Of a stretch of DNA of 64,000 bases, positions 1 through 64,000 are shown one piece after another. This stretch comes from Hymenobacter sp. 15J16-1T3B (GTDB lineage Bacteria; Bacteroidota; Bacteroidia; Cytophagales; Hymenobacteraceae). The stretch is from the NCBI RefSeq assembly GCF_020711235.1, contig NZ_JAJFAV010000002.1, forward strand, positions 1-64,000. Reading direction: 5' to 3'. Position numbers and translations under genes: made by a program. The notes beneath the pieces are model-generated. The model ran no database searches, was not told where the DNA came from, and was given only the letters and a program-made list of their open reading frames with translations. Positions within the stretch are counted from its first letter, which is position 1; every line of letters begins with the position of its first letter.

Positions 1-3
1 GGC

Positions 4-966
4 TCAGGCGCACTCCTCGCGCGTGAGCTGCTCGTTGCAGCTGATGCCCGCCTGCGCCCCCTCCGCCGCCGCCACCAGCGCCTGCTGCGCCGCGGGGGTG
101 GTGTCGCCCGCCGCGTACACGCCAACGACGGACGTTTGAACGCGCTTGTCGACCCAGACGGCGCCACTGCGTTGGAGCCGTCTGCAACCGAGTTGGTCGG
201 CAAGGTCGCTGCGCTGCTTTTGGGTGGGGTGGATGAACAGGGCGTAGCGTGAAAGCTTGCTGCCGTCCGCAAATTCTATGCAGCGCAGCTGCTTGTTCTG
301 ACGACCAACTAGCTGTTGGATGGGCTGTTCGTGAATGCTGATGCCGTGGCGTTTGAGACGGTGACGGGCGTGGTCAGACATTTTGGTCCAGCCATCGGTG
401 CAAACGGCTACGTCTTTGGACCAGCGGCTAATGAGTAGGGCGAAGCCGGCCACGGACTTATCATTGCCATATACGGCTACGGGCTGGTCGCATACCTCGT
501 AGCCGTGGCAGTAGGGGCAATGCAGTACGCCGCGGCCCCAGAGCTCGTGCATGCCTTCGATAGTGGGAAGGATGTCCATTACGCCGGTGGCTAAAATGAT
601 TTTGCGCGTGGTGAGCTGACGGCCCGAATCGAGGGTGAGGTGGAAAGTGCCGGTTTCATCGTCTTTTCGGGCTTCGGAGACGCAGTTCTGGCGCTGCTCG
701 ACAGTTGGGTAGGCATCGAGCTGTTCGTGGCTTATGCGCAGCAATTCCTGGGGCTTGATGCCGTCGCGCGAGAGGAAGTTGTGGACGGCGGGCGAGGGAA
801 AGTTGCGCGTGCGGCCTCCGTCGCAGAGCAGGACGCGGCGCCGGCAGCGACCCAGTGTGAGGGCGGCGCTTAGACCAGCGGCGCCGGCGCCGACGATGAC
901 TACTTCGTAATCGGTGGCGGGAACGTGGCGAGGACGTTTGAAGGGGCGGCGTTTGGAGAGAGGCAT
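4..966 (-). CDS. Thioredoxin-reductase-like NAD(P)/FAD-dependent oxidoreductase
   Basis: A 320-residue flavoprotein of the thioredoxin reductase fold. The FAD dinucleotide-binding loop GAGAAG lies at residues 26-31, a CPYC redox pair at about 150-153 in the context HCPYCHGYEV, and a second FAD motif (GVYAAGDTT) near the C-terminus. Family knowledge: proteins with HCPYCHG are TrxR-like disulfide oxidoreductases whose partner is often not thioredoxin, so the substrate is open. I chose the ATG at 966 over an in-frame start at 1113, because the longer form would overlap the divergent secreted-protein gene starting at 1105 and its extra 49 residues resemble no known part of the family. The basic N-terminal tail (about 18 residues, RRPFKRPRH) before the fold is unusual. 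The gene ends 3 bases inside the window. Confidence 0.85.
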   Translation of the reverse strand: MPLSKRRPFKRPRHVPATDYEVVIVGAGAAGLSAALTLGRCRRRVLLCDGGRTRNFPSPAVHNFLSRDGIKPQELLRISHEQLDAYPTVEQRQNCVSEARKDDETGTFHLTLDSGRQLTTRKIILATGVMDILPTIEGMHELWGRGVLHCPYCHGYEVCDQPVAVYGNDKSVAGFALLISRWSKDVAVCTDGWTKMSDHARHRLKRHGISIHEQPIQQLVGRQNKQLRCIEFADGSKLSRYALFIHPTQKQRSDLADQLGCRRLQRSGAVWVDKRVQTSVVGVYAAGDTTPAAQQALVAAAEGAQAGISCNEQLTREECA

Positions 967-1104
967 CGGTAAATGAGCAATGGCAGCTGAGAAATACCGA
1001 GGCTGACGACTTAGGGTTATGGTTAAGTCGGGAATGAAGTTGAAGTAGTGGGAGAATTTCTGGTATTTGGGCCAGCATATCTTCTGATTGTTCCCACATT
1101 GCCT

Positions 1105-4100
1105 ATGCGACACCTTTTACTTCTGCTGACGGCCTGCGGCCTCAGCACCGGGGCTATGGCCCAGCTGACCGGTACCAAGACCATTGACCCAGCTGGCACC
1201 GGCTCCAACAATTACGCAACGTTTACGGCCGCCGTGCAGGCCCTCAATGCCGGCGGTGTAGGGACGGGAGGCGTGACCTTCCAAGTGAAGGCCGGCGCAA
1301 CGTTTACCGAAGCGGTACCGGCTATTACGGTTTCCGGCAGCAGCGCTAATCCCATTCGTTTCACCAAGAGTGGTGCCGGGGCAAACCCGGTGCTGCAAAC
1401 CGTGGGCACGGGCGCTACCGACGCCGTGCTGACGTTGGACGGCGCGGATTACGTGCGGCTCGACAGCCTGGCGTTGCGGGAAAACCCGGCCAACACGACC
1501 GCGGCGCAGATGACCGAGTACGGCCTGTGGCTGAAGGGCGGAGCTACTAACAATACCGTGCAAGGGTGCAGCATCGAGCTGAGCCGCAACAACGCCAATA
1601 AATCCTACGGCGTGCACGTGCTGGACGGGGGCAACAACAGCAACCGGTTCTACAACGACGCGGTGAGCAACTGCACCAGCGCCTATTACTTCGCGGGGAC
1701 GACGGCTACTTACGATACTGATAATGAAATCGGGACGCTAACGGGCGGGCGAAGCCAGGTTTCGCAGATCGGGGTGCCGGCTTCGGGCGGCCCGCCGGTC
1801 ACGACCATTGTGTACGCGGTGTACCTGAAGTCGCAGACGCGGGTGAAGGTGTTTGGGCTGGAGCTGACGGACGTGCAGGGCCCAGGCAGCGTGTACGGGC
1901 TGTACTCGACGGGCACCAACAACTCGGCGGACCTGACCGACAACGTGCTGCGCAATGTGCAGAGCAACGCCACGGGCACGGGCATCGTGGAAGCCATTTA
2001 CATCGACGGGGGCACCACCTCGAACATCTTCCGCAACCGGCTCGACGGCGTGCGGGCGGGCGGCTCGACGGCGTTTGCCGTGGGCATCGACGTGACGGGC
2101 GGCACTACCAACAACGTGGTGAATAACTTCGTGCTGAACGTGGCGGCCCCGGCCAGCACGGCGGGCACGGCCGTGCGGGCGCTGAGCTTGCGCGGCGGCA
2201 CCACCAACAACGTATTCCACAACACGGTGCTGGTGGAGTACGCCGCCACGGTGGCCAGCAACAAGAGCGGCGCCTTCTTTATGTCGGGAGCCAGCACGCC
2301 GGGCTACGTGGTCAACAACATCTTCGTGAACCGCGTGACAGGCCTGACGCCGGGCGCGGGCGGCATCGGCGCGGCGTTTTTTAAGGCGACGAATACCCTG
2401 ACGACCTTATCGGCGGGCTCGGGCAACAACCTGTACTACGCCGGCACGCCTTCGGCCGAGCACCCGATTTTTTACGGGGCCAGCACCACGGCGCCGGCGC
2501 TGGCTACCACGCTGACGGATTTCAAGCAGCTGGCTGCCCCGGCCGAGCAGGCTTCGGTGACGGAAAATCCGCCCTTCGTGAGCAGCACCGACCTGCACAT
2601 CAGCACGACCACGCCCACGCAGGTGGAAAGCGGCGGGCAGAGTTTGGTGGGCGGCACCGGCGTGTCGACTGACATCGACGGGGACGCCCGCAACGTGACC
2701 ACGCCCGACCTGGGCGCCGACGAGGGCACTTTCCAGCGGGTGGACCTGGCCGGTCCGGCCATTGTGCTGACGGCGCTGGGCAACACCAGCAGCCTGACGA
2801 GCCGCACGCTGAGCGGGGTGGCCATTACCGACGCCAGCGGGGTGAACGTGGCCGCCGGCTCCAAGCCGCGGCTGTACTACAAAAAGACCACCGACGCCAA
2901 CGTCTTTACGGCCGCCAACGACGCCACCGGTAACGGCTGGAAGTGGACCGAAGCCAGCAACGCCGCCTCGCCCTTTTCCTTCACGCTCGACGTGGCCAAG
3001 CTGCGCAGCGCCCCAGTGGCCGGCGACTCGGTGCAGTATTTCGTGGTGGCGCAGGACCTGGCCGCAACGCCCAACGTGGCGGCCAGCCCGGGCGTAGGCT
3101 TCGTGGGTACTTCGGTGGCGGCTATCAGCAGCGCGCCGACGCGGCCCTACGTGTACCGGGTGCTGGGCTTTATCAGCGGGGTGAAGACGGTGGGCACCTC
3201 GGCCGCAGCCGACTACCCGACTTTGACCGCCGCCGTGGCCGACCTGAACCGCTCGGAGCTCAACGGGGCCCTAACCCTGCGCCTGATCGACGCCAATTAC
3301 GCCAACGAGGTGTTTCCGATTACCATTAACGCCAACCCCGGCACCCGGCCCACCCCGACGACTTCGCCGCGGGCGGTGCTGATTCAGCCCGCGACGGGCA
3401 CGGGCAGCGTGGTGATGCGCGGCACGGCTACCACGCCGCTGCTCATCGTCAACGCCAGCTACGTAGGCATCGACGGGGGAACGGCGCAAAACCGGCGCCT
3501 GCGGCTGCGCAACGACGGCACGGGCTCGGCCAGCGGCGTCATCTTCGCCTCGGGGCGCAACGTGGCCATCAGCAACGCCGAGTTGATTGCGGGCAGCAGC
3601 ACGACGGGCTACGGCGTGGCTTTTGATGGCGTGACGGCGGGCCGACTGGCCAACTGCCTGGTGCAGCGCGCCAACGTGGGCGTGCAGCTGCAAAACAACT
3701 GCGACTCGGTGCAAGTGTTCGGCAACACCATCGGCGCCACGGTGGCGGCCGATAAAATCGGGACGACGGGCGTGGTGGTGCTCAGCAGCCAGCACTTCGA
3801 CGTGCGCGGCAACACGGTGGCAGGCGTGACGCGGGCGGCCAGCCCGGCCGTAACGGGCGTACAAGTGAGCGGCACCTCGCGCGAAGGTCTTGTGCGCGGC
3901 AACCTCATCAGCGACATCACCCACACCGGCACCACTACGGCTACGTCCTACGGCGCGGTGGGCATCCGATTGGCCTCGACGGACGCGGCCTCGGCCATTC
4001 GCGTCGACAACAACATGGTGCGCGACGTGCTCAGCTACGGCGACGACGGCTTCACCTATGCCCCGCACGGCATTCTGGCCAGCGGCGGCGGGGGGTACGC

Positions 4101-4860
4101 CATTGTGTACAACACGGTAGCCCTGAGCGGCGCCATGGGCGGCGGCGCGACGCCGCAGTCGGCAGCTCTGCTGCTGAACACCGGCGTAACGGGCGTGGCC
4201 GCGGTCAACAACATCCTGGTGAACAACATCACCAGCACTCCGGCCGGCGGCCGCTCCTACGCGCTGCTGGTGGCCGGCACGGCGGCTAGCACGCTGCTGA
4301 CGAGCAACAGCAACGATTACTACGTGACGGGCACGCAGGCGGCCCTGGGCAGCGTGAACGGCGTGGATGCCACGACCGTCACCGGCCTGCGCGCCGCTAC
4401 CGGTCAAGATGCGCGCAGCGTGTCCGCGGGGGTCGGCTTTGTATCGGCTACTGACCTGCACCTGAACCAGCTGAACTGCGGCATTGCCGGCGTGGGTACC
4501 GCGCTGCCCAACGTGCCGACGGACATCGACGGGGACGTGCGCAGCACCACGGTGCCCGTCATCGGAGCCGACGAGGCTAACATCTGCGTGACGGCAGTGG
4601 CCCAGGCCAAAGCCAGCTGGCAGACCAGCGTGTACCCCAACCCCTCCAGCGGCTTGCTGACGGTGGCCGTGAAGGGTGCCCAAGGCCCGCTGACGCTGGA
4701 AGTGCTGGATGCGCTGGGGCGCCCGGTGCGGCAGCAGGCGCTGCCCGCCGGAGCTGACGTCAACCAGACGGTGGACCTGCGCGGGCAGGCGGCGGGCGTG
4801 TACCTGCTGCGCCTCAGCAACGGGCGGGAAAGCAGCAGCCAGCGCGTGGTGCTGCGGTAG
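1105..4860 (+). CDS. Giant secreted parallel beta-helix protein with T9SS sorting domain
   Basis: A 1,251-residue exported protein. The start at 1105 gives a clean signal peptide (MRHLLLLLTACGLSTGAMAQ) cut after AMAQ; an upstream in-frame ATG at 1048 would spoil it. The body is Asn/Thr/Gly-rich with repeated N-N-x-F/V turns, typical of right-handed parallel beta-helix (pectate-lyase-like) proteins. It contains two successive modules, each opening with a Y-x-T-(F/L)-T-A-A-V motif (about residues 33 and 700) and closing with DIDGD.R......GADE (about residues 525 and 1135). The last 80 residues are a T9SS type A sorting domain (SVYPNPSSG start, GVYLLRLSNG near the end), so it should be exported across the outer membrane and attached or released. 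No catalytic residues can be assigned; adhesion or polysaccharide binding is inference. Confidence 0.88.
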   Translation: MRHLLLLLTACGLSTGAMAQLTGTKTIDPAGTGSNNYATFTAAVQALNAGGVGTGGVTFQVKAGATFTEAVPAITVSGSSANPIRFTKSGAGANPVLQTVGTGATDAVLTLDGADYVRLDSLALRENPANTTAAQMTEYGLWLKGGATNNTVQGCSIELSRNNANKSYGVHVLDGGNNSNRFYNDAVSNCTSAYYFAGTTATYDTDNEIGTLTGGRSQVSQIGVPASGGPPVTTIVYAVYLKSQTRVKVFGLELTDVQGPGSVYGLYSTGTNNSADLTDNVLRNVQSNATGTGIVEAIYIDGGTTSNIFRNRLDGVRAGGSTAFAVGIDVTGGTTNNVVNNFVLNVAAPASTAGTAVRALSLRGGTTNNVFHNTVLVEYAATVASNKSGAFFMSGASTPGYVVNNIFVNRVTGLTPGAGGIGAAFFKATNTLTTLSAGSGNNLYYAGTPSAEHPIFYGASTTAPALATTLTDFKQLAAPAEQASVTENPPFVSSTDLHISTTTPTQVESGGQSLVGGTGVSTDIDGDARNVTTPDLGADEGTFQRVDLAGPAIVLTALGNTSSLTSRTLSGVAITDASGVNVAAGSKPRLYYKKTTDANVFTAANDATGNGWKWTEASNAASPFSFTLDVAKLRSAPVAGDSVQYFVVAQDLAATPNVAASPGVGFVGTSVAAISSAPTRPYVYRVLGFISGVKTVGTSAAADYPTLTAAVADLNRSELNGALTLRLIDANYANEVFPITINANPGTRPTPTTSPRAVLIQPATGTGSVVMRGTATTPLLIVNASYVGIDGGTAQNRRLRLRNDGTGSASGVIFASGRNVAISNAELIAGSSTTGYGVAFDGVTAGRLANCLVQRANVGVQLQNNCDSVQVFGNTIGATVAADKIGTTGVVVLSSQHFDVRGNTVAGVTRAASPAVTGVQVSGTSREGLVRGNLISDITHTGTTTATSYGAVGIRLASTDAASAIRVDNNMVRDVLSYGDDGFTYAPHGILASGGGGYAIVYNTVALSGAMGGGATPQSAALLLNTGVTGVAAVNNILVNNITSTPAGGRSYALLVAGTAASTLLTSNSNDYYVTGTQAALGSVNGVDATTVTGLRAATGQDARSVSAGVGFVSATDLHLNQLNCGIAGVGTALPNVPTDIDGDVRSTTVPVIGADEANICVTAVAQAKASWQTSVYPNPSSGLLTVAVKGAQGPLTLEVLDALGRPVRQQALPAGADVNQTVDLRGQAAGVYLLRLSNGRESSSQRVVLR

Positions 4861-4950
4861 TCGCCTCACCCCCGGCCCCCTCTCCGAAAAAGGCGCATCA
4901 AGCATTCTTCGGGAGAAACCAGGCATCAGCCGAAAATACGTTTAGATGTA

Positions 4951-4986
4951 AAAAGCGCGGCGCCCCGCAAGGGACGCCGCGCTTTT
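4951..4986. terminator. Bidirectional intrinsic terminator
   Basis: A perfect 12-bp stem (AAAAGCGCGGCG paired with CGCCGCGCTTTT, 12-base loop) lies between two convergent genes, with A and T runs on its two sides. It fits termination of both the beta-helix gene (+) and malQ (-). Confidence 0.85.
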
Positions 4987-5007
4987 GGCTTTTGCGGGCT
5001 GCGTCGG

Positions 5008-7758
5008 TTAGTGCACCGGGCCGCGGCCGCTTTGCTCCACCAGCTCTTTGATCTGCTGGTTGAAGGTGGATTCTTGTTTGAGGTCTTCGAGCGGAATGTG
5101 GAAGCGGTACTTCCAGAAGTGCTCGGGGTTGGCGGGTACGTTGATCTGCTCGTCCAGCGGGTTCTGGCGGCGCAGGGCCGGGTCGAGGGCCACCAGGTCC
5201 TGCAGGGGGAAGATGGCCCACATGGCGGGCGAGTAGAGGTGCTGCACCGTCATTTCGCGGGCCACCCAGGGCTCGGCGAAGAAGGGCGCAGCCTCGCCGC
5301 GGTGGCCCAGCAGCTGCTCGAAGAAGCGCTGGGTGCGCGCGGGGTCCTCCTCCCACCAGCCGCGAATGGTGCTCATGTCGTGGCAGGAGGGTGACACCAC
5401 CGAGAGGTAGGCCGCGTCGTTGGGGTGGGAGAATTCGATACCGGTGGCGCCGGGCATGCGCTGGATGTTCAGGCCGAGCATGCCGAGCTGACGCATCACG
5501 CCGGGCACCGAGGCGGGCACCATGCCCAGATCCTCGCCGCAGATGAGCATGTCGGTGGCGTAGCGCACGGCGGGCAGCTTCACCAGACCTTGCTCGCGCC
5601 AGAAGTTTTCGTGGCGGCGGAAGAAGAAGTCGATGTACAGCTCCTGCATCCGGTGGCGCGTCTGGTCGTCCAGTTCGCGGAAGCTGCGCGACTTGTCGAC
5701 GGTGATGCGCGGGTGCCAGAACTCCCCGTTCGAGCCCTCGGCTTCCACGAACAGCACCTCGGTGAGCAGGCGGTAGAGGCCGGTGCGCTGGCGCAGCAGG
5801 CGCTGCTCCTCGTCGCCGGTGGCAAACTCCAGCTTGGCGGCAAACAGGGCCTCCACCTTGCGCTGGGTGTTCACGAATTCCTTTAGGCGGAACGCGCCGT
5901 GGCCGGCGTCGTCGAGAAATTCCTCGCGCACGACGTTGGCATCGGCCCCGAACAGCTCCTCCAGGATGTGCCAGCGCACGTAGGGCTGCGTCAGGCGCTG
6001 CCAGTCCCACCAGCCCAAGCGGGCGCGGATTTCGTCGCGGTGCAGGGGCAGGGCGGGGGAGAAGTGGCCGAGCAGACCCTCGACGGCGTGGTTGGGAATT
6101 TCCCAGATGCGGAAGAAGCCCAGGATGTGGTCGATGCGCAGCGCGTCGAAGTAACGGCTGAGGTGGCCCATGCGCTGCTGCCACCACTGGTAGCCGTCTT
6201 CGGCCATTTTCTCCCAGTTGTAGGTCGGGAAGCGCCAGTTCTGGCCCGTCACCGAGAAGTCGTCCGGCGGGGCGCCGGCCTGCTGGTCGAGGTGGTAGAG
6301 CTCGGGCTGGGTCCAGGCCTCAACGGAGTGGCGGTAGATGCCGATGGGCAGGTCGCCCTTGAGCACTACACCGCGCCGGCGGGCGTATTCCACGGCCTCG
6401 CGCAGCTGCTTGTCGAGGTGGTATTGGATGAAGAGGTGCAGGCCGAACTCGTCGAACTCGGTGTGCTTGGGGTCGAGCAGCGGCTCCAGCCACGCGCCGG
6501 GCTGCTGAAACTCCTGGGGCCACTGGCGGAAGTCGACGGTGCGGAACCGGTCGCGCAGGCCGCTGAACACGGCGTAGGGCGCCAGCCAGGCCTTTTGCTC
6601 CTGGTAGAACTGCTGGTACTCCTTGTCGGCCAGGAAGGCTTTTTTCTCCTGCTTGTAGAGGGCGCGCAGAAACTTCCACTTGGCCTCCGTCATGGGCTGG
6701 TAGTCCACGAAGTCGCGCGTGTTCAGCAACTCGCGGGTTTCCTCCAGCTCCCGCTGCAGCTCGGCGTCTTTGAGCCGCGCAATGCGGTCGAGGTTGACGT
6801 ACTGCGGGTGCAGGGCAAACACCGAAATGGCCGCGTAGGGATAAGAATCGACCCAGGTGTGGGTGGCGGTGGTGTCGTTGATGGGGAGCACCTGCACCAA
6901 CTGCAGCCCGGTTTCGACGGCCCAATCCACCAGCAGCTTCAGGTCAGGGAATTCGCCCACGCCCAGGCCCTGCTTGCTGCGCAGGGCAAACACCGGCAGG
7001 GCCACGCCGGCACCGCGCCAGGGGCCTTCGGGGTGGCGGTACAGCTCGTCGTGGCGCCAGCGCAGGGTATCGCGGCCCTCGAAGGGCGGCAGCACGCGGT
7101 CGGGGCCGGTTTCCAGATCGATGCACTGCTGCTTGGCCGGGTCGTAGAGGCCGTATTTGTAAATAACGGGCTTGTCGGCGTCGGCCAGCACCACGTCGGC
7201 CGTCCAGAGCGGGAACGTGGCGTCGGAGAGCAGCAGGGGCTTTTTGTTGTCCCAGGCGCCCAGGGCCGCGTCGGAGCCGAGCACGCACAGGCACTGGCCC
7301 GGCGCGATGCGCGGGGCGCTCAGCGAAAAGCGCGTGGTGGCGTCGCCGGCGCGGGCACGCAGCTTTTTGGGCTGGTGGCAGGCCGAGTCGGCGGGGCGCC
7401 GGAAGATGGCCTGGGTGAAGGCATTGGTTTGCAGTTCGTACTCGGGCAGCTCGGGCTGGTGCCAGAACTCGTCGAGCACCACCGTCGCGTAGGTTTCGCC
7501 GGCCAGGCTGACGGTGCGGTCGGGCCCGCCTTCCCAGGTCACGGTGCCGGTGCTGTCGTCTACCAGCACGTACTTATAGCGCAGCTCCGCTGCCTCGGCG
7601 GGCAGCTCCGTTTCGCCTTCCCAGGTATTGGTGCCGGGATGATAAGTGAGACGCAGGGCTTGGTCGGGGTGCCAGTCGCCCAGGGCAGGGCCGGAACCGC
7701 GCACTTCTAGGCGCTGGCCCCAGGTCGTAAAATAGGGAATGCGGAAACGGAGGCGCAT
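5008..7758 (-). CDS. malQ: 4-alpha-glucanotransferase (amylomaltase) with N-terminal CBM20 domains
   Basis: A 916-residue GH77 enzyme that transfers maltosyl/glucan units between alpha-1,4-glucans in maltodextrin and glycogen metabolism; expected in the cytoplasm. Two starch-binding CBM20-type domains occupy about residues 1-245 (RFRIPYFTTWGQ opening, and a second RFSLSAPRIAPGQ copy). The GH77 catalytic part follows from FALRSKQGLGVGEFPDL. The nucleophile region FDALRIDHILGFFRIWEIP, the acid/base region CGEDLGMVP and a third acid in a HDMSTIRGWW context are visible. Length and the double CBM20 match the long plant DPE2/Bacteroidota type rather than the short bacterial amylomaltase. Start: I prefer ATG 7758, which begins directly at the first CBM20 strand; an in-frame ATG at 7788 adds 10 residues and cannot be excluded. 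Confidence 0.93.
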   Translation of the reverse strand: MRLRFRIPYFTTWGQRLEVRGSGPALGDWHPDQALRLTYHPGTNTWEGETELPAEAAELRYKYVLVDDSTGTVTWEGGPDRTVSLAGETYATVVLDEFWHQPELPEYELQTNAFTQAIFRRPADSACHQPKKLRARAGDATTRFSLSAPRIAPGQCLCVLGSDAALGAWDNKKPLLLSDATFPLWTADVVLADADKPVIYKYGLYDPAKQQCIDLETGPDRVLPPFEGRDTLRWRHDELYRHPEGPWRGAGVALPVFALRSKQGLGVGEFPDLKLLVDWAVETGLQLVQVLPINDTTATHTWVDSYPYAAISVFALHPQYVNLDRIARLKDAELQRELEETRELLNTRDFVDYQPMTEAKWKFLRALYKQEKKAFLADKEYQQFYQEQKAWLAPYAVFSGLRDRFRTVDFRQWPQEFQQPGAWLEPLLDPKHTEFDEFGLHLFIQYHLDKQLREAVEYARRRGVVLKGDLPIGIYRHSVEAWTQPELYHLDQQAGAPPDDFSVTGQNWRFPTYNWEKMAEDGYQWWQQRMGHLSRYFDALRIDHILGFFRIWEIPNHAVEGLLGHFSPALPLHRDEIRARLGWWDWQRLTQPYVRWHILEELFGADANVVREEFLDDAGHGAFRLKEFVNTQRKVEALFAAKLEFATGDEEQRLLRQRTGLYRLLTEVLFVEAEGSNGEFWHPRITVDKSRSFRELDDQTRHRMQELYIDFFFRRHENFWREQGLVKLPAVRYATDMLICGEDLGMVPASVPGVMRQLGMLGLNIQRMPGATGIEFSHPNDAAYLSVVSPSCHDMSTIRGWWEEDPARTQRFFEQLLGHRGEAAPFFAEPWVAREMTVQHLYSPAMWAIFPLQDLVALDPALRRQNPLDEQINVPANPEHFWKYRFHIPLEDLKQESTFNQQIKELVEQSGRGPVH

Positions 7759-8082
7759 AAAAAAACGAAGCAAGAAATCGGTGGGCAAAAGTCGGATATT
7801 TAGCCGATTCTACCGCAGTTTCTGAACGGAAGCTTTGCCGCGGCGAGTAAGTGTTTACTCTACGCCGCGCCGCAGGGTTGGAAAGCGGCCTGGGACGGCG
7901 CAAGGCCAAACAGGCCGCGCGCTGCCGCGGGTAACGCGCGGCTGTCAACGACCCGCTCGCGGGCGGCCAGCCAGCCGCCGCGCCGGGTGGGCCAAACCGT
8001 CGAGCCCGGGCCCACAAAAAGAGGGCCGATGTAACATTCTGCCGCCGATGTTCGTCCGAAAGGGCTCAGTGGCCGTCGGCTC
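7759..8082. other. Divergent intergenic region, malQ / tamB-like
   Basis: About 320 bases shared by two divergent genes. It is GC-rich with several short inverted repeats of G/C character (about 7930-8000). I could find no convincing TAnnTTTG promoter, RNA gene or ORF with coding character. A stop codon in the tamB-like frame at 8032 bounds how far upstream that gene can start. Confidence 0.4.
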
Positions 8083-11000
8083 GTGGGCCGGCGGTGCCTA
8101 GCCACGCTCTCACCATTGGCAAACTCTACCTCGTCTACGCCGCCGTCGGCGCCGGCTCCCCAGCCCGCGCCGCGCCACCGACTGCCCGGCCCCCTGCGGT
8201 GGCTGCTCTGGGGCTTGCTGGGCCTCGTGGGCCTGATCATCCTCGTGGCCGTCGGCCTTTACTTCGCCCTGCAGGTGCCTTCCGTACAGGACTGGGCCGC
8301 GCAGAAAGCCGCCGGCTACCTGCAAGGCAAAATCGGCACCGAAGTACGCATCAATAAGTTTCGGACCGACTGGCGCCACGGCGTGGCCCTGGAGGGCGTG
8401 TATTTGGAAGACCAGAAGGGCGACACGCTGCTGGCCGTGGGCAAGCTGGCGGTGGGCGTGGACCTCTGGGCCCTGACCAAGTCGCAGATCAACGTGAGCA
8501 ACGTGGAGCTGCTCGACGGGACCGTGCACATTGCGCGCACGCTGCCCGACTCGACGTACAACTTCGACTACATCCTGGCTGCCTTCGCCACCGGCGACAC
8601 CACCACGACTACGGCGGCAGACTCCACCGGCGGCTTTAAGTACGACATCGGCGACGCCCACCTGGCGCGGGTGTACCTGACCTACAACGACGAGGTGGAC
8701 GGCATGAACGTGCGCGGCCGCGTGGGCGACTTGGCCGTGCGCATGAAGGAAGTGGACGTGGACCACAGCATCTACCGCGTGGAAACGGCCAGCCTCAAGA
8801 ACACGGGCCTCAGCGTGGTGCAAACCAAAGTGCCGCCCGATACGCCCGCCGAGCCGCTGACGCTGACCTTCGGGCTGGACCGCGCCTCGCTCGACAACGT
8901 GGCCTTCAACTACCAGAACGACCCCTCGAAGCAGTACATTAAGACCCGCATCGGGCAGGCGCTGGTGACGGCCGACAACATCGACCTGATTCGGCAGCGC
9001 ATCGGGCTCAACAGCCTGGTGCTGCGCAACTCGGAAATCAGCTATGCCCAGAACTCCTCGGTGCCGGTGGAGCAGCGCGTGGTGAACCCGGCCGAAACCG
9101 TGCAGAAAGTTGATTCGGCGGTGGCCCAGACCACCGGCGCGCCGACTTCGTGGCGGGTGGCGCTGAAGAATTCCGACATCAGCGGGGTGCGCTTTGCCTT
9201 CGACAACCTGGACGAGGCCAAGCAGCGCACCCGCCTGCCGGCCATGGACTACAACCACCTGCTGTTCGACTCCCTGGCCCTGCGCACCCGCAACCTGGTG
9301 TACACCGAAAACCGCACCACCGGCCGCATCGACCTCTTGCGCGGCCGGGAGCAGAGCGGCTTCCGCGTCGACAAGGCCCAGGCCGACGTGGTGTACGACT
9401 CGGTGCAGATCCGCCTCGACAACCTCGACCTGGTTACGCCCCACACCCGCATCCGCCGCACCCTGGCCATCGGGTTTGATTCCTTGGGCGCGCTGGCCGA
9501 CACCCGGACGCTGGGCCGCACGCGCATCGAGGCCAACCTGCAGAACACCCGTCTGGGCTTCCGCGACATTCTGTACCTGGCGCCCGACTTGATTACCGAA
9601 AAGCCCTTCACCAGCGGCCCAAATCAGTCGGTGCTGCTGAGCGGGCAGGTAAACGGCCGCCTCGACAACCTGGCCCTGAACAACGTGGAAATCGTGGGCC
9701 TGCGCGGCACGGTGGTGAAGGCCTCGGGCCGCATTCAAGGCCTGCCCAACACTGACCGGCGCCTCTACACCGACCTGAACATCCGGCAGCTGACCACCAC
9801 TAAGCGCGACCTGCTCGACATTCTGCCCGCGGGCACCATTCCGCAGGACGTCATCGAGCTGCCGGAGCGGGCCACGCTCAGCGGCACCGTGAAGGGGCGG
9901 CCGACGGCCAACGACTTGGCTATCAACCTAAACGCCAACACCTCGTTTGGCGGAGCTACCATTGCGGCCACCCTGCGGCCGGGCCCGGCGGGCAAGGAGC
10001 CCATTGACGCCCGCTTCAACCTGCGCGGCTTCAATCTGGGCCGCTTGCTGAAGCAGCCCGACATCGGGGCGGTGACGGGCTCGGGCACCTACAAGGGCGT
10101 GGGCTTCGACCCCGAGACCATGCGCGGGCAGCTCACGGCCAACCTGCAGCAGGCCCGCTACGGCAACTACACCTACCAGAACATCAACGCCAACGTGGGC
10201 ATCACCGGGCAGCGCTACGACATCACGGCGCGCAGCGCGGGCGACCAGAACGCGGCCTTCAACATCAAGGGCTTCGTGGATTTGAGCAACCCCAACGCCC
10301 CGCAGTACTCCTTCGGCGGCTCGGTGCAGAGCCTGAACCTGACGGCCCTGGGCTTCTACTCCGGCGGCAACCTCAGCCTCAAGGGCGACCTGGACGCCAA
10401 CCTGCGCGGCGCGGACCTGAACTCGCTCAACGGGACGGTGAAGGGCACCGGCGTGGTCATCAACCTCAACGGGCAAGCCATTCCGCTCGACTCGCTTAAC
10501 GCCCGCATCCTGCAAGAAACCGGGCGGGTGGAGGTCGATTTTGCCTCCAGCATCCTGCAGGCCACGCTGCGCGGCAACACCCGCCTCGGCGACATTGGCA
10601 CCGAACTGCAGCAGCACATCGACCGGTACTTCGATTTGCCGGGCGTGCAGTACCGGGCTTCCGGCGTGGCGCGGCAGTTTACCTTCGAGGTGAACGTGCC
10701 GCGCACCGGCGCCCGGCTGCTGCCGCGCTTCGTGACGGGCCTCACGCGCATTTCGCCCTTCCGGCTGACGGGCGCCTACGACAGCCGCGCCGCCAACCTG
10801 ACGGTGCGCACCGACGTTGCCCGCATGCGCTACTCCGGCACCACCTTCGACTCGCTGAAGCTGCGCGTGGGCTCCGATCCGCAGAAGCTGGACTACAGCC
10901 TCGGCCTCGACCAGGTGTACCAGGACACCACGCTCAAAATTCCGAATCCCTCGCTCACGGGCAGCATTGCCAACAACCAGATCGGCACGCGCCTGCGCAT

Positions 11001-13368
11001 TGCCGAGTCGGACTCGGTGCAGCGGCTGAGCCTGGGCGGCACCCTGCAGGTGCTGAATAACGCCCAGACCTACCAGTTCAGCTTCGCGCCCGACATCGTG
11101 CTCGACAACAAGCAGTGGACGGCCGCCCCCGGCGGGGTGGTGCGCTACACCTTGTCGAGCGGCAACATCGACGCCCAGAACGTGCGCATCTCGCGCAGCC
11201 AGGGCGCGGCCGACCGGTTTCTGGCCCTGCAGACCTTGCCGGGCGCGCGCAACCCCTTGCAGGTACAGCTCGGCAACCTCGACCTGAACGGTCTGGGCCG
11301 GGCCGCCGGCCTGCAAGACTCCTTGGTGGGCGGCACGCTCAACGGGCAGGCCGTGGCCTACAACCTGGGCCGCACCGGCCAGGCTTTCACGGCTGATCTG
11401 ACGCTGGGCGGCTTTGCCTACAACAAATACGTGCTCGGCGACTTGCGCGCCCAGGTGCAAAACACCACCGCCGACCGCTACGACCTGAACGCCCAGCTGA
11501 CCAAGGACGACGGCACCGACGTGCGCCTGACCGGCTACTACGCTACCAGCGGCGCCATCGACGTGGTGGCCAACATCGCGCAGTTCAACCTGAAAGCCAT
11601 CGAGCCCTTCTCCGCCGGGCAGATCCGGGAGTCGACGGGCGCGCTGACCGGGCGCTTCACCGTGACGGGCACCACCGCCGCCCCGCAGCTGCGCGGCGCC
11701 GCCCGCTTCCGCGACGGGGGCTTTACGCTCTCCCAGCTCGGGGCCCCGTTCCGCCTCTCGGACCAGGAGCTGACCCTGACCGACCGCGGCCTGCACTTCG
11801 ACCAGTTTGCCATCATCGACTCCTTGGGCAGCCGCGCCATCGTGGATGGCTACATCGTGCCGGCGCGGCAGCTGGCGCAGGTGGGCCAGTACCGCCTGCA
11901 GCTCACCGCCACCACCGACCACTTCCTGGCCGTGCAGAGCACCCGCCGCGACAACCCGCTGTACTACGGCAAGCTGTTCGTGGACTCCGAAACGCAGGTG
12001 CGCGGCAACCTGCAGCGGCCCAACGTGCGCACCCGTGCCACCGTGGCCGAGGGCTCGAACCTGACCATCGTGGTGCCCACCGACGAGGCCGTGGCCGTGG
12101 AGCGCGAGGGCATCGTGGTGTTCGTCGACAAGGACGCGCCCAAGCCCAACACCGACTCCCTGCTGGCCCTGACGGCCGACGACATCGACAGCGCCGCCGT
12201 GGCCACCGGCTACGACGTGCGCGCCAACGTCACCGTGACCGATAAAACGCCCTTCAAAATCGTTATCGACGAGGCGGCCGGCGACAACCTGCAGGTGCGG
12301 GCCGCCGGCACCCTGAACGCGGTGCTCGACGAGCGCGGCGCCCAGACGCTGACCGGCCGGCTGGACGTGACGTCCGGGCAGTACGAGCTGAGCCTCTACG
12401 ACCTGGCCGAGCGCAAATTCGACATTGCTCCGGGCTCTTACTTGGTGTGGAGCGGCGACCCGTACAACGCCCAGCTCAACGTGTCGGCCATTTACCGGGT
12501 GCGCGCCGTGGCCGCCGACCTCATTGCCAACCAGCTCGACGCGGGCTCGGAGCTGAGCAATTTGGCCCGCAACCGCTTGCCCTTCGAGGTGTACTTGAAC
12601 GTGACCGACCAGCTGCTCAAGCCCACCATCGGCTTCGACATCCGGGTGCCGGAGGGCACCACCAGCCCGGTGGCCGAGCCGGTGCGCGCCAAGCTGGAGC
12701 AGCTGCGCCAGCCCAGCAACGTGAACGAGCTGAACAAGCAAGTATTCGCCCTGCTGGCCCTGAACCGCTTTATCGCCGAAAATCCTTTCCAGAGCACCGC
12801 CGGCCCCGGCTCCTTCGTGGGCAACCAGCTGCGCGGCTCGGCCAGCCAGGTGCTCACCGACCAGCTCAACAACCTCACCGGCGAGTACCTCGCGGGCCTG
12901 GGCCTGGAGCTGGGCGTGGACTCCTACACCGCCGTGACGGGCACCGGCGCCCAGCAAAACCGCACCGACCTGAACGTGGCCGTGCGCCGGCAGCTGCTCA
13001 ACGACCGGCTCTCGGTGCGCCTGGGTACCGACGTGCCCCTGGCCGGCGGCAGCGGCGGCGGTTCGCAGGCCACGCAGGGCGCGGGCTCGGCCAGCCAGTT
13101 TGCCGGCGACGTGAGCATTGAGTACAACCTGCTGCCCGACGGCCGCCTGCGCCTGCGCGCGTTCCGCAACAACGCCTACGAGGACATCGACGGCCAATTC
13201 ATCCGCACCGGCGCCTCCATCATCTTCCAGCGCGACTACAACAACCTGCAGGAGCTGTTCCAGAAAGTAGCACCCGAGGTAAAGGAGTCGGTGAAAGCCG
13301 ACCGCAAAGCCCGCAAGGCCGAGAAAGCCGCCGCGCAGGATACGCTTAAGAACAACGCACTGAACTAA
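8083..13368 (+). CDS. TamB-like translocation/assembly module protein (DUF490)
   Basis: A 1,761-residue inner-membrane-anchored protein. After a Pro/Ala/Ser-rich head, one membrane helix (LRWLLWGLLGLVGLIILVAV, about residues 39-58) is followed by a very long beta-rich periplasmic region and a C-terminal TamB domain (about 1,350-1,720, including a VRVPEGTTSPVAEPV-like stretch). Family knowledge: TamB-type proteins form a hydrophobic beta-groove between membranes and take part in outer-membrane protein insertion or lipid transport. The TamA/BamA-like partner starts 8 bases downstream, so the two are probably co-transcribed. There is no ATG before the membrane helix: the first possible start is GTG 8083, with a TTG at 8116 as the alternative. 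An in-frame stop at 8032 excludes longer forms. Confidence 0.9.
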   Translation: MGRRCLATLSPLANSTSSTPPSAPAPQPAPRHRLPGPLRWLLWGLLGLVGLIILVAVGLYFALQVPSVQDWAAQKAAGYLQGKIGTEVRINKFRTDWRHGVALEGVYLEDQKGDTLLAVGKLAVGVDLWALTKSQINVSNVELLDGTVHIARTLPDSTYNFDYILAAFATGDTTTTTAADSTGGFKYDIGDAHLARVYLTYNDEVDGMNVRGRVGDLAVRMKEVDVDHSIYRVETASLKNTGLSVVQTKVPPDTPAEPLTLTFGLDRASLDNVAFNYQNDPSKQYIKTRIGQALVTADNIDLIRQRIGLNSLVLRNSEISYAQNSSVPVEQRVVNPAETVQKVDSAVAQTTGAPTSWRVALKNSDISGVRFAFDNLDEAKQRTRLPAMDYNHLLFDSLALRTRNLVYTENRTTGRIDLLRGREQSGFRVDKAQADVVYDSVQIRLDNLDLVTPHTRIRRTLAIGFDSLGALADTRTLGRTRIEANLQNTRLGFRDILYLAPDLITEKPFTSGPNQSVLLSGQVNGRLDNLALNNVEIVGLRGTVVKASGRIQGLPNTDRRLYTDLNIRQLTTTKRDLLDILPAGTIPQDVIELPERATLSGTVKGRPTANDLAINLNANTSFGGATIAATLRPGPAGKEPIDARFNLRGFNLGRLLKQPDIGAVTGSGTYKGVGFDPETMRGQLTANLQQARYGNYTYQNINANVGITGQRYDITARSAGDQNAAFNIKGFVDLSNPNAPQYSFGGSVQSLNLTALGFYSGGNLSLKGDLDANLRGADLNSLNGTVKGTGVVINLNGQAIPLDSLNARILQETGRVEVDFASSILQATLRGNTRLGDIGTELQQHIDRYFDLPGVQYRASGVARQFTFEVNVPRTGARLLPRFVTGLTRISPFRLTGAYDSRAANLTVRTDVARMRYSGTTFDSLKLRVGSDPQKLDYSLGLDQVYQDTTLKIPNPSLTGSIANNQIGTRLRIAESDSVQRLSLGGTLQVLNNAQTYQFSFAPDIVLDNKQWTAAPGGVVRYTLSSGNIDAQNVRISRSQGAADRFLALQTLPGARNPLQVQLGNLDLNGLGRAAGLQDSLVGGTLNGQAVAYNLGRTGQAFTADLTLGGFAYNKYVLGDLRAQVQNTTADRYDLNAQLTKDDGTDVRLTGYYATSGAIDVVANIAQFNLKAIEPFSAGQIRESTGALTGRFTVTGTTAAPQLRGAARFRDGGFTLSQLGAPFRLSDQELTLTDRGLHFDQFAIIDSLGSRAIVDGYIVPARQLAQVGQYRLQLTATTDHFLAVQSTRRDNPLYYGKLFVDSETQVRGNLQRPNVRTRATVAEGSNLTIVVPTDEAVAVEREGIVVFVDKDAPKPNTDSLLALTADDIDSAAVATGYDVRANVTVTDKTPFKIVIDEAAGDNLQVRAAGTLNAVLDERGAQTLTGRLDVTSGQYELSLYDLAERKFDIAPGSYLVWSGDPYNAQLNVSAIYRVRAVAADLIANQLDAGSELSNLARNRLPFEVYLNVTDQLLKPTIGFDIRVPEGTTSPVAEPVRAKLEQLRQPSNVNELNKQVFALLALNRFIAENPFQSTAGPGSFVGNQLRGSASQVLTDQLNNLTGEYLAGLGLELGVDSYTAVTGTGAQQNRTDLNVAVRRQLLNDRLSVRLGTDVPLAGGSGGGSQATQGAGSASQFAGDVSIEYNLLPDGRLRLRAFRNNAYEDIDGQFIRTGASIIFQRDYNNLQELFQKVAPEVKESVKADRKARKAEKAAAQDTLKNNALN

Positions 13369-13376
13369 GACCGCAG

Positions 13377-15800
13377 ATGGCAGTGATGACTAAACTGATG
13401 ACGCTGATGCGGACAACCTCCAAGGGCAGGAGGGTAGGAGGGCGCGAGGAAGTGAGTTGGCAAGGGAAGAAGGCTGACAAGTCGTCCTTCCAGCTCCTCA
13501 GCCCCTATAAACTCCTAAACGCTTACCCCCATACCCTCTTACCCTGCATCCTCCTGCTGGCCGGCTGCAGCGGCACGCGCTTCGTGCCCGAAAACGACAA
13601 GCTGTACACCGGCTCGGCGGTGAAAGTGACCTCGCCCTACAAGGTTCCGAACGAAACGGCGCTGACCACGGAGCTGGAATCGGTGATTACGCCCAAGCCC
13701 AACGCCTCCATTCTCGGGCTGCGGCCCAAGCTCTACTTCTGGCACATGGGCGAGGGCAAAACCAAGGGCCTGGGCAAATGGATAGCCGACAAATACGGCG
13801 AGGCCCCGGTGCTGCTCAGCCAGGTCGACACCCAGAAGGTGAAAAACCTGATGCTCAACCGCCTCTACAACAACGGCTTCTTTGCCGGGCCGGTGGTGCA
13901 AAGCAAGGTGACGGCCAAGGGCCGGGCGGCCACCGTCGACTACACGGCCAAGGTGCAAAAGGCCTACACCATCAAGGAAATCCACTTTCCGGACCGCGAC
14001 ACGCTCATCGACAACGACATCCGCAAGGCCCAGGCCGGCTCGCTGCTCAAAGTCGGCGACCCGTACAACCTCAACGTCCTCATTGCCGAGCGCACCCGCA
14101 TCGACAACGCGCTGAAGCAGACGGGCTACTACTACTTTGCCCCCGATTACCTGCTCTACGAAGTCGACAGCACCGAGCACAACACCGTGGACGTGTACCT
14201 GCGCGTGAAGGGCAGCATTCCCAAGCGCGCCGCCAAGCCCTACGTGCTCAACCGCGTGACCCTGAACACGCGCTTCGGCCTGACCGACACCACCGAGTCC
14301 ATCAAGCCCATCCTCTACCAGAAGTACCGCTACGTCCCCGACGAGAAGGTGTTCAAAGCCAGGGCCATTACCCGCGCCACCTTTCTCTACCCCGACTCCC
14401 TTTACCGCCGCCGGCGCCAAGACCAGACGCTGAGCCGCCTGATGAGCCTGGGCACGTTCAAGTTCGTCGACATTCAGTTTCGGCCGGCCCGGCAGAAGCC
14501 CGACTCGGCTGGTTACGGCTTCCTGAACGCGCAGGTGCGCATGACCCAGCTCAAGCGAAAGTCGTGGCGCAGCGAGTTGCAGTGGGTCACCAAAACCAAC
14601 GGCTTCTCCGGACCAGGCTTCACGGTGCAGTTTCGCAACCGCTCGGCCCTGCGCGGGGCCGAGCAGCTGCTGGTGAACCTGAACGGGGCCTTTGAGACGC
14701 GGCAGGTGGGCCGGGGGCAAACCGACGCCGCCAGCGGCACCGCGCTGGGCGTCACCTCGTACGAGCTAGGCATCAACGCGCAGCTGCTGGTCCCGCGCTT
14801 CATCGCGCCCTTCGACATCAAGCTGCGCGAGTCGGACTTTCAGCCGCGCACCACCTTCGGGGCGGGCTACCGCTACGTAGGGCGACGCGGGCTGTTTCAG
14901 GAGGATTTCTTCAACCTGAACTACGGCTACAGCTGGAAAACCAAGATTACCAACGAGCACACCTTCAAGCCCATCGACCTGCAGTTCGTGCGCCTGGGCA
15001 GCCGCACCGATGCCTTTGACCGCCTGCTGGACGACAAGCCTTTCCTGCGGACCTCCTTCCTGCAGCAGTTCATCCCGGCTACGTCGTACCTCTACACTTA
15101 CAACACGCAGATGTACGAGCAGCGGCGCAACCAAGTGTACTTTACGGGCGGCATCGAGTTGGCCGGCAATCTGGCCAGCCTATTCGGCCAAAGCGGCGGC
15201 ACGGGGAAGCCGGATGAAATCTTCGGGCAGGCTTTTTCGCAGTACACCAAAGTAGACCTGGAGTTTCGCAACTACTTCCGGGTGAGCCAGGACCCGCGCA
15301 GCGGCAACAAGATTGCCACCCGCGTGCTGGTGGGCCTGGGCATGCCCTACGGCAATTCGTCCATCATGCCCTACCTGAAACAGTACGGCTCGGGCGGCCC
15401 CAACAGCGTGCGGGCTTTTGCCGCCCGCGAGCTGGGCCCCGGCACCTACAAGCCAGTCGACCAAACCCAGACGGCCGCCAATTTCTACGACCAGGTGGGC
15501 GACTTGCGCTTCGAGGCCAACGCGGAATACCGCCAGGATTTGATTCCCTACGTGAAGGGCGCCCTCTTCATCGATGCCGGCAACGTGTGGCTGGTGAAGG
15601 AAGACCCCGACCGGCCGGGCAGTAAGTTCGAGGCCAAATCCTTTCTGCAGCAACTGGGCGTGGGGGCCGGCGCCGGCCTGCGCATCGATGTGCAGTTCCT
15701 CGTCATCCGCCTCGACGCGGCCTACCCCCTGCGCGCCCCCTACGGCACCCCGCTCAGTCAGTCGCCCCGCCTGAACCTGGCCATCGGTTACCCCTTCTAA
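13377..15800 (+). CDS. TamA/BamA-family outer-membrane protein with lipoprotein signal
   Basis: An 807-residue protein with POTRA-like N-terminal domains and a C-terminal 16-stranded Omp85 barrel (about residues 440-807; strand-like ends and a final GYPF aromatic terminus). A lipobox LLAGC (Cys about residue 64) follows a short hydrophobic run, so the mature protein is probably a lipid-anchored Omp85 protein, a known Bacteroidota variant. It lies 8 bases after the TamB-like gene, supporting a Tam-like pair. Oddity: the 63 residues before the lipobox are much longer than a normal signal peptide and are encoded by the octad-phased inverted repeat at about 13425-13558, so the true start is uncertain. 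Options are ATG 13377, ATG 13407 or GTG 13452; only the hydrophobic segment and lipobox are secure. Confidence 0.87.
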   Translation: MAVMTKLMTLMRTTSKGRRVGGREEVSWQGKKADKSSFQLLSPYKLLNAYPHTLLPCILLLAGCSGTRFVPENDKLYTGSAVKVTSPYKVPNETALTTELESVITPKPNASILGLRPKLYFWHMGEGKTKGLGKWIADKYGEAPVLLSQVDTQKVKNLMLNRLYNNGFFAGPVVQSKVTAKGRAATVDYTAKVQKAYTIKEIHFPDRDTLIDNDIRKAQAGSLLKVGDPYNLNVLIAERTRIDNALKQTGYYYFAPDYLLYEVDSTEHNTVDVYLRVKGSIPKRAAKPYVLNRVTLNTRFGLTDTTESIKPILYQKYRYVPDEKVFKARAITRATFLYPDSLYRRRRQDQTLSRLMSLGTFKFVDIQFRPARQKPDSAGYGFLNAQVRMTQLKRKSWRSELQWVTKTNGFSGPGFTVQFRNRSALRGAEQLLVNLNGAFETRQVGRGQTDAASGTALGVTSYELGINAQLLVPRFIAPFDIKLRESDFQPRTTFGAGYRYVGRRGLFQEDFFNLNYGYSWKTKITNEHTFKPIDLQFVRLGSRTDAFDRLLDDKPFLRTSFLQQFIPATSYLYTYNTQMYEQRRNQVYFTGGIELAGNLASLFGQSGGTGKPDEIFGQAFSQYTKVDLEFRNYFRVSQDPRSGNKIATRVLVGLGMPYGNSSIMPYLKQYGSGGPNSVRAFAARELGPGTYKPVDQTQTAANFYDQVGDLRFEANAEYRQDLIPYVKGALFIDAGNVWLVKEDPDRPGSKFEAKSFLQQLGVGAGAGLRIDVQFLVIRLDAAYPLRAPYGTPLSQSPRLNLAIGYPF
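13425..13550. repeat. Octad-phased inverted repeat, element E (GGNNGGAG type)
   Basis: The left arm (13425-13472) reads as six consecutive 8-base units of GGNNGGAG type. The right arm (about 13503-13550) reads as six 8-base units of CCYCNTAC type, roughly its reverse complement. The best-paired segment is AGGGTAGGAGGG with the complement of CCCTCTTACCCT. The octad sequence differs from the four GTGAA elements in this window, but the 8-base period and the purine-arm-first arrangement are the same. It overlaps the 5' end of the TamA-like reading frame, and its right arm encodes part of that protein's signal peptide. Confidence 0.55.
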
Positions 15801-15872
15801 ATCCGCGCGGCCCGCCCGCGAAGCTTGAGCACCCGAGCCTGCTTTTCGCGCGCCGCGCCCCGGCCGGTGGGC

Positions 15873-16991
15873 TTAGTGGTAGTTTTCCGGGCGGTCCTGC
15901 TGCAGGCCGGGCACGAAGTAGTGTGCCACGGCTTTGGCTAAGTAGGGCGGAAATCCGCCGCGGGTGTTGGTGAGCACCACCACGCTGAGCGGCGCTTGGT
16001 TCGGGTCGGCGAAGCGCACGATGTCGGCCAGGGCCGGGCCGCCGCTGTGGCCCACCAGTTGATGCCCTTGGTAGGTTTCGTGCACCATGCCCAGGCCGAA
16101 GTGCGTGGGCTGCTGGTTGCGCAGCCGGGCGGGCGCCCACAGCAGCGCTTCGTATTCGGGCTTGAGCAGGGTGTGCCGGTCCAGCCCGACCAGCCAGTTG
16201 GCCAAATCCTGCACCGAGGCGTAGATGCCACCGGCCGCCGCAAACCAATCCGGGAAGCGCATGTCGCTGAGGCGGTAGGCGCCGGCCGCCGCGTCCCAGC
16301 TGTACACCTCGCTGGCCTGCGGCAGCACGCGGGCCGTGCGAATCAGGCCGCCGTCCTGGGCGTGGTTGAAGCCGGTGTTGGTCATGCGCAGCGGCTCCAG
16401 CACCCAGTGGCGCAGGGCCTCGGCAAATGGCTGCCCAGTCACGCGCTCCACAATGGCCTGCAGCAGGGCGTAATCGGTGCTGACGTAGAAATCCTTGGTG
16501 CCGGGGGCGTATTCCAGGGGCCGCGCCGCAGCGGTGCGCAGGGCGTGGCGGGTGTCGCGGGTAGTTTCCAGCGGCACCAGCCCGATGCCCGATTGGTGAG
16601 CCGCCAGCTCGCGCACCGTGATGCTCTGCCAAGCCGCCGGCACCGAGTCGAGGTAGGTGCCGATGGGCGCGTCGAGCCGAAGCCGTCCGGCTTGCGCCAG
16701 CACCGCCAGCAGGGTGCCCGTCATGGGCTTGGTGGCCGAGGCCAGCTGAAAAGCCGTGTGCGGGGTGGCCGGGGCCTGCCAGGTAAGGCTGCCCGAGCCG
16801 TAGGCCTGCAGCTTGAGCACCTGCCCGCCCCGCACCACGGCCACCGCCGCCCCGGGGATGTGGTGCCGCCGCATGGCGCGCTGCATAAAGGCATCGACGG
16901 AATCGGGCCGGGCGGCGTTGGCCGCCGCGGGCAGGGCGCCCAGCAGCACGAGGAACAGCAGGCGGCGAAGCAAAACGAGAGAATTCAGCAT
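15873..16991 (-). CDS. Exported serine hydrolase, beta-lactamase class C / PBP4 fold
   Basis: A 372-residue protein with a signal peptide (hydrophobic LLFLVLLGALPAAANA). The active-site SxxK tetrad is SATK in the segment FQLASATKPMTG, about residue 86. A Tyr region (STDYALLQ) stands where YxN is expected, and HSGG (GHSGGPALADI) near the C-terminus takes the place of the KTG motif. Family knowledge: such proteins include DD-peptidases, esterases and D-aminopeptidases; beta-lactamase activity cannot be assumed. The gene is monocistronic, and its promoter region carries a striking double palindrome (17026-17062), so it is probably under a dedicated repressor or activator. Confidence 0.85.
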   Translation of the reverse strand: MLNSLVLLRRLLFLVLLGALPAAANAARPDSVDAFMQRAMRRHHIPGAAVAVVRGGQVLKLQAYGSGSLTWQAPATPHTAFQLASATKPMTGTLLAVLAQAGRLRLDAPIGTYLDSVPAAWQSITVRELAAHQSGIGLVPLETTRDTRHALRTAAARPLEYAPGTKDFYVSTDYALLQAIVERVTGQPFAEALRHWVLEPLRMTNTGFNHAQDGGLIRTARVLPQASEVYSWDAAAGAYRLSDMRFPDWFAAAGGIYASVQDLANWLVGLDRHTLLKPEYEALLWAPARLRNQQPTHFGLGMVHETYQGHQLVGHSGGPALADIVRFADPNQAPLSVVVLTNTRGGFPPYLAKAVAHYFVPGLQQDRPENYH

Positions 16992-17025
16992 GGCGCAGAC
17001 AGTGTGGTGAGAACTGCTGCAATAC

Positions 17026-17062
17026 TACGAATGGCTTCGTAATAACTACGAATGCGTTCGTA
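17026..17062. promoter_or_regulatory. Tandem palindromic operator candidate
   Basis: Two 16-bp palindromes, TACGAATGGCTTCGTA (17026-17041) and TACGAATGCGTTCGTA (17047-17062), share the half-site TACGAA/TTCGTA and begin exactly 21 bp apart, two turns of B-DNA. They lie 35-71 bp upstream of the serine hydrolase start, where a regulator could control transcription. Neither neighbouring gene is a transcription factor, so the regulator is encoded elsewhere. Confidence 0.65.
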
Positions 17063-17102
17063 CGTTTAGGCCCCACATAATGATGTGACGGTGAGGCGGG
17101 AC

Positions 17103-18695
17103 CTACTGTTCTTCCGCCTCGGTTTTGCTGCGGCCGAGGAAGCGTTTGGCGCGGGTGCCTTCCACGAAATTGCGCACGCCGGCCGTGATGCGCTCCGCCA
17201 TCTGCTGCTGAAAGGCCGGGTCGAGCAGGCGTTTTTCGTCGTCGGGATTGGAAATGAAGGCGGTTTCCACCAGGGCGTTGGGGTACTCGGTGGGGCCGTT
17301 CAGGCCGAAGTTGAACGAACCCACGTTGCCCCAGGGGGCCAGCCCGGTCTGCTGCATCTCCTCGTAAATGGCCTTCGACAGCGGCTGGAAAGCCACGTAG
17401 CGGTAAAACGCGGCCGTGCCCTTGGTGTCGGCCGCGCCGGTGGAGTTGACGTGCACGCTCACCAGCAACTGGGGCATGAGCTTGCGCAGGCGCCGGATGC
17501 GCAGCTCGTTGCCCACGCTCACGTCGGCGTCGCGGGTCATGATGACGGTGGCGCCGGCCCGCTCCAGCTCGGCGCGCAGCTTCTGGGCAATGCTCAAGGT
17601 CAGGGTCTTTTCCATCACGCCGGCGCTGCCCACCGCGCCCTGGTTGTCGCCGCCGTGGCCCGCGTCTACGGCCACGGTGAGGCCTTTCAGCTCCAGCCGC
17701 GCCGGCGGGCGTCGCACCCGGATGGTGAGCACGTTGTTCTGGTAGCCGATGCTGTAGCCCCAGTTCTGGCGGTGCTTCAGGTTGATGACGAGGCGAAACA
17801 CGTCGGGCTGGGGCTGCTCGTAGCTGAGGGTGGTAATTTCCTGCAGGCCGGCGCGCTGGGTTATCCAGTTGGTGTTCGAGGTAGCCCCGAACACGTCCAC
17901 GACCAGCCGCGTGGGCTCTAGCTGCAGCTGCGAGCGGTAGGGCAGCCGCTCCTGCAGCGGCACGCGCACGTAGTCGTACTGCGCGTCGCCGCTCACGCTC
18001 CACGAGCCCGTCAGCGACGCGGGCGCAAAACCGCCCGGCGGCAGCAGGCGCACGGTTTCGTCGGGCACCCAGGCGGTCTGGTTTTCGGCCAGGCGCACGC
18101 GGTAGTACTCGCCCACGCGGCCCGTCACGTGCAGCAGCACCAAGGAATCGAGGTAGCCGATTTTGGCCCCGCCGAGCCGGTCTTCGCCCAAGCCGTAGTT
18201 CAGGTACGCCAGCGAGGTATTGGTGCGCGCCAGCTGGGGCAAGGCGGGGTTGAGCAGGCGCACGGTAGTGCTGGTCAGCAGCGAGTCGCGGCGGCCGTCG
18301 GGCAGGCGCAGGCGGATTTTTAGCGGCCGGCCGGCGGCGGTGCCCAGGGCGGTGTCGGTGGGCTGCACCACGTAGCTGAGCTGGTAGATGCCGCTGCCGC
18401 CCCGGCCACCGGCGGCCGGTAGCTCGGTCAGGGGCACGTCGCGCAGCACCTGGGCGGGCTTGCCGTCGGGGCCGGGCAGGCCGGGCACGGCGGTTTGCAG
18501 CACGGCCACGCGGGCGCCAGGCTGGGCCTTCACGCGCAGCTGCAGCCGGTCGCCGGGCTGCAGCCACTGGTCGCGGGCCGGCACCGTCTCCCCCGATTCG
18601 AGGAGGCGCTGCGCCGCGGCGGGGCGGGTGGAGAGCAGCAAAGCAAGCAGCAGCGGGCCGGCAAACCAGCACCGGCAAAACCAGGGAGCGTTCAT
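17103..18695 (-). CDS. N-acetylmuramoyl-L-alanine amidase (Amidase_3)
   Basis: A 530-residue exported zinc amidase that cleaves the bond between MurNAc and L-Ala in peptidoglycan. It has a signal peptide (residues 1-28, ending ARPAAAQ-like). A long N-terminal region includes an SH3-like stretch (RVGEYYRVRLAENQTAWVPD) and an AMIN-like beta domain. The catalytic domain lies at about residues 330-525: VDAGHGG with the first zinc His, EKTL with the zinc Glu, SVHVNS with the second zinc His and ETAFISN with the catalytic Glu. All expected ligands are present. Its stop lies just after the serine hydrolase region, and its start is 43 bases downstream of the next gene upstream (stop 18739), so it is probably in an operon with that outer-membrane protein. 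Confidence 0.92.
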   Translation of the reverse strand: MNAPWFCRCWFAGPLLLALLLSTRPAAAQRLLESGETVPARDQWLQPGDRLQLRVKAQPGARVAVLQTAVPGLPGPDGKPAQVLRDVPLTELPAAGGRGGSGIYQLSYVVQPTDTALGTAAGRPLKIRLRLPDGRRDSLLTSTTVRLLNPALPQLARTNTSLAYLNYGLGEDRLGGAKIGYLDSLVLLHVTGRVGEYYRVRLAENQTAWVPDETVRLLPPGGFAPASLTGSWSVSGDAQYDYVRVPLQERLPYRSQLQLEPTRLVVDVFGATSNTNWITQRAGLQEITTLSYEQPQPDVFRLVINLKHRQNWGYSIGYQNNVLTIRVRRPPARLELKGLTVAVDAGHGGDNQGAVGSAGVMEKTLTLSIAQKLRAELERAGATVIMTRDADVSVGNELRIRRLRKLMPQLLVSVHVNSTGAADTKGTAAFYRYVAFQPLSKAIYEEMQQTGLAPWGNVGSFNFGLNGPTEYPNALVETAFISNPDDEKRLLDPAFQQQMAERITAGVRNFVEGTRAKRFLGRSKTEAEEQ

Positions 18696-18738
18696 GCTGC
18701 AAAGAAACGGCCCCGGCCGCGCCGGGATGCGCCGCGGA

Positions 18739-20280
18739 TTACAAATGCAGCACGCGGCGCAGCTGCACGCCCGCCGTCACGCTGGCCATGCGCGAGTATG
18801 CCCGCACGGGCACCTGCTCCGCGCCGTTGTGGTACCAGCTCACCGTCAGCTGGTCGGCACCGGAGAGCCCCACGGGTCGGGCCGCGTAGGCCAGCTGCAG
18901 GCCCAGCAAGGTACGGCGGCTGATGCGGGCCTCAATTTCGCCTTCGGCCTGCACCAGCAGCCGCCAGCGCCGGGGCACGTAGTAGCTCACCGAAAACTCG
19001 GAGTAGTCGTCGGCGGGGGTGGAGGCCATCAGCGTTATTCGTTCGCCGTAGGATTCGGGGCCGGTGTAGTGGTGCAGCACGGCACCGGCTTTGGCCGCGG
19101 CATACAGGCGGTCGGGCACCAGGGCCCAGCGGTGGCCGCCCAGCAGGGCCCAGGCCGTATTGGCCGGAAAGCCCGACAGCTCGGTGGTGTGCTGCGGCGC
19201 CACGGTGAAGCGCGACACGTCTCGCGGGCCCCGGGTGGCCGGCGCCGCCGCGGTGGGGTCGAAGTCGAAGAAAAACGGTACCCAGGCAGTTTGGGGGCCG
19301 GCTTCGGCCAGCCAGCCGCTGGCCCACTGGTAGCCCAGGCGGGCCGAAAAGACCGGCAGGGCCACGTTGGCCACGGTGCTCAGCGGGGCCGAGCCCACGC
19401 GCTGTTGCCGGGCCAGGCCCACGCCCATGCGCGAGCCCGCCGCGAGGTACAGGCCGCGGACGGGCAGCGGCTGCCACGGCTCCCGGCCGGGCGTGGGTTC
19501 GTAGGCCGTCAGGCCGAGTTTCTTTTTCTGCAGCTGCCAGTGGTAGCCCAGGCTTACCTCCGTGAAGCTGGCGCGGGTGTCGTAGGTGGCGCTGGGGCGT
19601 AGCGGGCCGCCGGGGACGAAAAGCTCTACCTCGTTGGTGGTGCGGTACACCCGCCCCAGGCCGACGTGGTGGGCCACTTCCAGGCTGAGTACGTTGTGGC
19701 GGCGCAGCTCCCGCGTCAGGCCCAGGCGCAGACTCAGCAGCCCGTTGACCTTGTGCAGGCGGGTGAGCGACTGGGTCGTGGTGCCCCAGGTATGGCGGTC
19801 CGGTGGCAGATTTAGCGAATCGGTCGGGCCGGTGTACTGCCGGTTGGATGAGCGGGCCAGCAGCACGCCCAAGCCCGCCGCCCCCAGCAGGCGGGTGCGG
19901 CCGTCGGCACTGAGCGGCCAGCTGCGGCCGGCCTCCAGGCGCAGCACGGTGGTATAGGCCCGCGGGCCCGACCGGTAGCTCCAGGTGGTGTCGGCGCGGT
20001 GGGCGCGGAAGACCACGGAGGTCGACAGCGCCAGGCGGTTGAGCGAGGCGCGGGCCAGCCAGCCGCCGGCGAAGGTGCGCTGCACCACCAGTGCGGGCAC
20101 GAGGCGGCCGGTGCTGGGCCCGCGGTAGCTCACGCCGGGCAACGCGGCGGCCCCGCGCTGCTGCCAGGGCGTGGTGGTGTGGGCCAGGCGCAGGCCGAGT
20201 TGCCAACCGGGTGTTTGCTGGGCCAGGGCGGGCATGGTAGCGGTTAGCAGAAGACCGGCCAGGAGGGAATAAGGACGCAT
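18739..20280 (-). CDS. Predicted outer-membrane beta-barrel protein, unknown function
   Basis: A 513-residue protein with a signal peptide (MRPYSLLAGLLLTATMPALA, then QQ). I chose ATG 20280 because a longer frame from 20373 would place about 30 arginine-rich residues before the signal. The body alternates polar and hydrophobic residues as in membrane beta-strands. Two halves look alike: each ends in an amphipathic strand (FTEVSLGYHWQLQ in the middle, MASVTAGVQLRRVLHL at the end), which suggests an internal duplication or two consecutive barrel modules. I recognise no named family. It precedes the amidase gene by 43 bases in the same direction, pointing to an envelope role. Confidence 0.7.
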   Translation of the reverse strand: MRPYSLLAGLLLTATMPALAQQTPGWQLGLRLAHTTTPWQQRGAAALPGVSYRGPSTGRLVPALVVQRTFAGGWLARASLNRLALSTSVVFRAHRADTTWSYRSGPRAYTTVLRLEAGRSWPLSADGRTRLLGAAGLGVLLARSSNRQYTGPTDSLNLPPDRHTWGTTTQSLTRLHKVNGLLSLRLGLTRELRRHNVLSLEVAHHVGLGRVYRTTNEVELFVPGGPLRPSATYDTRASFTEVSLGYHWQLQKKKLGLTAYEPTPGREPWQPLPVRGLYLAAGSRMGVGLARQQRVGSAPLSTVANVALPVFSARLGYQWASGWLAEAGPQTAWVPFFFDFDPTAAAPATRGPRDVSRFTVAPQHTTELSGFPANTAWALLGGHRWALVPDRLYAAAKAGAVLHHYTGPESYGERITLMASTPADDYSEFSVSYYVPRRWRLLVQAEGEIEARISRRTLLGLQLAYAARPVGLSGADQLTVSWYHNGAEQVPVRAYSRMASVTAGVQLRRVLHL

Positions 20281-20325
20281 AGCAGCGGCAAAACGGAGTA
20301 GGGAGCAATAGGCCGCAGGCCGCGT

Positions 20326-20368
20326 AAAAAAAGCCGGCAACGCCCGTCGAAGAGGAGCGTTGCCGGCT
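20326..20368 (-). terminator. Intrinsic terminator after the small lipoprotein gene
   Basis: A perfect 12-bp stem, AGCCGGCAACGC with GCGTTGCCGGCT, is followed on the minus strand by a run of seven T residues. It ends transcription from the gene at 20399-20968. Confidence 0.9.
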
Positions 20369-20398
20369 GGCAAACGTTGTATGAACGCGCGGCTGTAC

Positions 20399-20968
20399 TT
20401 ACCGGGCGGTGGCAGGCTTGTCGCGCACGGCCTCGCGCAGGTCCTTCAGGTCGCGCGTGGTTTCCAGGGTCTCAAACTCGGCCTGCAGGGCTTTGATGTG
20501 GATTTCCTGGCGGGCGGGCAGGTCCAGGCGCAGGGCGCGGTAGCGGGCGTTCAGGCGGTCAAAAACGCTGGTGGCGTAGTCCCAGTCGCGCTGCGTCCAC
20601 TCCCGGCGCTTGGCCCGCGTTTGGCGCAGCAGCTGGGTGTAGGCCGGGTCGAGCTGGTCGACCGTCAACGCGCCGAGGTTGGCGTACGAGCCCAGCAGCT
20701 CCTGCGCAAAGGCGGCCGTGGCCACCGTGTCGAGTGGCTGGCGGCTGCGGGCCCGCGAAACGGAGTCGAAGCGGGCGGCGCGGTGGCCGATACGCTCAAT
20801 GGCGTTGCCGGCTTTGTCGGCCAGGGTGTCGAGTTTGTGGGCGCTGTCCTTCACGGCCTCCTGCCGTTCGCGCGGCGTGGAGTCGCAGGCGGTCAGGAGC
20901 AGGCTCAGGGCGGGGGCAGCCAGCAGGGTGGTTGCCAGACGGCGGCGGAAAGCGGCAGTAGGTTTCAT
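20399..20968 (-). CDS. Small lipoprotein, unknown function
   Basis: A 189-residue protein with a lipoprotein signal (LLLTAC, Cys about residue 28). The mature part is mainly helical and charged (DSAHKLDTLADKAGNAIERI, then Arg/Asp-rich helices), without a domain I can name. No cysteines follow the lipobox. It has its own terminator downstream and a hairpin just upstream (20986-21010), so it may be transcribed separately or by read-through from the TonB-domain gene. Confidence 0.72.
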   Translation of the reverse strand: MKPTAAFRRRLATTLLAAPALSLLLTACDSTPRERQEAVKDSAHKLDTLADKAGNAIERIGHRAARFDSVSRARSRQPLDTVATAAFAQELLGSYANLGALTVDQLDPAYTQLLRQTRAKRREWTQRDWDYATSVFDRLNARYRALRLDLPARQEIHIKALQAEFETLETTRDLKDLREAVRDKPATAR

Positions 20969-20985
20969 GGCCGCAGTTTACGCAA

Positions 20986-21010
20986 GCGGGAGCACACAAG
21001 ATGCTCCCGC
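20986..21010 (-). terminator. Weak hairpin after the TonB-domain gene
   Basis: A 9-bp stem, GCGGGAGCA with TGCTCCCGC, lies 14 bases downstream of the TonB-domain gene. On the minus strand it is followed only by TTGCG, so termination may be partial. Confidence 0.45.
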
Positions 21011-21023
21011 CCGGCGCGGGCCG

Positions 21024-21602
21024 CTACTGCTTGGCAATGCGGAAGGTAAACGGCAATTCGTACTCTACCGGCACGGCGCGGCCGTTCTTGCGGCCCGGAA
21101 TCCACTCCGGCGGAATGGTGCGCGCCACCCGCAGGGCTTCCTCGTCGCAGCCCGCCCCGATGCCGGTCAGCACTTTGTAGTCCTGGGCCACGCCCAGTGT
21201 ATCCACTACAAAACTGACTATCACGCGGCCCTGCACGTTCTTCTGCCGGGCTTGCTCGGGATAGTTCAACTGCCGCATGTAGCTGGAGAGCATGGTTTCG
21301 CCGCCCACGTACAGCGGCGGCCGGTCGAGGTAACCCATCTGCCAGTCGGCGCCGAGCTGGTGGCGGTAGGGGTGCTCGTCGGGCTTGCGGTAGTAGAGCA
21401 GCTTTTTCTGGTCGTAGTCGTAGCGCTGCACCAGCACCTTGCGGCCGCTGGGCGTCATGGCGTAATACGACCAGGGGCCGAGTTTGCGGCCTTTTTCCAC
21501 GCGGCCGCTGTCGAGGTCGGTTTGGCGCACCTTGCCCTGGGCACGCAGGCTGACGGGCGCCCAACAGCAGGCGCCGAGGAGGAGCAGTAGAGGTAGTCGC
21601 AT
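21024..21602 (-). CDS. TonB C-terminal-domain protein (energy transducer type)
   Basis: A 192-residue exported protein. A signal peptide follows ATG 21602 (MRLPLLLLLGACCWAPVSL); an upstream ATG at 21701 would add 33 proline-rich residues and is unlikely. The last 90 residues are a TonB_C domain: LNYPEQARQKNVQGRVIVSF, a VLTGIGAGCDEEALRVAR helix and the terminal strand VEYELPFTFRI. It lacks the membrane anchor and Pro-rich linker of a true TonB, so it resembles the short periplasmic Bacteroidota relatives whose partner is unknown. An MTPSGRKVLVQRYDYDQ stretch resembles MORN-like strands. Confidence 0.82.
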   Translation of the reverse strand: MRLPLLLLLGACCWAPVSLRAQGKVRQTDLDSGRVEKGRKLGPWSYYAMTPSGRKVLVQRYDYDQKKLLYYRKPDEHPYRHQLGADWQMGYLDRPPLYVGGETMLSSYMRQLNYPEQARQKNVQGRVIVSFVVDTLGVAQDYKVLTGIGAGCDEEALRVARTIPPEWIPGRKNGRAVPVEYELPFTFRIAKQ

Positions 21603-21782
21603 GTAGGGAATGCAGCCGGAGGGGCGTGGGGGCGCCATTCCGGGGGGATTGGTGGAAAATCGGGAGAGGACGGAAACGAGCGGATTACCAGGATAATCCA
21701 ATCGTATGCATAAACTTACGAAAATATCTTGCGAAGTTCGTTACGTCTTTCCCCGAAAATTCCTGTCCGGCTTGCCGATGTA

Positions 21783-22277
21783 CTACGCCGCGTCGGAGTC
21801 GTCGAGGCGGCGCTTCAGGTCGTGCAGCTGGGTTTGCAGGCCCGGCAGATTGGGGCAGAGCTGACTGAGGCGGCGCAGGGCGCGCAGGGCGCCGCGGTCG
21901 TCGCCCACCATGCGCAGGATGGTGGCCTTGCCCGACAAGGCCCCGAAGTGGCGCGGCTCCAGGCGCAGGGTGCGGGCAATGTCGAGCAGGGAGGCGCGGT
22001 ACTCGCCGCGCAGGTAGCGGGCGGTGGCGCGCTTGTTCCAGCCCTCGGCGTAGGTCGGGTGCTGCTCCACGATCCAGCCGAAATCGGCAATGGCGCGGGT
22101 GTAGTCTTCGGCCGAGAGGGCGCGCATGCCGCTTTCCAGGTGCTTGTTCAGCGCCACGTCGTCGGTTTCCAGCCAGAGCTGCCAGATGCCCTGCTGCAAG
22201 GCCTCAATTTCAAGCGGCGCCGTGGCGGTGCGCAAGCGCTGAAAGAGCTCGTCGAGCTGTTGAGGACGGTCGGGCAT
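21783..22277 (-). CDS. Small tetratricopeptide-repeat protein
   Basis: A 164-residue helical protein with no signal peptide from the ATG at 22277. TPR-like helix pairs are visible: SAEDYTRAIADFGWIVEQHP then YAEGWNKRATARYLRGEY, and a third unit ending in LRLEPRHFGALSGKA. The sequence TYAEGWNKRATARYLRGEY is typical of a widespread family of cytoplasmic TPR proteins of unknown role. An in-frame start at 22367 would run through the metF terminator region and is rejected. Confidence 0.75.
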   Translation of the reverse strand: MPDRPQQLDELFQRLRTATAPLEIEALQQGIWQLWLETDDVALNKHLESGMRALSAEDYTRAIADFGWIVEQHPTYAEGWNKRATARYLRGEYRASLLDIARTLRLEPRHFGALSGKATILRMVGDDRGALRALRRLSQLCPNLPGLQTQLHDLKRRLDDSDAA

Positions 22278-22343
22278 GGAAACGCGGGGATGGCAACGCC
22301 TAATTAAACGAACCGCAGCAGGCAACGGACAAGGTACGCCAAT

Positions 22344-22386
22344 AAAAACGGCAGCCGCCGACCCCAAGAGGCCGACGGCTGCCGTT
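22344..22386 (-). terminator. Intrinsic terminator of metF
   Basis: An 11-bp perfect stem, AACGGCAGCCG with CGGCTGCCGTT, is followed by TTTTTATT on the minus strand, 20 bases after the metF stop. Confidence 0.88.
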
Positions 22387-22406
22387 ACGCTGGGGCGCCC
22401 GGTGGC

Positions 22407-23363
22407 CTAAAACAGGGCCGCCGCCACGCGCCGCACGCTGTCGGCCTTGCCCATGCTGTAGTAGTGGAGCACGGGCACGCCGTGGGCCATCAGCTCGCGG
22501 CTCTGGTTGATGCACCACTCGATGCCGATTTCGCGGGCCGCCGCGTTGTCCGGGGCCAGGTGAATGGCGTCGACCAGCTCGTCGGGCAGGTTCAAGAAGA
22601 ACGAGCGGGGCAGGGCCGTGAGCTGGGCCTTGGTGGTGATGGGCTTTAGGCCGGGGATGATGGGCACGGTGATGCCCGCCTCGCGGCAGCGGCGCTCGAA
22701 GTTGAAAAACTGCTCGTTGTCGAAAAACATCTGCGTGACGATGTAGTCGGCGCCGCGGTCCACCTTGTGCTTGAGGTAGCGCAGGTCGGCGGCGTGGCTG
22801 GGGGCTTCGAAGTGCTTTTCGGGGTAGCCGGCCGTACCGATGCAGAAGTTGGTGGCCCAGGTGTCGTCCTGCTCCTCGTCGAGGTAGGCGCCCTTGTTCA
22901 GGTCGGCCACCTGCCCGATCAGGTCGCAGGCGTAGGCGTGGCCGTCGGGCTCGGGCACGAAGCGGCCTTCCGACTTGATCGGGTCGCCGCGCAACGCCAG
23001 CACGTTGTCGATGCCGAGGAAGTGCAGGTCGATGAGGGCGTTTTCCGTCTCCTCTTTGGTGAAGCCGCCGCAGATCAGGTGGGGCACGGTGTCCACGTCG
23101 AAGCGGTTTTTGATGGCGGCGCAGATGCCGACGGTGCCGGGGCGGCGGCGCACGGTTTTCTTTTCCAGCAGGCCGTTGGGGTGCTGCCGGTACACGTACT
23201 CCTCGCGGTGGTAGGTCACGTCGATGAAGGGCGGCTTGAACTCCATCAGCGGCTCGATGTTCGAAAACAGCGTCTGGATGTTCTCGCCCTTCTTGGGCGG
23301 CAGCACTTCAAAGGAAAACAGCGTTTTGCCGTTGGCTTGGGCCAGGTGCTCGGTAACTTTCAT
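22407..23363 (-). CDS. metF: Methylenetetrahydrofolate reductase [NAD(P)H]
   Basis: A 318-residue flavoprotein that reduces 5,10-methylene-THF to 5-methyl-THF, the methyl donor used by MetH upstream. Family motifs seen: FSFEVLPPKKG near the N-terminus, FIDVTYH, GICAAIKNRFDVDTVPHLICGG, LALRGDP in the folate/FAD site, DYIVTQMFFDN and IPGLKPITT. Length matches bacterial MetF (about 300). It lies 206 bases downstream of metH on the same strand, so the SAM-I riboswitch before metH may govern both if transcription passes the large inverted repeat between them. Confidence 0.96.
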   Translation of the reverse strand: MKVTEHLAQANGKTLFSFEVLPPKKGENIQTLFSNIEPLMEFKPPFIDVTYHREEYVYRQHPNGLLEKKTVRRRPGTVGICAAIKNRFDVDTVPHLICGGFTKEETENALIDLHFLGIDNVLALRGDPIKSEGRFVPEPDGHAYACDLIGQVADLNKGAYLDEEQDDTWATNFCIGTAGYPEKHFEAPSHAADLRYLKHKVDRGADYIVTQMFFDNEQFFNFERRCREAGITVPIIPGLKPITTKAQLTALPRSFFLNLPDELVDAIHLAPDNAAAREIGIEWCINQSRELMAHGVPVLHYYSMGKADSVRRVAAALF

Positions 23364-23444
23364 GGGGTGCGCATGCCGATCAGGCAGCGTGTGGTGGCTC
23401 AGAAGGAGCTAGTACAACAAGTGCGTATCAGGCAACCAGTAGAA

Positions 23445-23549
23445 CGTCATGTCGAGCGCAGCCGAGACATCTCGCGTGCTGACGCCTGATAGTAACCTGA
23501 TGATTGAATTATTATCCAGCGAAATGTCTCGGCTGCGCTCGACATGACG
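23445..23549. repeat. Long inverted repeat (REP/MITE-like) between metH and metF
   Basis: Two 30-base arms, 23445-23474 and 23520-23549, are reverse complements with one mismatch (29/30), separated by 45 bases. The core is ATGTCGAGCGCAGCCGAGAC. The loop region contains a further GCCTGAT, pairing with ATCAGGC just outside the left arm (23428-23434). From memory, near-identical GTCATG...CGAGCGCAGCCGAGACAT sequences are scattered in Hymenobacter-like genomes, so this is probably a dispersed REP-type element. It has no T run, so it is not a classical terminator. Confidence 0.8.
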
Positions 23550-23569
23550 GGCTCAATCGACGGTTCTGG

Positions 23570-27313
<3,744 letters not shown>

Positions 27314-27342
27314 GTGGCTTTCGGAATTAAGGTGCGCAAGGC

Positions 27343-27498
27343 GCTATCCAGAAAGCCCCAGCTACTTCGGAAAGTGCCGGTTCCGCTCATCTTTTCCGAA
27401 CGCGGGCACGCCGCCTCGGATGGGAGTTAGCACCTCTGCCGCAATGGCCGGTTGCTAAGACGTCACAGGGCCCAGTCCCTCGGTCTTTCTGGATAAGC
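27343..27498 (-). promoter_or_regulatory. SAM-I (S-box) riboswitch upstream of metH
   Basis: Read on the minus strand, the leader shows the conserved SAM-I core: CTTATCC at the 5' end, GAGGGACTGGGCCC, TTAGCAACC, AGGTGCTAACTCC and GGAAAAGATGAG. The P1 helix closes with GCTTATCCAGAAAG against CTTTCTGGATAGC (one bulge). The aptamer ends 30 bases before the metH ATG. No terminator hairpin with a T run follows, so control is probably at translation initiation or by another route. Confidence 0.95.
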
Positions 27499-27503
27499 TA
27501 CAG

Positions 27504-27535
27504 CGAAGATAAATCAGCGGGTACGCATTAACAAA
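27504..27535 (-). promoter_or_regulatory. Putative promoter of metH (Bacteroidota type)
   Basis: On the minus strand TTTG (27535-27532) is followed after 20 bases by TATCTTCG (27511-27504), 7 of 8 matches to TAnnTTTG. The expected start falls about 6 bases further, at the 5' end of the riboswitch (27498), which supports the call. Confidence 0.6.
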
Positions 27536-27597
27536 TCAGAACAATAAACCATGAAAAAAATCATATATCTATAAACAGCTTACCAGCTAGCTGCCAC

Positions 27598-27605
27598 TAC
27601 ATTTG
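27598..27605 (+). promoter_or_regulatory. Putative -7 box for the glycine-rich secreted protein
   Basis: TACATTTG is a perfect match to the Bacteroidota -7 consensus TAnnTTTG, 68 bases upstream of the ATG at 27673. I see no TTTG at the expected -33 position, so the call is moderate. The surrounding 27510-27610 is AT-rich and otherwise empty. Confidence 0.45.
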
Positions 27606-27672
27606 TGCGATTTTGGGAAAGCATGGACCATTCCGGGATGCTGACATTTTCGATAGGCTAACGTCACTGTTT

Positions 27673-29694
27673 ATGAGGCTACTGCGACACACCTGTAAAC
27701 CAATTGTAGTAGGAATTTTAAGCCTGGCTGCGCTCGGAGCCCGCGCGCAGGCCGGCAAAGACGGCGCGCTGACCATCAACGCCGCCGGCACCGTGGTGAA
27801 CCAGTACACGCGGCTGGCCGCCAACGCCACGGCCGGCAGCACGACCGTGACCGTGGCCAGCGCCGCCGGCCTGAGCGCCGGCGACTTGGTGCTCATCATT
27901 CAGATGCAGGGCGCGCTCATCAACAACGCCAACACGGCCGCCTACGGCGCGGTAACCAACCTGCGCAACGCCGGCAACTACGAGCTGGCCGTGGTGCAGG
28001 CCGTGACGGGCGGCACCCTGGCGCTGAGTCAGCCCCTTGCCCAGTCCTACACGGCCAATGACGGGGCGCAGGTGGTACGCATTCCGCGCTACACCGGCGT
28101 GACCATCGGCAGCGGTGGCTCCCTCACGGGGCAGGCCTGGAACGGCACCAGCGGCGGGGTAGTGGCCCTGGAAGCCCAGGGCACCATCACGGTCAACGGC
28201 AGCATCACCGCCACGGGCCTAGGCTTCCGGGGCGGGGCCTTCGTCAACAACGGAGTGGACAACAACGCCAACTACCTTGGCGCGGGCAACACCGGCGGGG
28301 AAAAAGGCGAGGGCGTGGCCGGCTACGCCAGCAGCTATGCCGGCGGCAGCCGCGGCCGTGGGGCCGCGGCCAACGGTGGGGGCGGGGGCAACTCCGTTAA
28401 CGCTGGCGGCGGCGGCGGGGCCAACGGCGGCGACCCGGCGGTGTGGACCGGTACCGGGCGGCCCAACGTGAGTACGCCCGGATGGGCCACGGCCTGGAAT
28501 CTGGAAGGCGCCGGCTTTGCCAACAGCGGGTCGTCGGGCGGGGGGCGCGGGGGCTACGGCGTATCCGACAACGACCTCGACGCGTTGGCGGTGGGGCCCG
28601 GCCAAAGCAGCTGGGGCACCTATAGCCGCCCCAACACTGGCGGCCTGGGCGGTCGGCCGCTCCCGTACGAACTCGGGCGGGTGTTCTTGGGCGGCGGCGG
28701 CGGCAGCGGCGACGGCAACACGGCCGTGGCGGGCGTCGGTGGTAATGGCGGTGGGTTGGTATACCTGATTGGCGGGGCCATCACCGGCAGCGGCAGCGTC
28801 GTGGCCGACGGGGCACCGGGCGCTGCGTCCAACGGCGGCACCTCGTTTGCCGACGGGGCCGGCGGCGGCGGCGGCGGCGGGGCCATTTTGCTGACGGCGG
28901 GCGCGGTGAGCGTGGCCACCAGCGCCAACGGCGGCACCGGGGGCAATACCGTCAACACCGTCATCAAAGCTTACGGTCCGGGCGGCGGCGGTGGCGCGGG
29001 CTACATCAGCGTCAGCAGCGGGGCCGACCTGACCGGCTTCAGCTACAGCCTCAGCGGCGGCCGTGGCGGCATTTCCACCTCGCCGGGCCTGGCCGAATTT
29101 CCACCCAACGGCGCCACCGACGGCGGCGTGAACACGCTCATCTTCCGCACCAGCGGCAACACCACGCCGCTGCCGGTGAGCTGGACGCACTTCGGCGCCG
29201 CGTGGGCGGCCGGCCGGGTGCAGCTCAGCTGGGCCACGGCCCAGGAGAAAAACAACGCGTACTTCCAGCTGGAGCGCAGCCTCGACGGGGTGCGCTTCGC
29301 TGCCTTCGGCGAGCGGGTGCCCGGCGCCGGCCACAGCACCAGCGCCCGCCGCTACGCCGCCTACGACGCCCAACCGCCCGCCGGTACGGTGTACTACCGC
29401 GTGCGACAGGTCGACTTCGACGGGCAGTCGGCCACCACGGCCGTCGTGGCGGTGCGCAGCGGCGGAACTACCCTGGCCGCCTACCCCAACCCCCTGCGCC
29501 GCGGCGAGTTGCTGCGCACCCAGCTGCCCGCCGGCACCGCTGCCCTGCTCACCGACCTGCTGGGCCGCACCGTGGCCCGCCCGGTCGCCGCGGCCGACGG
29601 AACGCTGGCGGTGCCCACGCAAAAGCTACCGGCCGGCCAGTACTGGCTGCGCGTGGCCGGCGCCAAGCCCCTGCGGCTCGTGGTGCAGGAGTAG
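27673..29694 (+). CDS. Glycine-rich secreted protein with T9SS sorting domain
   Basis: A 673-residue exported protein. The signal peptide MRLLRHTCKPIVVGILSLAALGARAQ fits ATG 27673; the in-frame ATG at 27613 would put 20 charged residues ahead of it. The N-terminal part (ITVNGSITATG, GSGGSLTGQAWNGTSGG) looks like a beta-solenoid. Residues about 190-470 are very rich in GGGGG runs interspersed with Asn. Then comes a fibronectin-like module common in this group (PLPVSWTHFGAAW... then YYRVRQVDFDGQ). The T9SS domain starts at AAYPNPLRRGE and ends PLRLVVQE. Function unknown; a surface structural role is inference. Confidence 0.87.
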   Translation: MRLLRHTCKPIVVGILSLAALGARAQAGKDGALTINAAGTVVNQYTRLAANATAGSTTVTVASAAGLSAGDLVLIIQMQGALINNANTAAYGAVTNLRNAGNYELAVVQAVTGGTLALSQPLAQSYTANDGAQVVRIPRYTGVTIGSGGSLTGQAWNGTSGGVVALEAQGTITVNGSITATGLGFRGGAFVNNGVDNNANYLGAGNTGGEKGEGVAGYASSYAGGSRGRGAAANGGGGGNSVNAGGGGGANGGDPAVWTGTGRPNVSTPGWATAWNLEGAGFANSGSSGGGRGGYGVSDNDLDALAVGPGQSSWGTYSRPNTGGLGGRPLPYELGRVFLGGGGGSGDGNTAVAGVGGNGGGLVYLIGGAITGSGSVVADGAPGAASNGGTSFADGAGGGGGGGAILLTAGAVSVATSANGGTGGNTVNTVIKAYGPGGGGGAGYISVSSGADLTGFSYSLSGGRGGISTSPGLAEFPPNGATDGGVNTLIFRTSGNTTPLPVSWTHFGAAWAAGRVQLSWATAQEKNNAYFQLERSLDGVRFAAFGERVPGAGHSTSARRYAAYDAQPPAGTVYYRVRQVDFDGQSATTAVVAVRSGGTTLAAYPNPLRRGELLRTQLPAGTAALLTDLLGRTVARPVAAADGTLAVPTQKLPAGQYWLRVAGAKPLRLVVQE

Positions 29695-29706
29695 GTTGAG
29701 TTTAGG

Positions 29707-29750
29707 CATCAAAAAAGCCCTGGCCAGAGCTGGCCAGGGCTTTTTTGATG
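29707..29750. terminator. Bidirectional intrinsic terminator
   Basis: A perfect 20-bp palindromic stem (CATCAAAAAAGCCCTGGCCA and its complement, loop GAGC) lies between convergent genes, with A6 and T6 tracts inside the arms. It is the strongest terminator in the window. Confidence 0.95.
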
Positions 29751-29763
29751 CTCAACGGCGCGC

Positions 29764-31692
29764 TTACGGAATCAGCAGGCGGCGGTGCAGCTGCAGGCCG
29801 TTCTGGCCGCGGCATTCCAATAGGTACACGCCGGCGGGCAGGCGGTGCAGGTCGAGCGGACGCTGGACGGCCTGTACCTGCGGAAGCGTGGCGTGGTGCA
29901 CGAGCTGGCCCGTCACGCTGCGCACCTGCACGTGCACGTCCTGGCGGGTGGGCAGGTTCAGGTCGAGGGTAAAGCGGCCGTCCTGGGCGGGGTTGGGGTA
30001 CACCTCGAGGGCGGCCAGGGCGCGGGCAGGGGCGCTGGCCAGGGCTTGCGTTACCGAAAAGCGCAGCTGGGCCTGGCAGCCAAAGTCGGGGTTGATGGTG
30101 TTCAGGACCGCGCTGTTCAAGCCCAGCAGGCGCAGGCTGCCGGTTCCCCCGGCGGCATTGGCCCACCAGGCCAGCCCGTCGCAGCCGGAGTCGTTGATGC
30201 TGAGCGTGTAGCAGCCCTGGGCCAGGCGCAGGGTGTCGTTGTAGGTGGTGGCGGGCAGCGCGCCGGTGCGGCTGGCCACGGTCTGGCCGGCGGCGTCGGT
30301 CAGAGTCCAGGAGGTCTGGCTCAGGCCGCCGGCAACGGTGGAGTTGTTGGTCAGCAGGCTCACCACGAAGCTCGGCGGCAGTACGCTCACGGCGCTGAAG
30401 CGGGCCGTGAGCGTGTCGTTGTAGTGGTTCTGGTCGGGCTGGCCGTTGGGCGTCATCACGTAAACCTTAAACACCGACTGGCCCGGAAAATCGGCCGGCA
30501 CGGGCGGCAGCGCCACGTCGGTCTGCTCCAAAAACGCCAGGTTGCCCGTCCACTGGTAGGTGCGCCAAGGGCTGCTGCCCACGCGGTAGCGGATGGTGGC
30601 GGCCGTGAGCGAGGCCGAGCCAGTGTTGCGCAGCGTCACCTTGGGCGCGTCGCAGATGGGGTTGTCGCGGCGGAAGTTGGGGTCGGTGGTGGGGGCGATG
30701 ATGCGCTCCAGGGCCGCGTCGGCCGTGAAGTTGGGGGCGCTGTAGCTGATGGCCTGGGTTTGCCAGATCCAGCGGGCACTCACGTTGGCCTGGTTGGAAA
30801 TCAGGTAGGGCGCCATGTCGATGTCGACGCTGGCCGAGCCGCCGCTCAGCCCCGCGGTGATGTCGTGGTAGAGCGGCGTCACCGCGCTGCCGGGGCACCA
30901 GTTGCTGCGGTTGTACACCCAGGTGCCCGTTTGCGGCGACACCGGGTTCAGGCCGCAGTCGGCGCGCCAGAGGTCGGTGGTGGCCACGGCGGTGCCGTTG
31001 AGCTTGAGCGTGTAGTTTTTGCGGCAGAACTCGGCGCAGTTGCGCGAGTCGGCGCCGTGGCCGGTGATGAAGCTCTTGAGCACGGTGCGGCTGCTACCCG
31101 CGGGGGGCGTCACCGTCTTGGCCGACAGGTGGTTTTCCAGCAGGTCGGTGGCGCTGCCGTAGAGGAAGTTGCCGTCGTACACGTTCTTCACCGCGAGGGC
31201 GTCCTGCGGCGGCGTGCCCTCGATAAACTCCAGGTAGAGCGTGAGGGTGAAGCCCCAAGAATAGCCGTCGTAGAGGAAGCGCAGGCCGCGCGGGCCCTTG
31301 AGCAGCGGGGCGTAGTCGGTTACGTCCTGCACAAAGTCGTGGCGGCGGTTCTGGGCCAGCCAATCGGTGGCGTAGGGTGTGATGATGCGGGCCAGTTCCA
31401 CCGTATCGTTGGCGGGCGGCATCAGCAGCACGCGGGTGGTGTAGTCCCAGGAGCCGCAGTACTGCGCGCCGGGCGGGCAGGCGTAGCGCCCGAGCACGTA
31501 GTGCAGCAGAATTTTGCGGTAGCGCCCGGCGGCCGGCAGCGTGGCCGTGGTGTCGTAGTTGCCGTAGCGGGTGAGCGGGCGGTTGCTGAATACCACCACG
31601 CGGGTGGTGTCGCCGGGGGCGGCCGATGCGGCCGGCGCAGCGGCCAGGCTGCCCAGCGCCAGTGTCAGCCACAGGAGTAGATGTTTAACCAT
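29764..31692 (-). CDS. PNGase F-like secreted protein with T9SS sorting domain
   Basis: A 642-residue exported protein (signal peptide residues 1-24, cut near ASA). The central part resembles the double jelly-roll of peptide-N-glycosidase F: YRKILLHYVLGRYACPPGAQYCGSWDY-type opening strands (shown here only in part), an Asp-rich DYAPLLKGPRGLRF segment and paired cysteines in the second half. A C-terminal T9SS domain (VYPNPAQDGRFTLD to GVYLLECRGQNG) follows. Family knowledge: PNGase F releases N-glycans from glycoproteins. Whether this protein keeps the catalytic acids needs structural alignment, so I call it PNGase F-like only. Confidence 0.82.
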   Translation of the reverse strand: MVKHLLLWLTLALGSLAAAPAASAAPGDTTRVVVFSNRPLTRYGNYDTTATLPAAGRYRKILLHYVLGRYACPPGAQYCGSWDYTTRVLLMPPANDTVELARIITPYATDWLAQNRRHDFVQDVTDYAPLLKGPRGLRFLYDGYSWGFTLTLYLEFIEGTPPQDALAVKNVYDGNFLYGSATDLLENHLSAKTVTPPAGSSRTVLKSFITGHGADSRNCAEFCRKNYTLKLNGTAVATTDLWRADCGLNPVSPQTGTWVYNRSNWCPGSAVTPLYHDITAGLSGGSASVDIDMAPYLISNQANVSARWIWQTQAISYSAPNFTADAALERIIAPTTDPNFRRDNPICDAPKVTLRNTGSASLTAATIRYRVGSSPWRTYQWTGNLAFLEQTDVALPPVPADFPGQSVFKVYVMTPNGQPDQNHYNDTLTARFSAVSVLPPSFVVSLLTNNSTVAGGLSQTSWTLTDAAGQTVASRTGALPATTYNDTLRLAQGCYTLSINDSGCDGLAWWANAAGGTGSLRLLGLNSAVLNTINPDFGCQAQLRFSVTQALASAPARALAALEVYPNPAQDGRFTLDLNLPTRQDVHVQVRSVTGQLVHHATLPQVQAVQRPLDLHRLPAGVYLLECRGQNGLQLHRRLLIP

Positions 31693-31836
31693 CTGATCAG
31701 GGGTAAGGTGGTTGAGGTGGAGGGAATTATACTAGCGGGTGGGTAGGTGCGGGGCTAAAGTACGAGCGGCAACTTAAGCCACCGCACGGACCGGCTTCCT
31801 TCGGGGAAAGCAGCTGGAAAAGCGGCGCCTGAGCCC

Positions 31837-31865
31837 AAAAAAAGCCCCGGCGGAGGGCCGGGGCT
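31837..31865 (-). terminator. Intrinsic terminator after the 44-residue CWKGY gene
   Basis: A 9-bp stem, AGCCCCGGC with GCCGGGGCT, is followed on the minus strand by seven T residues. It sits 25 bases after the stop of the small gene at 31890-32024, evidence that this gene is really transcribed. Confidence 0.85.
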
Positions 31866-31889
31866 GGGGTATCGGGGGCGCGGGGCGCG

Positions 31890-32024
31890 CTAGTCTTTCT
31901 TGACGCAGTTCGGTACGGTCTTGCCGTCCTTTTTCTTGGTGCCGGCTTGCTCGTAGCCTTTCCAGCACGGATCTTCTTTTTTATGGGTCGTCGAGTGCGA
32001 AGCGGTGGTTTTCTTGGTCGGCAT
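31890..32024 (-). CDS. 44-residue Lys-rich protein with CWKGY...GK.VPNCV motif
   Basis: A complete small frame, ATG at 32024 to TAG at 31890, encoding a 44-residue protein. A Ser/Thr/Lys/His-rich head is followed by DPCWKGYEQAGTKKKDGK and then VPNCV near the C-terminus. The pattern CWKGY-x-Q-x-G-x-K-x(4)-G-K-x-VPNCV occurs in many Bacteroidota microproteins and, from memory, in phage proteins; no function is known to me. The two cysteines and the Trp-Gly-Tyr core suggest a small fold or metal or disulfide pair. Its own terminator follows. Confidence 0.8.
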   Translation of the reverse strand: MPTKKTTASHSTTHKKEDPCWKGYEQAGTKKKDGKTVPNCVKKD

Positions 32025-32165
32025 GGTAGTAAGGGCAAGTGGCTGGGTGAATCGCACTTGCCCTCAGGCATACGGCTTCAGGCTGAGGGAGTTGGCTGCG
32101 GCTGACCGCGCGGCCCGCGGGCCAACACGGAAACCGCTTTTTTCGCGTTGTTTTTCTTTTCCTCC

Positions 32166-33263
32166 ATGCGCACCCTTACGCTATTTGTCGCGGCGCTGCT
32201 GGCGGTCCTGCGCGGCCAGGCTCAGCAACCGGGCCCGGCCCTGCCCGCGGGTACCGGCCTGCAGGCTTCTTACTACAACGGCACCAACTTCGAAACCCTG
32301 ATTCTGCGCCGCCGCGACGCAGTTATCGACTTCGACTGGAAAAAACAGCCGCCGGTGAAAGGCCTCGGGCCGGAATTTTTTTCGGTGCGCTGGGAGGGCT
32401 ACCTGCTGGCTCCGACGACGGGCGAGTACGAGTTTTCGACCGTGATGGACGACGGGCTGCGCGTGTGGGTGGGCGGCAAGCGCATCATCGACGCCTGGCG
32501 CGAGCATGACCACGTACCGGCTTCGGTGCGCCTGCGCTTGGAAGCCGGCCGCTACTACCGCCTGCGCGTCGACTACTTCCAAACCATTCTGGACAGCCGC
32601 GCCGTGCTGCGCTGGCGCCTGCCCAACAGCTCGGCGCTGGTGCCCGTGGGGCAGCAGGCGTTTTTTGCCGCCCTGCCGACTTCGGCCAAGCCGGTCCCGA
32701 AACCCCAGCCCCCGGCGCCCGCGCCAGTAGTAGCGGCAGTGCCGGCGCCGCGGACTCCGCCCCAGCTGCTGGCGAGCAGGCCACCGGCCACCCGCCCGGC
32801 TGCCACGCCGGTGCGCCGGGTGGTGGCGCCGCGGCGCACCCCGGCGGCGCCCGCGCGCCCGACCCTGGTGCCGCCCGGCCGGATTTTCGGCGACTCCCTG
32901 ACGGATTTGAGCAAGCTGCGCCGCGGCGAGGCCCTGGCCCTGAAACGCATCTACTTTGTGCAGAGCCAGGCCCGGCTACTGCCCAGCTCCGAGCCGGAGT
33001 TGGGCCGTTTGGTGCGCCTGCTGCGCGAGCAGCCGGACCGGCGGTTTGAAATAGCGGGCCACACCGACAACGTGGGCGACCCGCACAAAAACCAGGTGCT
33101 GTCCGAGCAGCGGGCGCGCGTGGTGCGGGCCTACTTGCTCCGGCGCGGCATCGACTCGCTGCGCCTGACGGCCGTGGGCTACGGCGGCACCCGCCCCGTG
33201 GCCGATAACCGCGACCCGCAGCAGCGCCCGCGCAACCGCCGCGTGGAGCTGGTGGCGCGTTAG
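32166..33263 (+). CDS. PA14 domain - OmpA peptidoglycan-binding domain protein
   Basis: A 365-residue exported protein. The signal peptide begins at ATG 32166 (MRTLTLFVAALLAVLRGQAQ). A PA14 carbohydrate-binding domain occupies about residues 25-175 (GLQASYYNGTNFETL, FSVRWEGYLLAP, GEYEFSTVMDDGLRVWV). A Pro/Ala linker of about 80 residues follows, then an OmpA C-terminal domain (about 260-365) with IYFVQSQARLLPSSEPEL, AGHTDNVGD and RRGIDSLRLTAVGYGG. The OmpA part should bind diaminopimelate in peptidoglycan, so the protein probably displays a sugar-binding domain tethered to the wall. It is transcribed away from the CWKGY gene. Confidence 0.9.
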   Translation: MRTLTLFVAALLAVLRGQAQQPGPALPAGTGLQASYYNGTNFETLILRRRDAVIDFDWKKQPPVKGLGPEFFSVRWEGYLLAPTTGEYEFSTVMDDGLRVWVGGKRIIDAWREHDHVPASVRLRLEAGRYYRLRVDYFQTILDSRAVLRWRLPNSSALVPVGQQAFFAALPTSAKPVPKPQPPAPAPVVAAVPAPRTPPQLLASRPPATRPAATPVRRVVAPRRTPAAPARPTLVPPGRIFGDSLTDLSKLRRGEALALKRIYFVQSQARLLPSSEPELGRLVRLLREQPDRRFEIAGHTDNVGDPHKNQVLSEQRARVVRAYLLRRGIDSLRLTAVGYGGTRPVADNRDPQQRPRNRRVELVAR

Positions 33264-33554
33264 AGGAGGGGGCGCGCTTGGGAAAGGGGAAGCGAGTAAG
33301 CCGATTCGAAACCGTCGGCCTGCCCGGGTCGCGCATCAGGCGAGGACGAAGGATGACGGAGTCTTGCTATAGACGGGCTGCTCAAACAGCCCGGGATTCG
33401 GCGCGTGGTTTCTCGGAGTATACCGCAGGAAGAACGGCTCGGCCATAACCGCGGGAGGTAATTCGGGGTTTGACTGCCATTGCGCCCAAAACCGGGCGCT
33501 TGACAATCTGAAAACCACCAGGCCGGATGCGCCGGCCCCCATTTGCTTTACCCC
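33264..33554 (+). other. Intergenic region before the Old Yellow Enzyme gene
   Basis: About 290 bases without a gene I can support. It contains a 6-bp hairpin, GGGCTG with CAGCCC (33375-33392), without a T run. A TTTG at about 33470 could be a -33 element, but no TAnnTTTG follows at the right distance. Minus-strand open frames here show no family resemblance. Confidence 0.4.
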
Positions 33555-34691
33555 ATGAGCCATCACACGCCCCACCTGTTTTCGTCTTACCAGCTAGGCG
33601 CCATCGAGCTGCCCAACCGCCTGGTCATGGCGCCCATGACGCGCAGCCGCGCCACCAACCCGGAAAACGCCGCGACTGATTCCGTCGTCACCTACTACGT
33701 GCAGCGCGCCACGGCGGGCCTCATCATCACCGAGGGCACCCAGGTGTCGAAGCAAGGCGTCGGGTACATCAACACGCCCGGCATTTATTCCGACGCCCAG
33801 GTGGCTGCCTGGCGCAAGGTAACCGACGCGGTGCACGCCGCCGGCGGGCGCATCTTCGCCCAGCTCTGGCACGTGGGCCGGGTGTCGCACCCCTACTTCC
33901 ACAACGGGGAGCTGCCCGTGGCGCCGTCGGCCATCAAGCCCGAGGGCGTGAAGGCCTTCACCGGCGCCGGGTTTGAGGAAGTGCCCACGCCCCGCGCGCT
34001 GGAGCTGAGCGAAATTCCCGGTGTGGTGGAGCAGTTCCGCCTGGGCGCCCGCAACGCCAAAGCCGCCGGCTTCGACGGCGTGGAAATCCACGGCGCCAAC
34101 GGCTACCTGCTCGACCAGTTCCTGCAGGACGGCGCCAACCAGCGCACCGACGAGTACGGCGGCTCGGTGGAAAACCGCAGCCGCTTCGTGCTGGAAGTGG
34201 TGCAGGCCGTGGTCGAGGAGCTGGGTGCCGACCGGGTGGGCCTGCGCATTGCGCCCCAAGGCGGCGCCAGCATTCAGGACTCCAACCCCACCGCCACGTT
34301 TAGCTACTTGGCCGAGCAGCTGAACCGCTTCGGGCTGGCCTACCTGCACGTGCTCGAGCCCCTGCCCGGCCACCCCATGGCCCGTGCGGAAGGCAAGCCG
34401 GCCATTGCCCCCGCCTTGCGCCGCATCTTCCAGAACACATTCATCCTGAACGGGGGCTACACCCAGGAAACCGCCGAAGCGGCGCTGGCCAACAACGAAG
34501 CTGACCTGATTGCCTTCGGCGTGCCCTTCATTGCCAACCCCGACCTCGTGGCCCGCTTCGAGCAGAGCGCGGCCCTGAACCAGCCCGACTTCGCCACCTT
34601 CTACGTGCCCGGCGACAAGGGCTACATCGACTACCCCTCGCTGCACGAAGCGACGCAGCCGGAAAAGGCCGCGGAGTACCAAAGCAATTGA
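33555..34691 (+). CDS. nemA: Old Yellow Enzyme family alkene reductase
   Basis: A 378-residue FMN enzyme that reduces activated C=C bonds (enones, N-ethylmaleimide, nitrate esters) with NAD(P)H. Family motifs: LPNRLVMAPMTRSRA at the N-terminus, AQLWHVGRVSH, GVEIHGANGYLLDQFL with the His/Asn substrate pair, DEYGGSVENRSRF, and the FMN phosphate loop NGGYTQETAEAAL near the C-terminus. Start: ATG 33555 gives the usual N-terminus; an in-frame ATG at 33543 adds 4 residues. It is monocistronic, followed by a strong terminator. The symbol follows the E. coli homologue. Confidence 0.93.
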   Translation: MSHHTPHLFSSYQLGAIELPNRLVMAPMTRSRATNPENAATDSVVTYYVQRATAGLIITEGTQVSKQGVGYINTPGIYSDAQVAAWRKVTDAVHAAGGRIFAQLWHVGRVSHPYFHNGELPVAPSAIKPEGVKAFTGAGFEEVPTPRALELSEIPGVVEQFRLGARNAKAAGFDGVEIHGANGYLLDQFLQDGANQRTDEYGGSVENRSRFVLEVVQAVVEELGADRVGLRIAPQGGASIQDSNPTATFSYLAEQLNRFGLAYLHVLEPLPGHPMARAEGKPAIAPALRRIFQNTFILNGGYTQETAEAALANNEADLIAFGVPFIANPDLVARFEQSAALNQPDFATFYVPGDKGYIDYPSLHEATQPEKAAEYQSN

Positions 34692-34722
34692 GCTAGTAGT
34701 GCCAAAGTGGGCTACCAGCTAC

Positions 34723-34774
34723 AAAACACCAAATCCCCGAACCTCTTCTGTAGGCTCGGGGATTTGGTGTTTTT
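34723..34774 (+). terminator. Intrinsic terminator after nemA
   Basis: An 18-bp perfect stem (AAAACACCAAATCCCCGA with its complement, 15-base loop) is followed by TTTTT, 32 bases after the nemA stop. Confidence 0.93.
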
Positions 34775-34912
34775 AAAAGTTGTTTCTTAGCACTGTCTGG
34801 GTAGGGAGATGAATCAACCATATTCTCAAAAAATTACATGACTTTATATATAATAAATTTAATTATTAAAACACATTGACTATTTTCAGTTTACCCTAAA
34901 ACTATACTAATC

Positions 34913-35221
34913 ATGGCTGAGCTGCGAGAAGGGGCCCCTGTGCTTTTTAGGAACAAACCTGCTGTTACAAACTGTGGCTTTAAGCATGGCGAAGGTAGAG
35001 GCAACATCGCCAAGATGGATCCCACAAGCATATCTGTGTATTACTGGACCGGGTCATGGAATCAGCCCCTGGAAATGGTAATGACCCGCTCCATTTTCGA
35101 AGTCAATTTTATGTTGGATCCTTTCCGTATGCATGACCTGGGGCGGGTGCGGATGAATCATTACACCAAGCGCTTTCCTGATGACTTCCTCAAGCTAGGC
35201 TATGAGTGGAGTCAAGATTAG
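34913..35221 (+). CDS. Orphan 102-residue protein, unknown function
   Basis: A 102-residue acidic/neutral protein without a signal peptide or membrane segment. Features: an N-terminal MAELREGAPVLFRNKPAV, a YYWTGSWNQPLEMVM stretch, and many Met/Phe/Tyr residues. I recognise no family. Codon use and base composition differ sharply from the neighbours: the gene has visibly lower GC, and about 34790-34912 just upstream is strongly AT-rich. That pattern suggests recent acquisition or an unusual regulatory gene. It is isolated between a terminator and the SDR gene. Confidence 0.65.
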   Translation: MAELREGAPVLFRNKPAVTNCGFKHGEGRGNIAKMDPTSISVYYWTGSWNQPLEMVMTRSIFEVNFMLDPFRMHDLGRVRMNHYTKRFPDDFLKLGYEWSQD

Positions 35222-35407
35222 CCGTGCTGCGGCACAATCAGCTCAGTTTAGCTTTAGCCGTAGTATATAGTTTTATGATGGCCGCGCATTTTGCATTGGC
35301 GGCTGGGATAGGAAGTGGGTATGCTGCACGTCACCGCCACGGCTCGGCTTTCTGCTGAGCTTTTGCGTAAGGCCTAGGGCACAACCAATTCCGACGCCCG
35401 CCTCCCT

Positions 35408-36403
35408 ATGGCTGCCAAGAAATCTACTACTCCCAAAGCCGCCCCGGCCCGCCCGGCCCCGCCCGCCGCCGACCAGCCGGCTCCGGCGCCCAAGTCCGCA
35501 ACCAAGGCGACCAAAGCCCCGGCGCCCAAGCGCGAAAAGCGCCCCACGGCCGCCCAGATGAAGGAGCACGCCCAAAAGCTGCCCTATCCGGCCAAGCAGG
35601 CCGACATGAAGCTGCAGCCCGACTCTAACCTCTCCGGTTACCTGCCCGCCGGCAAGCTCAAGGGCAAGATTGCGCTGATAACCGGCGCTGACTCGGGCAT
35701 CGGGCGGGCCGTGGCGCTGGCCTTCGCCATGGAGGGCGCCGACGTGGCCGTGCTCTACAACGAAAACGACGTGGACGCGCGCGAAACCATGCGCTTGGTG
35801 GAAGCGCAGAAACGTCGCTGCTTGCTGCTCAAGCTCGACGTGCGCGACCCGGAGCAGTGCAAGCAGGCCGTGCGCCGCACCACCAAGGAACTGGGTGGGC
35901 TGAACGTGCTCGTCAACAACGCCGCCTTCCAGATGGCGCAGGAGAAGTTCGAGGACATTCCGGAGGAGCAGATCCGCCGCACCTTCGACACCAACATCCT
36001 TGGCTACATCTGGATGGCCCAGGCCGCCATTCCGCACCTGAAGAAGGGCGACAGTATCATCTGCACCGGCAGTATCGTGGGCCTGACCGGTATTCCGCTG
36101 CTGGTGGATTACGCCTGCACCAAGTCGGCCATTCACGCCCTGGTGAAGAGCCTGGCCCAGTACCTCGGCGACAAGGGCATCCGCGTCAACTGCGTGGTGC
36201 CCGGCCCGGTGTGGACGCCCAACATTCCCGGTACCATGCCGCGGGAGGAAATCGAGAAGTTCGGCCACGAAGTCGCCCTGAAGCGTCCCGGCCAGCCCGA
36301 GGAACTGGCCCCGGCTTACGTGCTGCTGGCCTCGCAGGACGGCTCCTTCATGACCGGCTCGCTGGTGCACGTCACCGGCGGCAAACTGAGCAGCGACCAA
36401 TAG
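35408..36403 (+). CDS. SDR-family oxidoreductase with Ala/Pro/Lys-rich head
   Basis: A 331-residue short-chain dehydrogenase of the stress-associated YghA/GSP39 type. The first 50 residues are low complexity (Ala/Pro/Lys), then a typical lead-in with LPYPAKQADM. Rossmann motif TGADSGIG, NNAAFQMAQ, catalytic Ser in CTGSIVGLTG and YxxxK as YACTKSA are all present; cofactor NAD(P). It is the first gene of a same-strand row with the subunit-3-like, GMC and GH1-like genes, separated from the next by inverted repeat A. Substrate unknown; a role in oxidation of sugars or alcohols is inference from neighbours. Confidence 0.92.
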   Translation: MAAKKSTTPKAAPARPAPPAADQPAPAPKSATKATKAPAPKREKRPTAAQMKEHAQKLPYPAKQADMKLQPDSNLSGYLPAGKLKGKIALITGADSGIGRAVALAFAMEGADVAVLYNENDVDARETMRLVEAQKRRCLLLKLDVRDPEQCKQAVRRTTKELGGLNVLVNNAAFQMAQEKFEDIPEEQIRRTFDTNILGYIWMAQAAIPHLKKGDSIICTGSIVGLTGIPLLVDYACTKSAIHALVKSLAQYLGDKGIRVNCVVPGPVWTPNIPGTMPREEIEKFGHEVALKRPGQPEELAPAYVLLASQDGSFMTGSLVHVTGGKLSSDQ

Positions 36404-36487
36404 GTGAAGTTGTGAAAGGTGAAGTTGCGAAGGTCAATGGGGGCCGCGCAATGCCCATTCACAAGTTCACAAATTCACCATCTCACC
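36403..36487. repeat. Octad-phased inverted repeat, element A (GTGAA type)
   Basis: It fills the gap between the SDR stop (36403) and the next ATG (36491). The left arm 36403-36431 is made of GGTGAAGT/TGTGAAA-type units; the right arm 36458-36487 is four exact 8-base units of YTCACNNN. The arms pair with a few mismatches and one bulge. The 20-mer TTCACAAGTTCACAAATTCA of the right arm recurs exactly, in the same orientation relative to the downstream gene, in element C 14 kb away. Confidence 0.8.
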
Positions 36488-36490
36488 TTT

Positions 36491-37084
36491 ATGAAATATC
36501 CCCCTGGCACCGTACGGGCCCTGCTGGAGTCGCCCCACGTGAGCGAGGCCACCCGCGCCGCCCTGCAAGAGCGCCTCGACGCGCCGCCCTACCAGCCGCA
36601 GTTCTTCGACGCCGACACGTACCGGCTGCTCGGGGCCGTGTGCGCCCGCCTGCTGCCGCAGCCCGACCGCCCTGCGGGCGCCATCGACCTGCCCGCGGGC
36701 ATCGACGAGCGGCTGCACAGCGGCAAGGCCGACGGCTGGCGCTACGACGCGCTGCCGCCCGACCGCGAAGCCTACCGCCTCGGCCTCGGCGGCATTCAAC
36801 AGGCGGCGCAGGCGCAGTTCGGGCGGGAGTTTGCGGCCCTGGCCGCGGCCGAGCAGGACGCCGTGCTGCAAGCCGTGCAGGCCGGCACCGCCCCCGGCGA
36901 CCTGTGGCTGAAAGTCGATGCGCCGCGCTTTTTCGAGGAACTGCTGGCCGAAGCCACCATTCTGTACTACTCCCATCCGCTAGCCCAAGAGGAAATCGGC
37001 TACGTCGGCATGGCCGACCTGCCCGCTTGGACGCGCATCGGCCTCGATACGCGCGAAGACCGGGAGCCGGAGGAAGTGAACTAG
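36491..37084 (+). CDS. Gluconate 2-dehydrogenase subunit 3-like protein
   Basis: A 197-residue protein from ATG 36491; an in-frame ATG at 36419 would translate the inverted repeat and is rejected. It matches the small-subunit (subunit 3) family of membrane-bound gluconate/sorbitol dehydrogenases: FFDADTYRLLGAVCARLLPQPD near the N-terminus and FFEELLAEATILYYSHPLAQEEIGYVG near the C-terminus. Unlike classical subunit 3 it has no Tat or Sec signal, so the complex with the following GMC protein is probably cytoplasmic. The small subunit normally helps the flavoprotein fold and function. The stop lies inside the left arm of repeat B. Confidence 0.85.
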   Translation: MKYPPGTVRALLESPHVSEATRAALQERLDAPPYQPQFFDADTYRLLGAVCARLLPQPDRPAGAIDLPAGIDERLHSGKADGWRYDALPPDREAYRLGLGGIQQAAQAQFGREFAALAAAEQDAVLQAVQAGTAPGDLWLKVDAPRFFEELLAEATILYYSHPLAQEEIGYVGMADLPAWTRIGLDTREDREPEEVN

Positions 37085-37186
37085 TGAGGTGGTGGAATGG
37101 TGCGTTTGCCGTTTTGAGGGTCGCGCTGTTTCGCCATCTGCCGCTCACTGGTTCACCGTTTCACTACCTCACTAGTTCACCGACCA
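37081..37186. repeat. Octad-phased inverted repeat, element B (GTGAA/CTCAC type)
   Basis: Left arm 37081-37102 (beginning CTAGTGAGGTGG) and right arm 37154-37175 pair over 22 positions with three mismatches, and all three become G-U pairs in RNA. The right side (37144-37183) reads as five consecutive 8-base units YTCACYNN. It starts within the stop codon of the subunit-3-like gene and ends about 8 bases before the GMC start at 37194. Confidence 0.8.
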
Positions 37187-37193
37187 CACCAAA

Positions 37194-38879
37194 ATGCCCG
37201 ACGAAGAAGAATTGCTGGAAGAAGGCGTCGTCAGCCCCGTTCAGCCCGACATACAGGACCCGCTGCTGCGCAAGCTCCTGAAAGACGAGCCCGCCGCGGC
37301 CGATACCCCGCAGCCTCAGCCCGCGCCGCTGCCCGAGCCCGGCGACGAGGTCGACTGCGTCGTCATCGGCACCGGGGCGGGCGGGGCGCCGCTGCTGGCC
37401 CGGCTGGCCATGGCCGGCCTGAAGGTGGTAGCCCTGGAAGCCGGCCCGCGCCACGCGCCGCGCCGCGACTTCGCCACCGACGAGCAAGCCCAGGCGTTTC
37501 TGTTCTGGAACGACGAGCGGCTCTCCGCCGGCAAGGACCCGCTTTCCTTCGGCAACAACAACTCCGGCACCGGCGTGGGCGGCAGCACCCTGCACTACAC
37601 CGCCTACACGCCCCGCGTGCAGCCCGACGACCTGCGCCTGCGCACCGAATTCGGGGTGGGGCAAGACTGGCCCCTCGGCTACGACGACTTGGCGCCCTAC
37701 TACGACGAGCTGGAGTGGCTGCTGGGCATTTCGGGGCCTTCGCCCTACCCCTGGGGACCGGCGCGCCAGCGTGGCTACCCCTTGCCGCCGCTGCCGCTCA
37801 ACGGCGCCGCCCAGCTCATGCAGCGGGCCTGCGAGAAGCTGGGCATCCGCACGTCTCCTGCCGCTAATGCAGCCGTGTCGGCGCGTTACTACCAGGAGGG
37901 TATCGGCTGGCGCGAGGCTTGCACCAACCGCGGTTTCTGCCAGGCCGGCTGCTCCAACGGCGCCAAGGCCAGCATGGACGTCACCTTCATCCCGCTGGCC
38001 GAGGCCCACGGCGCCGAGGTGCGCGCCGACTGCTTCGTGACGGAAATCGAGCGCGACGCGCAGGGCCGGGTGACGGGCGTGGTGTACCAGCAGCACGGCC
38101 AGACGCGGCGCCAGCGGTGCCGCACCCTGTTTCTCTGCGCCGGCGCCGTCGAGACGCCGCGCCTGCTCTTGCTCAACAAGCTGGCCCTGAGCAGCGGGCA
38201 CGTGGGGCGCAACCTCATGGCGCACCCCGGCCTGCAGCTCTGGGGCACCTTCGATGAAATGGTGCGCCCCTACAAGGGAATTCCCGGCGGGCTGATTTCA
38301 GAGGACACGCACCGGCCCCGGGACGCGGACTTTGCCGGCGGCTACTTGCTGCAGAGCATCGGCGTGATGCCGGTGACCTTCGCCAGCCAAGTGGCCCGGG
38401 GCCGCGGGTTGTGGGGCGCCGGGCTGCGCGAGTACCTGCAGCAGTACAACCACGTGGCCGGCATCAACATCCTCGGCGACTGTCTGCCCCACGCGGACAA
38501 CTACCTGGAGCTGTCGGACGAAAAGGATTCGCGCGGGCTGCCCAAGCCGCGCGTGTACTTCACCAACCAGGAAAACGAGCAGCGCATGAACGCCCACGCC
38601 GAGCGCACGATGCGCCGGATCTGGGAAGCCGCCGGCGCCCGCGACATCTGGACGTTCCCGCGCTCGGCCCACGTCATCGGCACCTGCCGCATGGGCCGCT
38701 CGGGCGACGACGCGGTGGTCGATGCCGACGGCCGCTGCTTCGACGTGCCCAACCTCTACATCTGCGACAACTCCGTATTTCCCAGTGCGCTGAGCGTCAA
38801 TCCGGCCCTGACCATCATGGCCCTGAGCCTGCGCACCGCCGACCGGTTCCTCGAACAACAGCAACGCCGCGACTCGTAG
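37194..38879 (+). CDS. GMC-family flavin oxidoreductase (gluconate 2-dehydrogenase alpha type)
   Basis: A 561-residue FAD enzyme. An acidic head of about 45 residues precedes the FAD loop VIGTGAGGAPLLARL. Further motifs: FGNNNSGTGVGGSTLHY (the GMC signature region), CTNRGFCQAGCSNGAKASMD with clustered cysteines, LCAGAVETPRLLLLN, and the C-terminal HVIGTCRMG and NLYICDNSVFPSALSVNPALT holding the active-site His/Asn pair. Family knowledge: GMC enzymes oxidise sugars, polyols or alcohols. It immediately follows the subunit-3-like gene, so they likely form one enzyme. There is no signal peptide. Confidence 0.92.
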   Translation: MPDEEELLEEGVVSPVQPDIQDPLLRKLLKDEPAAADTPQPQPAPLPEPGDEVDCVVIGTGAGGAPLLARLAMAGLKVVALEAGPRHAPRRDFATDEQAQAFLFWNDERLSAGKDPLSFGNNNSGTGVGGSTLHYTAYTPRVQPDDLRLRTEFGVGQDWPLGYDDLAPYYDELEWLLGISGPSPYPWGPARQRGYPLPPLPLNGAAQLMQRACEKLGIRTSPAANAAVSARYYQEGIGWREACTNRGFCQAGCSNGAKASMDVTFIPLAEAHGAEVRADCFVTEIERDAQGRVTGVVYQQHGQTRRQRCRTLFLCAGAVETPRLLLLNKLALSSGHVGRNLMAHPGLQLWGTFDEMVRPYKGIPGGLISEDTHRPRDADFAGGYLLQSIGVMPVTFASQVARGRGLWGAGLREYLQQYNHVAGINILGDCLPHADNYLELSDEKDSRGLPKPRVYFTNQENEQRMNAHAERTMRRIWEAAGARDIWTFPRSAHVIGTCRMGRSGDDAVVDADGRCFDVPNLYICDNSVFPSALSVNPALTIMALSLRTADRFLEQQQRRDS

Positions 38880-38936
38880 GCCGGCCGGGCTGCTGCCGCA
38901 AGCTTCCGTGCCCCTGCCGCCACACCACCACACCAC

Positions 38937-40274
38937 ATGCCCAAGGACTTTCTTTCCCACATCAAAGCCAAGTTCGGCGACGGCCACTACGCCGGCGACG
39001 AGTACGGCGGCGCCGCCGGCCACGACGGCAGCGGCCTGCCCACTGGCTCGCCCAGCAACTTCATGTTTGCCACCGGCATCGAGTGCTCCTACCCCACCAT
39101 CGACCACGGCCAGACCCGCCGCGACCTGCTGGCCGAAACCGACCACTACGAGCGGTACCAAGAAGACCTGGGCCTGGTGCGCGAGCTGGGCCTGAAAGTG
39201 CTGCGCTACAACCTGCCCTACTACAAGATTCACAAGGGCCCCGGCCGCTACGACTGGGAGTTTGCCGACCGGGCCCTGGCCGAAATCCAGCGCCTGGGCA
39301 TCACGCCGATTCTGGATCTGATGCACTTCGGCGTGCCTGATTGGGTGGGCAATTTCCAGAACCCCGAGCTGCCGGTGCACTTCGCCGAGTACTGCGGGGC
39401 AGTAGCGCGGCGCTACCCCTGGGTGCGCTTCTACACGCCCGTCAACGAAATCTACGTGACGGCCCGCGCTTCCGCCAAAGACGGCATCTGGAACGAGCAA
39501 CTCAAGGACGACCGCGCCTTCATCACGGCCATCAAGCACGTGACGGCCGCCAGCATCATGGGCACTCAGCAGATTGCCAAATACCGGCCCGACTGCGTTA
39601 TCGTGCAGAGCGAGTCGGCCGAGTACATCCACGAGATGCGCGCCGTGCAGAGCGCCGACATCCGACTCACCAACAAACTGCGCTTCCTCTCGCTGGATTT
39701 GCTCTACGCCCACACCATCGACGCGGAGGTGCTGCTCTACTGCCTCGACAACGGCCTGACCCGGCCGGAGCTGGAGTGGTTTATGGCCGGCGAGCCGCCC
39801 GGCTACCAGATCATGGGCAACGACTACTACGGCCGCAATGAGCGCATCATCAAGCCCGACGGCAACTGGTGCTCGGCCGAGGACGTGCTCGGCTGGTACA
39901 CCATGACCAAGCAGTACTACGAGCGGTACCGCAAGCCCGTGTTTCACACCGAAACCAATTCGTTTAACGCCAAGGACGCCGAGTGCTGGCTTTGGAAGCA
40001 GTGGGTGAACGTGATGCGCATCCGGCAAGACGGCGTGCCCGTCGTCGGCTTCACCTGGTACAGCTTGCTCGATCAGCTCGACTGGGACATCAGCCTGGCC
40101 GAAAAGCGCCTCGCCGTGAACCCCTGCGGCCTCTACGACCTCGACCGCCGCATCCGCCCCGTCGGGGACAGCTACAAAATGATGATCCGCGAGTTCGGGC
40201 AGATTACCATGGTGCCCCACGGCGAACTGTTCGAAATTTCGCCCCGTCCGGCTTCGCTGAAAGTGGACGTGTGA
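38937..40274 (+). CDS. Divergent GH1-like glycoside hydrolase
   Basis: A 445-residue TIM-barrel protein of GH1 type. FATGIECSYPTIDHGQTRRD marks the N-terminal strand and LKVLRYNLPYYKIHKGPGRYDW the substrate-side loop. The acid/base glutamate sits in TPVNEIYV, where classical enzymes have TFNEP. The presumed nucleophile is in VFHTETNSF, where the classical motif is TENG. Both catalytic Glu are therefore kept but their contexts are altered, so a normal beta-glucosidase assignment is not safe. No signal peptide. It is the last gene of the SDR / subunit 3 / GMC row, 57 bases after GMC, and ends at a strong terminator. Confidence 0.82.
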   Translation: MPKDFLSHIKAKFGDGHYAGDEYGGAAGHDGSGLPTGSPSNFMFATGIECSYPTIDHGQTRRDLLAETDHYERYQEDLGLVRELGLKVLRYNLPYYKIHKGPGRYDWEFADRALAEIQRLGITPILDLMHFGVPDWVGNFQNPELPVHFAEYCGAVARRYPWVRFYTPVNEIYVTARASAKDGIWNEQLKDDRAFITAIKHVTAASIMGTQQIAKYRPDCVIVQSESAEYIHEMRAVQSADIRLTNKLRFLSLDLLYAHTIDAEVLLYCLDNGLTRPELEWFMAGEPPGYQIMGNDYYGRNERIIKPDGNWCSAEDVLGWYTMTKQYYERYRKPVFHTETNSFNAKDAECWLWKQWVNVMRIRQDGVPVVGFTWYSLLDQLDWDISLAEKRLAVNPCGLYDLDRRIRPVGDSYKMMIREFGQITMVPHGELFEISPRPASLKVDV

Positions 40275-40301
40275 GCCGTCCCCCGGCGCGCGACGAGCAT
40301 A

Positions 40302-40340
40302 AAAAAAGCCTGCTTCCGCAATGGAAGCAGGCTTTTTTGT
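40302..40340. terminator. Bidirectional intrinsic terminator
   Basis: A perfect 16-bp stem, AAAAAAGCCTGCTTCC with its complement, lies between the convergent GH1-like gene and the T9SS protein gene. Confidence 0.93.
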
Positions 40341-40360
40341 GGGGGGCGAGGCCCGGCCAC

Positions 40361-42412
40361 TTACTTGGTCAGCGACAGTTGACGAATCGTGTAGTCGTTG
40401 CCCATTTTCACTTTCAGCGTGTACACGCCGGCCGCGAGGTGCGAGAGGTTCAGCTTGTTCTCGAAGTTGTCGCGCAGCTGAGCATTGGTGTACACCGTCT
40501 GACCCAGCGTGTTGAGGATCTGTACTTCCAGGCCAGCCTGGGCCTTGGCGCCCTGCACGCTCAGCGTTACTTCGCCGTTGGTGCTCGGGTTCGGGTACAG
40601 GTTCACGGCGCGGTTCAGCGCGGCCGAGGTGCCGGTGGTCACGTCAGCATTGGCTTCCACCACGAAGATGCCGAAGCCCTGCGAAGCAGCGTCGGCGAGG
40701 GTGCCGCCGGCGGTAGCCGAGAAGGGGCTGATGGTGTAGAAGGTGCCGGTGCGCGTGGGCGTCTGGGGCACGTAGCTCATCGGGAAGTACTGCGTAGAGC
40801 CGTCAACAGCCGGCGTCTGCACCAGGCCCACCAAGAAGTCGCCAGCAGCCACGGCCACCGGAGCGTTCAGGGTGAAGGTGTGGCGCTGGTTTACGTCAGC
40901 GGCCGTCACCACGTAGTTGGCCGAGCGGCCGAGCAGCGTGCCGGTGGAGCTAACTACTACGCCGTACACCGTGTTGCCGACCGAGCCCGGGTCGCCGATG
41001 TTGGCCACCACCGAGGTGATCGAGCGGGCTACGCTCGTGTTGTAGCGCACTACGAAGGCGGCCGTAGCCGTCGGGCCGAAGCCCACGCTGTTGTTGGCGC
41101 CGATAACCGTAGCGGTGTTCACGTAGCTGAACGTGTTGGTAGTCACGTTCTGCGTGAACACCTGCGAGTTGTTGGCGGTGTTGTCATCGGCCAGCAGCGA
41201 CACCGTCAGGGTGTTGGTGCCGGTAGCGGTGGCGGGCACCGTGAAGCCGGTGAAGGTTACCGTGCTCGAGGCGCCGGGCGCCAGCGAGCCGATCAGCTGC
41301 GAGTTGCTGAAGGTCGTGCCACCCGAAACGGCCAGCGTTACGGGCAGGCCCGTAATGGTTTGGCCGCCCACGTTGCGCACCACGGCCTGTACGGTCTGGG
41401 CGCTGCCGGCCGGGGCCTTGCCCAGCGCGTAGATGATCTGTACCTCGGCGTCGTTATCCGGGATGGTCGTGGCGCAGATGGTGAAGGCCCCCTGCGTGTC
41501 GGCCGAGCCGTAGCCGGCTACCGAAATGTAGTAGGTGGTGTTCGGCGTCAGGCCGCTGGCCGTCAGCGGAGCCGCAACCGTGTTGTTGGTAGCACCGGCC
41601 GAGCAGGTGATTTCCGTGAACGGACCGGTGGCGCTGGTGGCCGAGAACAGGCGCAGGTAACCGGCAGGGTTGCCCGTCACCGTCAGACGCAGCGAGGTGC
41701 TGCCCGCGCCCGAGGCGGCGGTGGTCACTTTGTACCACACGTCCTTGGGGTTGACGGCAATGCCGCAGGAAGTGCCCGGGTTGGTGTAGCCCGAAGGCGT
41801 GGTGGTGGTGGCGCCGGCGTTGGTGCCGTTCACCGGCGTGCAAGTCGCCGTGATGGGCAGCGTGATGGCGCCCGAGGGGTTGTCGTTGGCCGGGGCAGCG
41901 GCCACCGACGTTACACAAGCCGTCAGCGCGCCGGTTACCACGGTCGTGGCGGCGGCGTAGGGGTAGTAGCGCACGTAGTAGGTGCTGCCCACCGTCAGGC
42001 CGGTCATGTTCAGGGTTTCGGTACCGCCCACGGTAGCGTCGGCGCAGCCCATGCTGGCTAGCGAGCTGCAGGCGCCGCTGAAGCCTTCCAGCACGCCGTC
42101 GAAGGTGCTGTTAAACGTCACGGCGTGCGCCGTGCCCGTGGCAACGAACTTGTACCACACGTCCTTGGCCGAACCGGAGGTAAAGCCGGCGCAGGCAATC
42201 GGCGCCTGGCTTTGGGTGGCGCCGGTGATGGTGCCCGTGGTAGTTACGCACGTAGCAGCCGGGGTCAGCGACACGGCACCGGTGCAATCGTCGTTGGCCG
42301 GGGCTTGGGCCCAAGCGGCCGGAGCCAGCAGCACGGCCGCCGCCAAGGCGCTCAGCCGCGCCCAGGCTTTTTTCGACCGCCCGGAAACTGAGGAGTAATC
42401 GTGTTGATGCAT
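40361..42412 (-). CDS. Secreted adhesin-like protein with T9SS sorting domain
   Basis: A 683-residue exported protein from ATG 42412 (an upstream frame start at 42466 lacks signal character). The signal peptide ends AAWAQ after a twin hydrophobic core; MHQHDYSSVSGRSKKAW is a long basic n-region. Two similar domains follow, each with a conserved DVWYK motif (KDVWYKFVATG and KDVWYKVTTAA) and a strand-turn ending in TYYVRYYPYA or TYYISVAGYG, as in Bacteroidota carbohydrate/protein-binding jelly-rolls. A CARDB-like domain (AEVQIIYALGKAPAGSAQTV) follows, then a bacterial lectin-like segment and the T9SS domain (LYPNPSTNGEVTL to GVYTLKVKMGN). No enzyme motif seen. Confidence 0.87.
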   Translation of the reverse strand: MHQHDYSSVSGRSKKAWARLSALAAAVLLAPAAWAQAPANDDCTGAVSLTPAATCVTTTGTITGATQSQAPIACAGFTSGSAKDVWYKFVATGTAHAVTFNSTFDGVLEGFSGACSSLASMGCADATVGGTETLNMTGLTVGSTYYVRYYPYAAATTVVTGALTACVTSVAAAPANDNPSGAITLPITATCTPVNGTNAGATTTTPSGYTNPGTSCGIAVNPKDVWYKVTTAASGAGSTSLRLTVTGNPAGYLRLFSATSATGPFTEITCSAGATNNTVAAPLTASGLTPNTTYYISVAGYGSADTQGAFTICATTIPDNDAEVQIIYALGKAPAGSAQTVQAVVRNVGGQTITGLPVTLAVSGGTTFSNSQLIGSLAPGASSTVTFTGFTVPATATGTNTLTVSLLADDNTANNSQVFTQNVTTNTFSYVNTATVIGANNSVGFGPTATAAFVVRYNTSVARSITSVVANIGDPGSVGNTVYGVVVSSTGTLLGRSANYVVTAADVNQRHTFTLNAPVAVAAGDFLVGLVQTPAVDGSTQYFPMSYVPQTPTRTGTFYTISPFSATAGGTLADAASQGFGIFVVEANADVTTGTSAALNRAVNLYPNPSTNGEVTLSVQGAKAQAGLEVQILNTLGQTVYTNAQLRDNFENKLNLSHLAAGVYTLKVKMGNDYTIRQLSLTK

Positions 42413-42561
42413 GTGAAAAAGTTGGAGTGGAAGAATAAGCAAGCAAGTGGGGAAACCTAGGCCCAAGGTAGCAAGGTTTTGTTACCCATTTGCATTGCTC
42501 GCAGAATGCTTGCTGCTTATCCCATTGACAGCACGGCAGGGCGGGGCGTTGCCTGCTTACC

Positions 42562-42590
42562 AAAAAAGCCGGCTCCTTGCGGAGCCGGCT
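42562..42590 (-). terminator. Intrinsic terminator of the catalase gene
   Basis: A perfect 10-bp stem, AGCCGGCTCC with GGAGCCGGCT, has a TTGC loop and six T residues on the minus strand, 38 bases after the stop. Confidence 0.92.
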
Positions 42591-42628
42591 CTGGCGCGGA
42601 AAGCGGTTGGATTGCCGTCTGCAGGCCC

Positions 42629-44137
42629 TTAAAGAGCGGCTGCGGCCGGGGCGTGGTGTGCGGGCACGTTGATGTCTAAGCCCAGCCCTTGGGCAATGGC
42701 CATGCCCAGACCGATGTCGGCGCGGAACCAGTGGCAGAGCTGGCGCTGCAGAATTTCGTTGCGCTTGGGGCCGCTCACGCCGCTCATGGCCCCCACAATA
42801 TTGGTGATGGTGCTGCGCTGGGCGTCGGGCGTCATCAGCCGAAACAGCGCGCCGGGCTGCGAATAATGGTCGTTTTCGCCGGGAGCGTTGCGGTCGTAGC
42901 GGTCGGCTAGGCCGTGCAGCTCCTCGGCCGGCTCGCCCACCGTCGGGTCCTCCTGCGGGCCGTCGAAGGAGTTCGGGAAGTAGTTCGGGCCGCTGCCGCC
43001 GTTGTCGCCCAGGGCCATTTGCCCGTCGCGCTGGTAGTTGGCGAAGCCAAAGGGGCAGCGGTTCACGGGCAGGTGCTCGTAGTTGGTGCCCAGGCGGTAG
43101 CGCTGCGCGTCGGGGTAGCCCAGCAGGCGGCCCTGCAGCATCTTGTCGGGCGAGTAGCCGATGCCGTCGACCACGTGGGCCGGGGCGAAGGCGGCCTGCT
43201 CCACGTGGGCGTGGTAGTTCGTGGGATTTTCGTTTAGCTCCAGCACGCCCAGCTCCTGCAGCGGGTAATCGGCGTGGGGCCACACCTTCGTCAAGTCGAA
43301 GGGGTTAAGCCGGTACGTCGCTGCGTCGGCTTCGGGCATAATCTGCACCTTCAGCGTCCAGCGCGGGAAGTCGCCCTGCGCTATGGCCTCGAACAGGTCG
43401 CGCTGGGCGAAGTCCGGGTCCAGGCCCTTCATTTCGGTGGCTTCGTCGGCCGCGAAGTTCTTGATGCCCTGCTCGGTGATGAAGTGGAACTTGACGTAGA
43501 ACCGCTCGTTGTCCTTGTTGATAAAGGAGAACGTGTGCGAGCCGAACCCGTGCATGTGGCGGTAGCCGTAGGGCGTGCCGCGGTCCGACATCAGAATCAG
43601 CACCTGGTGCAAGGACTCCGGGTTCAGGCTCCAGAAGTCCCACATGGCCGTGGCCGACTTGCAGTTGGTTTGCGGGTCGCGCTTTTGGGTGTGGATGAAG
43701 TCGGGAAACTTCACCGGGTCCTTCACAAAAAACACCGGCGTGTTGTTGCCCACCAAATCCCAGTTGCCGTCCTCGGTGTAGAACTTCACCGCGAAGCCGC
43801 GCGGGTCGCGCTCCGTGTCGGCCGAGCCTTTCTCGCCGCCCACCGTGCTGAAACGCAGAAACACCCGCGTCTGCTTGCCAACGGCCGAAAACACTTTAGC
43901 GCGGCTAAACTGCGTTAGGTCGTGCGTGACGGTGAAGGTGCCGTACGCGCCCGAGCCCTTGGCGTGCACCACGCGCTCCGGAATCCGCTCCCGGTTGAAA
44001 TGGGCCAGCTTTTCGTGCAGCAGGTAATCCTGCAGCAGCACCGGACCGCGCGGGCCGGCGGTTTGCGAGTTTTGGTTGTCCCAGATTGGGCGGCCGGCGG
44101 CGGTGGTCAGGCGGTTGGAATTCGGATTTTCGGACAT
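42629..44137 (-). CDS. katA: Monofunctional haem catalase
   Basis: A 502-residue clade 3-type small-subunit catalase that converts hydrogen peroxide to water and oxygen. Motifs: [20 protein letters not shown] with the distal His, [20 protein letters not shown], the distal Asn in [13 protein letters not shown], the [19 protein letters not shown] region, and the proximal haem-ligand Tyr in [13 protein letters not shown]. No C-terminal flavodoxin-like extension, as expected for the small type. It is divergent from an oxyR gene across a 102-base region with a palindrome, the classic arrangement for peroxide control. Confidence 0.96.
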
Positions 44138-44191
44138 CTGTGACAGCAGTTGATTCTGTTGTTGAGGTGCTGCAAAGGTGCCACCTTACGT

Positions 44192-44218
44192 ATCATCAAT
44201 AAAATCGATAATTTTGAT
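44192..44218. promoter_or_regulatory. Candidate OxyR operator between katA and oxyR
   Basis: An AT-rich imperfect dyad, ATCAATAAAAT (44195-44205) against ATTATTTT-like GATAATTTTGAT (44207-44218), is centred near CGAT in the 102 bases between the divergent genes. LysR-type regulators bind such T-N11-A dyads. Assignment rests on position and symmetry only. Confidence 0.5.
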
Positions 44219-44239
44219 TCAAGTATTAAAATAAACTAT

Positions 44240-45175
44240 ATGACGCTGCAACAGCTTGAATACTTGGTGGCCCTCGACACGCACCGGCAGTTTGTGCTGG
44301 CTGCTGAGAAGTGCTTCGTCACCCAGCCCACGCTCAGCATGCAGGTGCAGAAGCTGGAGGACGAGCTGGGTATTTTGCTGTTTCACCGTACCAAAAGCGG
44401 CATCGAGCCCACGGCCGTGGGTGCCAAGGTGGTGCAGCACGCGCGCGAAGTGTTGCGTTCGGTGAAGCAGCTGCGCGAAACGGTGCAGCTGGAAAAAGGC
44501 GAGCTGGTGGGCGAGCTGCGCCTGGGCATCATCCCGACGCTGGCGCCTTACCTGGTGCCGCTGTTTTTGCTGGAGCTGGTGCAGCAGCACCCGCAGCTGC
44601 GCGTGCAGGTGGAGGAGCTGCAAACCGAGCACATCGTGCAGCGCCTGAAAACCAACCAGCTCGATGTGGGCTTGCTCGTCACCCCGCTCGACGACCGCGC
44701 CCTGCAGGAAATTCCGGTGCTGGAAGAGCCTTTCCTGGGCTACGTGGCCGAAGACCATCCGCTGCACGCGCAGGCCACCATTCGCCCCCAGGATCTGCAG
44801 GCCCACGACAATATGTGGCTGCTGCAGCAGGGCCACTGCTTCCGCCACCAAGTGCTCAACATCTGCACGCCCGCCGCGGCCAGCGCCGCCCGCCCGTTTA
44901 CCTACGAAAGCGGCTCCATCGAAACGCTCAAGCAGCTGGTGCGCCAAAACCACGGCTACACCCTGGTGCCCGAATTGGCGGTGCTCGACGAGCTGGGCCA
45001 CAACGCGATGATCAAGCGCTTCGAAGCGCCCGAGCCGGTGCGCGAGGTCAGCTTGGTGGTGCACCACAGCTTCGTGCGCCGGCCCTTGCTCACGCTGCTG
45101 CGCGACACCATTCTGCAGCGCACGCCCGCGCGGCTGCACGCTCGGGGCGCGGGGCAAAAGATCCGCTGGAAGTAA
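44240..45175 (+). CDS. oxyR: OxyR-type LysR regulator of peroxide response
   Basis: A 311-residue LysR-family regulator. ATG 44240 gives the normal winged-helix start (MTLQQLEYLVALDTHRQFVLAAEKC); the open frame extends upstream to 44150 but into the AT-rich operator. The DNA-binding domain covers residues 1-65 and the co-inducer domain about 90-295. The two redox cysteines of OxyR are kept in GHCFRHQVLNIC with the same 9-residue step as E. coli Cys199/Cys208, direct evidence for a thiol peroxide sensor rather than a generic LysR protein. Divergent from katA, its likely target. Confidence 0.94.
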   Translation: MTLQQLEYLVALDTHRQFVLAAEKCFVTQPTLSMQVQKLEDELGILLFHRTKSGIEPTAVGAKVVQHAREVLRSVKQLRETVQLEKGELVGELRLGIIPTLAPYLVPLFLLELVQQHPQLRVQVEELQTEHIVQRLKTNQLDVGLLVTPLDDRALQEIPVLEEPFLGYVAEDHPLHAQATIRPQDLQAHDNMWLLQQGHCFRHQVLNICTPAAASAARPFTYESGSIETLKQLVRQNHGYTLVPELAVLDELGHNAMIKRFEAPEPVREVSLVVHHSFVRRPLLTLLRDTILQRTPARLHARGAGQKIRWK

Positions 45176-45182
45176 GGTTGCC

Positions 45183-46100
45183 TCAGTGCCGCTCCAAGGT
45201 GCGCCGGTCCCAATGGGCGAGGTTGGCGGCCGCTTCGTAGGTGCTCTGCAAAAACTCGCGCACCAGTTGTTGCGGCTCGGCAGCGGTGCGGACGGCTTCG
45301 TAGGGCAGCACAAATTCGCCCAGCTGCTCGTTGAAGCTGGCTGCGGCCGGCCGCACCGGGGCAGTGGCGAAGCCCGGCGGGGTGGGGTAGGCGTAGCTAT
45401 AGAATGCGGCCTCTTGCCCGTTGCCGCCGGGCCACCAGCCCGCGCTGCTCACCTCGGCCGAGTAGGCTTCGCGCGTCACCCAGTCGGCCAGGTTGGGCAC
45501 GCCGCCGGGGTGTGGGGGCGCCGGGCGACCCGAAAAGCGCGTCACGGCCAGGTCGAAGGAGCCCCAGAAGAAGTGCACGGGGCTGGCCTTGCCGGTGAAG
45601 TGGCCCCGAAATTCGGCCAGCAGCTGATCAGCGCGCAGCAGCACTTGCCAGAAGCGTTGTACGGCCCCGGCGTCGTAGCTACGGTGGTGCTGGTCCTGCG
45701 GAAAGGGCGTGGCGTCTTCCACTTCCACGGGCACCGGCCAGATGGCTGCCGCCACGTCCGCCGCGCGCAGCAGGCCGCGGTATTCGTGGTAGAAATCAGC
45801 CACGGAGCGCGGCGCCAGGGCCATGCGCCGCACTTCTCCGTCGCTGGTGTAAAGCTGCAGCTCGTGGTGATGAAAGTCGAACACGATTTCGCAGGCCCCG
45901 CCGGCGTAGGGCATCGAGCCGGTGGAGAGGCCGCGGGGCGTCACGTACAACGGCACCTGCCACCAGTGGTTCAGCATCGGCGACAGCGCCAGCCGCGTCT
46001 TGCCCACAATCTGCGTCCACATGTGCAGGGTTTGGCGCGTGGCGGTCCAGGAATCGGCCGGCAGGGCGGGCCAGGGGGCAAGAGCGGGCGACGTAGGCAT
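45183..46100 (-). CDS. DUF5996 family protein
   Basis: A 305-residue protein matching DUF5996: WPALPADSWTATRQTLHMW and KTRLALSPMLNHWWQVPLYV at the N-terminus, EIVFDFHHHELQL with three consecutive His, and a C-terminal NEQLGEFVLPYEAVR. ATG 46100 is chosen; an in-frame ATG at 46166 adds 22 residues with no family match. No signal peptide or membrane segment, so it should be cytoplasmic. Function unknown. It is convergent with oxyR, their stops being 8 bases apart. Confidence 0.85.
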   Translation of the reverse strand: MPTSPALAPWPALPADSWTATRQTLHMWTQIVGKTRLALSPMLNHWWQVPLYVTPRGLSTGSMPYAGGACEIVFDFHHHELQLYTSDGEVRRMALAPRSVADFYHEYRGLLRAADVAAAIWPVPVEVEDATPFPQDQHHRSYDAGAVQRFWQVLLRADQLLAEFRGHFTGKASPVHFFWGSFDLAVTRFSGRPAPPHPGGVPNLADWVTREAYSAEVSSAGWWPGGNGQEAAFYSYAYPTPPGFATAPVRPAAASFNEQLGEFVLPYEAVRTAAEPQQLVREFLQSTYEAAANLAHWDRRTLERH

Positions 46101-46272
46101 AGCGGTGTGGCAGTTGGCAAGGCTAATGATAGGCAGAATTGCGCGGCTTCTGCGCCGCACTTCCAATGGAAATCAAGCCGCTGCGGAAGCGGGCGCTCAG
46201 GCCCACGAATCGGGACCGCACCCCGGCCCCGCTTTCACGTAAGCAACTAGCTCCTGCTGTTCCGTTTCGCTT

Positions 46273-47046
46273 ATGTCTGCTGCCGCTGCGCCTGTTACCC
46301 TGGTTTTTCTGCATTATTGGGCCGGTTCGGGCCGCGAGTGGTCGGGCGTAGTCGAGGCCCTGGAGGCGGATTACCCCTGCCTCACGCCCGACCTGGGCGG
46401 CTTCGGCGACGCGCCGCCCCCGGCCCGCGGCTACTCGGTAGAAGCCTACGCCAGCGAGGTCGAAGCCCTCATCGGCCAGCAGCAGCTTACGGAGTACGTG
46501 CTGGTGGGGCACAGCATGGGCGGCAAGATTGCGCTGGACGTGGCCGCCCGCCAGCCGCCCGGCCTGCGCGGCCTGGCCCTGCTCACGCCCTCGCCGCCCA
46601 CGCCCGAGCCCATGCGCGAAGCCGACCGGCTAGCCAGCCTGCGCAGCTACGGCGACCCGGCCGCGGCCGAGGCTACCTTCGAGCACATCACCGCCCGCCC
46701 CCTGCCCGACGCCCTGCGCCAGCAAGTCATTGCCGACAACCTGCGCACCAGCAAAGCCGCCTGGGACGCTTGGCTGCTGCAGGGCAGCAAGGAAGACATC
46801 TGCGCCCTGATGCCCCGCGTGCGGGTGCCCGTCTTTCTGATAGCCGGCACCGCCGACCCCGTGTTGCCGCCGCAAGTGCACCAGCGCGAGTTGCTGCCCT
46901 GCTTGCCCGAGGCCACCACGTTTCACCTGATCGAGGGGGCGGGGCACCTGCTGCCCCTAGAAGCTCCCGGCGAAGTGGCCAGCGGGCTGCGGCAGTTTAT
47001 GGGCGAGCTAGCAGCCACCGCGCAAAGCCAAAAAACGACTGACTAA
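46273..47046 (+). CDS. Alpha/beta-fold hydrolase
   Basis: A 257-residue hydrolase with a complete triad: Ser in GHSMGGKIALD (about residue 79), Asp in IAGTADPVLPP (about 200) and His in EGAGHLLPLEAP (about 230). The oxyanion region follows FLHYWAGSGREW near the N-terminus. The sequence resembles 2-hydroxy-6-oxo-dienoate hydrolase and BioH-like esterases, but specificity cannot be read. The gene is followed 92 bases later by the SRAP gene on the same strand. Confidence 0.88.
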   Translation: MSAAAAPVTLVFLHYWAGSGREWSGVVEALEADYPCLTPDLGGFGDAPPPARGYSVEAYASEVEALIGQQQLTEYVLVGHSMGGKIALDVAARQPPGLRGLALLTPSPPTPEPMREADRLASLRSYGDPAAAEATFEHITARPLPDALRQQVIADNLRTSKAAWDAWLLQGSKEDICALMPRVRVPVFLIAGTADPVLPPQVHQRELLPCLPEATTFHLIEGAGHLLPLEAPGEVASGLRQFMGELAATAQSQKTTD

Positions 47047-47138
47047 TGCACTTAGCGGCGATGCTAGTTGTTTTAGTTTAGCACGGCCGGGTTGGGGCCC
47101 GGCTCGTCTTCCTCCCACTTCCAAACCACTCCTACGCC

Positions 47139-47810
47139 ATGTGCGGTCGTTACACCATCATCACTCCCGGGCCGGCGCTTGAGCAGCAGTTCGACGCCGC
47201 GCTTACCGACGCTTCTTTCGGGCCGAGCTACAACGTGGCGCCGTCCCAGCGCATGCCCATCATCACCAACCTCGCCCCGCACGATATCCAGGCGGTGCAG
47301 TGGGGGCTGATTCCGGGCTGGGTGAAAGACGTGAAGCAGGCGCCCAAGCCCATCAACGCCCGGGCCGAAACCCTGCCCGAAAAGCCTTCTTTCCGGCAAC
47401 TCCTGCAACGCCGCCGCTGCCTAGTCTTGGCCGACAGCTTCTACGAGTGGCAGCAGACGCAACGCGGCAAAATTCCGCACCGCATTCTGCGCGCGGACGA
47501 GCGGCCTTTTGCCTTTGCCGGCCTCTGGGACGAGTGGACCGACCGCGAAACCGGCGAAGTGGTGCCCACTTACACCATCATCACCACCGAGCCCAATGCC
47601 CTGATGGCCCGGCTGCACAACCGCATGCCCGTCATCCTGCCCGACCGCGCCGCCGAGCTGGCCTGGCTCGATAACAGCACAACGGCCGCCGAACACCAGG
47701 CGCTGCTGCGCCCGCTGCCCGACGGCCTGCTGAAGGAGTACGCGGTAACCACCCTGGTCAACTCGCCGGCCCACAACGACCCGGCGGTGCTGCAGCCCGC
47801 CGCGGCCTAG
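47139..47810 (+). CDS. SOS response-associated peptidase / abasic-site shield (SRAP, HMCES/YedK)
   Basis: A 223-residue SRAP protein. The catalytic Cys2 (MCGRYTI; the initiator Met is removed so the Cys becomes N-terminal) crosslinks to abasic sites in single-stranded DNA. Other family residues are seen: the Asn/Arg region YNVAPSQRMPII, VQWGLIPGWVKD, INARAETLPEKPSF, the active-site Glu in DSFYEWQ and the His in HNRMPVILP. Family knowledge (E. coli YedK, human HMCES): forms a thiazolidine DNA-protein crosslink that protects abasic sites. No SOS box is evident upstream. Confidence 0.95.
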   Translation: MCGRYTIITPGPALEQQFDAALTDASFGPSYNVAPSQRMPIITNLAPHDIQAVQWGLIPGWVKDVKQAPKPINARAETLPEKPSFRQLLQRRRCLVLADSFYEWQQTQRGKIPHRILRADERPFAFAGLWDEWTDRETGEVVPTYTIITTEPNALMARLHNRMPVILPDRAAELAWLDNSTTAAEHQALLRPLPDGLLKEYAVTTLVNSPAHNDPAVLQPAAA

Positions 47811-47819
47811 TGTGGACAG

Positions 47820-48038
47820 TTAGCGGCCCAAGCCGAACAGGCCGTGGCGCTTGCGACGCATGCTGCCACGGTTCTTCTTCCGCTTTTTGCGCTTGAACTT
47901 ATACCCGCCGCCGAACGCGTCGTGGTCGGCCGTGGTGAGTGAAGTGGTTTCGGAGGCCACGGGCGTGCCGGCGAAAGCGGCGTCGAAGGGGGCGCTGGCT
48001 AGCACGGCAAGCAGCAGGGAAAAGCAAAGCGTTTTCAT
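47820..48038 (-). CDS. 72-residue secreted basic protein 1 (KRKKRKK tail)
   Basis: A small protein with a signal peptide (MKTLCFSLLLAVLASAPFDA, then AFAG). A short acidic/Thr-rich linker precedes a very basic tail (KFKRKKRKKNRG, RRKRHG). It resembles the protein at 48266-48463 in layout: signal, about 20-residue spacer, KRKKRKK tail. No known family. Being secreted and strongly cationic, it could bind DNA, LPS or teichoic-like polymers, or act as an antimicrobial; this is inference. It lies convergent to the SRAP gene with only 9 bases between the two stops. Confidence 0.62.
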   Translation of the reverse strand: MKTLCFSLLLAVLASAPFDAAFAGTPVASETTSLTTADHDAFGGGYKFKRKKRKKNRGSMRRKRHGLFGLGR

Positions 48039-48115
48039 AGCGGTGGGGCAAGAAGAAGTGGAGAAATCCTAGAATCGTTTGACGATGCAATTCTACGCCA
48101 CCTTCCGCACCGCCC

Positions 48116-48150
48116 AAAAAAAACGGCCTCACATGAAGATGTGAACCCGT
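48116..48150 (-). terminator. Intrinsic terminator after secreted basic protein 2
   Basis: A stem of 12 positions, ACGGCCTCACAT with ATGTGAACCCGT (mismatches inside, loop of 4), is followed by eight T residues on the minus strand. It supports transcription of the gene at 48266-48463. Confidence 0.82.
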
Positions 48151-48265
48151 TTGAGGATGTTGCTGCCGCGGGCTCATCGGGCAGTTGAGGGTACAGGCTA
48201 GTGGTGTATCAACCAAGTCATTAGCCCATGTGCACTTGCCGCCGAGTCGCCCAAAAGATGCGAGG

Positions 48266-48463
48266 TTAGCGCCGGCGTCGCCCGGCCCGGCGCTTCTTCC
48301 GCTTCTTGCGTTTGCTCACGTCGCTGCCGTGGCTGGCGTCGGCTGAGTGGAGCACGGTGGCGGTTGAGGTGGCCGGAACCAGGGATTCGGCGTAGCTGGC
48401 CTCGGGCGCGGCCGCGCTGCCAAAGATGAGCGCGGCCAGGGCATAGTAAATCTGCTTACGCAT
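48266..48463 (-). CDS. 65-residue secreted basic protein 2 (KRKKRKKRR tail)
   Basis: ATG 48463 gives a signal peptide (MRKQIYYALAALIFGSAAAP, cut near ASYA). A short spacer (SLVPATSTATVLHSADASHG) leads into the tail SKRKKRKKRRAGRRRR. An earlier in-frame ATG at 48535 adds 24 residues encoded by AT-rich leader DNA and is rejected. It is evidently related in design to the gene at 47820-48038, on the same strand, 228 bases upstream of it. Function unknown. Confidence 0.62.
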   Translation of the reverse strand: MRKQIYYALAALIFGSAAAPEASYAESLVPATSTATVLHSADASHGSDVSKRKKRKKRRAGRRRR

Positions 48464-48518
48464 AGGAGTAAGTGGTTGTGGTGGTGGAAAAGGAACGTGA
48501 GAGTTGCGTGGCAATAGT

Positions 48519-48536
48519 AATGTATGGATATACATT
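48519..48536. promoter_or_regulatory. AT-rich imperfect palindrome upstream of secreted basic protein 2
   Basis: AATGTATGGATATACATT is an 18-base near-palindrome (arms AATGTAT / ATACATT) lying 56 bases before ATG 48463. It sits in a conspicuously AT-rich stretch (48510-48575), likely the promoter and perhaps an operator. Confidence 0.4.
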
Positions 48537-48579
48537 ATGCAATAAATAATTGTAATAGTTATAAAATATAACGCTCAGC

Positions 48580-48616
48580 AAAACGCAGCCTGCCTCAGGT
48601 AGAAACAGACTGCGTT
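48580..48616 (-). terminator. Intrinsic terminator after the small membrane-protein gene
   Basis: AACGCAG (48582-48588) pairs with CTGCGTT (48610-48616), with an additional inner CAG/CTG; four T residues follow on the minus strand. It lies 25 bases after the stop at 48641. Confidence 0.7.
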
Positions 48617-48640
48617 GGATGCTGGGCTATGCAGGGTAAG

Positions 48641-48964
48641 CTATTGGCCGGCCTGCCCAGCCGGTTTGGCTTGCTTGGCGGGCTCTTGGTCGTCGCCGTC
48701 GGTAAAGTCTTCGATGGCGTCCTGAATCTGATCAGAATACTTGGTCAGCACGAGCACGGCGCCGGCCGCCAACACGGCAATGCCGAGCACCAGCTGGGTG
48801 GGCGTCAGGCGCTGGCTGGCCTTGCGCAGCAGGGCGCCGCCGTGGCGGAGCAGGTCTTCAACGTGCTCGTTGTCGCCCTTAATCACGTGGTAGGCGCTTT
48901 CGAAGGTGCGCGCAATGTCCTCCGGGAGAATGTCTTCCAGCTGTTTTTGGATCTGGTTGTCCAT
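48641..48964 (-). CDS. 107-residue single-membrane-helix protein
   Basis: A protein with an acidic helical head (DNQIQKQLEDILPEDIARTF), a middle helix (ESAYHVIKGDNEHVEDLL), one membrane helix (LVLGIAVLAAGAVLVLTKY, about residues 62-80) and a short charged tail. ATG 48964 is chosen because the longer frame from 49045 has no conserved features. No family I can name; comparable small proteins are common in this bacterial group. Own terminator downstream. Confidence 0.6.
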   Translation of the reverse strand: MDNQIQKQLEDILPEDIARTFESAYHVIKGDNEHVEDLLRHGGALLRKASQRLTPTQLVLGIAVLAAGAVLVLTKYSDQIQDAIEDFTDGDDQEPAKQAKPAGQAGQ

Positions 48965-49043
48965 GACGGAACGAATGAGGTAGTTAGGGGGTCGGAACAA
49001 ACGCCCGTGGGCGAGGGCCGGCGGGCGTGTTTGGGCATTACGC

Positions 49044-49084
49044 AAAACTCCCCGCCAGGGCTACGCCCGAGCGGGGAGTTTTTC
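49044..49084. terminator. Terminator after the DUF1501 gene
   Basis: A 12-bp stem, AAAACTCCCCGC with GCGGGGAGTTTT. It lies 54 bases downstream of the DUF1501 stop (49138). On the plus strand the T run is five bases; on the minus strand it is four. Confidence 0.75.
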
Positions 49085-49137
49085 AAGTTTTGATGGTAAC
49101 GGTTGAGGTTGCCGCGGTAACGTGACTGGCCGAGCCC

Positions 49138-50718
49138 TTACTCCACCACCACCAGCCTGGCGCTCAGGCGCGGGCCTTCCTGCGCGTGGCAGTAGTAGGT
49201 ACCCGCGGCTAGCGTCGTGGCGTCGAGCGGGAGTTGCTGCGGGCCGCGGGGCAGCACGCGGTCGACCAGGCGGCGCACCTCGCGGCCGGTGCTGTCGAAC
49301 AGCAGCACCTGCACGTGGCCGCCCTCGGCGTCGAAGGCTATGGTGGCCCGCTCGCGCACGGGGTTGGGGTACACGCTGAAGTTGGGCACGTTCAGGTCGG
49401 CGGCGGCGGCGGTGCCGGTGGCCACGCCGGCGCGCAGCACCGGCACGTAGGGGAAGGCCCGGCCGAAGAGCGTGGTGAGCGTGGCGGCGGGCACCGCAAA
49501 CCAGTCCTGCAAAATGGAGGCGTACACCGAGCGGAAGTCGTACTGCATGGGCACGTTGTCGTTGACGCCCGCATTGAGGGGCACCTGCACGTTTTGGCCG
49601 TGGATGCGCGGGTTGACGCTGGTGCCGAACACCAGCAGCGGGGCCGCCGCGCCGTGGTCGGTGCCCTTGCCGGAGTTGGCCTTGATGCGCCGCCCAAACT
49701 CCGAAAACGTCATGCCCACCACGCGGTCCTGCACGCCGAGGCGGCGCAAATCGTCCTGAAACGCCTCCACCGCCTGCGACACCTTGCCCAGCAGCGTGGC
49801 GTGGGTGCCGGTGGTGGTGCTGCCGGTGGCCGGCACCTGCAGCGCGTGCGTGTCGAAGCCGCCGAGGTTGACGCAGTAGATGCGCGTCTGCAGTCCGCCG
49901 GCAATCAGCTGGGCCACGATTTTAAGCTGGTCGGCCAGGGTGTTTTGGCCGGCCGTGGGCCACATGGGCGAGAGGTTGCTGGCCGCCCGGGCCGCCCGCT
50001 GAATGGCCGAGGTGTACACCTGCGTTTGCTGCACCACCTGCCGGATAAAGGTCAGCTCGTGGCCCGCCGGCGTGTTCGGGGCGGTGTCGACGGTGCCGGT
50101 GAGCAGCTGATAAAACGAGCTGGTGCTGGCAATGGCCATGCCCATGTTCACGGTGGGGCCCTGCACGCAGTTGCTCACCACCGAGCCAACGGTGATGGCC
50201 AGCGGATCGGGGTTCTGGGTGCTGGGGTAGCCGGTCGGGAAGCCGGGGTACTCGCCGTCGAGGTAGCGGCCGGCCCAGCCGGTGGTCCAGGTCACGTTGG
50301 AGTCGGAGGCCGAGGTCCAGATGTCGGTGGCGCGGAAGTGCGAGAAGTTGGGCGTGGGGTAGCCCACGCTCTGCACCACCCCGATTTTGCCCGAATCGTA
50401 GAGGCTTTTGATGCCCGTCATGGCCGGGTGAATGCCGGTTTGGGCGGTCAAGGTGAGCACCTGGGCCTGCGGAATGGCAATGTCGGGCCGGGCCGTCATC
50501 AGCCCGCTGTACTGGTCGAGCGGAATGACCATGTTCAGCCCGTCGTTGCCGCCGTTGAGCTGCACGAGCACCAGCACGCGGTCGGTCTGCGTGGTAGCGT
50601 TGACCAGCGCGGCCAGCAGGGCGTTGTCCTGGCCGTAGGCCGCCACCGGAAAGCCGTTGAGCAGCACCGGCAGCACCGCCCCGGCCGCCGCGGTCTGGAT
50701 AAATTCTCTGCGTTTCAT
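49138..50718 (-). CDS. DUF1501 secreted protein with T9SS sorting domain
   Basis: A 526-residue exported protein from ATG 50718. The N-terminus KRREFIQTAAAGAVLPVLLNG is Tat-like (one basic pair and a long uncharged core). DUF1501 features follow: VLVLVQLNGGNDGLNMVIPL, FSHFRATDIWTSA, YCVNLGGFDTHALQV, and FSEFGRRIKANSGKGTDHGAAAP, which in the sulfatase-like fold supplies metal ligands. A T9SS domain (SVYPNPVRERATIAFD) ends the protein. The in-frame start at 50946 would translate repeat C and is rejected. DUF1501 and DUF1800 proteins are almost always paired in Bacteroidota; function unproven. Confidence 0.88.
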   Translation of the reverse strand: MKRREFIQTAAAGAVLPVLLNGFPVAAYGQDNALLAALVNATTQTDRVLVLVQLNGGNDGLNMVIPLDQYSGLMTARPDIAIPQAQVLTLTAQTGIHPAMTGIKSLYDSGKIGVVQSVGYPTPNFSHFRATDIWTSASDSNVTWTTGWAGRYLDGEYPGFPTGYPSTQNPDPLAITVGSVVSNCVQGPTVNMGMAIASTSSFYQLLTGTVDTAPNTPAGHELTFIRQVVQQTQVYTSAIQRAARAASNLSPMWPTAGQNTLADQLKIVAQLIAGGLQTRIYCVNLGGFDTHALQVPATGSTTTGTHATLLGKVSQAVEAFQDDLRRLGVQDRVVGMTFSEFGRRIKANSGKGTDHGAAAPLLVFGTSVNPRIHGQNVQVPLNAGVNDNVPMQYDFRSVYASILQDWFAVPAATLTTLFGRAFPYVPVLRAGVATGTAAAADLNVPNFSVYPNPVRERATIAFDAEGGHVQVLLFDSTGREVRRLVDRVLPRGPQQLPLDATTLAAGTYYCHAQEGPRLSARLVVVE

Positions 50719-50722
50719 GAGC

Positions 50723-50817
50723 AAGGGTGAAGTTTTGAATTTGTGAACTTGTGAAGAGCGAGGCTGCGTGACGGTTGGCTGTCCATTCACAACTTCACCC
50801 TTCACCACTTCACCTTT
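50723..50817. repeat. Octad-phased inverted repeat, element C (GTGAA type)
   Basis: It fills the gap between the DUF1800 stop (50820) and the DUF1501 start (50718). On the plus strand, arm 50723-50755 consists of 8-base NGTGAANN units and arm 50786-50817 of TTCACNNN units (one is 7 bases). In the direction of transcription the GTGAA arm comes first, then the TTCAC arm just before the ATG, as in elements A and B. It shares an exact 20-mer, TTCACAAGTTCACAAATTCA, with element A. Confidence 0.8.
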
Positions 50818-50819
50818 GG

Positions 50820-52535
50820 TTAAGAAAGCTGGTATTCGGCCTGGCTGAGCATGGTTTTGAGCAGGGCGCGCAGCTTGGTGGCCACGGCGTTTTTCTTGGC
50901 CACGTTGGTGGGCGCGGCCAGGTACTGATTCCACTCGTCGGTCCACTCGAAGTCGGGCAGGCCGGGCAGCAGCGCGTCGTTGAGGAAGGCCAGTTGCGTG
51001 GCGGTCAGCGCGAAGGGCATCAGCACGTCGACGAAGGCCTGGATGAGCAGGTTCGGGTCTTGGGCGGTGGCGGCGGGCAGGCTCTGTACCCAGGCCACGG
51101 GGTCGATGATGAGCAGGAAGCCCGAGCGCGTGACGCCCGTGGTGGTCAGCAGCGCGTCGGATACCTGGTTACGGCGCGGCAGCGTCACGGCGTTGATCCA
51201 CAACTCGTTGAACTGCGGCGTCTGCCAGTAGGCAGGCCAGCCGGCCACGTTGGGCGGGTCGCCCAAGTACTGCTGCTGCAGGTTGGTCAGCGAGTTGAAG
51301 TAGTCCCAGACCGAGTACTGCTGCGCGACGTTGGCGGAAGTCGGCTGGGCCACTTCCAGCTGGCGCAGCAGCCCCAAGCTGAAATCGAGCGGGCTTTTGA
51401 TGTAGCAGCCCACGTTCACCACGTCGAAAAAGTGCTCGGAGGCCAGCAGCGTGCGCAGCACCGGCCCGACGTTGAAGCCGTTTTGCTGCAGCTGGGTGGC
51501 CAGCGGCTGGATGATGTTCTGCTCGGTCGTCGCGTCGATGACGTAGTAGACAAACCAGCGGTAGAGCTTGCGCACGAGGAAGCGGGCGGTTTCGGCCTGT
51601 CCGAAAATCATGTCCACCAGCGTCTTGTATTCCTGGTCGCCGCCGTTCGGAATGGCCTGGTTCTGAAACGCGCCGCTGAACTGCTTGACCGTGGTGTCGT
51701 GGCGCGAGGCGGTGTAGTAGCCGGCAATGGTGGTGGCGTTGTCGCGCCAGCCGGTGAGCACCCGGGCGGCAGCTTGCACGTCGGCCTCCGTGTAGTTGGT
51801 GTAGTTGCCGGGGCTGATGAGCGGGCCCTTGCCCACCGTAAACAGCTCCAGCAGCTCGCGGCCGTAGTTTTCGTTAGGCGCAGTGGCCGTGCTCTGGTTG
51901 CCGTTGAGGTAGCGCAGCATGGCCGGGGCCACGGTCACGTCCTTGCACAGCTGCTTCGCGTTGCCCAGGGCCTGCCCGCGCAGCAGCTCGGCGTAGTGGT
52001 AGCCGTAGCGCGCGTCGTTGATGTCGGCCAGCTCGATGACGAAGTGGTTGTGCCAGAACAGCCACATCTTGCCCTGCAGGGTGCCGTCGGCCAGCAGCTG
52101 GCCCAGCCACCACGCCCGCAGCGAGGAGCGCCGCACGCCCTCGAAGTTCTGGTCGAAGGCCTGCGTCACCCAGGTCTGCCCGATGGGCACGCTGGTATCC
52201 GTGGCCGACACGTTGAGCGGCGGCGCCGGCGCCGCGGGGGCCGTCAGCAGGCCGTTGAGCACCGCGGTCAGCGTGGAGCCGGCGGCGGCCGCAATCTGCG
52301 CCCGGGTGGGCCCAAACAGGCAGCGGCGCAGCAGGTGTGCCGCCTGGGCCGCGCCCCAGGCGCCGGTGTAGGCCGTCAGGCCAGCGTTGGTGCGCGGGAG
52401 CGTGGGCAGCGTTTTGTTGGCGTACGGGCTGATGGTTTCAGCGGGCGGGTTGGTCTGCTGCGCCGACTCAGCCAAGGCGGCCGCCGGGGCCGTAAGCGCC
52501 GAAGCCGGTTTGCGGAGGAAAGCTCTACGGTCCAT
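50820..52535 (-). CDS. DUF1800 family protein
   Basis: A 571-residue protein matching DUF1800: AAHLLRRCLFGPTRAQI near the N-terminus, WLGQLLADGTLQGKMWLFWHNHFV, YHYAELLRGQALGN, ENYGRELLELFTVGKG and TEADVQAAARVLTGW. The N-terminal MDRRAFLRKPASALTAPAAA resembles a Tat signal, so it is probably exported like its partner, but it lacks a T9SS tail. It is transcribed just upstream of the DUF1501 gene, with repeat C between them. The pair is widespread in Bacteroidota and Planctomycetes; its role is unknown. Confidence 0.9.
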   Translation of the reverse strand: MDRRAFLRKPASALTAPAAALAESAQQTNPPAETISPYANKTLPTLPRTNAGLTAYTGAWGAAQAAHLLRRCLFGPTRAQIAAAAGSTLTAVLNGLLTAPAAPAPPLNVSATDTSVPIGQTWVTQAFDQNFEGVRRSSLRAWWLGQLLADGTLQGKMWLFWHNHFVIELADINDARYGYHYAELLRGQALGNAKQLCKDVTVAPAMLRYLNGNQSTATAPNENYGRELLELFTVGKGPLISPGNYTNYTEADVQAAARVLTGWRDNATTIAGYYTASRHDTTVKQFSGAFQNQAIPNGGDQEYKTLVDMIFGQAETARFLVRKLYRWFVYYVIDATTEQNIIQPLATQLQQNGFNVGPVLRTLLASEHFFDVVNVGCYIKSPLDFSLGLLRQLEVAQPTSANVAQQYSVWDYFNSLTNLQQQYLGDPPNVAGWPAYWQTPQFNELWINAVTLPRRNQVSDALLTTTGVTRSGFLLIIDPVAWVQSLPAATAQDPNLLIQAFVDVLMPFALTATQLAFLNDALLPGLPDFEWTDEWNQYLAAPTNVAKKNAVATKLRALLKTMLSQAEYQLS

Positions 52536-52742
52536 AGGCAGAATGAGGTAGTCGGTCAGAAGACTGAAAGCCAGTCAAACGCGGGCAAAGCCGGCAAAAC
52601 AGATTCTAAGATGCGTAGGAATAGTGAAAGTTTAATGACGGATAAACTGCAATTTTAATTTTATTTTAAGATGGTTGCTTTGTGTCCTATATCAGCCGAT
52701 TTGCGGCCCGAAGCAACAAGCGTCACGTAGTGGCTGGGGCAC
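52536..52742. other. Intergenic region upstream of the DUF1800 gene
   Basis: About 200 bases between the DUF1800 start and the terminator of the beta-propeller-like gene. It is AT-rich around 52600-52670, likely holding the DUF1800 promoter, but I cannot place a convincing TTTG / TAnnTTTG pair. No RNA or ORF seen. Confidence 0.4.
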
Positions 52743-52783
52743 AAAAAAAAACACGCCCCCGTGCTGACGAGGAGCACGGGGGC
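52743..52783 (-). terminator. Intrinsic terminator of the beta-propeller-like gene
   Basis: An 11-bp perfect stem, GCCCCCGTGCT with AGCACGGGGGC, is followed on the minus strand by a T run (interrupted TGTTTTTTTT), 51 bases after the stop at 52834. Confidence 0.9.
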
Positions 52784-52833
52784 ATGGTCGGTACAGTTGA
52801 GCCGGTAACTTCCGGAGAAGCGGTCCGATGAGC

Positions 52834-55800
52834 TTATTCCACAATCAGGCGCTGGCTGACCGGGCCGCAACGCAGCACGTACACCCCGGCGGGCAGTCCG
52901 CGCAGGTCCAGCACGGCCTCGGCTTTGCCGCTGGCCGGGTAACGGCGCACTTCCCGGCCCAGCGCATCAAGCAGCGTGGGCTGAGCCGCGGCGCCGGCCG
53001 GCAGCCGCATCGTTACCTGGGTGCGGGCCGGGTTGGGGTACAGGGCCAGCTGCGGGCGGCTGTGGCCCGGGGCCGCGGTGGCCAGCAGCAGCGGGTCGTT
53101 GAGCACGCCCAAGGCGGCCGTCGTGACGCCCGCGGGGCTGCTCACCACCAAGCTGCCGAAGGCGGCCAGCGGCGTGGCGGTGCCCCCGACCACAACCTGG
53201 TTGCCGCTCAGGGCCAAGGCCCGGAAACTGTCGCCGCCCAGGCCGCCGGCTGCGCGGGCCCAGCTGATGCTCGGGCTGCTGCCGTTGTCGGTGAGGCGCA
53301 CCACTAGGCCGTCGGAGCCGCCGGCGCTGCGCAGCGTTGTGCCGCCGTAGGTTTCGGTGCCCACCAGCGTCGTGGCGGCGTAGATGCCGGTGCCGTTGAC
53401 GGCCAGTTGGTTTACGAAAGTGTTGAGCAGCTGCACCCAGCCCACGCTCAGCGCGCCGTTGGTGTCGACCACTTTCATCACGAAGCCCGAACCGGTACCC
53501 GTCAAGGTCGCTCCCGTCCAGCTGCTGCTGTTGGTGCGGCCCGATACGTATACCGTGCCGCTAGGACCTGCCGTCAGGCCCACCGGAAACTCCGAACCGA
53601 TGCCGCCAGCCCGCAGGGCGCCCGCAAAGTCGGCCGAGGTGCCGCCGTCGATGAGGCGCGCCACGGCAATGTCGTTGGTGCTGGAAGCACTGCCGCTGGA
53701 GCCGGCCGCCGTCACCGTGGTGGTGCCGAAGCTGACGGAGCCGTAAAGCACCGCGCTCAGGTATACCGTCGAGCCGGTAGCGCTCAGGCCGTACACGTTG
53801 ACGGTGCTGCCGTCGGGGCTGCCCACGGTTTTGATCCAGTTGCAGGTGGCCGAGCTGCCGTTGTCGGTGAGGCGGGCCACGTAGCCGTCGTCTTGGCTGA
53901 CGTTGCCGCTGACAGTGCGGTTGCCCACCGTCAGGGAGGGGCCGGTGAAGTCACCGCCCACGTACACGTTGTTGCCGGTGGCCGTCAGCGCTTCCACAAA
54001 CACGCCGCTGTTGTCGTCGAGCAGTTGCGCCCAGCCCCAGCTGGCCGAGCTGCCCGCGTCGGTGAGCTTGGCCACGTAGCCGTTGTAAGGGCCCGCCGAG
54101 GTGGCCGTCAGCGTGGTATTGCCGAACGAAATCGACTGGGTTGTGAACTGCCCGGCCAGGTAGATGTTGCTGCCGCTCACGGCCACGCCGGCAAACACGT
54201 CTTCGTTGGCCGCGGCGCCGGCGCGCACGGCCCAGGTGTAGGTGCCGGTGGCGGGGTTGAACTTGGCCACGAACACATCGAGGCCGCCCGCGCTGGTGAG
54301 GGTGGTGCTGCCCAGCGTGATGCTGCCGCTAAACTCGCCGGCCACCACCACCGCCCCGTTGGGCAGCGGGGCCGCCCAGCGAATCAGGCTGGCGTTGGCA
54401 ACGACCTGGGCGTTTTGCCACTCCGGGGCCGGATTGGGGCTGGTCAGCACGGTGTAGTTGACCAAGCCGTTGCTGCTGCCGCTGGCCGTGGTCACGTTTA
54501 CCTGGCCCGATTGGGCGCCGGCGGGCACCACCACGCCGCTGATCTGCGTGCCGGCGGCGTTGACGGTGAAGCCCGACGTGACCACGTTGTTGCCGCTGCC
54601 GGCGAAGGTAATGGCCGTGGTGCCGGTCAGGCCCTGGCCGTAGAGGGTGACCGTCGAGCCGGCGAGGCCGGCGTTGGGCGCTGCCAGGGTCAGCAGCGGG
54701 GCCGGGTCGGAAAGCAGGGCCACGTAGCCCGGGCGCGAGCCGGCGTTGGTGCCGATGCTGAAGCCGGTGCCAAACGCGGCGGGCGTAGCCACCTGCCCGG
54801 CCGCAAACCACGTGCGCGAATCGAGGCGGCCCAAGGCACTGGCGTAGTCGGCGCCGGCGCCGCCGGCCTGCTGGCCCCCCACGAAGCTGGCCGAGGCACC
54901 CGCGTCGGTGATTTTGGCCACCACCACGTCGGTGCCGCCGGCGCTGGTGAGCGAGCGGCTGCCGAAGCTGGCCGTGCCGGCAAACTCCCCGGCGGCGTAC
55001 ACGCTCGAGCCGTAGACGCCAAGGCCGTTGATGCTGTTGGCGGGGCTGGTGCTGGTACCGCCGTTTTGCAGGGCCCAGGCCCAACTGGCCGAGCTGCCCG
55101 CGTCGGTGAGCTTGCTCACGAACAGGTTGGCGGCCCCGGCATTGGTGAGCGTGGTGCCGCCGAAGGCCGCGCTGGCGCTGCGGTAGCTGCCGCCCACGTA
55201 CACGCTGCTGCCGTTGGTGGTCAGGCTGCGGGCGTAGTCGTCGCCGGTGCCGCCGGCCCGCTGGGCCCAGTACTGCGTGTTCACGTCGAAATAGTCCAGC
55301 TTCAGGGCGAAGACGTCTTCGCCCCCGTCACTGGTCAGCGGGCCGCCGGGCATGGTGTTGGCCGCATTGGTGAAGGTGCCGGCGGCGTACACGAAGTTGC
55401 CGAAGACCTGCAGGGCCGTCACGTTGTCGCCGGCCCGCACCACCGGCGCCGGGCTGACGGGCAGGCTGGGGGCCGAAGCGTAGTAGCGGGCCACGAAGCC
55501 GCCCGAACCCGGCAAGGTGTACGAATCGAACGTGGCGCTACCGCCGGTCGAGCCGCCCAGGTACAGGTAGGTAGAAGCGTAGTTGCTGAGGCTGGTGGCG
55601 TAGTCGTTGGCTGTGCCGCCCGCGCGTTTGGCCCAGCTCACCGTGCCGCTGGTGCCAAAGTCGGTGACGCGGGCCAGGAAGATGTCGCTGGTGCCGCCCT
55701 GGGCGTTGGTCAGGGTCGGGCGGCTGCCCAGCGTCAGGGTCGGCCCCACGAAGTTGCCGGCCACGTACACGTAGCCCGGTGCCACCGCAATGGCCGTGGC

Positions 55801-56115
55801 CTGGTTGCGGCCGCTGCCGCTGGTGGTGGCCTGCAGCGCCCAGGCAAAGCCGGTGTTGGGGTTCCACTTGGCCACGAAGATTTCCTGGCCGTTGGTGGTG
55901 CTCAGCGTGGTGCCGCCGAGCGTGACGATGCCGGCAAAGCCGCCGGCCAGGTACACGTTGCCGTTGGCGTCGGCGGTGCTGGCCTGCACCTGCACGTCGC
56001 CGGCCAGGGCCACGGCGGTTTGCCAATCGGGAGTTTGGGCCTGCGCGGCGCCGGCCAGCAGGCAAAGCCCACCGGCCACAACGGATTGGATTGTCAACAG
56101 TACAGGTTTTCGCAT
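52834..56115 (-). CDS. Giant secreted SBBP/beta-propeller-like protein with T9SS sorting domain
   Basis: A 1,093-residue exported protein with a signal peptide (LLAGAAQAQ cleavage). Two blades-rich blocks of repeats carry the pattern G-x-x-Y-V-A-G-x-F plus LTDAGSSASW- or LTDNGSSA-type units (about residues 60-460 and 600-1,000), typical of SBBP beta-propeller repeats. Between them sits an IPT/TIG-like domain (APNAGLAGSTVTLYGQGLTG). The C-terminus is a T9SS domain (ALYPNPARTQVTMRL to GVYVLRCG). Repeat units differ enough that a single domain count is not possible by eye. No catalytic residues; a large surface or matrix protein is likely. Confidence 0.85.
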   Translation of the reverse strand: MRKPVLLTIQSVVAGGLCLLAGAAQAQTPDWQTAVALAGDVQVQASTADANGNVYLAGGFAGIVTLGGTTLSTTNGQEIFVAKWNPNTGFAWALQATTSGSGRNQATAIAVAPGYVYVAGNFVGPTLTLGSRPTLTNAQGGTSDIFLARVTDFGTSGTVSWAKRAGGTANDYATSLSNYASTYLYLGGSTGGSATFDSYTLPGSGGFVARYYASAPSLPVSPAPVVRAGDNVTALQVFGNFVYAAGTFTNAANTMPGGPLTSDGGEDVFALKLDYFDVNTQYWAQRAGGTGDDYARSLTTNGSSVYVGGSYRSASAAFGGTTLTNAGAANLFVSKLTDAGSSASWAWALQNGGTSTSPANSINGLGVYGSSVYAAGEFAGTASFGSRSLTSAGGTDVVVAKITDAGASASFVGGQQAGGAGADYASALGRLDSRTWFAAGQVATPAAFGTGFSIGTNAGSRPGYVALLSDPAPLLTLAAPNAGLAGSTVTLYGQGLTGTTAITFAGSGNNVVTSGFTVNAAGTQISGVVVPAGAQSGQVNVTTASGSSNGLVNYTVLTSPNPAPEWQNAQVVANASLIRWAAPLPNGAVVVAGEFSGSITLGSTTLTSAGGLDVFVAKFNPATGTYTWAVRAGAAANEDVFAGVAVSGSNIYLAGQFTTQSISFGNTTLTATSAGPYNGYVAKLTDAGSSASWGWAQLLDDNSGVFVEALTATGNNVYVGGDFTGPSLTVGNRTVSGNVSQDDGYVARLTDNGSSATCNWIKTVGSPDGSTVNVYGLSATGSTVYLSAVLYGSVSFGTTTVTAAGSSGSASSTNDIAVARLIDGGTSADFAGALRAGGIGSEFPVGLTAGPSGTVYVSGRTNSSSWTGATLTGTGSGFVMKVVDTNGALSVGWVQLLNTFVNQLAVNGTGIYAATTLVGTETYGGTTLRSAGGSDGLVVRLTDNGSSPSISWARAAGGLGGDSFRALALSGNQVVVGGTATPLAAFGSLVVSSPAGVTTAALGVLNDPLLLATAAPGHSRPQLALYPNPARTQVTMRLPAGAAAQPTLLDALGREVRRYPASGKAEAVLDLRGLPAGVYVLRCGPVSQRLIVE

Positions 56116-56213
56116 AAATCGAGATGAAACAATTTAAGGGAGCAAATTACCATCCGCGCCGTATTTGGCGGCGCTAATCGAAACGGTCCTGCCGATAGGG
56201 GGGGCGGCCAACG

Positions 56214-56250
56214 CAAGCGGCCGGTCTTCGGGTAGAAAACCGGCCGCTTG
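56214..56250 (-). terminator. Hairpin after the enoyl-CoA hydratase-family gene
   Basis: An 11-bp perfect stem, CAAGCGGCCGG with CCGGCCGCTTG, lies 20 bases after the stop. On the minus strand no T run follows, so termination may need a factor or be weak. Confidence 0.55.
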
Positions 56251-56270
56251 GCTTCGTCGCTGATCCGGGG

Positions 56271-57071
56271 TTATTTGCCCTGAAACACGGGTTTGCGTTT
56301 TTCGCTGAAGGCCTGCACGCCTTCCCGGTAATCGGCGCTTTCGCCCGCAATCTGCTGGCAGTCTGCTTCGTAATCGAGCATTTCGTCGAGCGAGGCCGCT
56401 CCCGATTTGTTTAGCATCTGCTTGATCAGGCCGATGGCTTTGGTGGGCGCGGCGGCGTAGCGGGCGGCCAGGCCGTAGGCCGCTTCGTCGAGCTGCGCGG
56501 GCGCCACCACCTGATTCACCAAGCCCAGGCGCAGGGCTTCGTCGGCGGGCACCTTCGAGCCGAGCGCGCACAGCTCAAAGGCCTTGAGGCTGCCCACGAG
56601 CCGCGGCAGGAAATACGAGGAGCCCGAGTCCGGCACCAGGCCGATGTTGATGAACACCTCAATCAGCGAGGCGTCGGTGGAGGCCACGATGGCGTCGCAG
56701 GCCAGGGCCAGGGAGCAGCCGGCACCGGCGGCCACGCCGTTGAGGCGGCAGACAATGGGCTTGGGCAACGCGCGCATGGCCCGGATGATGGGGTTGTAGC
56801 GCTGGTGCAGCGTGTCATAGAAGGAGAAGCTGCCGTCGTCGGTGGCCGCCTGCTGCGAGGCTTTCAGGTCCTGGCCCGAGCAAAACGCGCGGCCGGCGCC
56901 GGTCAGCACCACGGCCCGCACCTGCTCATCAAGGGCGACTTGCTTGAGCGCATCCTGCAGCTCGTAGCTCTGCGCGTCGTTAAACGCGTTGAAGACCTCG
57001 GGGCGGTTCAGGGTGATGGTGGCTACGCCGTCGGGGCGCACCTCGTAGAGCAGGCTGGTGTATTCGGGCAT
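56271..57071 (-). CDS. Enoyl-CoA hydratase/isomerase family protein
   Basis: A 266-residue crotonase-fold enzyme. Motifs: ATITLNRPEVFNAFND at the start, VLTGAGRAFCSGQDLK with the oxyanion-hole Gly and a Ser-Gly-Gln-Asp-Leu loop typical of PaaG-type isomerases, KPIVCRLNGVAAGAGCSLALACD, and IGLVPDSGSSYFLPRLVG. The Asp in the loop VPDSGSS, rather than the second Glu of hydratases, favours an isomerase (PaaG-like) over crotonase. The product cannot be fixed because no pathway partner is nearby. Confidence 0.88.
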   Translation of the reverse strand: MPEYTSLLYEVRPDGVATITLNRPEVFNAFNDAQSYELQDALKQVALDEQVRAVVLTGAGRAFCSGQDLKASQQAATDDGSFSFYDTLHQRYNPIIRAMRALPKPIVCRLNGVAAGAGCSLALACDAIVASTDASLIEVFINIGLVPDSGSSYFLPRLVGSLKAFELCALGSKVPADEALRLGLVNQVVAPAQLDEAAYGLAARYAAAPTKAIGLIKQMLNKSGAASLDEMLDYEADCQQIAGESADYREGVQAFSEKRKPVFQGK

Positions 57072-57290
57072 GGTTGGAAGATGAGGGGGTGAGAGTATGA
57101 GCAGCCGTAAAAGTAGCTGCCATCGGTTCAGCCCGCCGCCATGCGCGGCGCCCGTCGAAACAGTTCTGCTTTGGCCACCCCACCACGGCCGCTGCGCCCG
57201 CAGCTGGCATTACCGAGTGAGGGCACGGCGGTTGCGGTAGTCGGTGCGCTGATCAAGTCGCTGGCTTCGACCTCACAGCGGAGTGCGTCG

Positions 57291-57995
57291 TTACCCCAGC
57301 AGCGCTTCGGCCAGCAGCAGGTCTTCCGGCGTGGTTATTTTCAAGTTGCGGTAGTCGCCCGGCACCAGCTGAATCGGGTGCAGGTCCTCCACCACGCTTG
57401 CGTCGTCGGTAAAAGTGGGCAGCTCGGGCAGCTGGTAGGCGCGGCGCAGCAGCTCCAGCTCGAAGCACTGCGGCGTTTGCACCAGGCGCAGGCGCGAGCG
57501 GTCCAGGGCGTAAGAACCGGTGGCCGACAGGCCGCGCACTGAGTCTTTGGGCGCCACGGCCGCCACCGCCGCCCCGTGCCGGGCCGCCGCCGCGTAGGTG
57601 GTTTCGATAACACTCGTCGGGGTCAGCGGCCGCACGCCGTCGTGCACGGCCACCACGCCAGCGCTGTAGTCCTTCAGCTGCGCCAGGCCCTGCCGCACCG
57701 AGGCCCAGCGCGAGGCCCCGCCCGTGGCCACCTCGTGGGCCAGTTCCGGCGCGTAGCGCGCGTGCAGCTCCCGCCACACGGCCAGCTGCTCGGCGGGCAG
57801 CACCAACACGATGCGCTCGACTCCCAAGGCCGGCTCGGCGAAGCGGCGCAGCGTGTGCACCAGCACCGGTTCCCCGCGCAGCGCCAGAAACTGCTTGGGC
57901 CGGTCGGCGCCCATGCGCGTGCCGCTGCCCCCGGCCACGATGATGGCCAAGCGGGTATCGGGAGAGGAAATGCTGGGAGCAGGAGCAGAGGGCAC
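57291..57995 (-). CDS. ispD: 2-C-methyl-D-erythritol 4-phosphate cytidylyltransferase
   Basis: A 234-residue form is reported. It transfers CMP to MEP in the non-mevalonate isoprenoid pathway. Motifs: LAIIVAGGSGTRMGADRPKQFL at the nucleotide site, VHDGVRPL with a metal-site Asp, a conserved APKDSVRG loop, QTPQCFELELL and FTDDASVVE near the C-terminus. The frame is open up to ATG 58148, but that start overlaps the divergent gene at 58128 by 21 bases and adds 51 residues without family match. GTG 57995 gives the standard family length, so I prefer it. Exact start unproven. Confidence 0.85.
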   Translation of the reverse strand: MPSAPAPSISSPDTRLAIIVAGGSGTRMGADRPKQFLALRGEPVLVHTLRRFAEPALGVERIVLVLPAEQLAVWRELHARYAPELAHEVATGGASRWASVRQGLAQLKDYSAGVVAVHDGVRPLTPTSVIETTYAAAARHGAAVAAVAPKDSVRGLSATGSYALDRSRLRLVQTPQCFELELLRRAYQLPELPTFTDDASVVEDLHPIQLVPGDYRNLKITTPEDLLLAEALLG

Positions 57996-58127
57996 GGCAG
58001 AGGAAACTGGAATGGCAAACGAATCGGGCGTAAAAGTAAGTGGCCGCCGGCCACCGGACCGCCCGCAACTTCCTCGCCCGGCGCTGCGTCTTAACCCGGT
58101 TAGGACTTTCTCCCTACGCTCGTTGCC

Positions 58128-58517
58128 ATGAAACCAGCTGCTGACCACGCCGTCCCATCATCAAGCACCGCGTCTGCTGGCCAAGAGGCTGCCGGCGCCA
58201 CCCGTATCAGTCACCAGGCCATCGGGGCTCAGGCTATCGGGGCCCAGGCTACGGGCGCTTCGGTTACCGGCGCGCAGGCCACCGGGGCCAGCGCCCGCGG
58301 GGCCTTAGCCGTCGGCGCGGCGGCCATTGGGGCCCTGGCCGTCGGGGCTTTGGCCGTGGGCGTGGTGGCCATTCGCCGGCTGCGCGTGGCCCAGGCCCGG
58401 CTGCAAAAGCTGGAAGTCGGGCAGCTGACCATCCGGCGGCTGCAGGTCGACGAGCTGGTCGTCAACCAAACCCTGCGCGCCCCCGACTCGTCGGCCGGGC
58501 GCAATCCAGTTGAATAA
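58128..58517 (+). CDS. Small pentapeptide-periodic protein, unknown function
   Basis: A 129-residue protein with a low-complexity Ser/Ala head and then 17 clear five-residue steps, from IGAQA, TGASV, RGALA, VGALA to IRRLR, LQKLE, IRRLQ and VDELV. Every fifth residue is Ala, Leu or a similar small or aliphatic one, as in pentapeptide-repeat quadrilateral beta-helices. The first half uses Gly-Ala and the second Arg/Glu/Leu. No transmembrane helix beyond the Ala/Val-rich run (ALAVGALAVGVVAI), which could itself insert in a membrane. Same general family as other bacterial GA-rich repeat proteins; function unknown. Divergent from ispD, convergent with queA. Confidence 0.65.
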   Translation: MKPAADHAVPSSSTASAGQEAAGATRISHQAIGAQAIGAQATGASVTGAQATGASARGALAVGAAAIGALAVGALAVGVVAIRRLRVAQARLQKLEVGQLTIRRLQVDELVVNQTLRAPDSSAGRNPVE

Positions 58518-58533
58518 ACGCCCGTACCCACAC

Positions 58534-58568
58534 AAAAAAGCCCGGCCGTGGAAACACGGCCGGGCTTT
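58534..58568. terminator. Bidirectional intrinsic terminator
   Basis: A perfect 14-bp stem, AAAGCCCGGCCGTG with CACGGCCGGGCTTT and loop GAAA, has an A run in front. It serves the convergent pentapeptide-periodic and queA genes. Confidence 0.92.
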
Positions 58569-58624
58569 GCGGTTCCAGGACGACTGCTGACGGGTTGAGC
58601 GTCACCTGTCGCCTTGGTGCCCAG

Positions 58625-59677
58625 TTACAGAATCAGCATGGCGTCGCCGTAGCTGAAGAACTTATACTTCTCCTTGATGGCCGTCTGGTACGCCTCGATG
58701 AGCAGGTCGTAGCCGGCGAAGGCCGAGGCCAGCATCATCAGCGTGCTTTCCGGCATGTGGAAGTTCGTGAGCAAGCAGTTGGCAATCTTGAACTCGTAGG
58801 GCGGGAAGATGAACTTATCGGTCCAGCCTTCCGTGGGCTTCAGGCGCGAGTTGGCCGACACCGACGATTCCATGGCGCGCATGGAGGTGGTGCCCACGGC
58901 GCACACGCGTTTTTTTTGGTCGAGGGCGCGGTTCACAACGGTGGCCGATTCGGCCGGCACGATGAAGTTTTCCGAGTCCATCTTGTGCTTGGTCAGGTCT
59001 TCCACGTCGACGGGGCGGAACGTGCCCAGGCCCACGTGCATGGTCACCGGCACCATTTCCACGCCTTTGATTTCGAGGCGCTTGATAACTTCGCGGGTGA
59101 AGTGCAGGCCAGCCGAGGGCGCGGCCACGGCGCCCGTGTGCTTGGCGTAGATGGTCTGGTAACGCTCCTTGTCGGCCGTTTCCGGGTCGCGGGTGATGAC
59201 CTCCTTGGGCAGCGGCGTTTCGCCCAAATCGTGCAGGGCTTTGTAGAAGTCCTCCTCCGGGCCGTCGAACAGGAACTTGATGGTGCGGCCGCGCGAGGTG
59301 GTGTTGTCAATGACTTCGGCCACCATGATGCCGTCGTCGTCGAAGTACAGCTTGTTGCCGACGCGGATTTTGCGCGCCGGGTCCACGAGCACGTCCCACA
59401 GGTGCAGTTCCTTGTTCAGCTCGCGCAGCAGGAACACTTCAATCTTGGCGCCGGTTTTTTCTTTGTTGCCGTAGAGGCGGGCGGGAAATACCTTCGTGTC
59501 GTTTACCACGAATACGTCGCCGTCGTCGAAGTATTCGATGATATCTTTGAAGGTGCGGTGCTCGATGCGCCCCGAGTCGCGGTGCACCACCATCAGGCGC
59601 GACTCGTCGCGCTGCTTGGCGGGGTGCTGGGCTACCAGGGATTCGGGCAGGTCAAACTTAAATTCAGAAAGCTTCAT
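58625..59677 (-). CDS. queA: S-adenosylmethionine:tRNA ribosyltransferase-isomerase
   Basis: A 350-residue enzyme that moves the ribosyl part of SAM onto preQ1 in tRNA, giving epoxyqueuosine. Motifs: [16 protein letters not shown] at the start, [46 protein letters not shown] and [19 protein letters not shown] near the end. All family blocks are present at normal spacing. It is monocistronic with its promoter in the same 200-base region that holds repeat D and the start of the ABC permease gene (divergent). Confidence 0.97.
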
Positions 59678-59780
59678 GGCCAGCGTTGAGTACAGGCAAC
59701 AATGCGGGGAGAATACGCATTTTTTTCGGATTGCAAAAGTACGTAACCCGCCCGGATATATAGTTACCTTCCGCCCGAAA

Positions 59781-59862
59781 AGGTGAAATTGTGAATTTGT
59801 GAAGGGTGAGTTGTTGCTCTACACAACGTCATATTGGTAGTCACAAATCCCCAACTTTACCA
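59781..59862. repeat. Octad-phased inverted repeat, element D (GTGAA type)
   Basis: Left arm 59781-59810 contains GGTGAAAT, TGTGAATT and TGTGAAGG units; right arm 59840-59862 is their rough complement (18 of 22 aligned positions). It is more degenerate than A-C. It sits upstream of the ABC permease gene (ATG 59881) in the same orientation: GTGAA arm first, TTCAC-like arm nearer the start. Confidence 0.6.
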
Positions 59863-59880
59863 CTCCGCTCTTGACCTGCT

Positions 59881-61143
59881 ATGAAAACCCTTCGCCTGAC
59901 GTTTGAAAGCTTCCGGTTTGCCTGGCAGGCCCTGCAGGCCGATTTGCTGCGCACCATTCTGTCGCTGCTGGGCGTCACCATCGGCATCTTCGCCATCATC
60001 GCGGTGTTCACCGTGGTCGACTCCCTGGAGGCGAGCATCCGGCAGAGCATGAGCTTTGTGGGCGACAAAGTCATTTACGTGGCCAAGTGGCCCTGGGCCT
60101 TCGGCGGCGACTACCCCTGGTGGAAGTACTTCAACCGGCCCAGCCCCACCATGCGCGACTTCCGGCAGCTGCAGCGCGTGCTCACGCCCGAGAACAACCG
60201 CGGCATTGCCTTGTTTGCCGCCCGCGGCGGCAACACCCTCAAGGCCGGCTCCAACAGCGTCGAAAGCATTGCCCTGCAGGGCGTCACCTTCGACTACCGC
60301 AAGGTGTCGGACGTACCGATTCAGGAAGGGCGCTACTTCACGCCGCAGGAAGTGGAAGCGGCCCGCAACGTGGCCGTGGTGGGCTACGACATTGCCCACA
60401 ACCTCTACCCCGTGGGCTCGGCGGTGGGCCGCGAATTCCAGACCCACGGGCGCCGCTTCGTGATTGTGGGGGTGATGGAGCGCGAGGGCAAGAAGCTCAT
60501 CGACACGCCCAGCAACGATACCAACTGCCTCGTGCCGCTGGGCGCCTTCACGAAAATTTACGCCCTGAGCACCGGCGGCATGGGCGGCGCGCAAGGCACC
60601 ATCGGCATCAAGGGCACCGACAACGACCCGGGCCTGCTCAACCTCGAAGCCGAAGTGCAGGGCGCCATGCGCAACATCCGCGGCCTGAAGCCCCGCGAGG
60701 AAGACGACTTTGCCCTGAACCGCCCCGAAATGCTGGCCGACGCCATTACCAAGCTGTTCGGCGTCATCGGCGTGGCCGGGGCGCTCATCGGCGGGCTGGC
60801 CACCTTGGTGGGCGGCTTCGGCATTGCCAACATCATGTTCGTGTCGGTGAAGGAGCGCACCAGCCTCATCGGCATTCAAAAGTCGCTCGGGGCCAAGAAC
60901 TACTTTATTCTCTCGCAGTTTCTCTTCGAAGCCGTGTTTCTCTGCCTGATCGGCGGGGCCGCCGGGCTGTTTCTGGTGTGGCTGGTCACGCTGGTGCCCC
61001 AGGATTCCTTCCGCATCTTCATGACGCTGAACCGCATCATCCTGGGCCTGGGCCTCTCGGTGCTCATCGGCATCATCTCGGGCATCGTGCCGGCCGTGGT
61101 GGCCGCCATGATGGACCCGGTGGACGCAATCCGGGCGAAATAG
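59881..61143 (+). CDS. ABC transporter permease, MacB/FtsX family
   Basis: A 420-residue protein with the MacB architecture: N-terminal membrane helix (DLLRTILSLLGVTIGIFAII, about residues 20-45), a periplasmic MacB core domain (about 50-285, including GRYFTPQEVEAARNVAVVGY), and three C-terminal helices of the FtsX domain (from KLFGVIGVAGALIGGLATLV to the end). The coupling motif KERTSLIGIQKSLGAKNYFI is intact. No ATPase or membrane-fusion gene lies next to it, so the partner is elsewhere. Export of lipoproteins, peptides or small molecules is possible; substrate unknown. Confidence 0.9.
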   Translation: MKTLRLTFESFRFAWQALQADLLRTILSLLGVTIGIFAIIAVFTVVDSLEASIRQSMSFVGDKVIYVAKWPWAFGGDYPWWKYFNRPSPTMRDFRQLQRVLTPENNRGIALFAARGGNTLKAGSNSVESIALQGVTFDYRKVSDVPIQEGRYFTPQEVEAARNVAVVGYDIAHNLYPVGSAVGREFQTHGRRFVIVGVMEREGKKLIDTPSNDTNCLVPLGAFTKIYALSTGGMGGAQGTIGIKGTDNDPGLLNLEAEVQGAMRNIRGLKPREEDDFALNRPEMLADAITKLFGVIGVAGALIGGLATLVGGFGIANIMFVSVKERTSLIGIQKSLGAKNYFILSQFLFEAVFLCLIGGAAGLFLVWLVTLVPQDSFRIFMTLNRIILGLGLSVLIGIISGIVPAVVAAMMDPVDAIRAK

Positions 61144-61446
61144 CATTTAGCGGCAGCTTCGCCCGGATTTGAAGCAGCGGGCCGATGCTTCAGGCTCGCT
61201 CATGGTGGCGTCGGAGCGGTATTCATCCGATAACAAATTAGCCATACTAGTGAGGCGGATGTTAACAAATTGTTAACTTGGCCGCCCATACTTTTGGTCG
61301 TTCCGCCGCGTAGGCGTCGAACGGCCTTTCTTTTGCCCCCTAATTCATTCCCATTTTTTCACTTCCCGGTCCGCCGCGCCCGAACCTGTGCGGTTGCATC
61401 AGCCCTTGAAGACCCAGGCGGCCCGGCACATTACCTCAGCGTGGCT
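61144..61446 (+). other. Intergenic region upstream of the LOG-family gene
   Basis: About 300 bases without a gene. It contains the promoter/operator at 61261-61296; the rest (61300-61440) is a pyrimidine-rich leader of about 150 bases. The reading frame is open back to 61270, but the extra residues have no conserved features, so I treat it as untranslated leader. Confidence 0.55.
61261..61296 (+). promoter_or_regulatory. Promoter with overlapping palindromic operator before the LOG-family gene
   Basis: TACTTTTG (61289-61296) fits TAnnTTTG perfectly, with ATTG (61269-61272) 16 bases upstream as a weak TTTG. The -33 region lies inside a 17-bp perfect palindrome, GTTAACAAATTGTTAAC (61261-61277). 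Overlap of operator and -33 box suggests repression. Confidence 0.62.
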
Positions 61447-62310
61447 ATGACCAAACTGAAAAAAAGCAGCAAAACCAAGCTTCAGGAAGAAGCCCACAAC
61501 GTCGGTAGCGGCCAAACCATCGTGCAGCCCGACGTCAACGACAACAAGGCCACGACCATCAGCGACCTGCGGGAGAAAGAGCACGGCGAGCGGACCACCC
61601 AACTCGACGACGAGCAGCGCATCCGCAAGGCCTTCGTCGACAAGGACTGGAACGAGATTAAGATTGCCGACTCCTGGCAGATCTTCAAGGTGATGGCCGA
61701 GTTCGTGGAGGGCTTCGAAAAGATGTCCAAAATCGGCCCCTGTGTGTCGGTGTTCGGCTCGGCCCGCACCAAGCCCGACAACCCGTATTACCAACTGGCC
61801 GAGGAAATTGCGGCCAAGCTGGTGCGCCACGGCTATGGTGTCATCACCGGCGGCGGCCCCGGCATCATGGAAGCCGGTAACAAAGGTGCCCGCTCCGAGG
61901 GCGGTAAGTCGGTGGGCCTCAACATCGAGCTGCCCTTCGAACAGACGCACAACATCTACATCGACCCGGACAAGGTTATCAACTTCGATTACTTCTTCGT
62001 GCGCAAGGTGATGTTCGTGAAGTACGCCCAGGGCTTCATCGGCATGCCCGGCGGCTTCGGCACCCTCGACGAACTGTTCGAAGCCATTACCCTGATTCAG
62101 ACCCGCAAAATCGGCCGTTTCCCCATCGTGCTGGTGGGCTCCGCTTACTGGAACGGCCTGTTCCAGTGGATCGAGGACGTGATGCTGCACGAGGAGCACA
62201 ACATCTCGCCCGAAGACATGCAGCTGGTGCAAATCGTGGACGACGCGGCTTCGGCCGTGAAAATCATCGACGATTTCTACCAGAAGTACCTGCTCTCCCC
62301 GAACTTCTAA
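61447..62310 (+). CDS. LOG family protein (TIGR00730 Rossmann fold)
   Basis: A 287-residue protein from ATG 61447; a longer frame from 61270 begins in untranslated-looking sequence. The first 85 residues (Lys/Ser/Thr head, then an acidic helical stretch ending FVEGFEKMSKIG) precede a LOG domain: VSVFGSARTKPDNPYY, GYGVITGGGPGIMEAGNKGA and the nucleotide-site signature MPGGFGTLDELFEAIT. Family knowledge: LOG proteins with PGGxGTxxE cleave the ribosyl bond of cytokinin or AMP-like nucleotides in some cases; the bacterial physiological substrate is usually unknown. Strong terminator downstream. Confidence 0.92.
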   Translation: MTKLKKSSKTKLQEEAHNVGSGQTIVQPDVNDNKATTISDLREKEHGERTTQLDDEQRIRKAFVDKDWNEIKIADSWQIFKVMAEFVEGFEKMSKIGPCVSVFGSARTKPDNPYYQLAEEIAAKLVRHGYGVITGGGPGIMEAGNKGARSEGGKSVGLNIELPFEQTHNIYIDPDKVINFDYFFVRKVMFVKYAQGFIGMPGGFGTLDELFEAITLIQTRKIGRFPIVLVGSAYWNGLFQWIEDVMLHEEHNISPEDMQLVQIVDDAASAVKIIDDFYQKYLLSPNF

Positions 62311-62332
62311 GCTTCGGCTGGCGCTACCACGC

Positions 62333-62362
62333 AAAGCCCCCGGCCCAGCCGGGGGCTTTTTT
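62333..62362 (+). terminator. Intrinsic terminator after the LOG-family gene
   Basis: A perfect 12-bp stem, AAAGCCCCCGGC with GCCGGGGGCTTT, loop CCA, is followed by TTT, 22 bases after the stop. Confidence 0.93.
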
Positions 62363-62376
62363 GTTGGGCAAAGTCA

Positions 62377-62390
62377 AACCAAGTTTGGTT
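62377..62390. promoter_or_regulatory. Possible operator/promoter before hydrolase copy 1
   Basis: AACCAAGTTTGGTT is an inverted repeat (AACCAA / TTGGTT, 2-base spacer) containing a TTTG that could be the -33 element. The following TATTATTTG about 12 bases later is only a poor -7 match. No equivalent is seen before the second copy. Confidence 0.35.
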
Positions 62391-62472
62391 ATGTGCTATT
62401 ATTTGCGTTATATGTAGTCCTGTTATTGTGCCGGAAAGAATTTCGGCCTTTTCCCCTTCTCGGTTCACTAGT

Positions 62473-63102
62473 ATGAATTCCACCAAACACGTTTACATCG
62501 TCCCGCGCTGGGGCGGTAACTCCGGCAGCGACTGGTACCCCTGGCTAAAGCAGCAGCTCGAACAAGCATCGGCGGAGGACCATTGCCGCTACGAAGTACA
62601 CCCGCTGGACATGCCCGCCTGGGATGTCCCCGTCATCAGCCAAGCCGTAGACCACTTGGCCCAGCTGCTGCCGCCCGTTAAGCTGCGCGAGCAGGATATC
62701 TACTTGGTGGGCCACAGCGTGGGCTGCCTGGCCATTCTGCATTACCTCGCCGAGATTAACAAGCAGGACCCGGCCGTGCGGGTGGGCGGGGTGCTCTGCG
62801 TGGCCGGCTGGTTTATGGTCGACAGCCCCTGGCAGGACATCCTGCATTGGATGAACGCGCCCATTGATTACGAACTGGCCCGGCAAGCCATTCCGGAGGA
62901 CAAGTTAATGGTGCTCCTTTCCGACGACGACCCGTACACCTCGGCTTACCAGCAAAACGAAAAGTTGTGGCTGGAGCGCCTGCAGGCCCAGGTGAGCATT
63001 CTGCCGGGCCGGCAGCATTTCAGCGCCACGCTGGACTTGGATGTACGCGATGCCGTGCGGGACCTAGCCGGGGCCTTCGACCACACCGAAACCGCGCGCT
63101 AG
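62473..63102 (+). CDS. RBBP9/YdeN-type alpha/beta hydrolase, copy 1
   Basis: A 209-residue serine hydrolase. N-terminal VYIVPRWGGNSGSDWYPWL matches the RBBP9/YdeN family; nucleophile Ser in VGHSVGCLAIL, Asp in VLLSDDDPYT and His in LPGRQHFSATLD form a complete triad. ATG 62473 is used; the frame runs back to 62428. No signal peptide, so cytoplasmic. A close paralogue follows 248 bases downstream (about four residues in five identical by eye), so this is a recent tandem duplication. Substrate unknown. Confidence 0.9.
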   Translation: MNSTKHVYIVPRWGGNSGSDWYPWLKQQLEQASAEDHCRYEVHPLDMPAWDVPVISQAVDHLAQLLPPVKLREQDIYLVGHSVGCLAILHYLAEINKQDPAVRVGGVLCVAGWFMVDSPWQDILHWMNAPIDYELARQAIPEDKLMVLLSDDDPYTSAYQQNEKLWLERLQAQVSILPGRQHFSATLDLDVRDAVRDLAGAFDHTETAR

Positions 63103-63186
63103 TAACAGAAAACATCAGCTGTTGAGCCCGGTTTACGCAGCGAGTTAGCGCCCAGAGTGCGAAGTTGACAGGTCGCACCAGCCAAG

Positions 63187-63228
63187 AATACAGGAAAGGC
63201 TTGACGTACGTCAAGCCTTTCCTGTATT
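63187..63228. repeat. Perfect 42-bp palindrome between duplicated hydrolase genes
   Basis: Positions 63187-63207 are the exact reverse complement of 63208-63228 with no loop and no mismatch (half sequence AATACAGGAAAGGCTTGACG plus T). It could form a cruciform in DNA or a 19-bp RNA hairpin with a GUAC tetraloop. Only a short CCTTTCCT-type pyrimidine stretch lies in the arm and no T run follows, so it is at best an atypical terminator for copy 1. Confidence 0.95.
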
Positions 63229-63303
63229 GGGAATATAGGACCATTTTGGGAATATAAGGATAAATAATGTTCTAGTATTTATACTTAGGGTATAATACTT
63301 GGG
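63227..63303 (+). promoter_or_regulatory. AT-rich leader with paired direct repeats before hydrolase copy 2
   Basis: Two direct repeat pairs stand between the palindrome and the second gene: TTGGGAATATAGGA (63227-63240) with TTGGGAATATAAGGA (63246-63260), and ATACTTAGGG (63281-63290) with ATACTTGGG (63295-63303). The region is much richer in A/T than the surroundings and probably holds the promoter of copy 2, although no exact TAnnTTTG is seen. Confidence 0.45.
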
Positions 63304-63350
63304 CTGAGTCTAGACTTAATTGACGCGTCCGGTCCACGAACGACTCCCAT

Positions 63351-63983
63351 ATGGTTCCTGTTAAGCACGTTTATATTATTCCGCGTTGGGGCGGCAACAG
63401 TTGCAGCGACTGGTACCCGTGGTTGAAACAGCAGCTTGAAGCTGCTTCCACCGAAGACCACTGCCGCTACGAAGTGCAGCCCCTGGACATGCCCGCTTGG
63501 CAGATTCCCACCGTTAGCAACGCGGTGGACTACCTGGCGGAAATGCTGCCGGTCGAACGACTGCGCCGCGAAGAAACCTACCTCGTAGGCCACAGCGTGG
63601 GCTGCCTGGCCATTCTGCACCACCTTGCTGAAATCAACAAGCAAGACCCGGCGGTGCGGGTGGGTGGCGTGCTCTGCGTGGCCGGTTGGTTTCTCATCGA
63701 CAATCCCTGGCAGGACATCCTGAACTGGATGAACGCGCCGGTGGATTACGAGCGGGCCCGCCGCACCATTCCCGACGACAAACTGGTGGTCATGCTTTCG
63801 GACGACGACCCGTATACCACGGGTTATCAGCAAAACGAAAAGCTGTGGCTGGAGCGCCTGCAGGCCCGCGTCAACATCCTGCCGGGCCGGCAGCACTTCA
63901 GCTCCGAACTGGACCCGGACGTGTGCGACGCCATCCGCGACATGACCGGCGCCTTTCTGCCGCCCTGGCTGGCGCGCGCGTAG
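63351..63983 (+). CDS. RBBP9/YdeN-type alpha/beta hydrolase, copy 2
   Basis: A 210-residue paralogue of the preceding gene with the same triad: Ser in VGHSVGCLAIL, Asp in VMLSDDDPYT, His in LPGRQHFSSELD. Differences concentrate in the region after the first helix (WQIPTVSNAVDYLAEMLP) and at the C-terminus (FLPPWLARA here). The conserved core suggests selection to keep both active. The upstream DNA of the two copies is unrelated, so they are probably expressed under different conditions. Confidence 0.9.
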   Translation: MVPVKHVYIIPRWGGNSCSDWYPWLKQQLEAASTEDHCRYEVQPLDMPAWQIPTVSNAVDYLAEMLPVERLRREETYLVGHSVGCLAILHHLAEINKQDPAVRVGGVLCVAGWFLIDNPWQDILNWMNAPVDYERARRTIPDDKLVVMLSDDDPYTTGYQQNEKLWLERLQARVNILPGRQHFSSELDPDVCDAIRDMTGAFLPPWLARA

Positions 63984-64000
63984 CCCAGGCGGCCCGGAAT

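Follow-up and report, generated by a model that had tools for sequence, protein, structure and literature searches.

Hairpins with octad and heptad arms in Hymenobacter: sites that keep the fold and exchange the unit class

We describe in Hymenobacter and its relatives a set of hairpins with arms of degenerate tandem octads or heptads, which mostly lie behind stop codons and whose place is kept between related species while their class of unit is exchanged; of this identity, and of the positional and class pattern, we are firmly convinced. That the elements are inherited by place and fold and not by sequence, with resident hairpins repeatedly overwriting existing ones and leaving the flanks intact, is a possibility that we put forward with considerable reserve; if it is true, a single junction or ribozyme stem passes through many unrelated 7/8-mer classes within one genus. 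A site may keep its hairpin while losing its sequence, and ordinary covariation and alignment searches miss such cases. Below, the genome of Hymenobacter sp. 15J16-1T3B is called the own genome (G000), its relatives are numbered G001, G002 and so on, and loci carry L numbers.

Results

Hairpins of the window

The window, that is the whole stretch of 64,000 nucleotides that was analysed, had been described as carrying five intergenic inverted repeats with an octad step (A-E). With the arms scored at lag 8, this holds for A-D, the right arm of D being decayed, and fails for E, which lies in frame inside an Omp85 ORF. Gene boundaries are those of a custom codon-based finder and not of a standard program.

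Element A, 36404-36487
A left arm, 36404..36432, plus strand: GTGAAGTT/GTGAAAG/GTGAAGTT/GCGAA; abuts the stop codon TAG (36401-36403)
A right arm, 36458..36487, minus strand: TTCACAAG/TTCACAAA/TTCACCAT/CTCACC; the following start codon is at 36491
Element B, 37076-37180
B left arm, 37076..37103, plus strand: the Gluconate_2-dh3 gene has its stop codon within it (TAG, 37082-37084)
B right arm, 37144..37180, minus strand: upstream of the GMC oxidoreductase gene (37194)
Element C, 50723-50819
C left arm, 50723..50755, plus strand (window strand): the minus-strand DUF1501 gene starts next to it
C right arm, 50785..50819, minus strand: the minus-strand DUF1800 gene has its stop codon next to it
Element D, 59780-59870
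D left arm, 59780..59811, plus strand: in the leader of a MacB/FtsX-type gene (start 59881), divergent pair
D right arm, 59840..59870, minus strand: decayed, with a weak fold
E left arm, 13424..13460, plus strand: unit class GGTANGAG; inside the Omp85 ORF 13377-15800
E right arm, 13508..13544, minus strand: inside the same Omp85 ORF 13377-15800

Elements A, B and C each form an inverted repeat some 85-115 nt long with an 8-base repeat in its arms and, as had been noted, occupy almost the whole gap from stop to start codon. The self-match of the arms at lag 8 is 0.52-0.82 in A-C, 0.57 in the left arm of D and 0.43 in its right arm, and at lags 5-7 and 9-11 it is 0.11-0.48; the RNA folding z is lowest for B (-6.6), followed by C (-3.7), A (-3.6), E (-2.7) and D (-0.9). 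The exact 20-mer common to A and C is indeed present, its two copies standing in opposite orientation. Of the single unit proposed for A-D, the GTGA octad is common to all four, and the units of B are closer to GTGARNT(A/G) than to GTGAANT(T/G). Two corrections concern orientation: any GTGA...TCAC inverted repeat shows its purine arm first, and its pyrimidine arm nearest the downstream gene, on either strand, so that arm order carries no orientation; and in C both genes are on the minus strand.

Looking for a Rho-independent terminator, we found no T run longer than 3 after the arms of A-D. Likewise, no Rfam match above the gathering score falls at the elements, the one match of the window being a SAM riboswitch elsewhere (RF00162, 27384-27499, minus strand, 73.9 bits). 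The window also holds a perfect 42-base palindrome at 63187-63228 and, at 23445-23549, a 31-bp inverted repeat (CGTCATGTCGAGC...) similar to GTCATCCTGAGC...GAAGGACC hairpins; hairpins of the latter kind are found nested in heptad or octad arms at L236 (~12720), L246 (~4886) and L251 (~3655 and 7117).

Element E, built like A-D but from another unit, is in frame with the Omp85 ORF (807 aa) that contains it and is close to the lipoprotein signal. It is absent from four relatives, which have shorter sequence at that place, and the pattern of its class is present in 36/204 family genomes.

Period, unit classes and loop

In 1239 gaps of 45-450 nt taken from the loci retrieved, the number of inverted repeats that have a periodic arm peaks at lag 8 (149) and lag 7 (36) and is 2-9 at each of the lags 5, 6 and 9-13; the two peak counts include a few GC-rich or other-repeat false positives. 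The octad inverted repeats divide into 119 of GTGA type and 30 of other types, the loci having been chosen partly for the GTGA octad and not for the other classes. Words that recur among the non-GTGA octads and heptads include GGTANGAG, AATGGCTA, GAGTTNNN, AGCTGTT, GTTGTCA, AATTAAG and TTGAATG. An element is mostly ~70-130 nt long and consists of two facing arms, usually of 3-5 units each, around a variable loop; the mode is four units per arm (101/164 arms in 82 elements) with a maximum of 10 in this set, and one-sided arrays of at least 10 units occur outside it. In one genome (G030) arms stand 1.5 kb apart, a stretch that was considered as a possible autonomous element.

Within the GTGA octad the GTGA is fixed and one base is free. 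The loop of GTGA elements often opens ..GAYGTTCTG.., and its core CGTTCTG is present in 23/111 GTGA gaps, 6/55 gaps of other classes and 18/650 plain gaps. A common loop core was considered as proof of a single superfamily and set aside, being strong in the GTGA class and weak in the others. No fixed tag stands out in a logo of the element flanks. At the free positions, the two arms of one element agree at 0.730 in the relatives (72 elements) against 0.596 (sd 0.015) for arms of different elements; the corresponding values in the own genome (n=10 elements) are 0.641 and 0.662, that is, no match beyond the shared vocabulary.

Abundance in the own genome and the family

A unit-blind lag-8 scan of 464 kb, comprising the window and the following 400 kb of the same contig (C22:64001-464000, L009-L028), returned 15 places at >=15/21, six of which belong to A-E (both arms of E and a single arm of each of A-D); the remaining nine are GC-rich and coding-like by eye, with no clear element among them. 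GTGA scans of the following 400 kb gave one weak lone arm and zero pairs. Given five elements in the window and no clear octad element in the adjacent 400 kb, we conclude that the elements are clustered in the window. Across the own genome (6.3 Mb), the triple octad GTGAANNNGTGAANNNGTGAA has 64 matches and the reversed pattern 15, overlapping windows of long arrays being scored several times in this count, and for the dual-arm pattern there are 27 matches, distributed over 21 places, with 0 for the reversed control. Two contigs of the own genome, C15 (8-84) and C20 (30089-30165; L039, L040), terminate within perfect GTGAAGTG arrays, each of 10 or more units, and the assembly therefore probably broke there within a longer array.

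The preliminary description had called for a family-wide scan; the outcome is a confirmed genome-wide family, with the dual-arm control at 0 and the period-8 peak seen in the 1239 gaps. Three successive GTGARNTD units are matched 77 times in the own genome (control 16), 265 times in G002, 258 in G003, 65 in G006, 4 each in G005 and G007, and 0 in G001 and G004. Over the family, 102/204 genomes have this pattern, nearly all of them in two genera, with 0 to 510 matches per genome. The scan of named genomes gave at least 114 stretches, and among the 80 matches listed 44 are from Hymenobacter and the rest from further Bacteroidota, Acidobacteria and Rhizobiales; one G006 element is identical to one in Hymenobacter sp. 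CRA2. Facing arms of GTGA-based 7/8-mers were also observed in distant groups, namely an Acidobacteria MAG (L101, L125, L130, L131, L155), Rhizobiales (L116, L119, L172) and Spirosoma (L153).

Anchoring behind stop codons

Where co-directional gaps leave at least 25 nt of spare room, the element is nearer the stop than the start codon in 25/27 cases, and in convergent gaps an arm abuts the stop codon in 16/17 on each side; in several such gaps a separate GC-rich hairpin stands between the two arms. A check of gene orientation, suggested earlier, gave a depletion in divergent gaps (6/111 vs 150/918, p 0.001); D itself sits between a divergent pair. One element lies between two tRNA genes (L118), so that a translation stop is not needed.

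Orthologous gaps

Comparison of the gaps with those of sister genomes, likewise suggested earlier, proved informative: the A, B, C and D gaps are all occupied by an element in G003 and G002, and in A, C and D the type GTGARNT(G/A) there replaces GTGAANT(T/G). The A gap of G003 and G002 holds a perfect 29-bp inverted repeat of the other unit type, and the C gap has the GTGARNTG class in these two genomes and the AATGGCTA class in G001. The B gap has the GTGARNT(A/G) type, with other words, in the own genome, G003 and G002; its element is also present in G006 and is absent from G001, G005 and the paralogous operon of G002. Over 30 loci, the B junction resembles the exbB-exbD junction described below in its behaviour, but comprises 19 significant inverted repeats, 4 empty versions and 7 gaps failing the test, in some of which the upstream ORF extends into the left arm and so excluded that arm from the gap. 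Three genomes, G006, G005 and G001, have an almost closed version of a further gap, in the C11 region, which holds three different types in the own genome, G003 and G002, the type in G002 being the class of window element E.

The exbB-exbD junction

The junction between exbB and exbD, defined by Pfam PF01618/PF02472, has a significant inverted repeat in all eight genus members. Their hairpins fall into at least 4 clear unit classes (GTGA, AATGTG, GAGTT, GTTGTCA), and no tandem arms are obvious in the inverted repeats of G004 and G005. In the family the pair was matched in 139 genomes, from which 90 loci were read (the 30 best and 60 further): 88 gaps are of 40-200 nt (median 99), one is of 17 nt and one of 470 nt, and an inverted repeat with z>3 is present in 83/88 gaps, the median z being 11. 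Eleven classes were named at this one junction, some with one or two members, by regular expressions whose sets differ slightly between analyses and which leave 13/90 rows unclassed.

On the tree of the coding flanks (75 classed rows), a minimum of 36 class changes is required against a mean of 47.3 and a minimum of 44 in 60 shuffles. The figure of 36 can be inflated by mislabels, as when the own locus was once labelled GAGTTNNN though it is of the GTGA class. Pairs of loci share their class in 4/7 cases at a flank identity of >=95%, 31/107 at 90-95%, 63/289 at 85-90%, 168/1013 at 80-85% and 160/1359 below 80%.

A stem of RNase P RNA

In L102 and L157 the octad element is one hairpin inside a full-length RF00010 match (246 and 245 bits), the octad insert sitting between model positions 136 and 137; we take this hairpin to be P12. 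Out of 72 rnpB loci, 70 could be parsed into 47 with a long hairpin (median 85 nt, many classes) and 23 with a short one (8-20 nt), a division that is not a frequency because the loci were chosen non-randomly (two via the element, the 30 best matches, 37 for length and 3 short ones) and include the same species twice in L157/L452 and L102/L433. The long hairpins have z>3 in 46/47 cases. Heptad-like RNase P hairpins were also observed in two further genera of the family, g5 and g6 (L408, L419, L422, L426, L428, L430), where the GTGA octad pattern hardly occurs.

Among the 29 genomes with a class assigned at both sites, the exbB-exbD class is also the P12 class in 12, where 5.3 would be expected and 0/2000 shuffles reached 12, an agreement that may partly reflect shared ancestry; in the other 17 the two differ.

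Discussion

A copying mechanism and its alternatives

The explanation that we would offer as a whole, and that we regard as a near toss-up leaning slightly to the negative, is that these quasi-palindromes are kept in place, exchange their classes by copying, and persist as harmless or useful stems. Maintenance by a copying mechanism, taken by itself, is a tentative proposal that may well be wrong. Under it, the elements would be kept at the DNA level by copying and not by a transposase of their own. Replication slippage would change the unit number one unit at a time. Where a hairpin stalls replication, the nascent strand could move over to a second hairpin elsewhere in the genome, be extended along it and come back; by such template switching, or by gene conversion, the old hairpin would be overwritten by one already resident in the genome, of its own or of a different class, with the flanks left intact. 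Behind a stop codon or in P12 a hairpin would be harmless to the gene and so persist, and at exbB-exbD and in P12 a plain RNA stem is probably useful, its sequence being irrelevant.

That a conserved period with a changeable unit points to copying or slippage had been proposed from the window, and it draws support from the many 7/8 classes that share one anatomy, the gain and loss of integral units, the arrays and the class exchange. The copying mechanism is further supported by the better match between the two arms of one element in the relatives and by the own exbB-exbD element, which, with its loop, is 78-85% similar to other elements of the own genome, and the agreement of exbB-exbD and P12 classes within genomes suggests that the donors are resident. 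Against it stand element B of the window, which kept its unit type, and the arms of the own genome, which are no better matched than the vocabulary allows. A class exchange in the absence of shared sequence is hard for homology-based copying, the loop core CGTTCTG being only partly common, and template switching alone does not predict the anchoring at stop codons. No donor-recipient event was caught.

One could instead regard the elements as MITE- or REP-like non-autonomous mobile elements, moved in trans by a transposase or recombinase with a preference for gene ends or for existing hairpins, with class exchange coming about when a new family inserts into an old hairpin and the old one is then lost. 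We consider this unlikely, if well short of negligible. Copies are dispersed and patchy, the number of matches running from 0 to 510 among the species of a single genus group, the C11-region gap exists in filled and nearly closed versions, CGTTCTG is kept in the GTGA class well above plain gaps, and nested hairpins are observed, all of which would fit mobility. REP elements are linked to RAYT, and a search for the Y1 transposase, the one transposase family tested (PF01797, E <= 0.001), found no match in the own genome or in the rich genomes G006, G019, G031, G032, G047 and G067; RAYT is therefore not required. At the one near-empty site, the C11-region gap, no target-site duplication was seen by eye, and insertion would either have recurred there or been followed by class exchange. 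Selection of intercistronic RNA hairpins strikes us as improbable. In this account a long stem immediately behind the stop codon would be required at each site (for mRNA protection, attenuation or uncoupling of the gene that follows), whatever repeats it is built of, and the sequence classes would turn over while selection for the structure stays the same. It would agree with the steady length of the inverted repeats in those 83 exbB-exbD gaps, the position at stop codons, the depletion in divergent gaps and the RNase P RNA stem formed in like manner. Yet there are empty versions (4/30 at junction B and three species at the C11-region gap), 102/204 family genomes have no match, and selection for a stem leaves the tandem 7/8-mers unexplained. 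A preference for sense-strand wobble, which would also speak for RNA, is not seen in 90 co-directional elements (84 G.U vs 143 A.C) or at exbB-exbD (92 vs 110; 82/88, with 6 dropped); the test fails equally on the RNase P stem as a control (65 vs 70; 45/47 long stems, with 2 below the score limit dropped) and hence cannot decide between RNA and DNA. Both a recombinase and selection for a plain stem can coexist with copying.

The remaining accounts carry far less weight with us. MetJ and the omega-type repressors are examples of repressors that read tandem operator steps, and a protein or oligomer reading 8-bp steps, for which the elements would be binding arrays, was already envisaged in the preliminary description. 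The fixed GTGA with one free base per octad would suit such a partner, but tandem operators are very improbable: the unit class differs between orthologous sites and between the two sites of one genome in 17/29 genomes, a period of 7 exists as well, and elements occur both within rnpB and within a coding region. Low-complexity sequence arisen by chance, or slippage of the ordinary kind and nothing more, is scarcely credible, long perfect arrays notwithstanding, in the face of reversed-pattern controls at or near zero (dual-arm search, most genomes), facing arms, stop-codon anchoring and the high median inverted-repeat z at exbB-exbD.

Comparison with known systems

In cyanobacterial RNase P RNA, STRRs are located in P12. 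Their presence within cyanobacterial rnpB has reportedly been described (by Vioque, in 1997). As far as the title of that report goes, our elements resemble them in having short variable tandem units and in occurring inside rnpB. Degenerate ~7-nt tandem units in intergenic DNA, a trait of STRRs, were found here at period 7 in 36/1239 gaps and at period 8 in 149, so that the window elements may be called an octad variant of the heptad kind; a stem within a structured RNA, another such trait, is seen in the octad insert of RF00010 matches (47/70 loci, chosen partly by length).

The preliminary description knew of no described family of this build. Heptad hairpins are in fact known (PMC4476775, PMC4692102), whereas the relevant passages of those papers contain neither a period of 8 nor the class number and turnover measured here. 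In the P6b stem of the Nostoc tRNA-Leu (UAA) trnL intron, according to the passages concerned, degenerate heptads form one of two classes, Class I TDNGATT or Class II NNTGAGT, and replacement of the whole region has been inferred (PMC4476775). Shared with Nostoc P6b are arms of degenerate tandem units, the replacement of a class at a fixed site with the hairpin kept, and a varying unit number; judged by the same passages, Hymenobacter differs in that period 8 is the commonest, 11 classes occur at one junction, many sites exist per genome, the elements are mostly behind stop codons and the host belongs to Bacteroidota.

Xanthomonas has inverted pairs of GGGAATC heptads which, in the part of the account concerned, are likewise intergenic inverted tandem units at a fixed position with varying length and sequence, and few in divergent gaps (7-8% in Xanthomonas); unlike the Hymenobacter set they have one unit class, of G-quadruplex type, with no class exchange reported in that part (PMC4692102). 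The TAACTGA heptads of Beggiatoaceae, Cyanobacteria and five Bacteroidetes are, in the excerpt concerned, tandem units near gene starts or ends with stops in every frame and a patchy distribution, but they are direct repeats, almost never inverted, and of a single sequence (PMC4679880). REP elements, as characterized in the section concerned (PMC3733652), are GTAG- and CGTC-tagged palindromes that resemble our elements in being intergenic and in many copies and differ in the absence of tandem 8-mer arms. The own Hymenobacter genome has no Y1_Tnp match. Assignment to REP of the RAYT type was accordingly rejected, since in place of a tagged palindrome of 20-40 bp there are elements of ~70-130 nt with octad arms and no fixed tag.

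Among the top-ranking matches in the open-licence literature we found no matching description of a Hymenobacter repeat of this build, and a hairpin-directed copying process was not found described as such in the literature searched. What goes beyond the known systems is the period of 8, the number of classes, the anchoring at stop codons and the measured turnover. An old puzzle on bacterial repeats becomes testable because the place is kept and the words are exchanged between related species: the Hymenobacter group has more than 100 sequenced species and two natural assays, the exbB-exbD junction and the RNase P RNA stem, in which cyanobacterial STRRs, the replacement in Nostoc P6b and the heptad pairs of Xanthomonas could be brought together as one measurable process.
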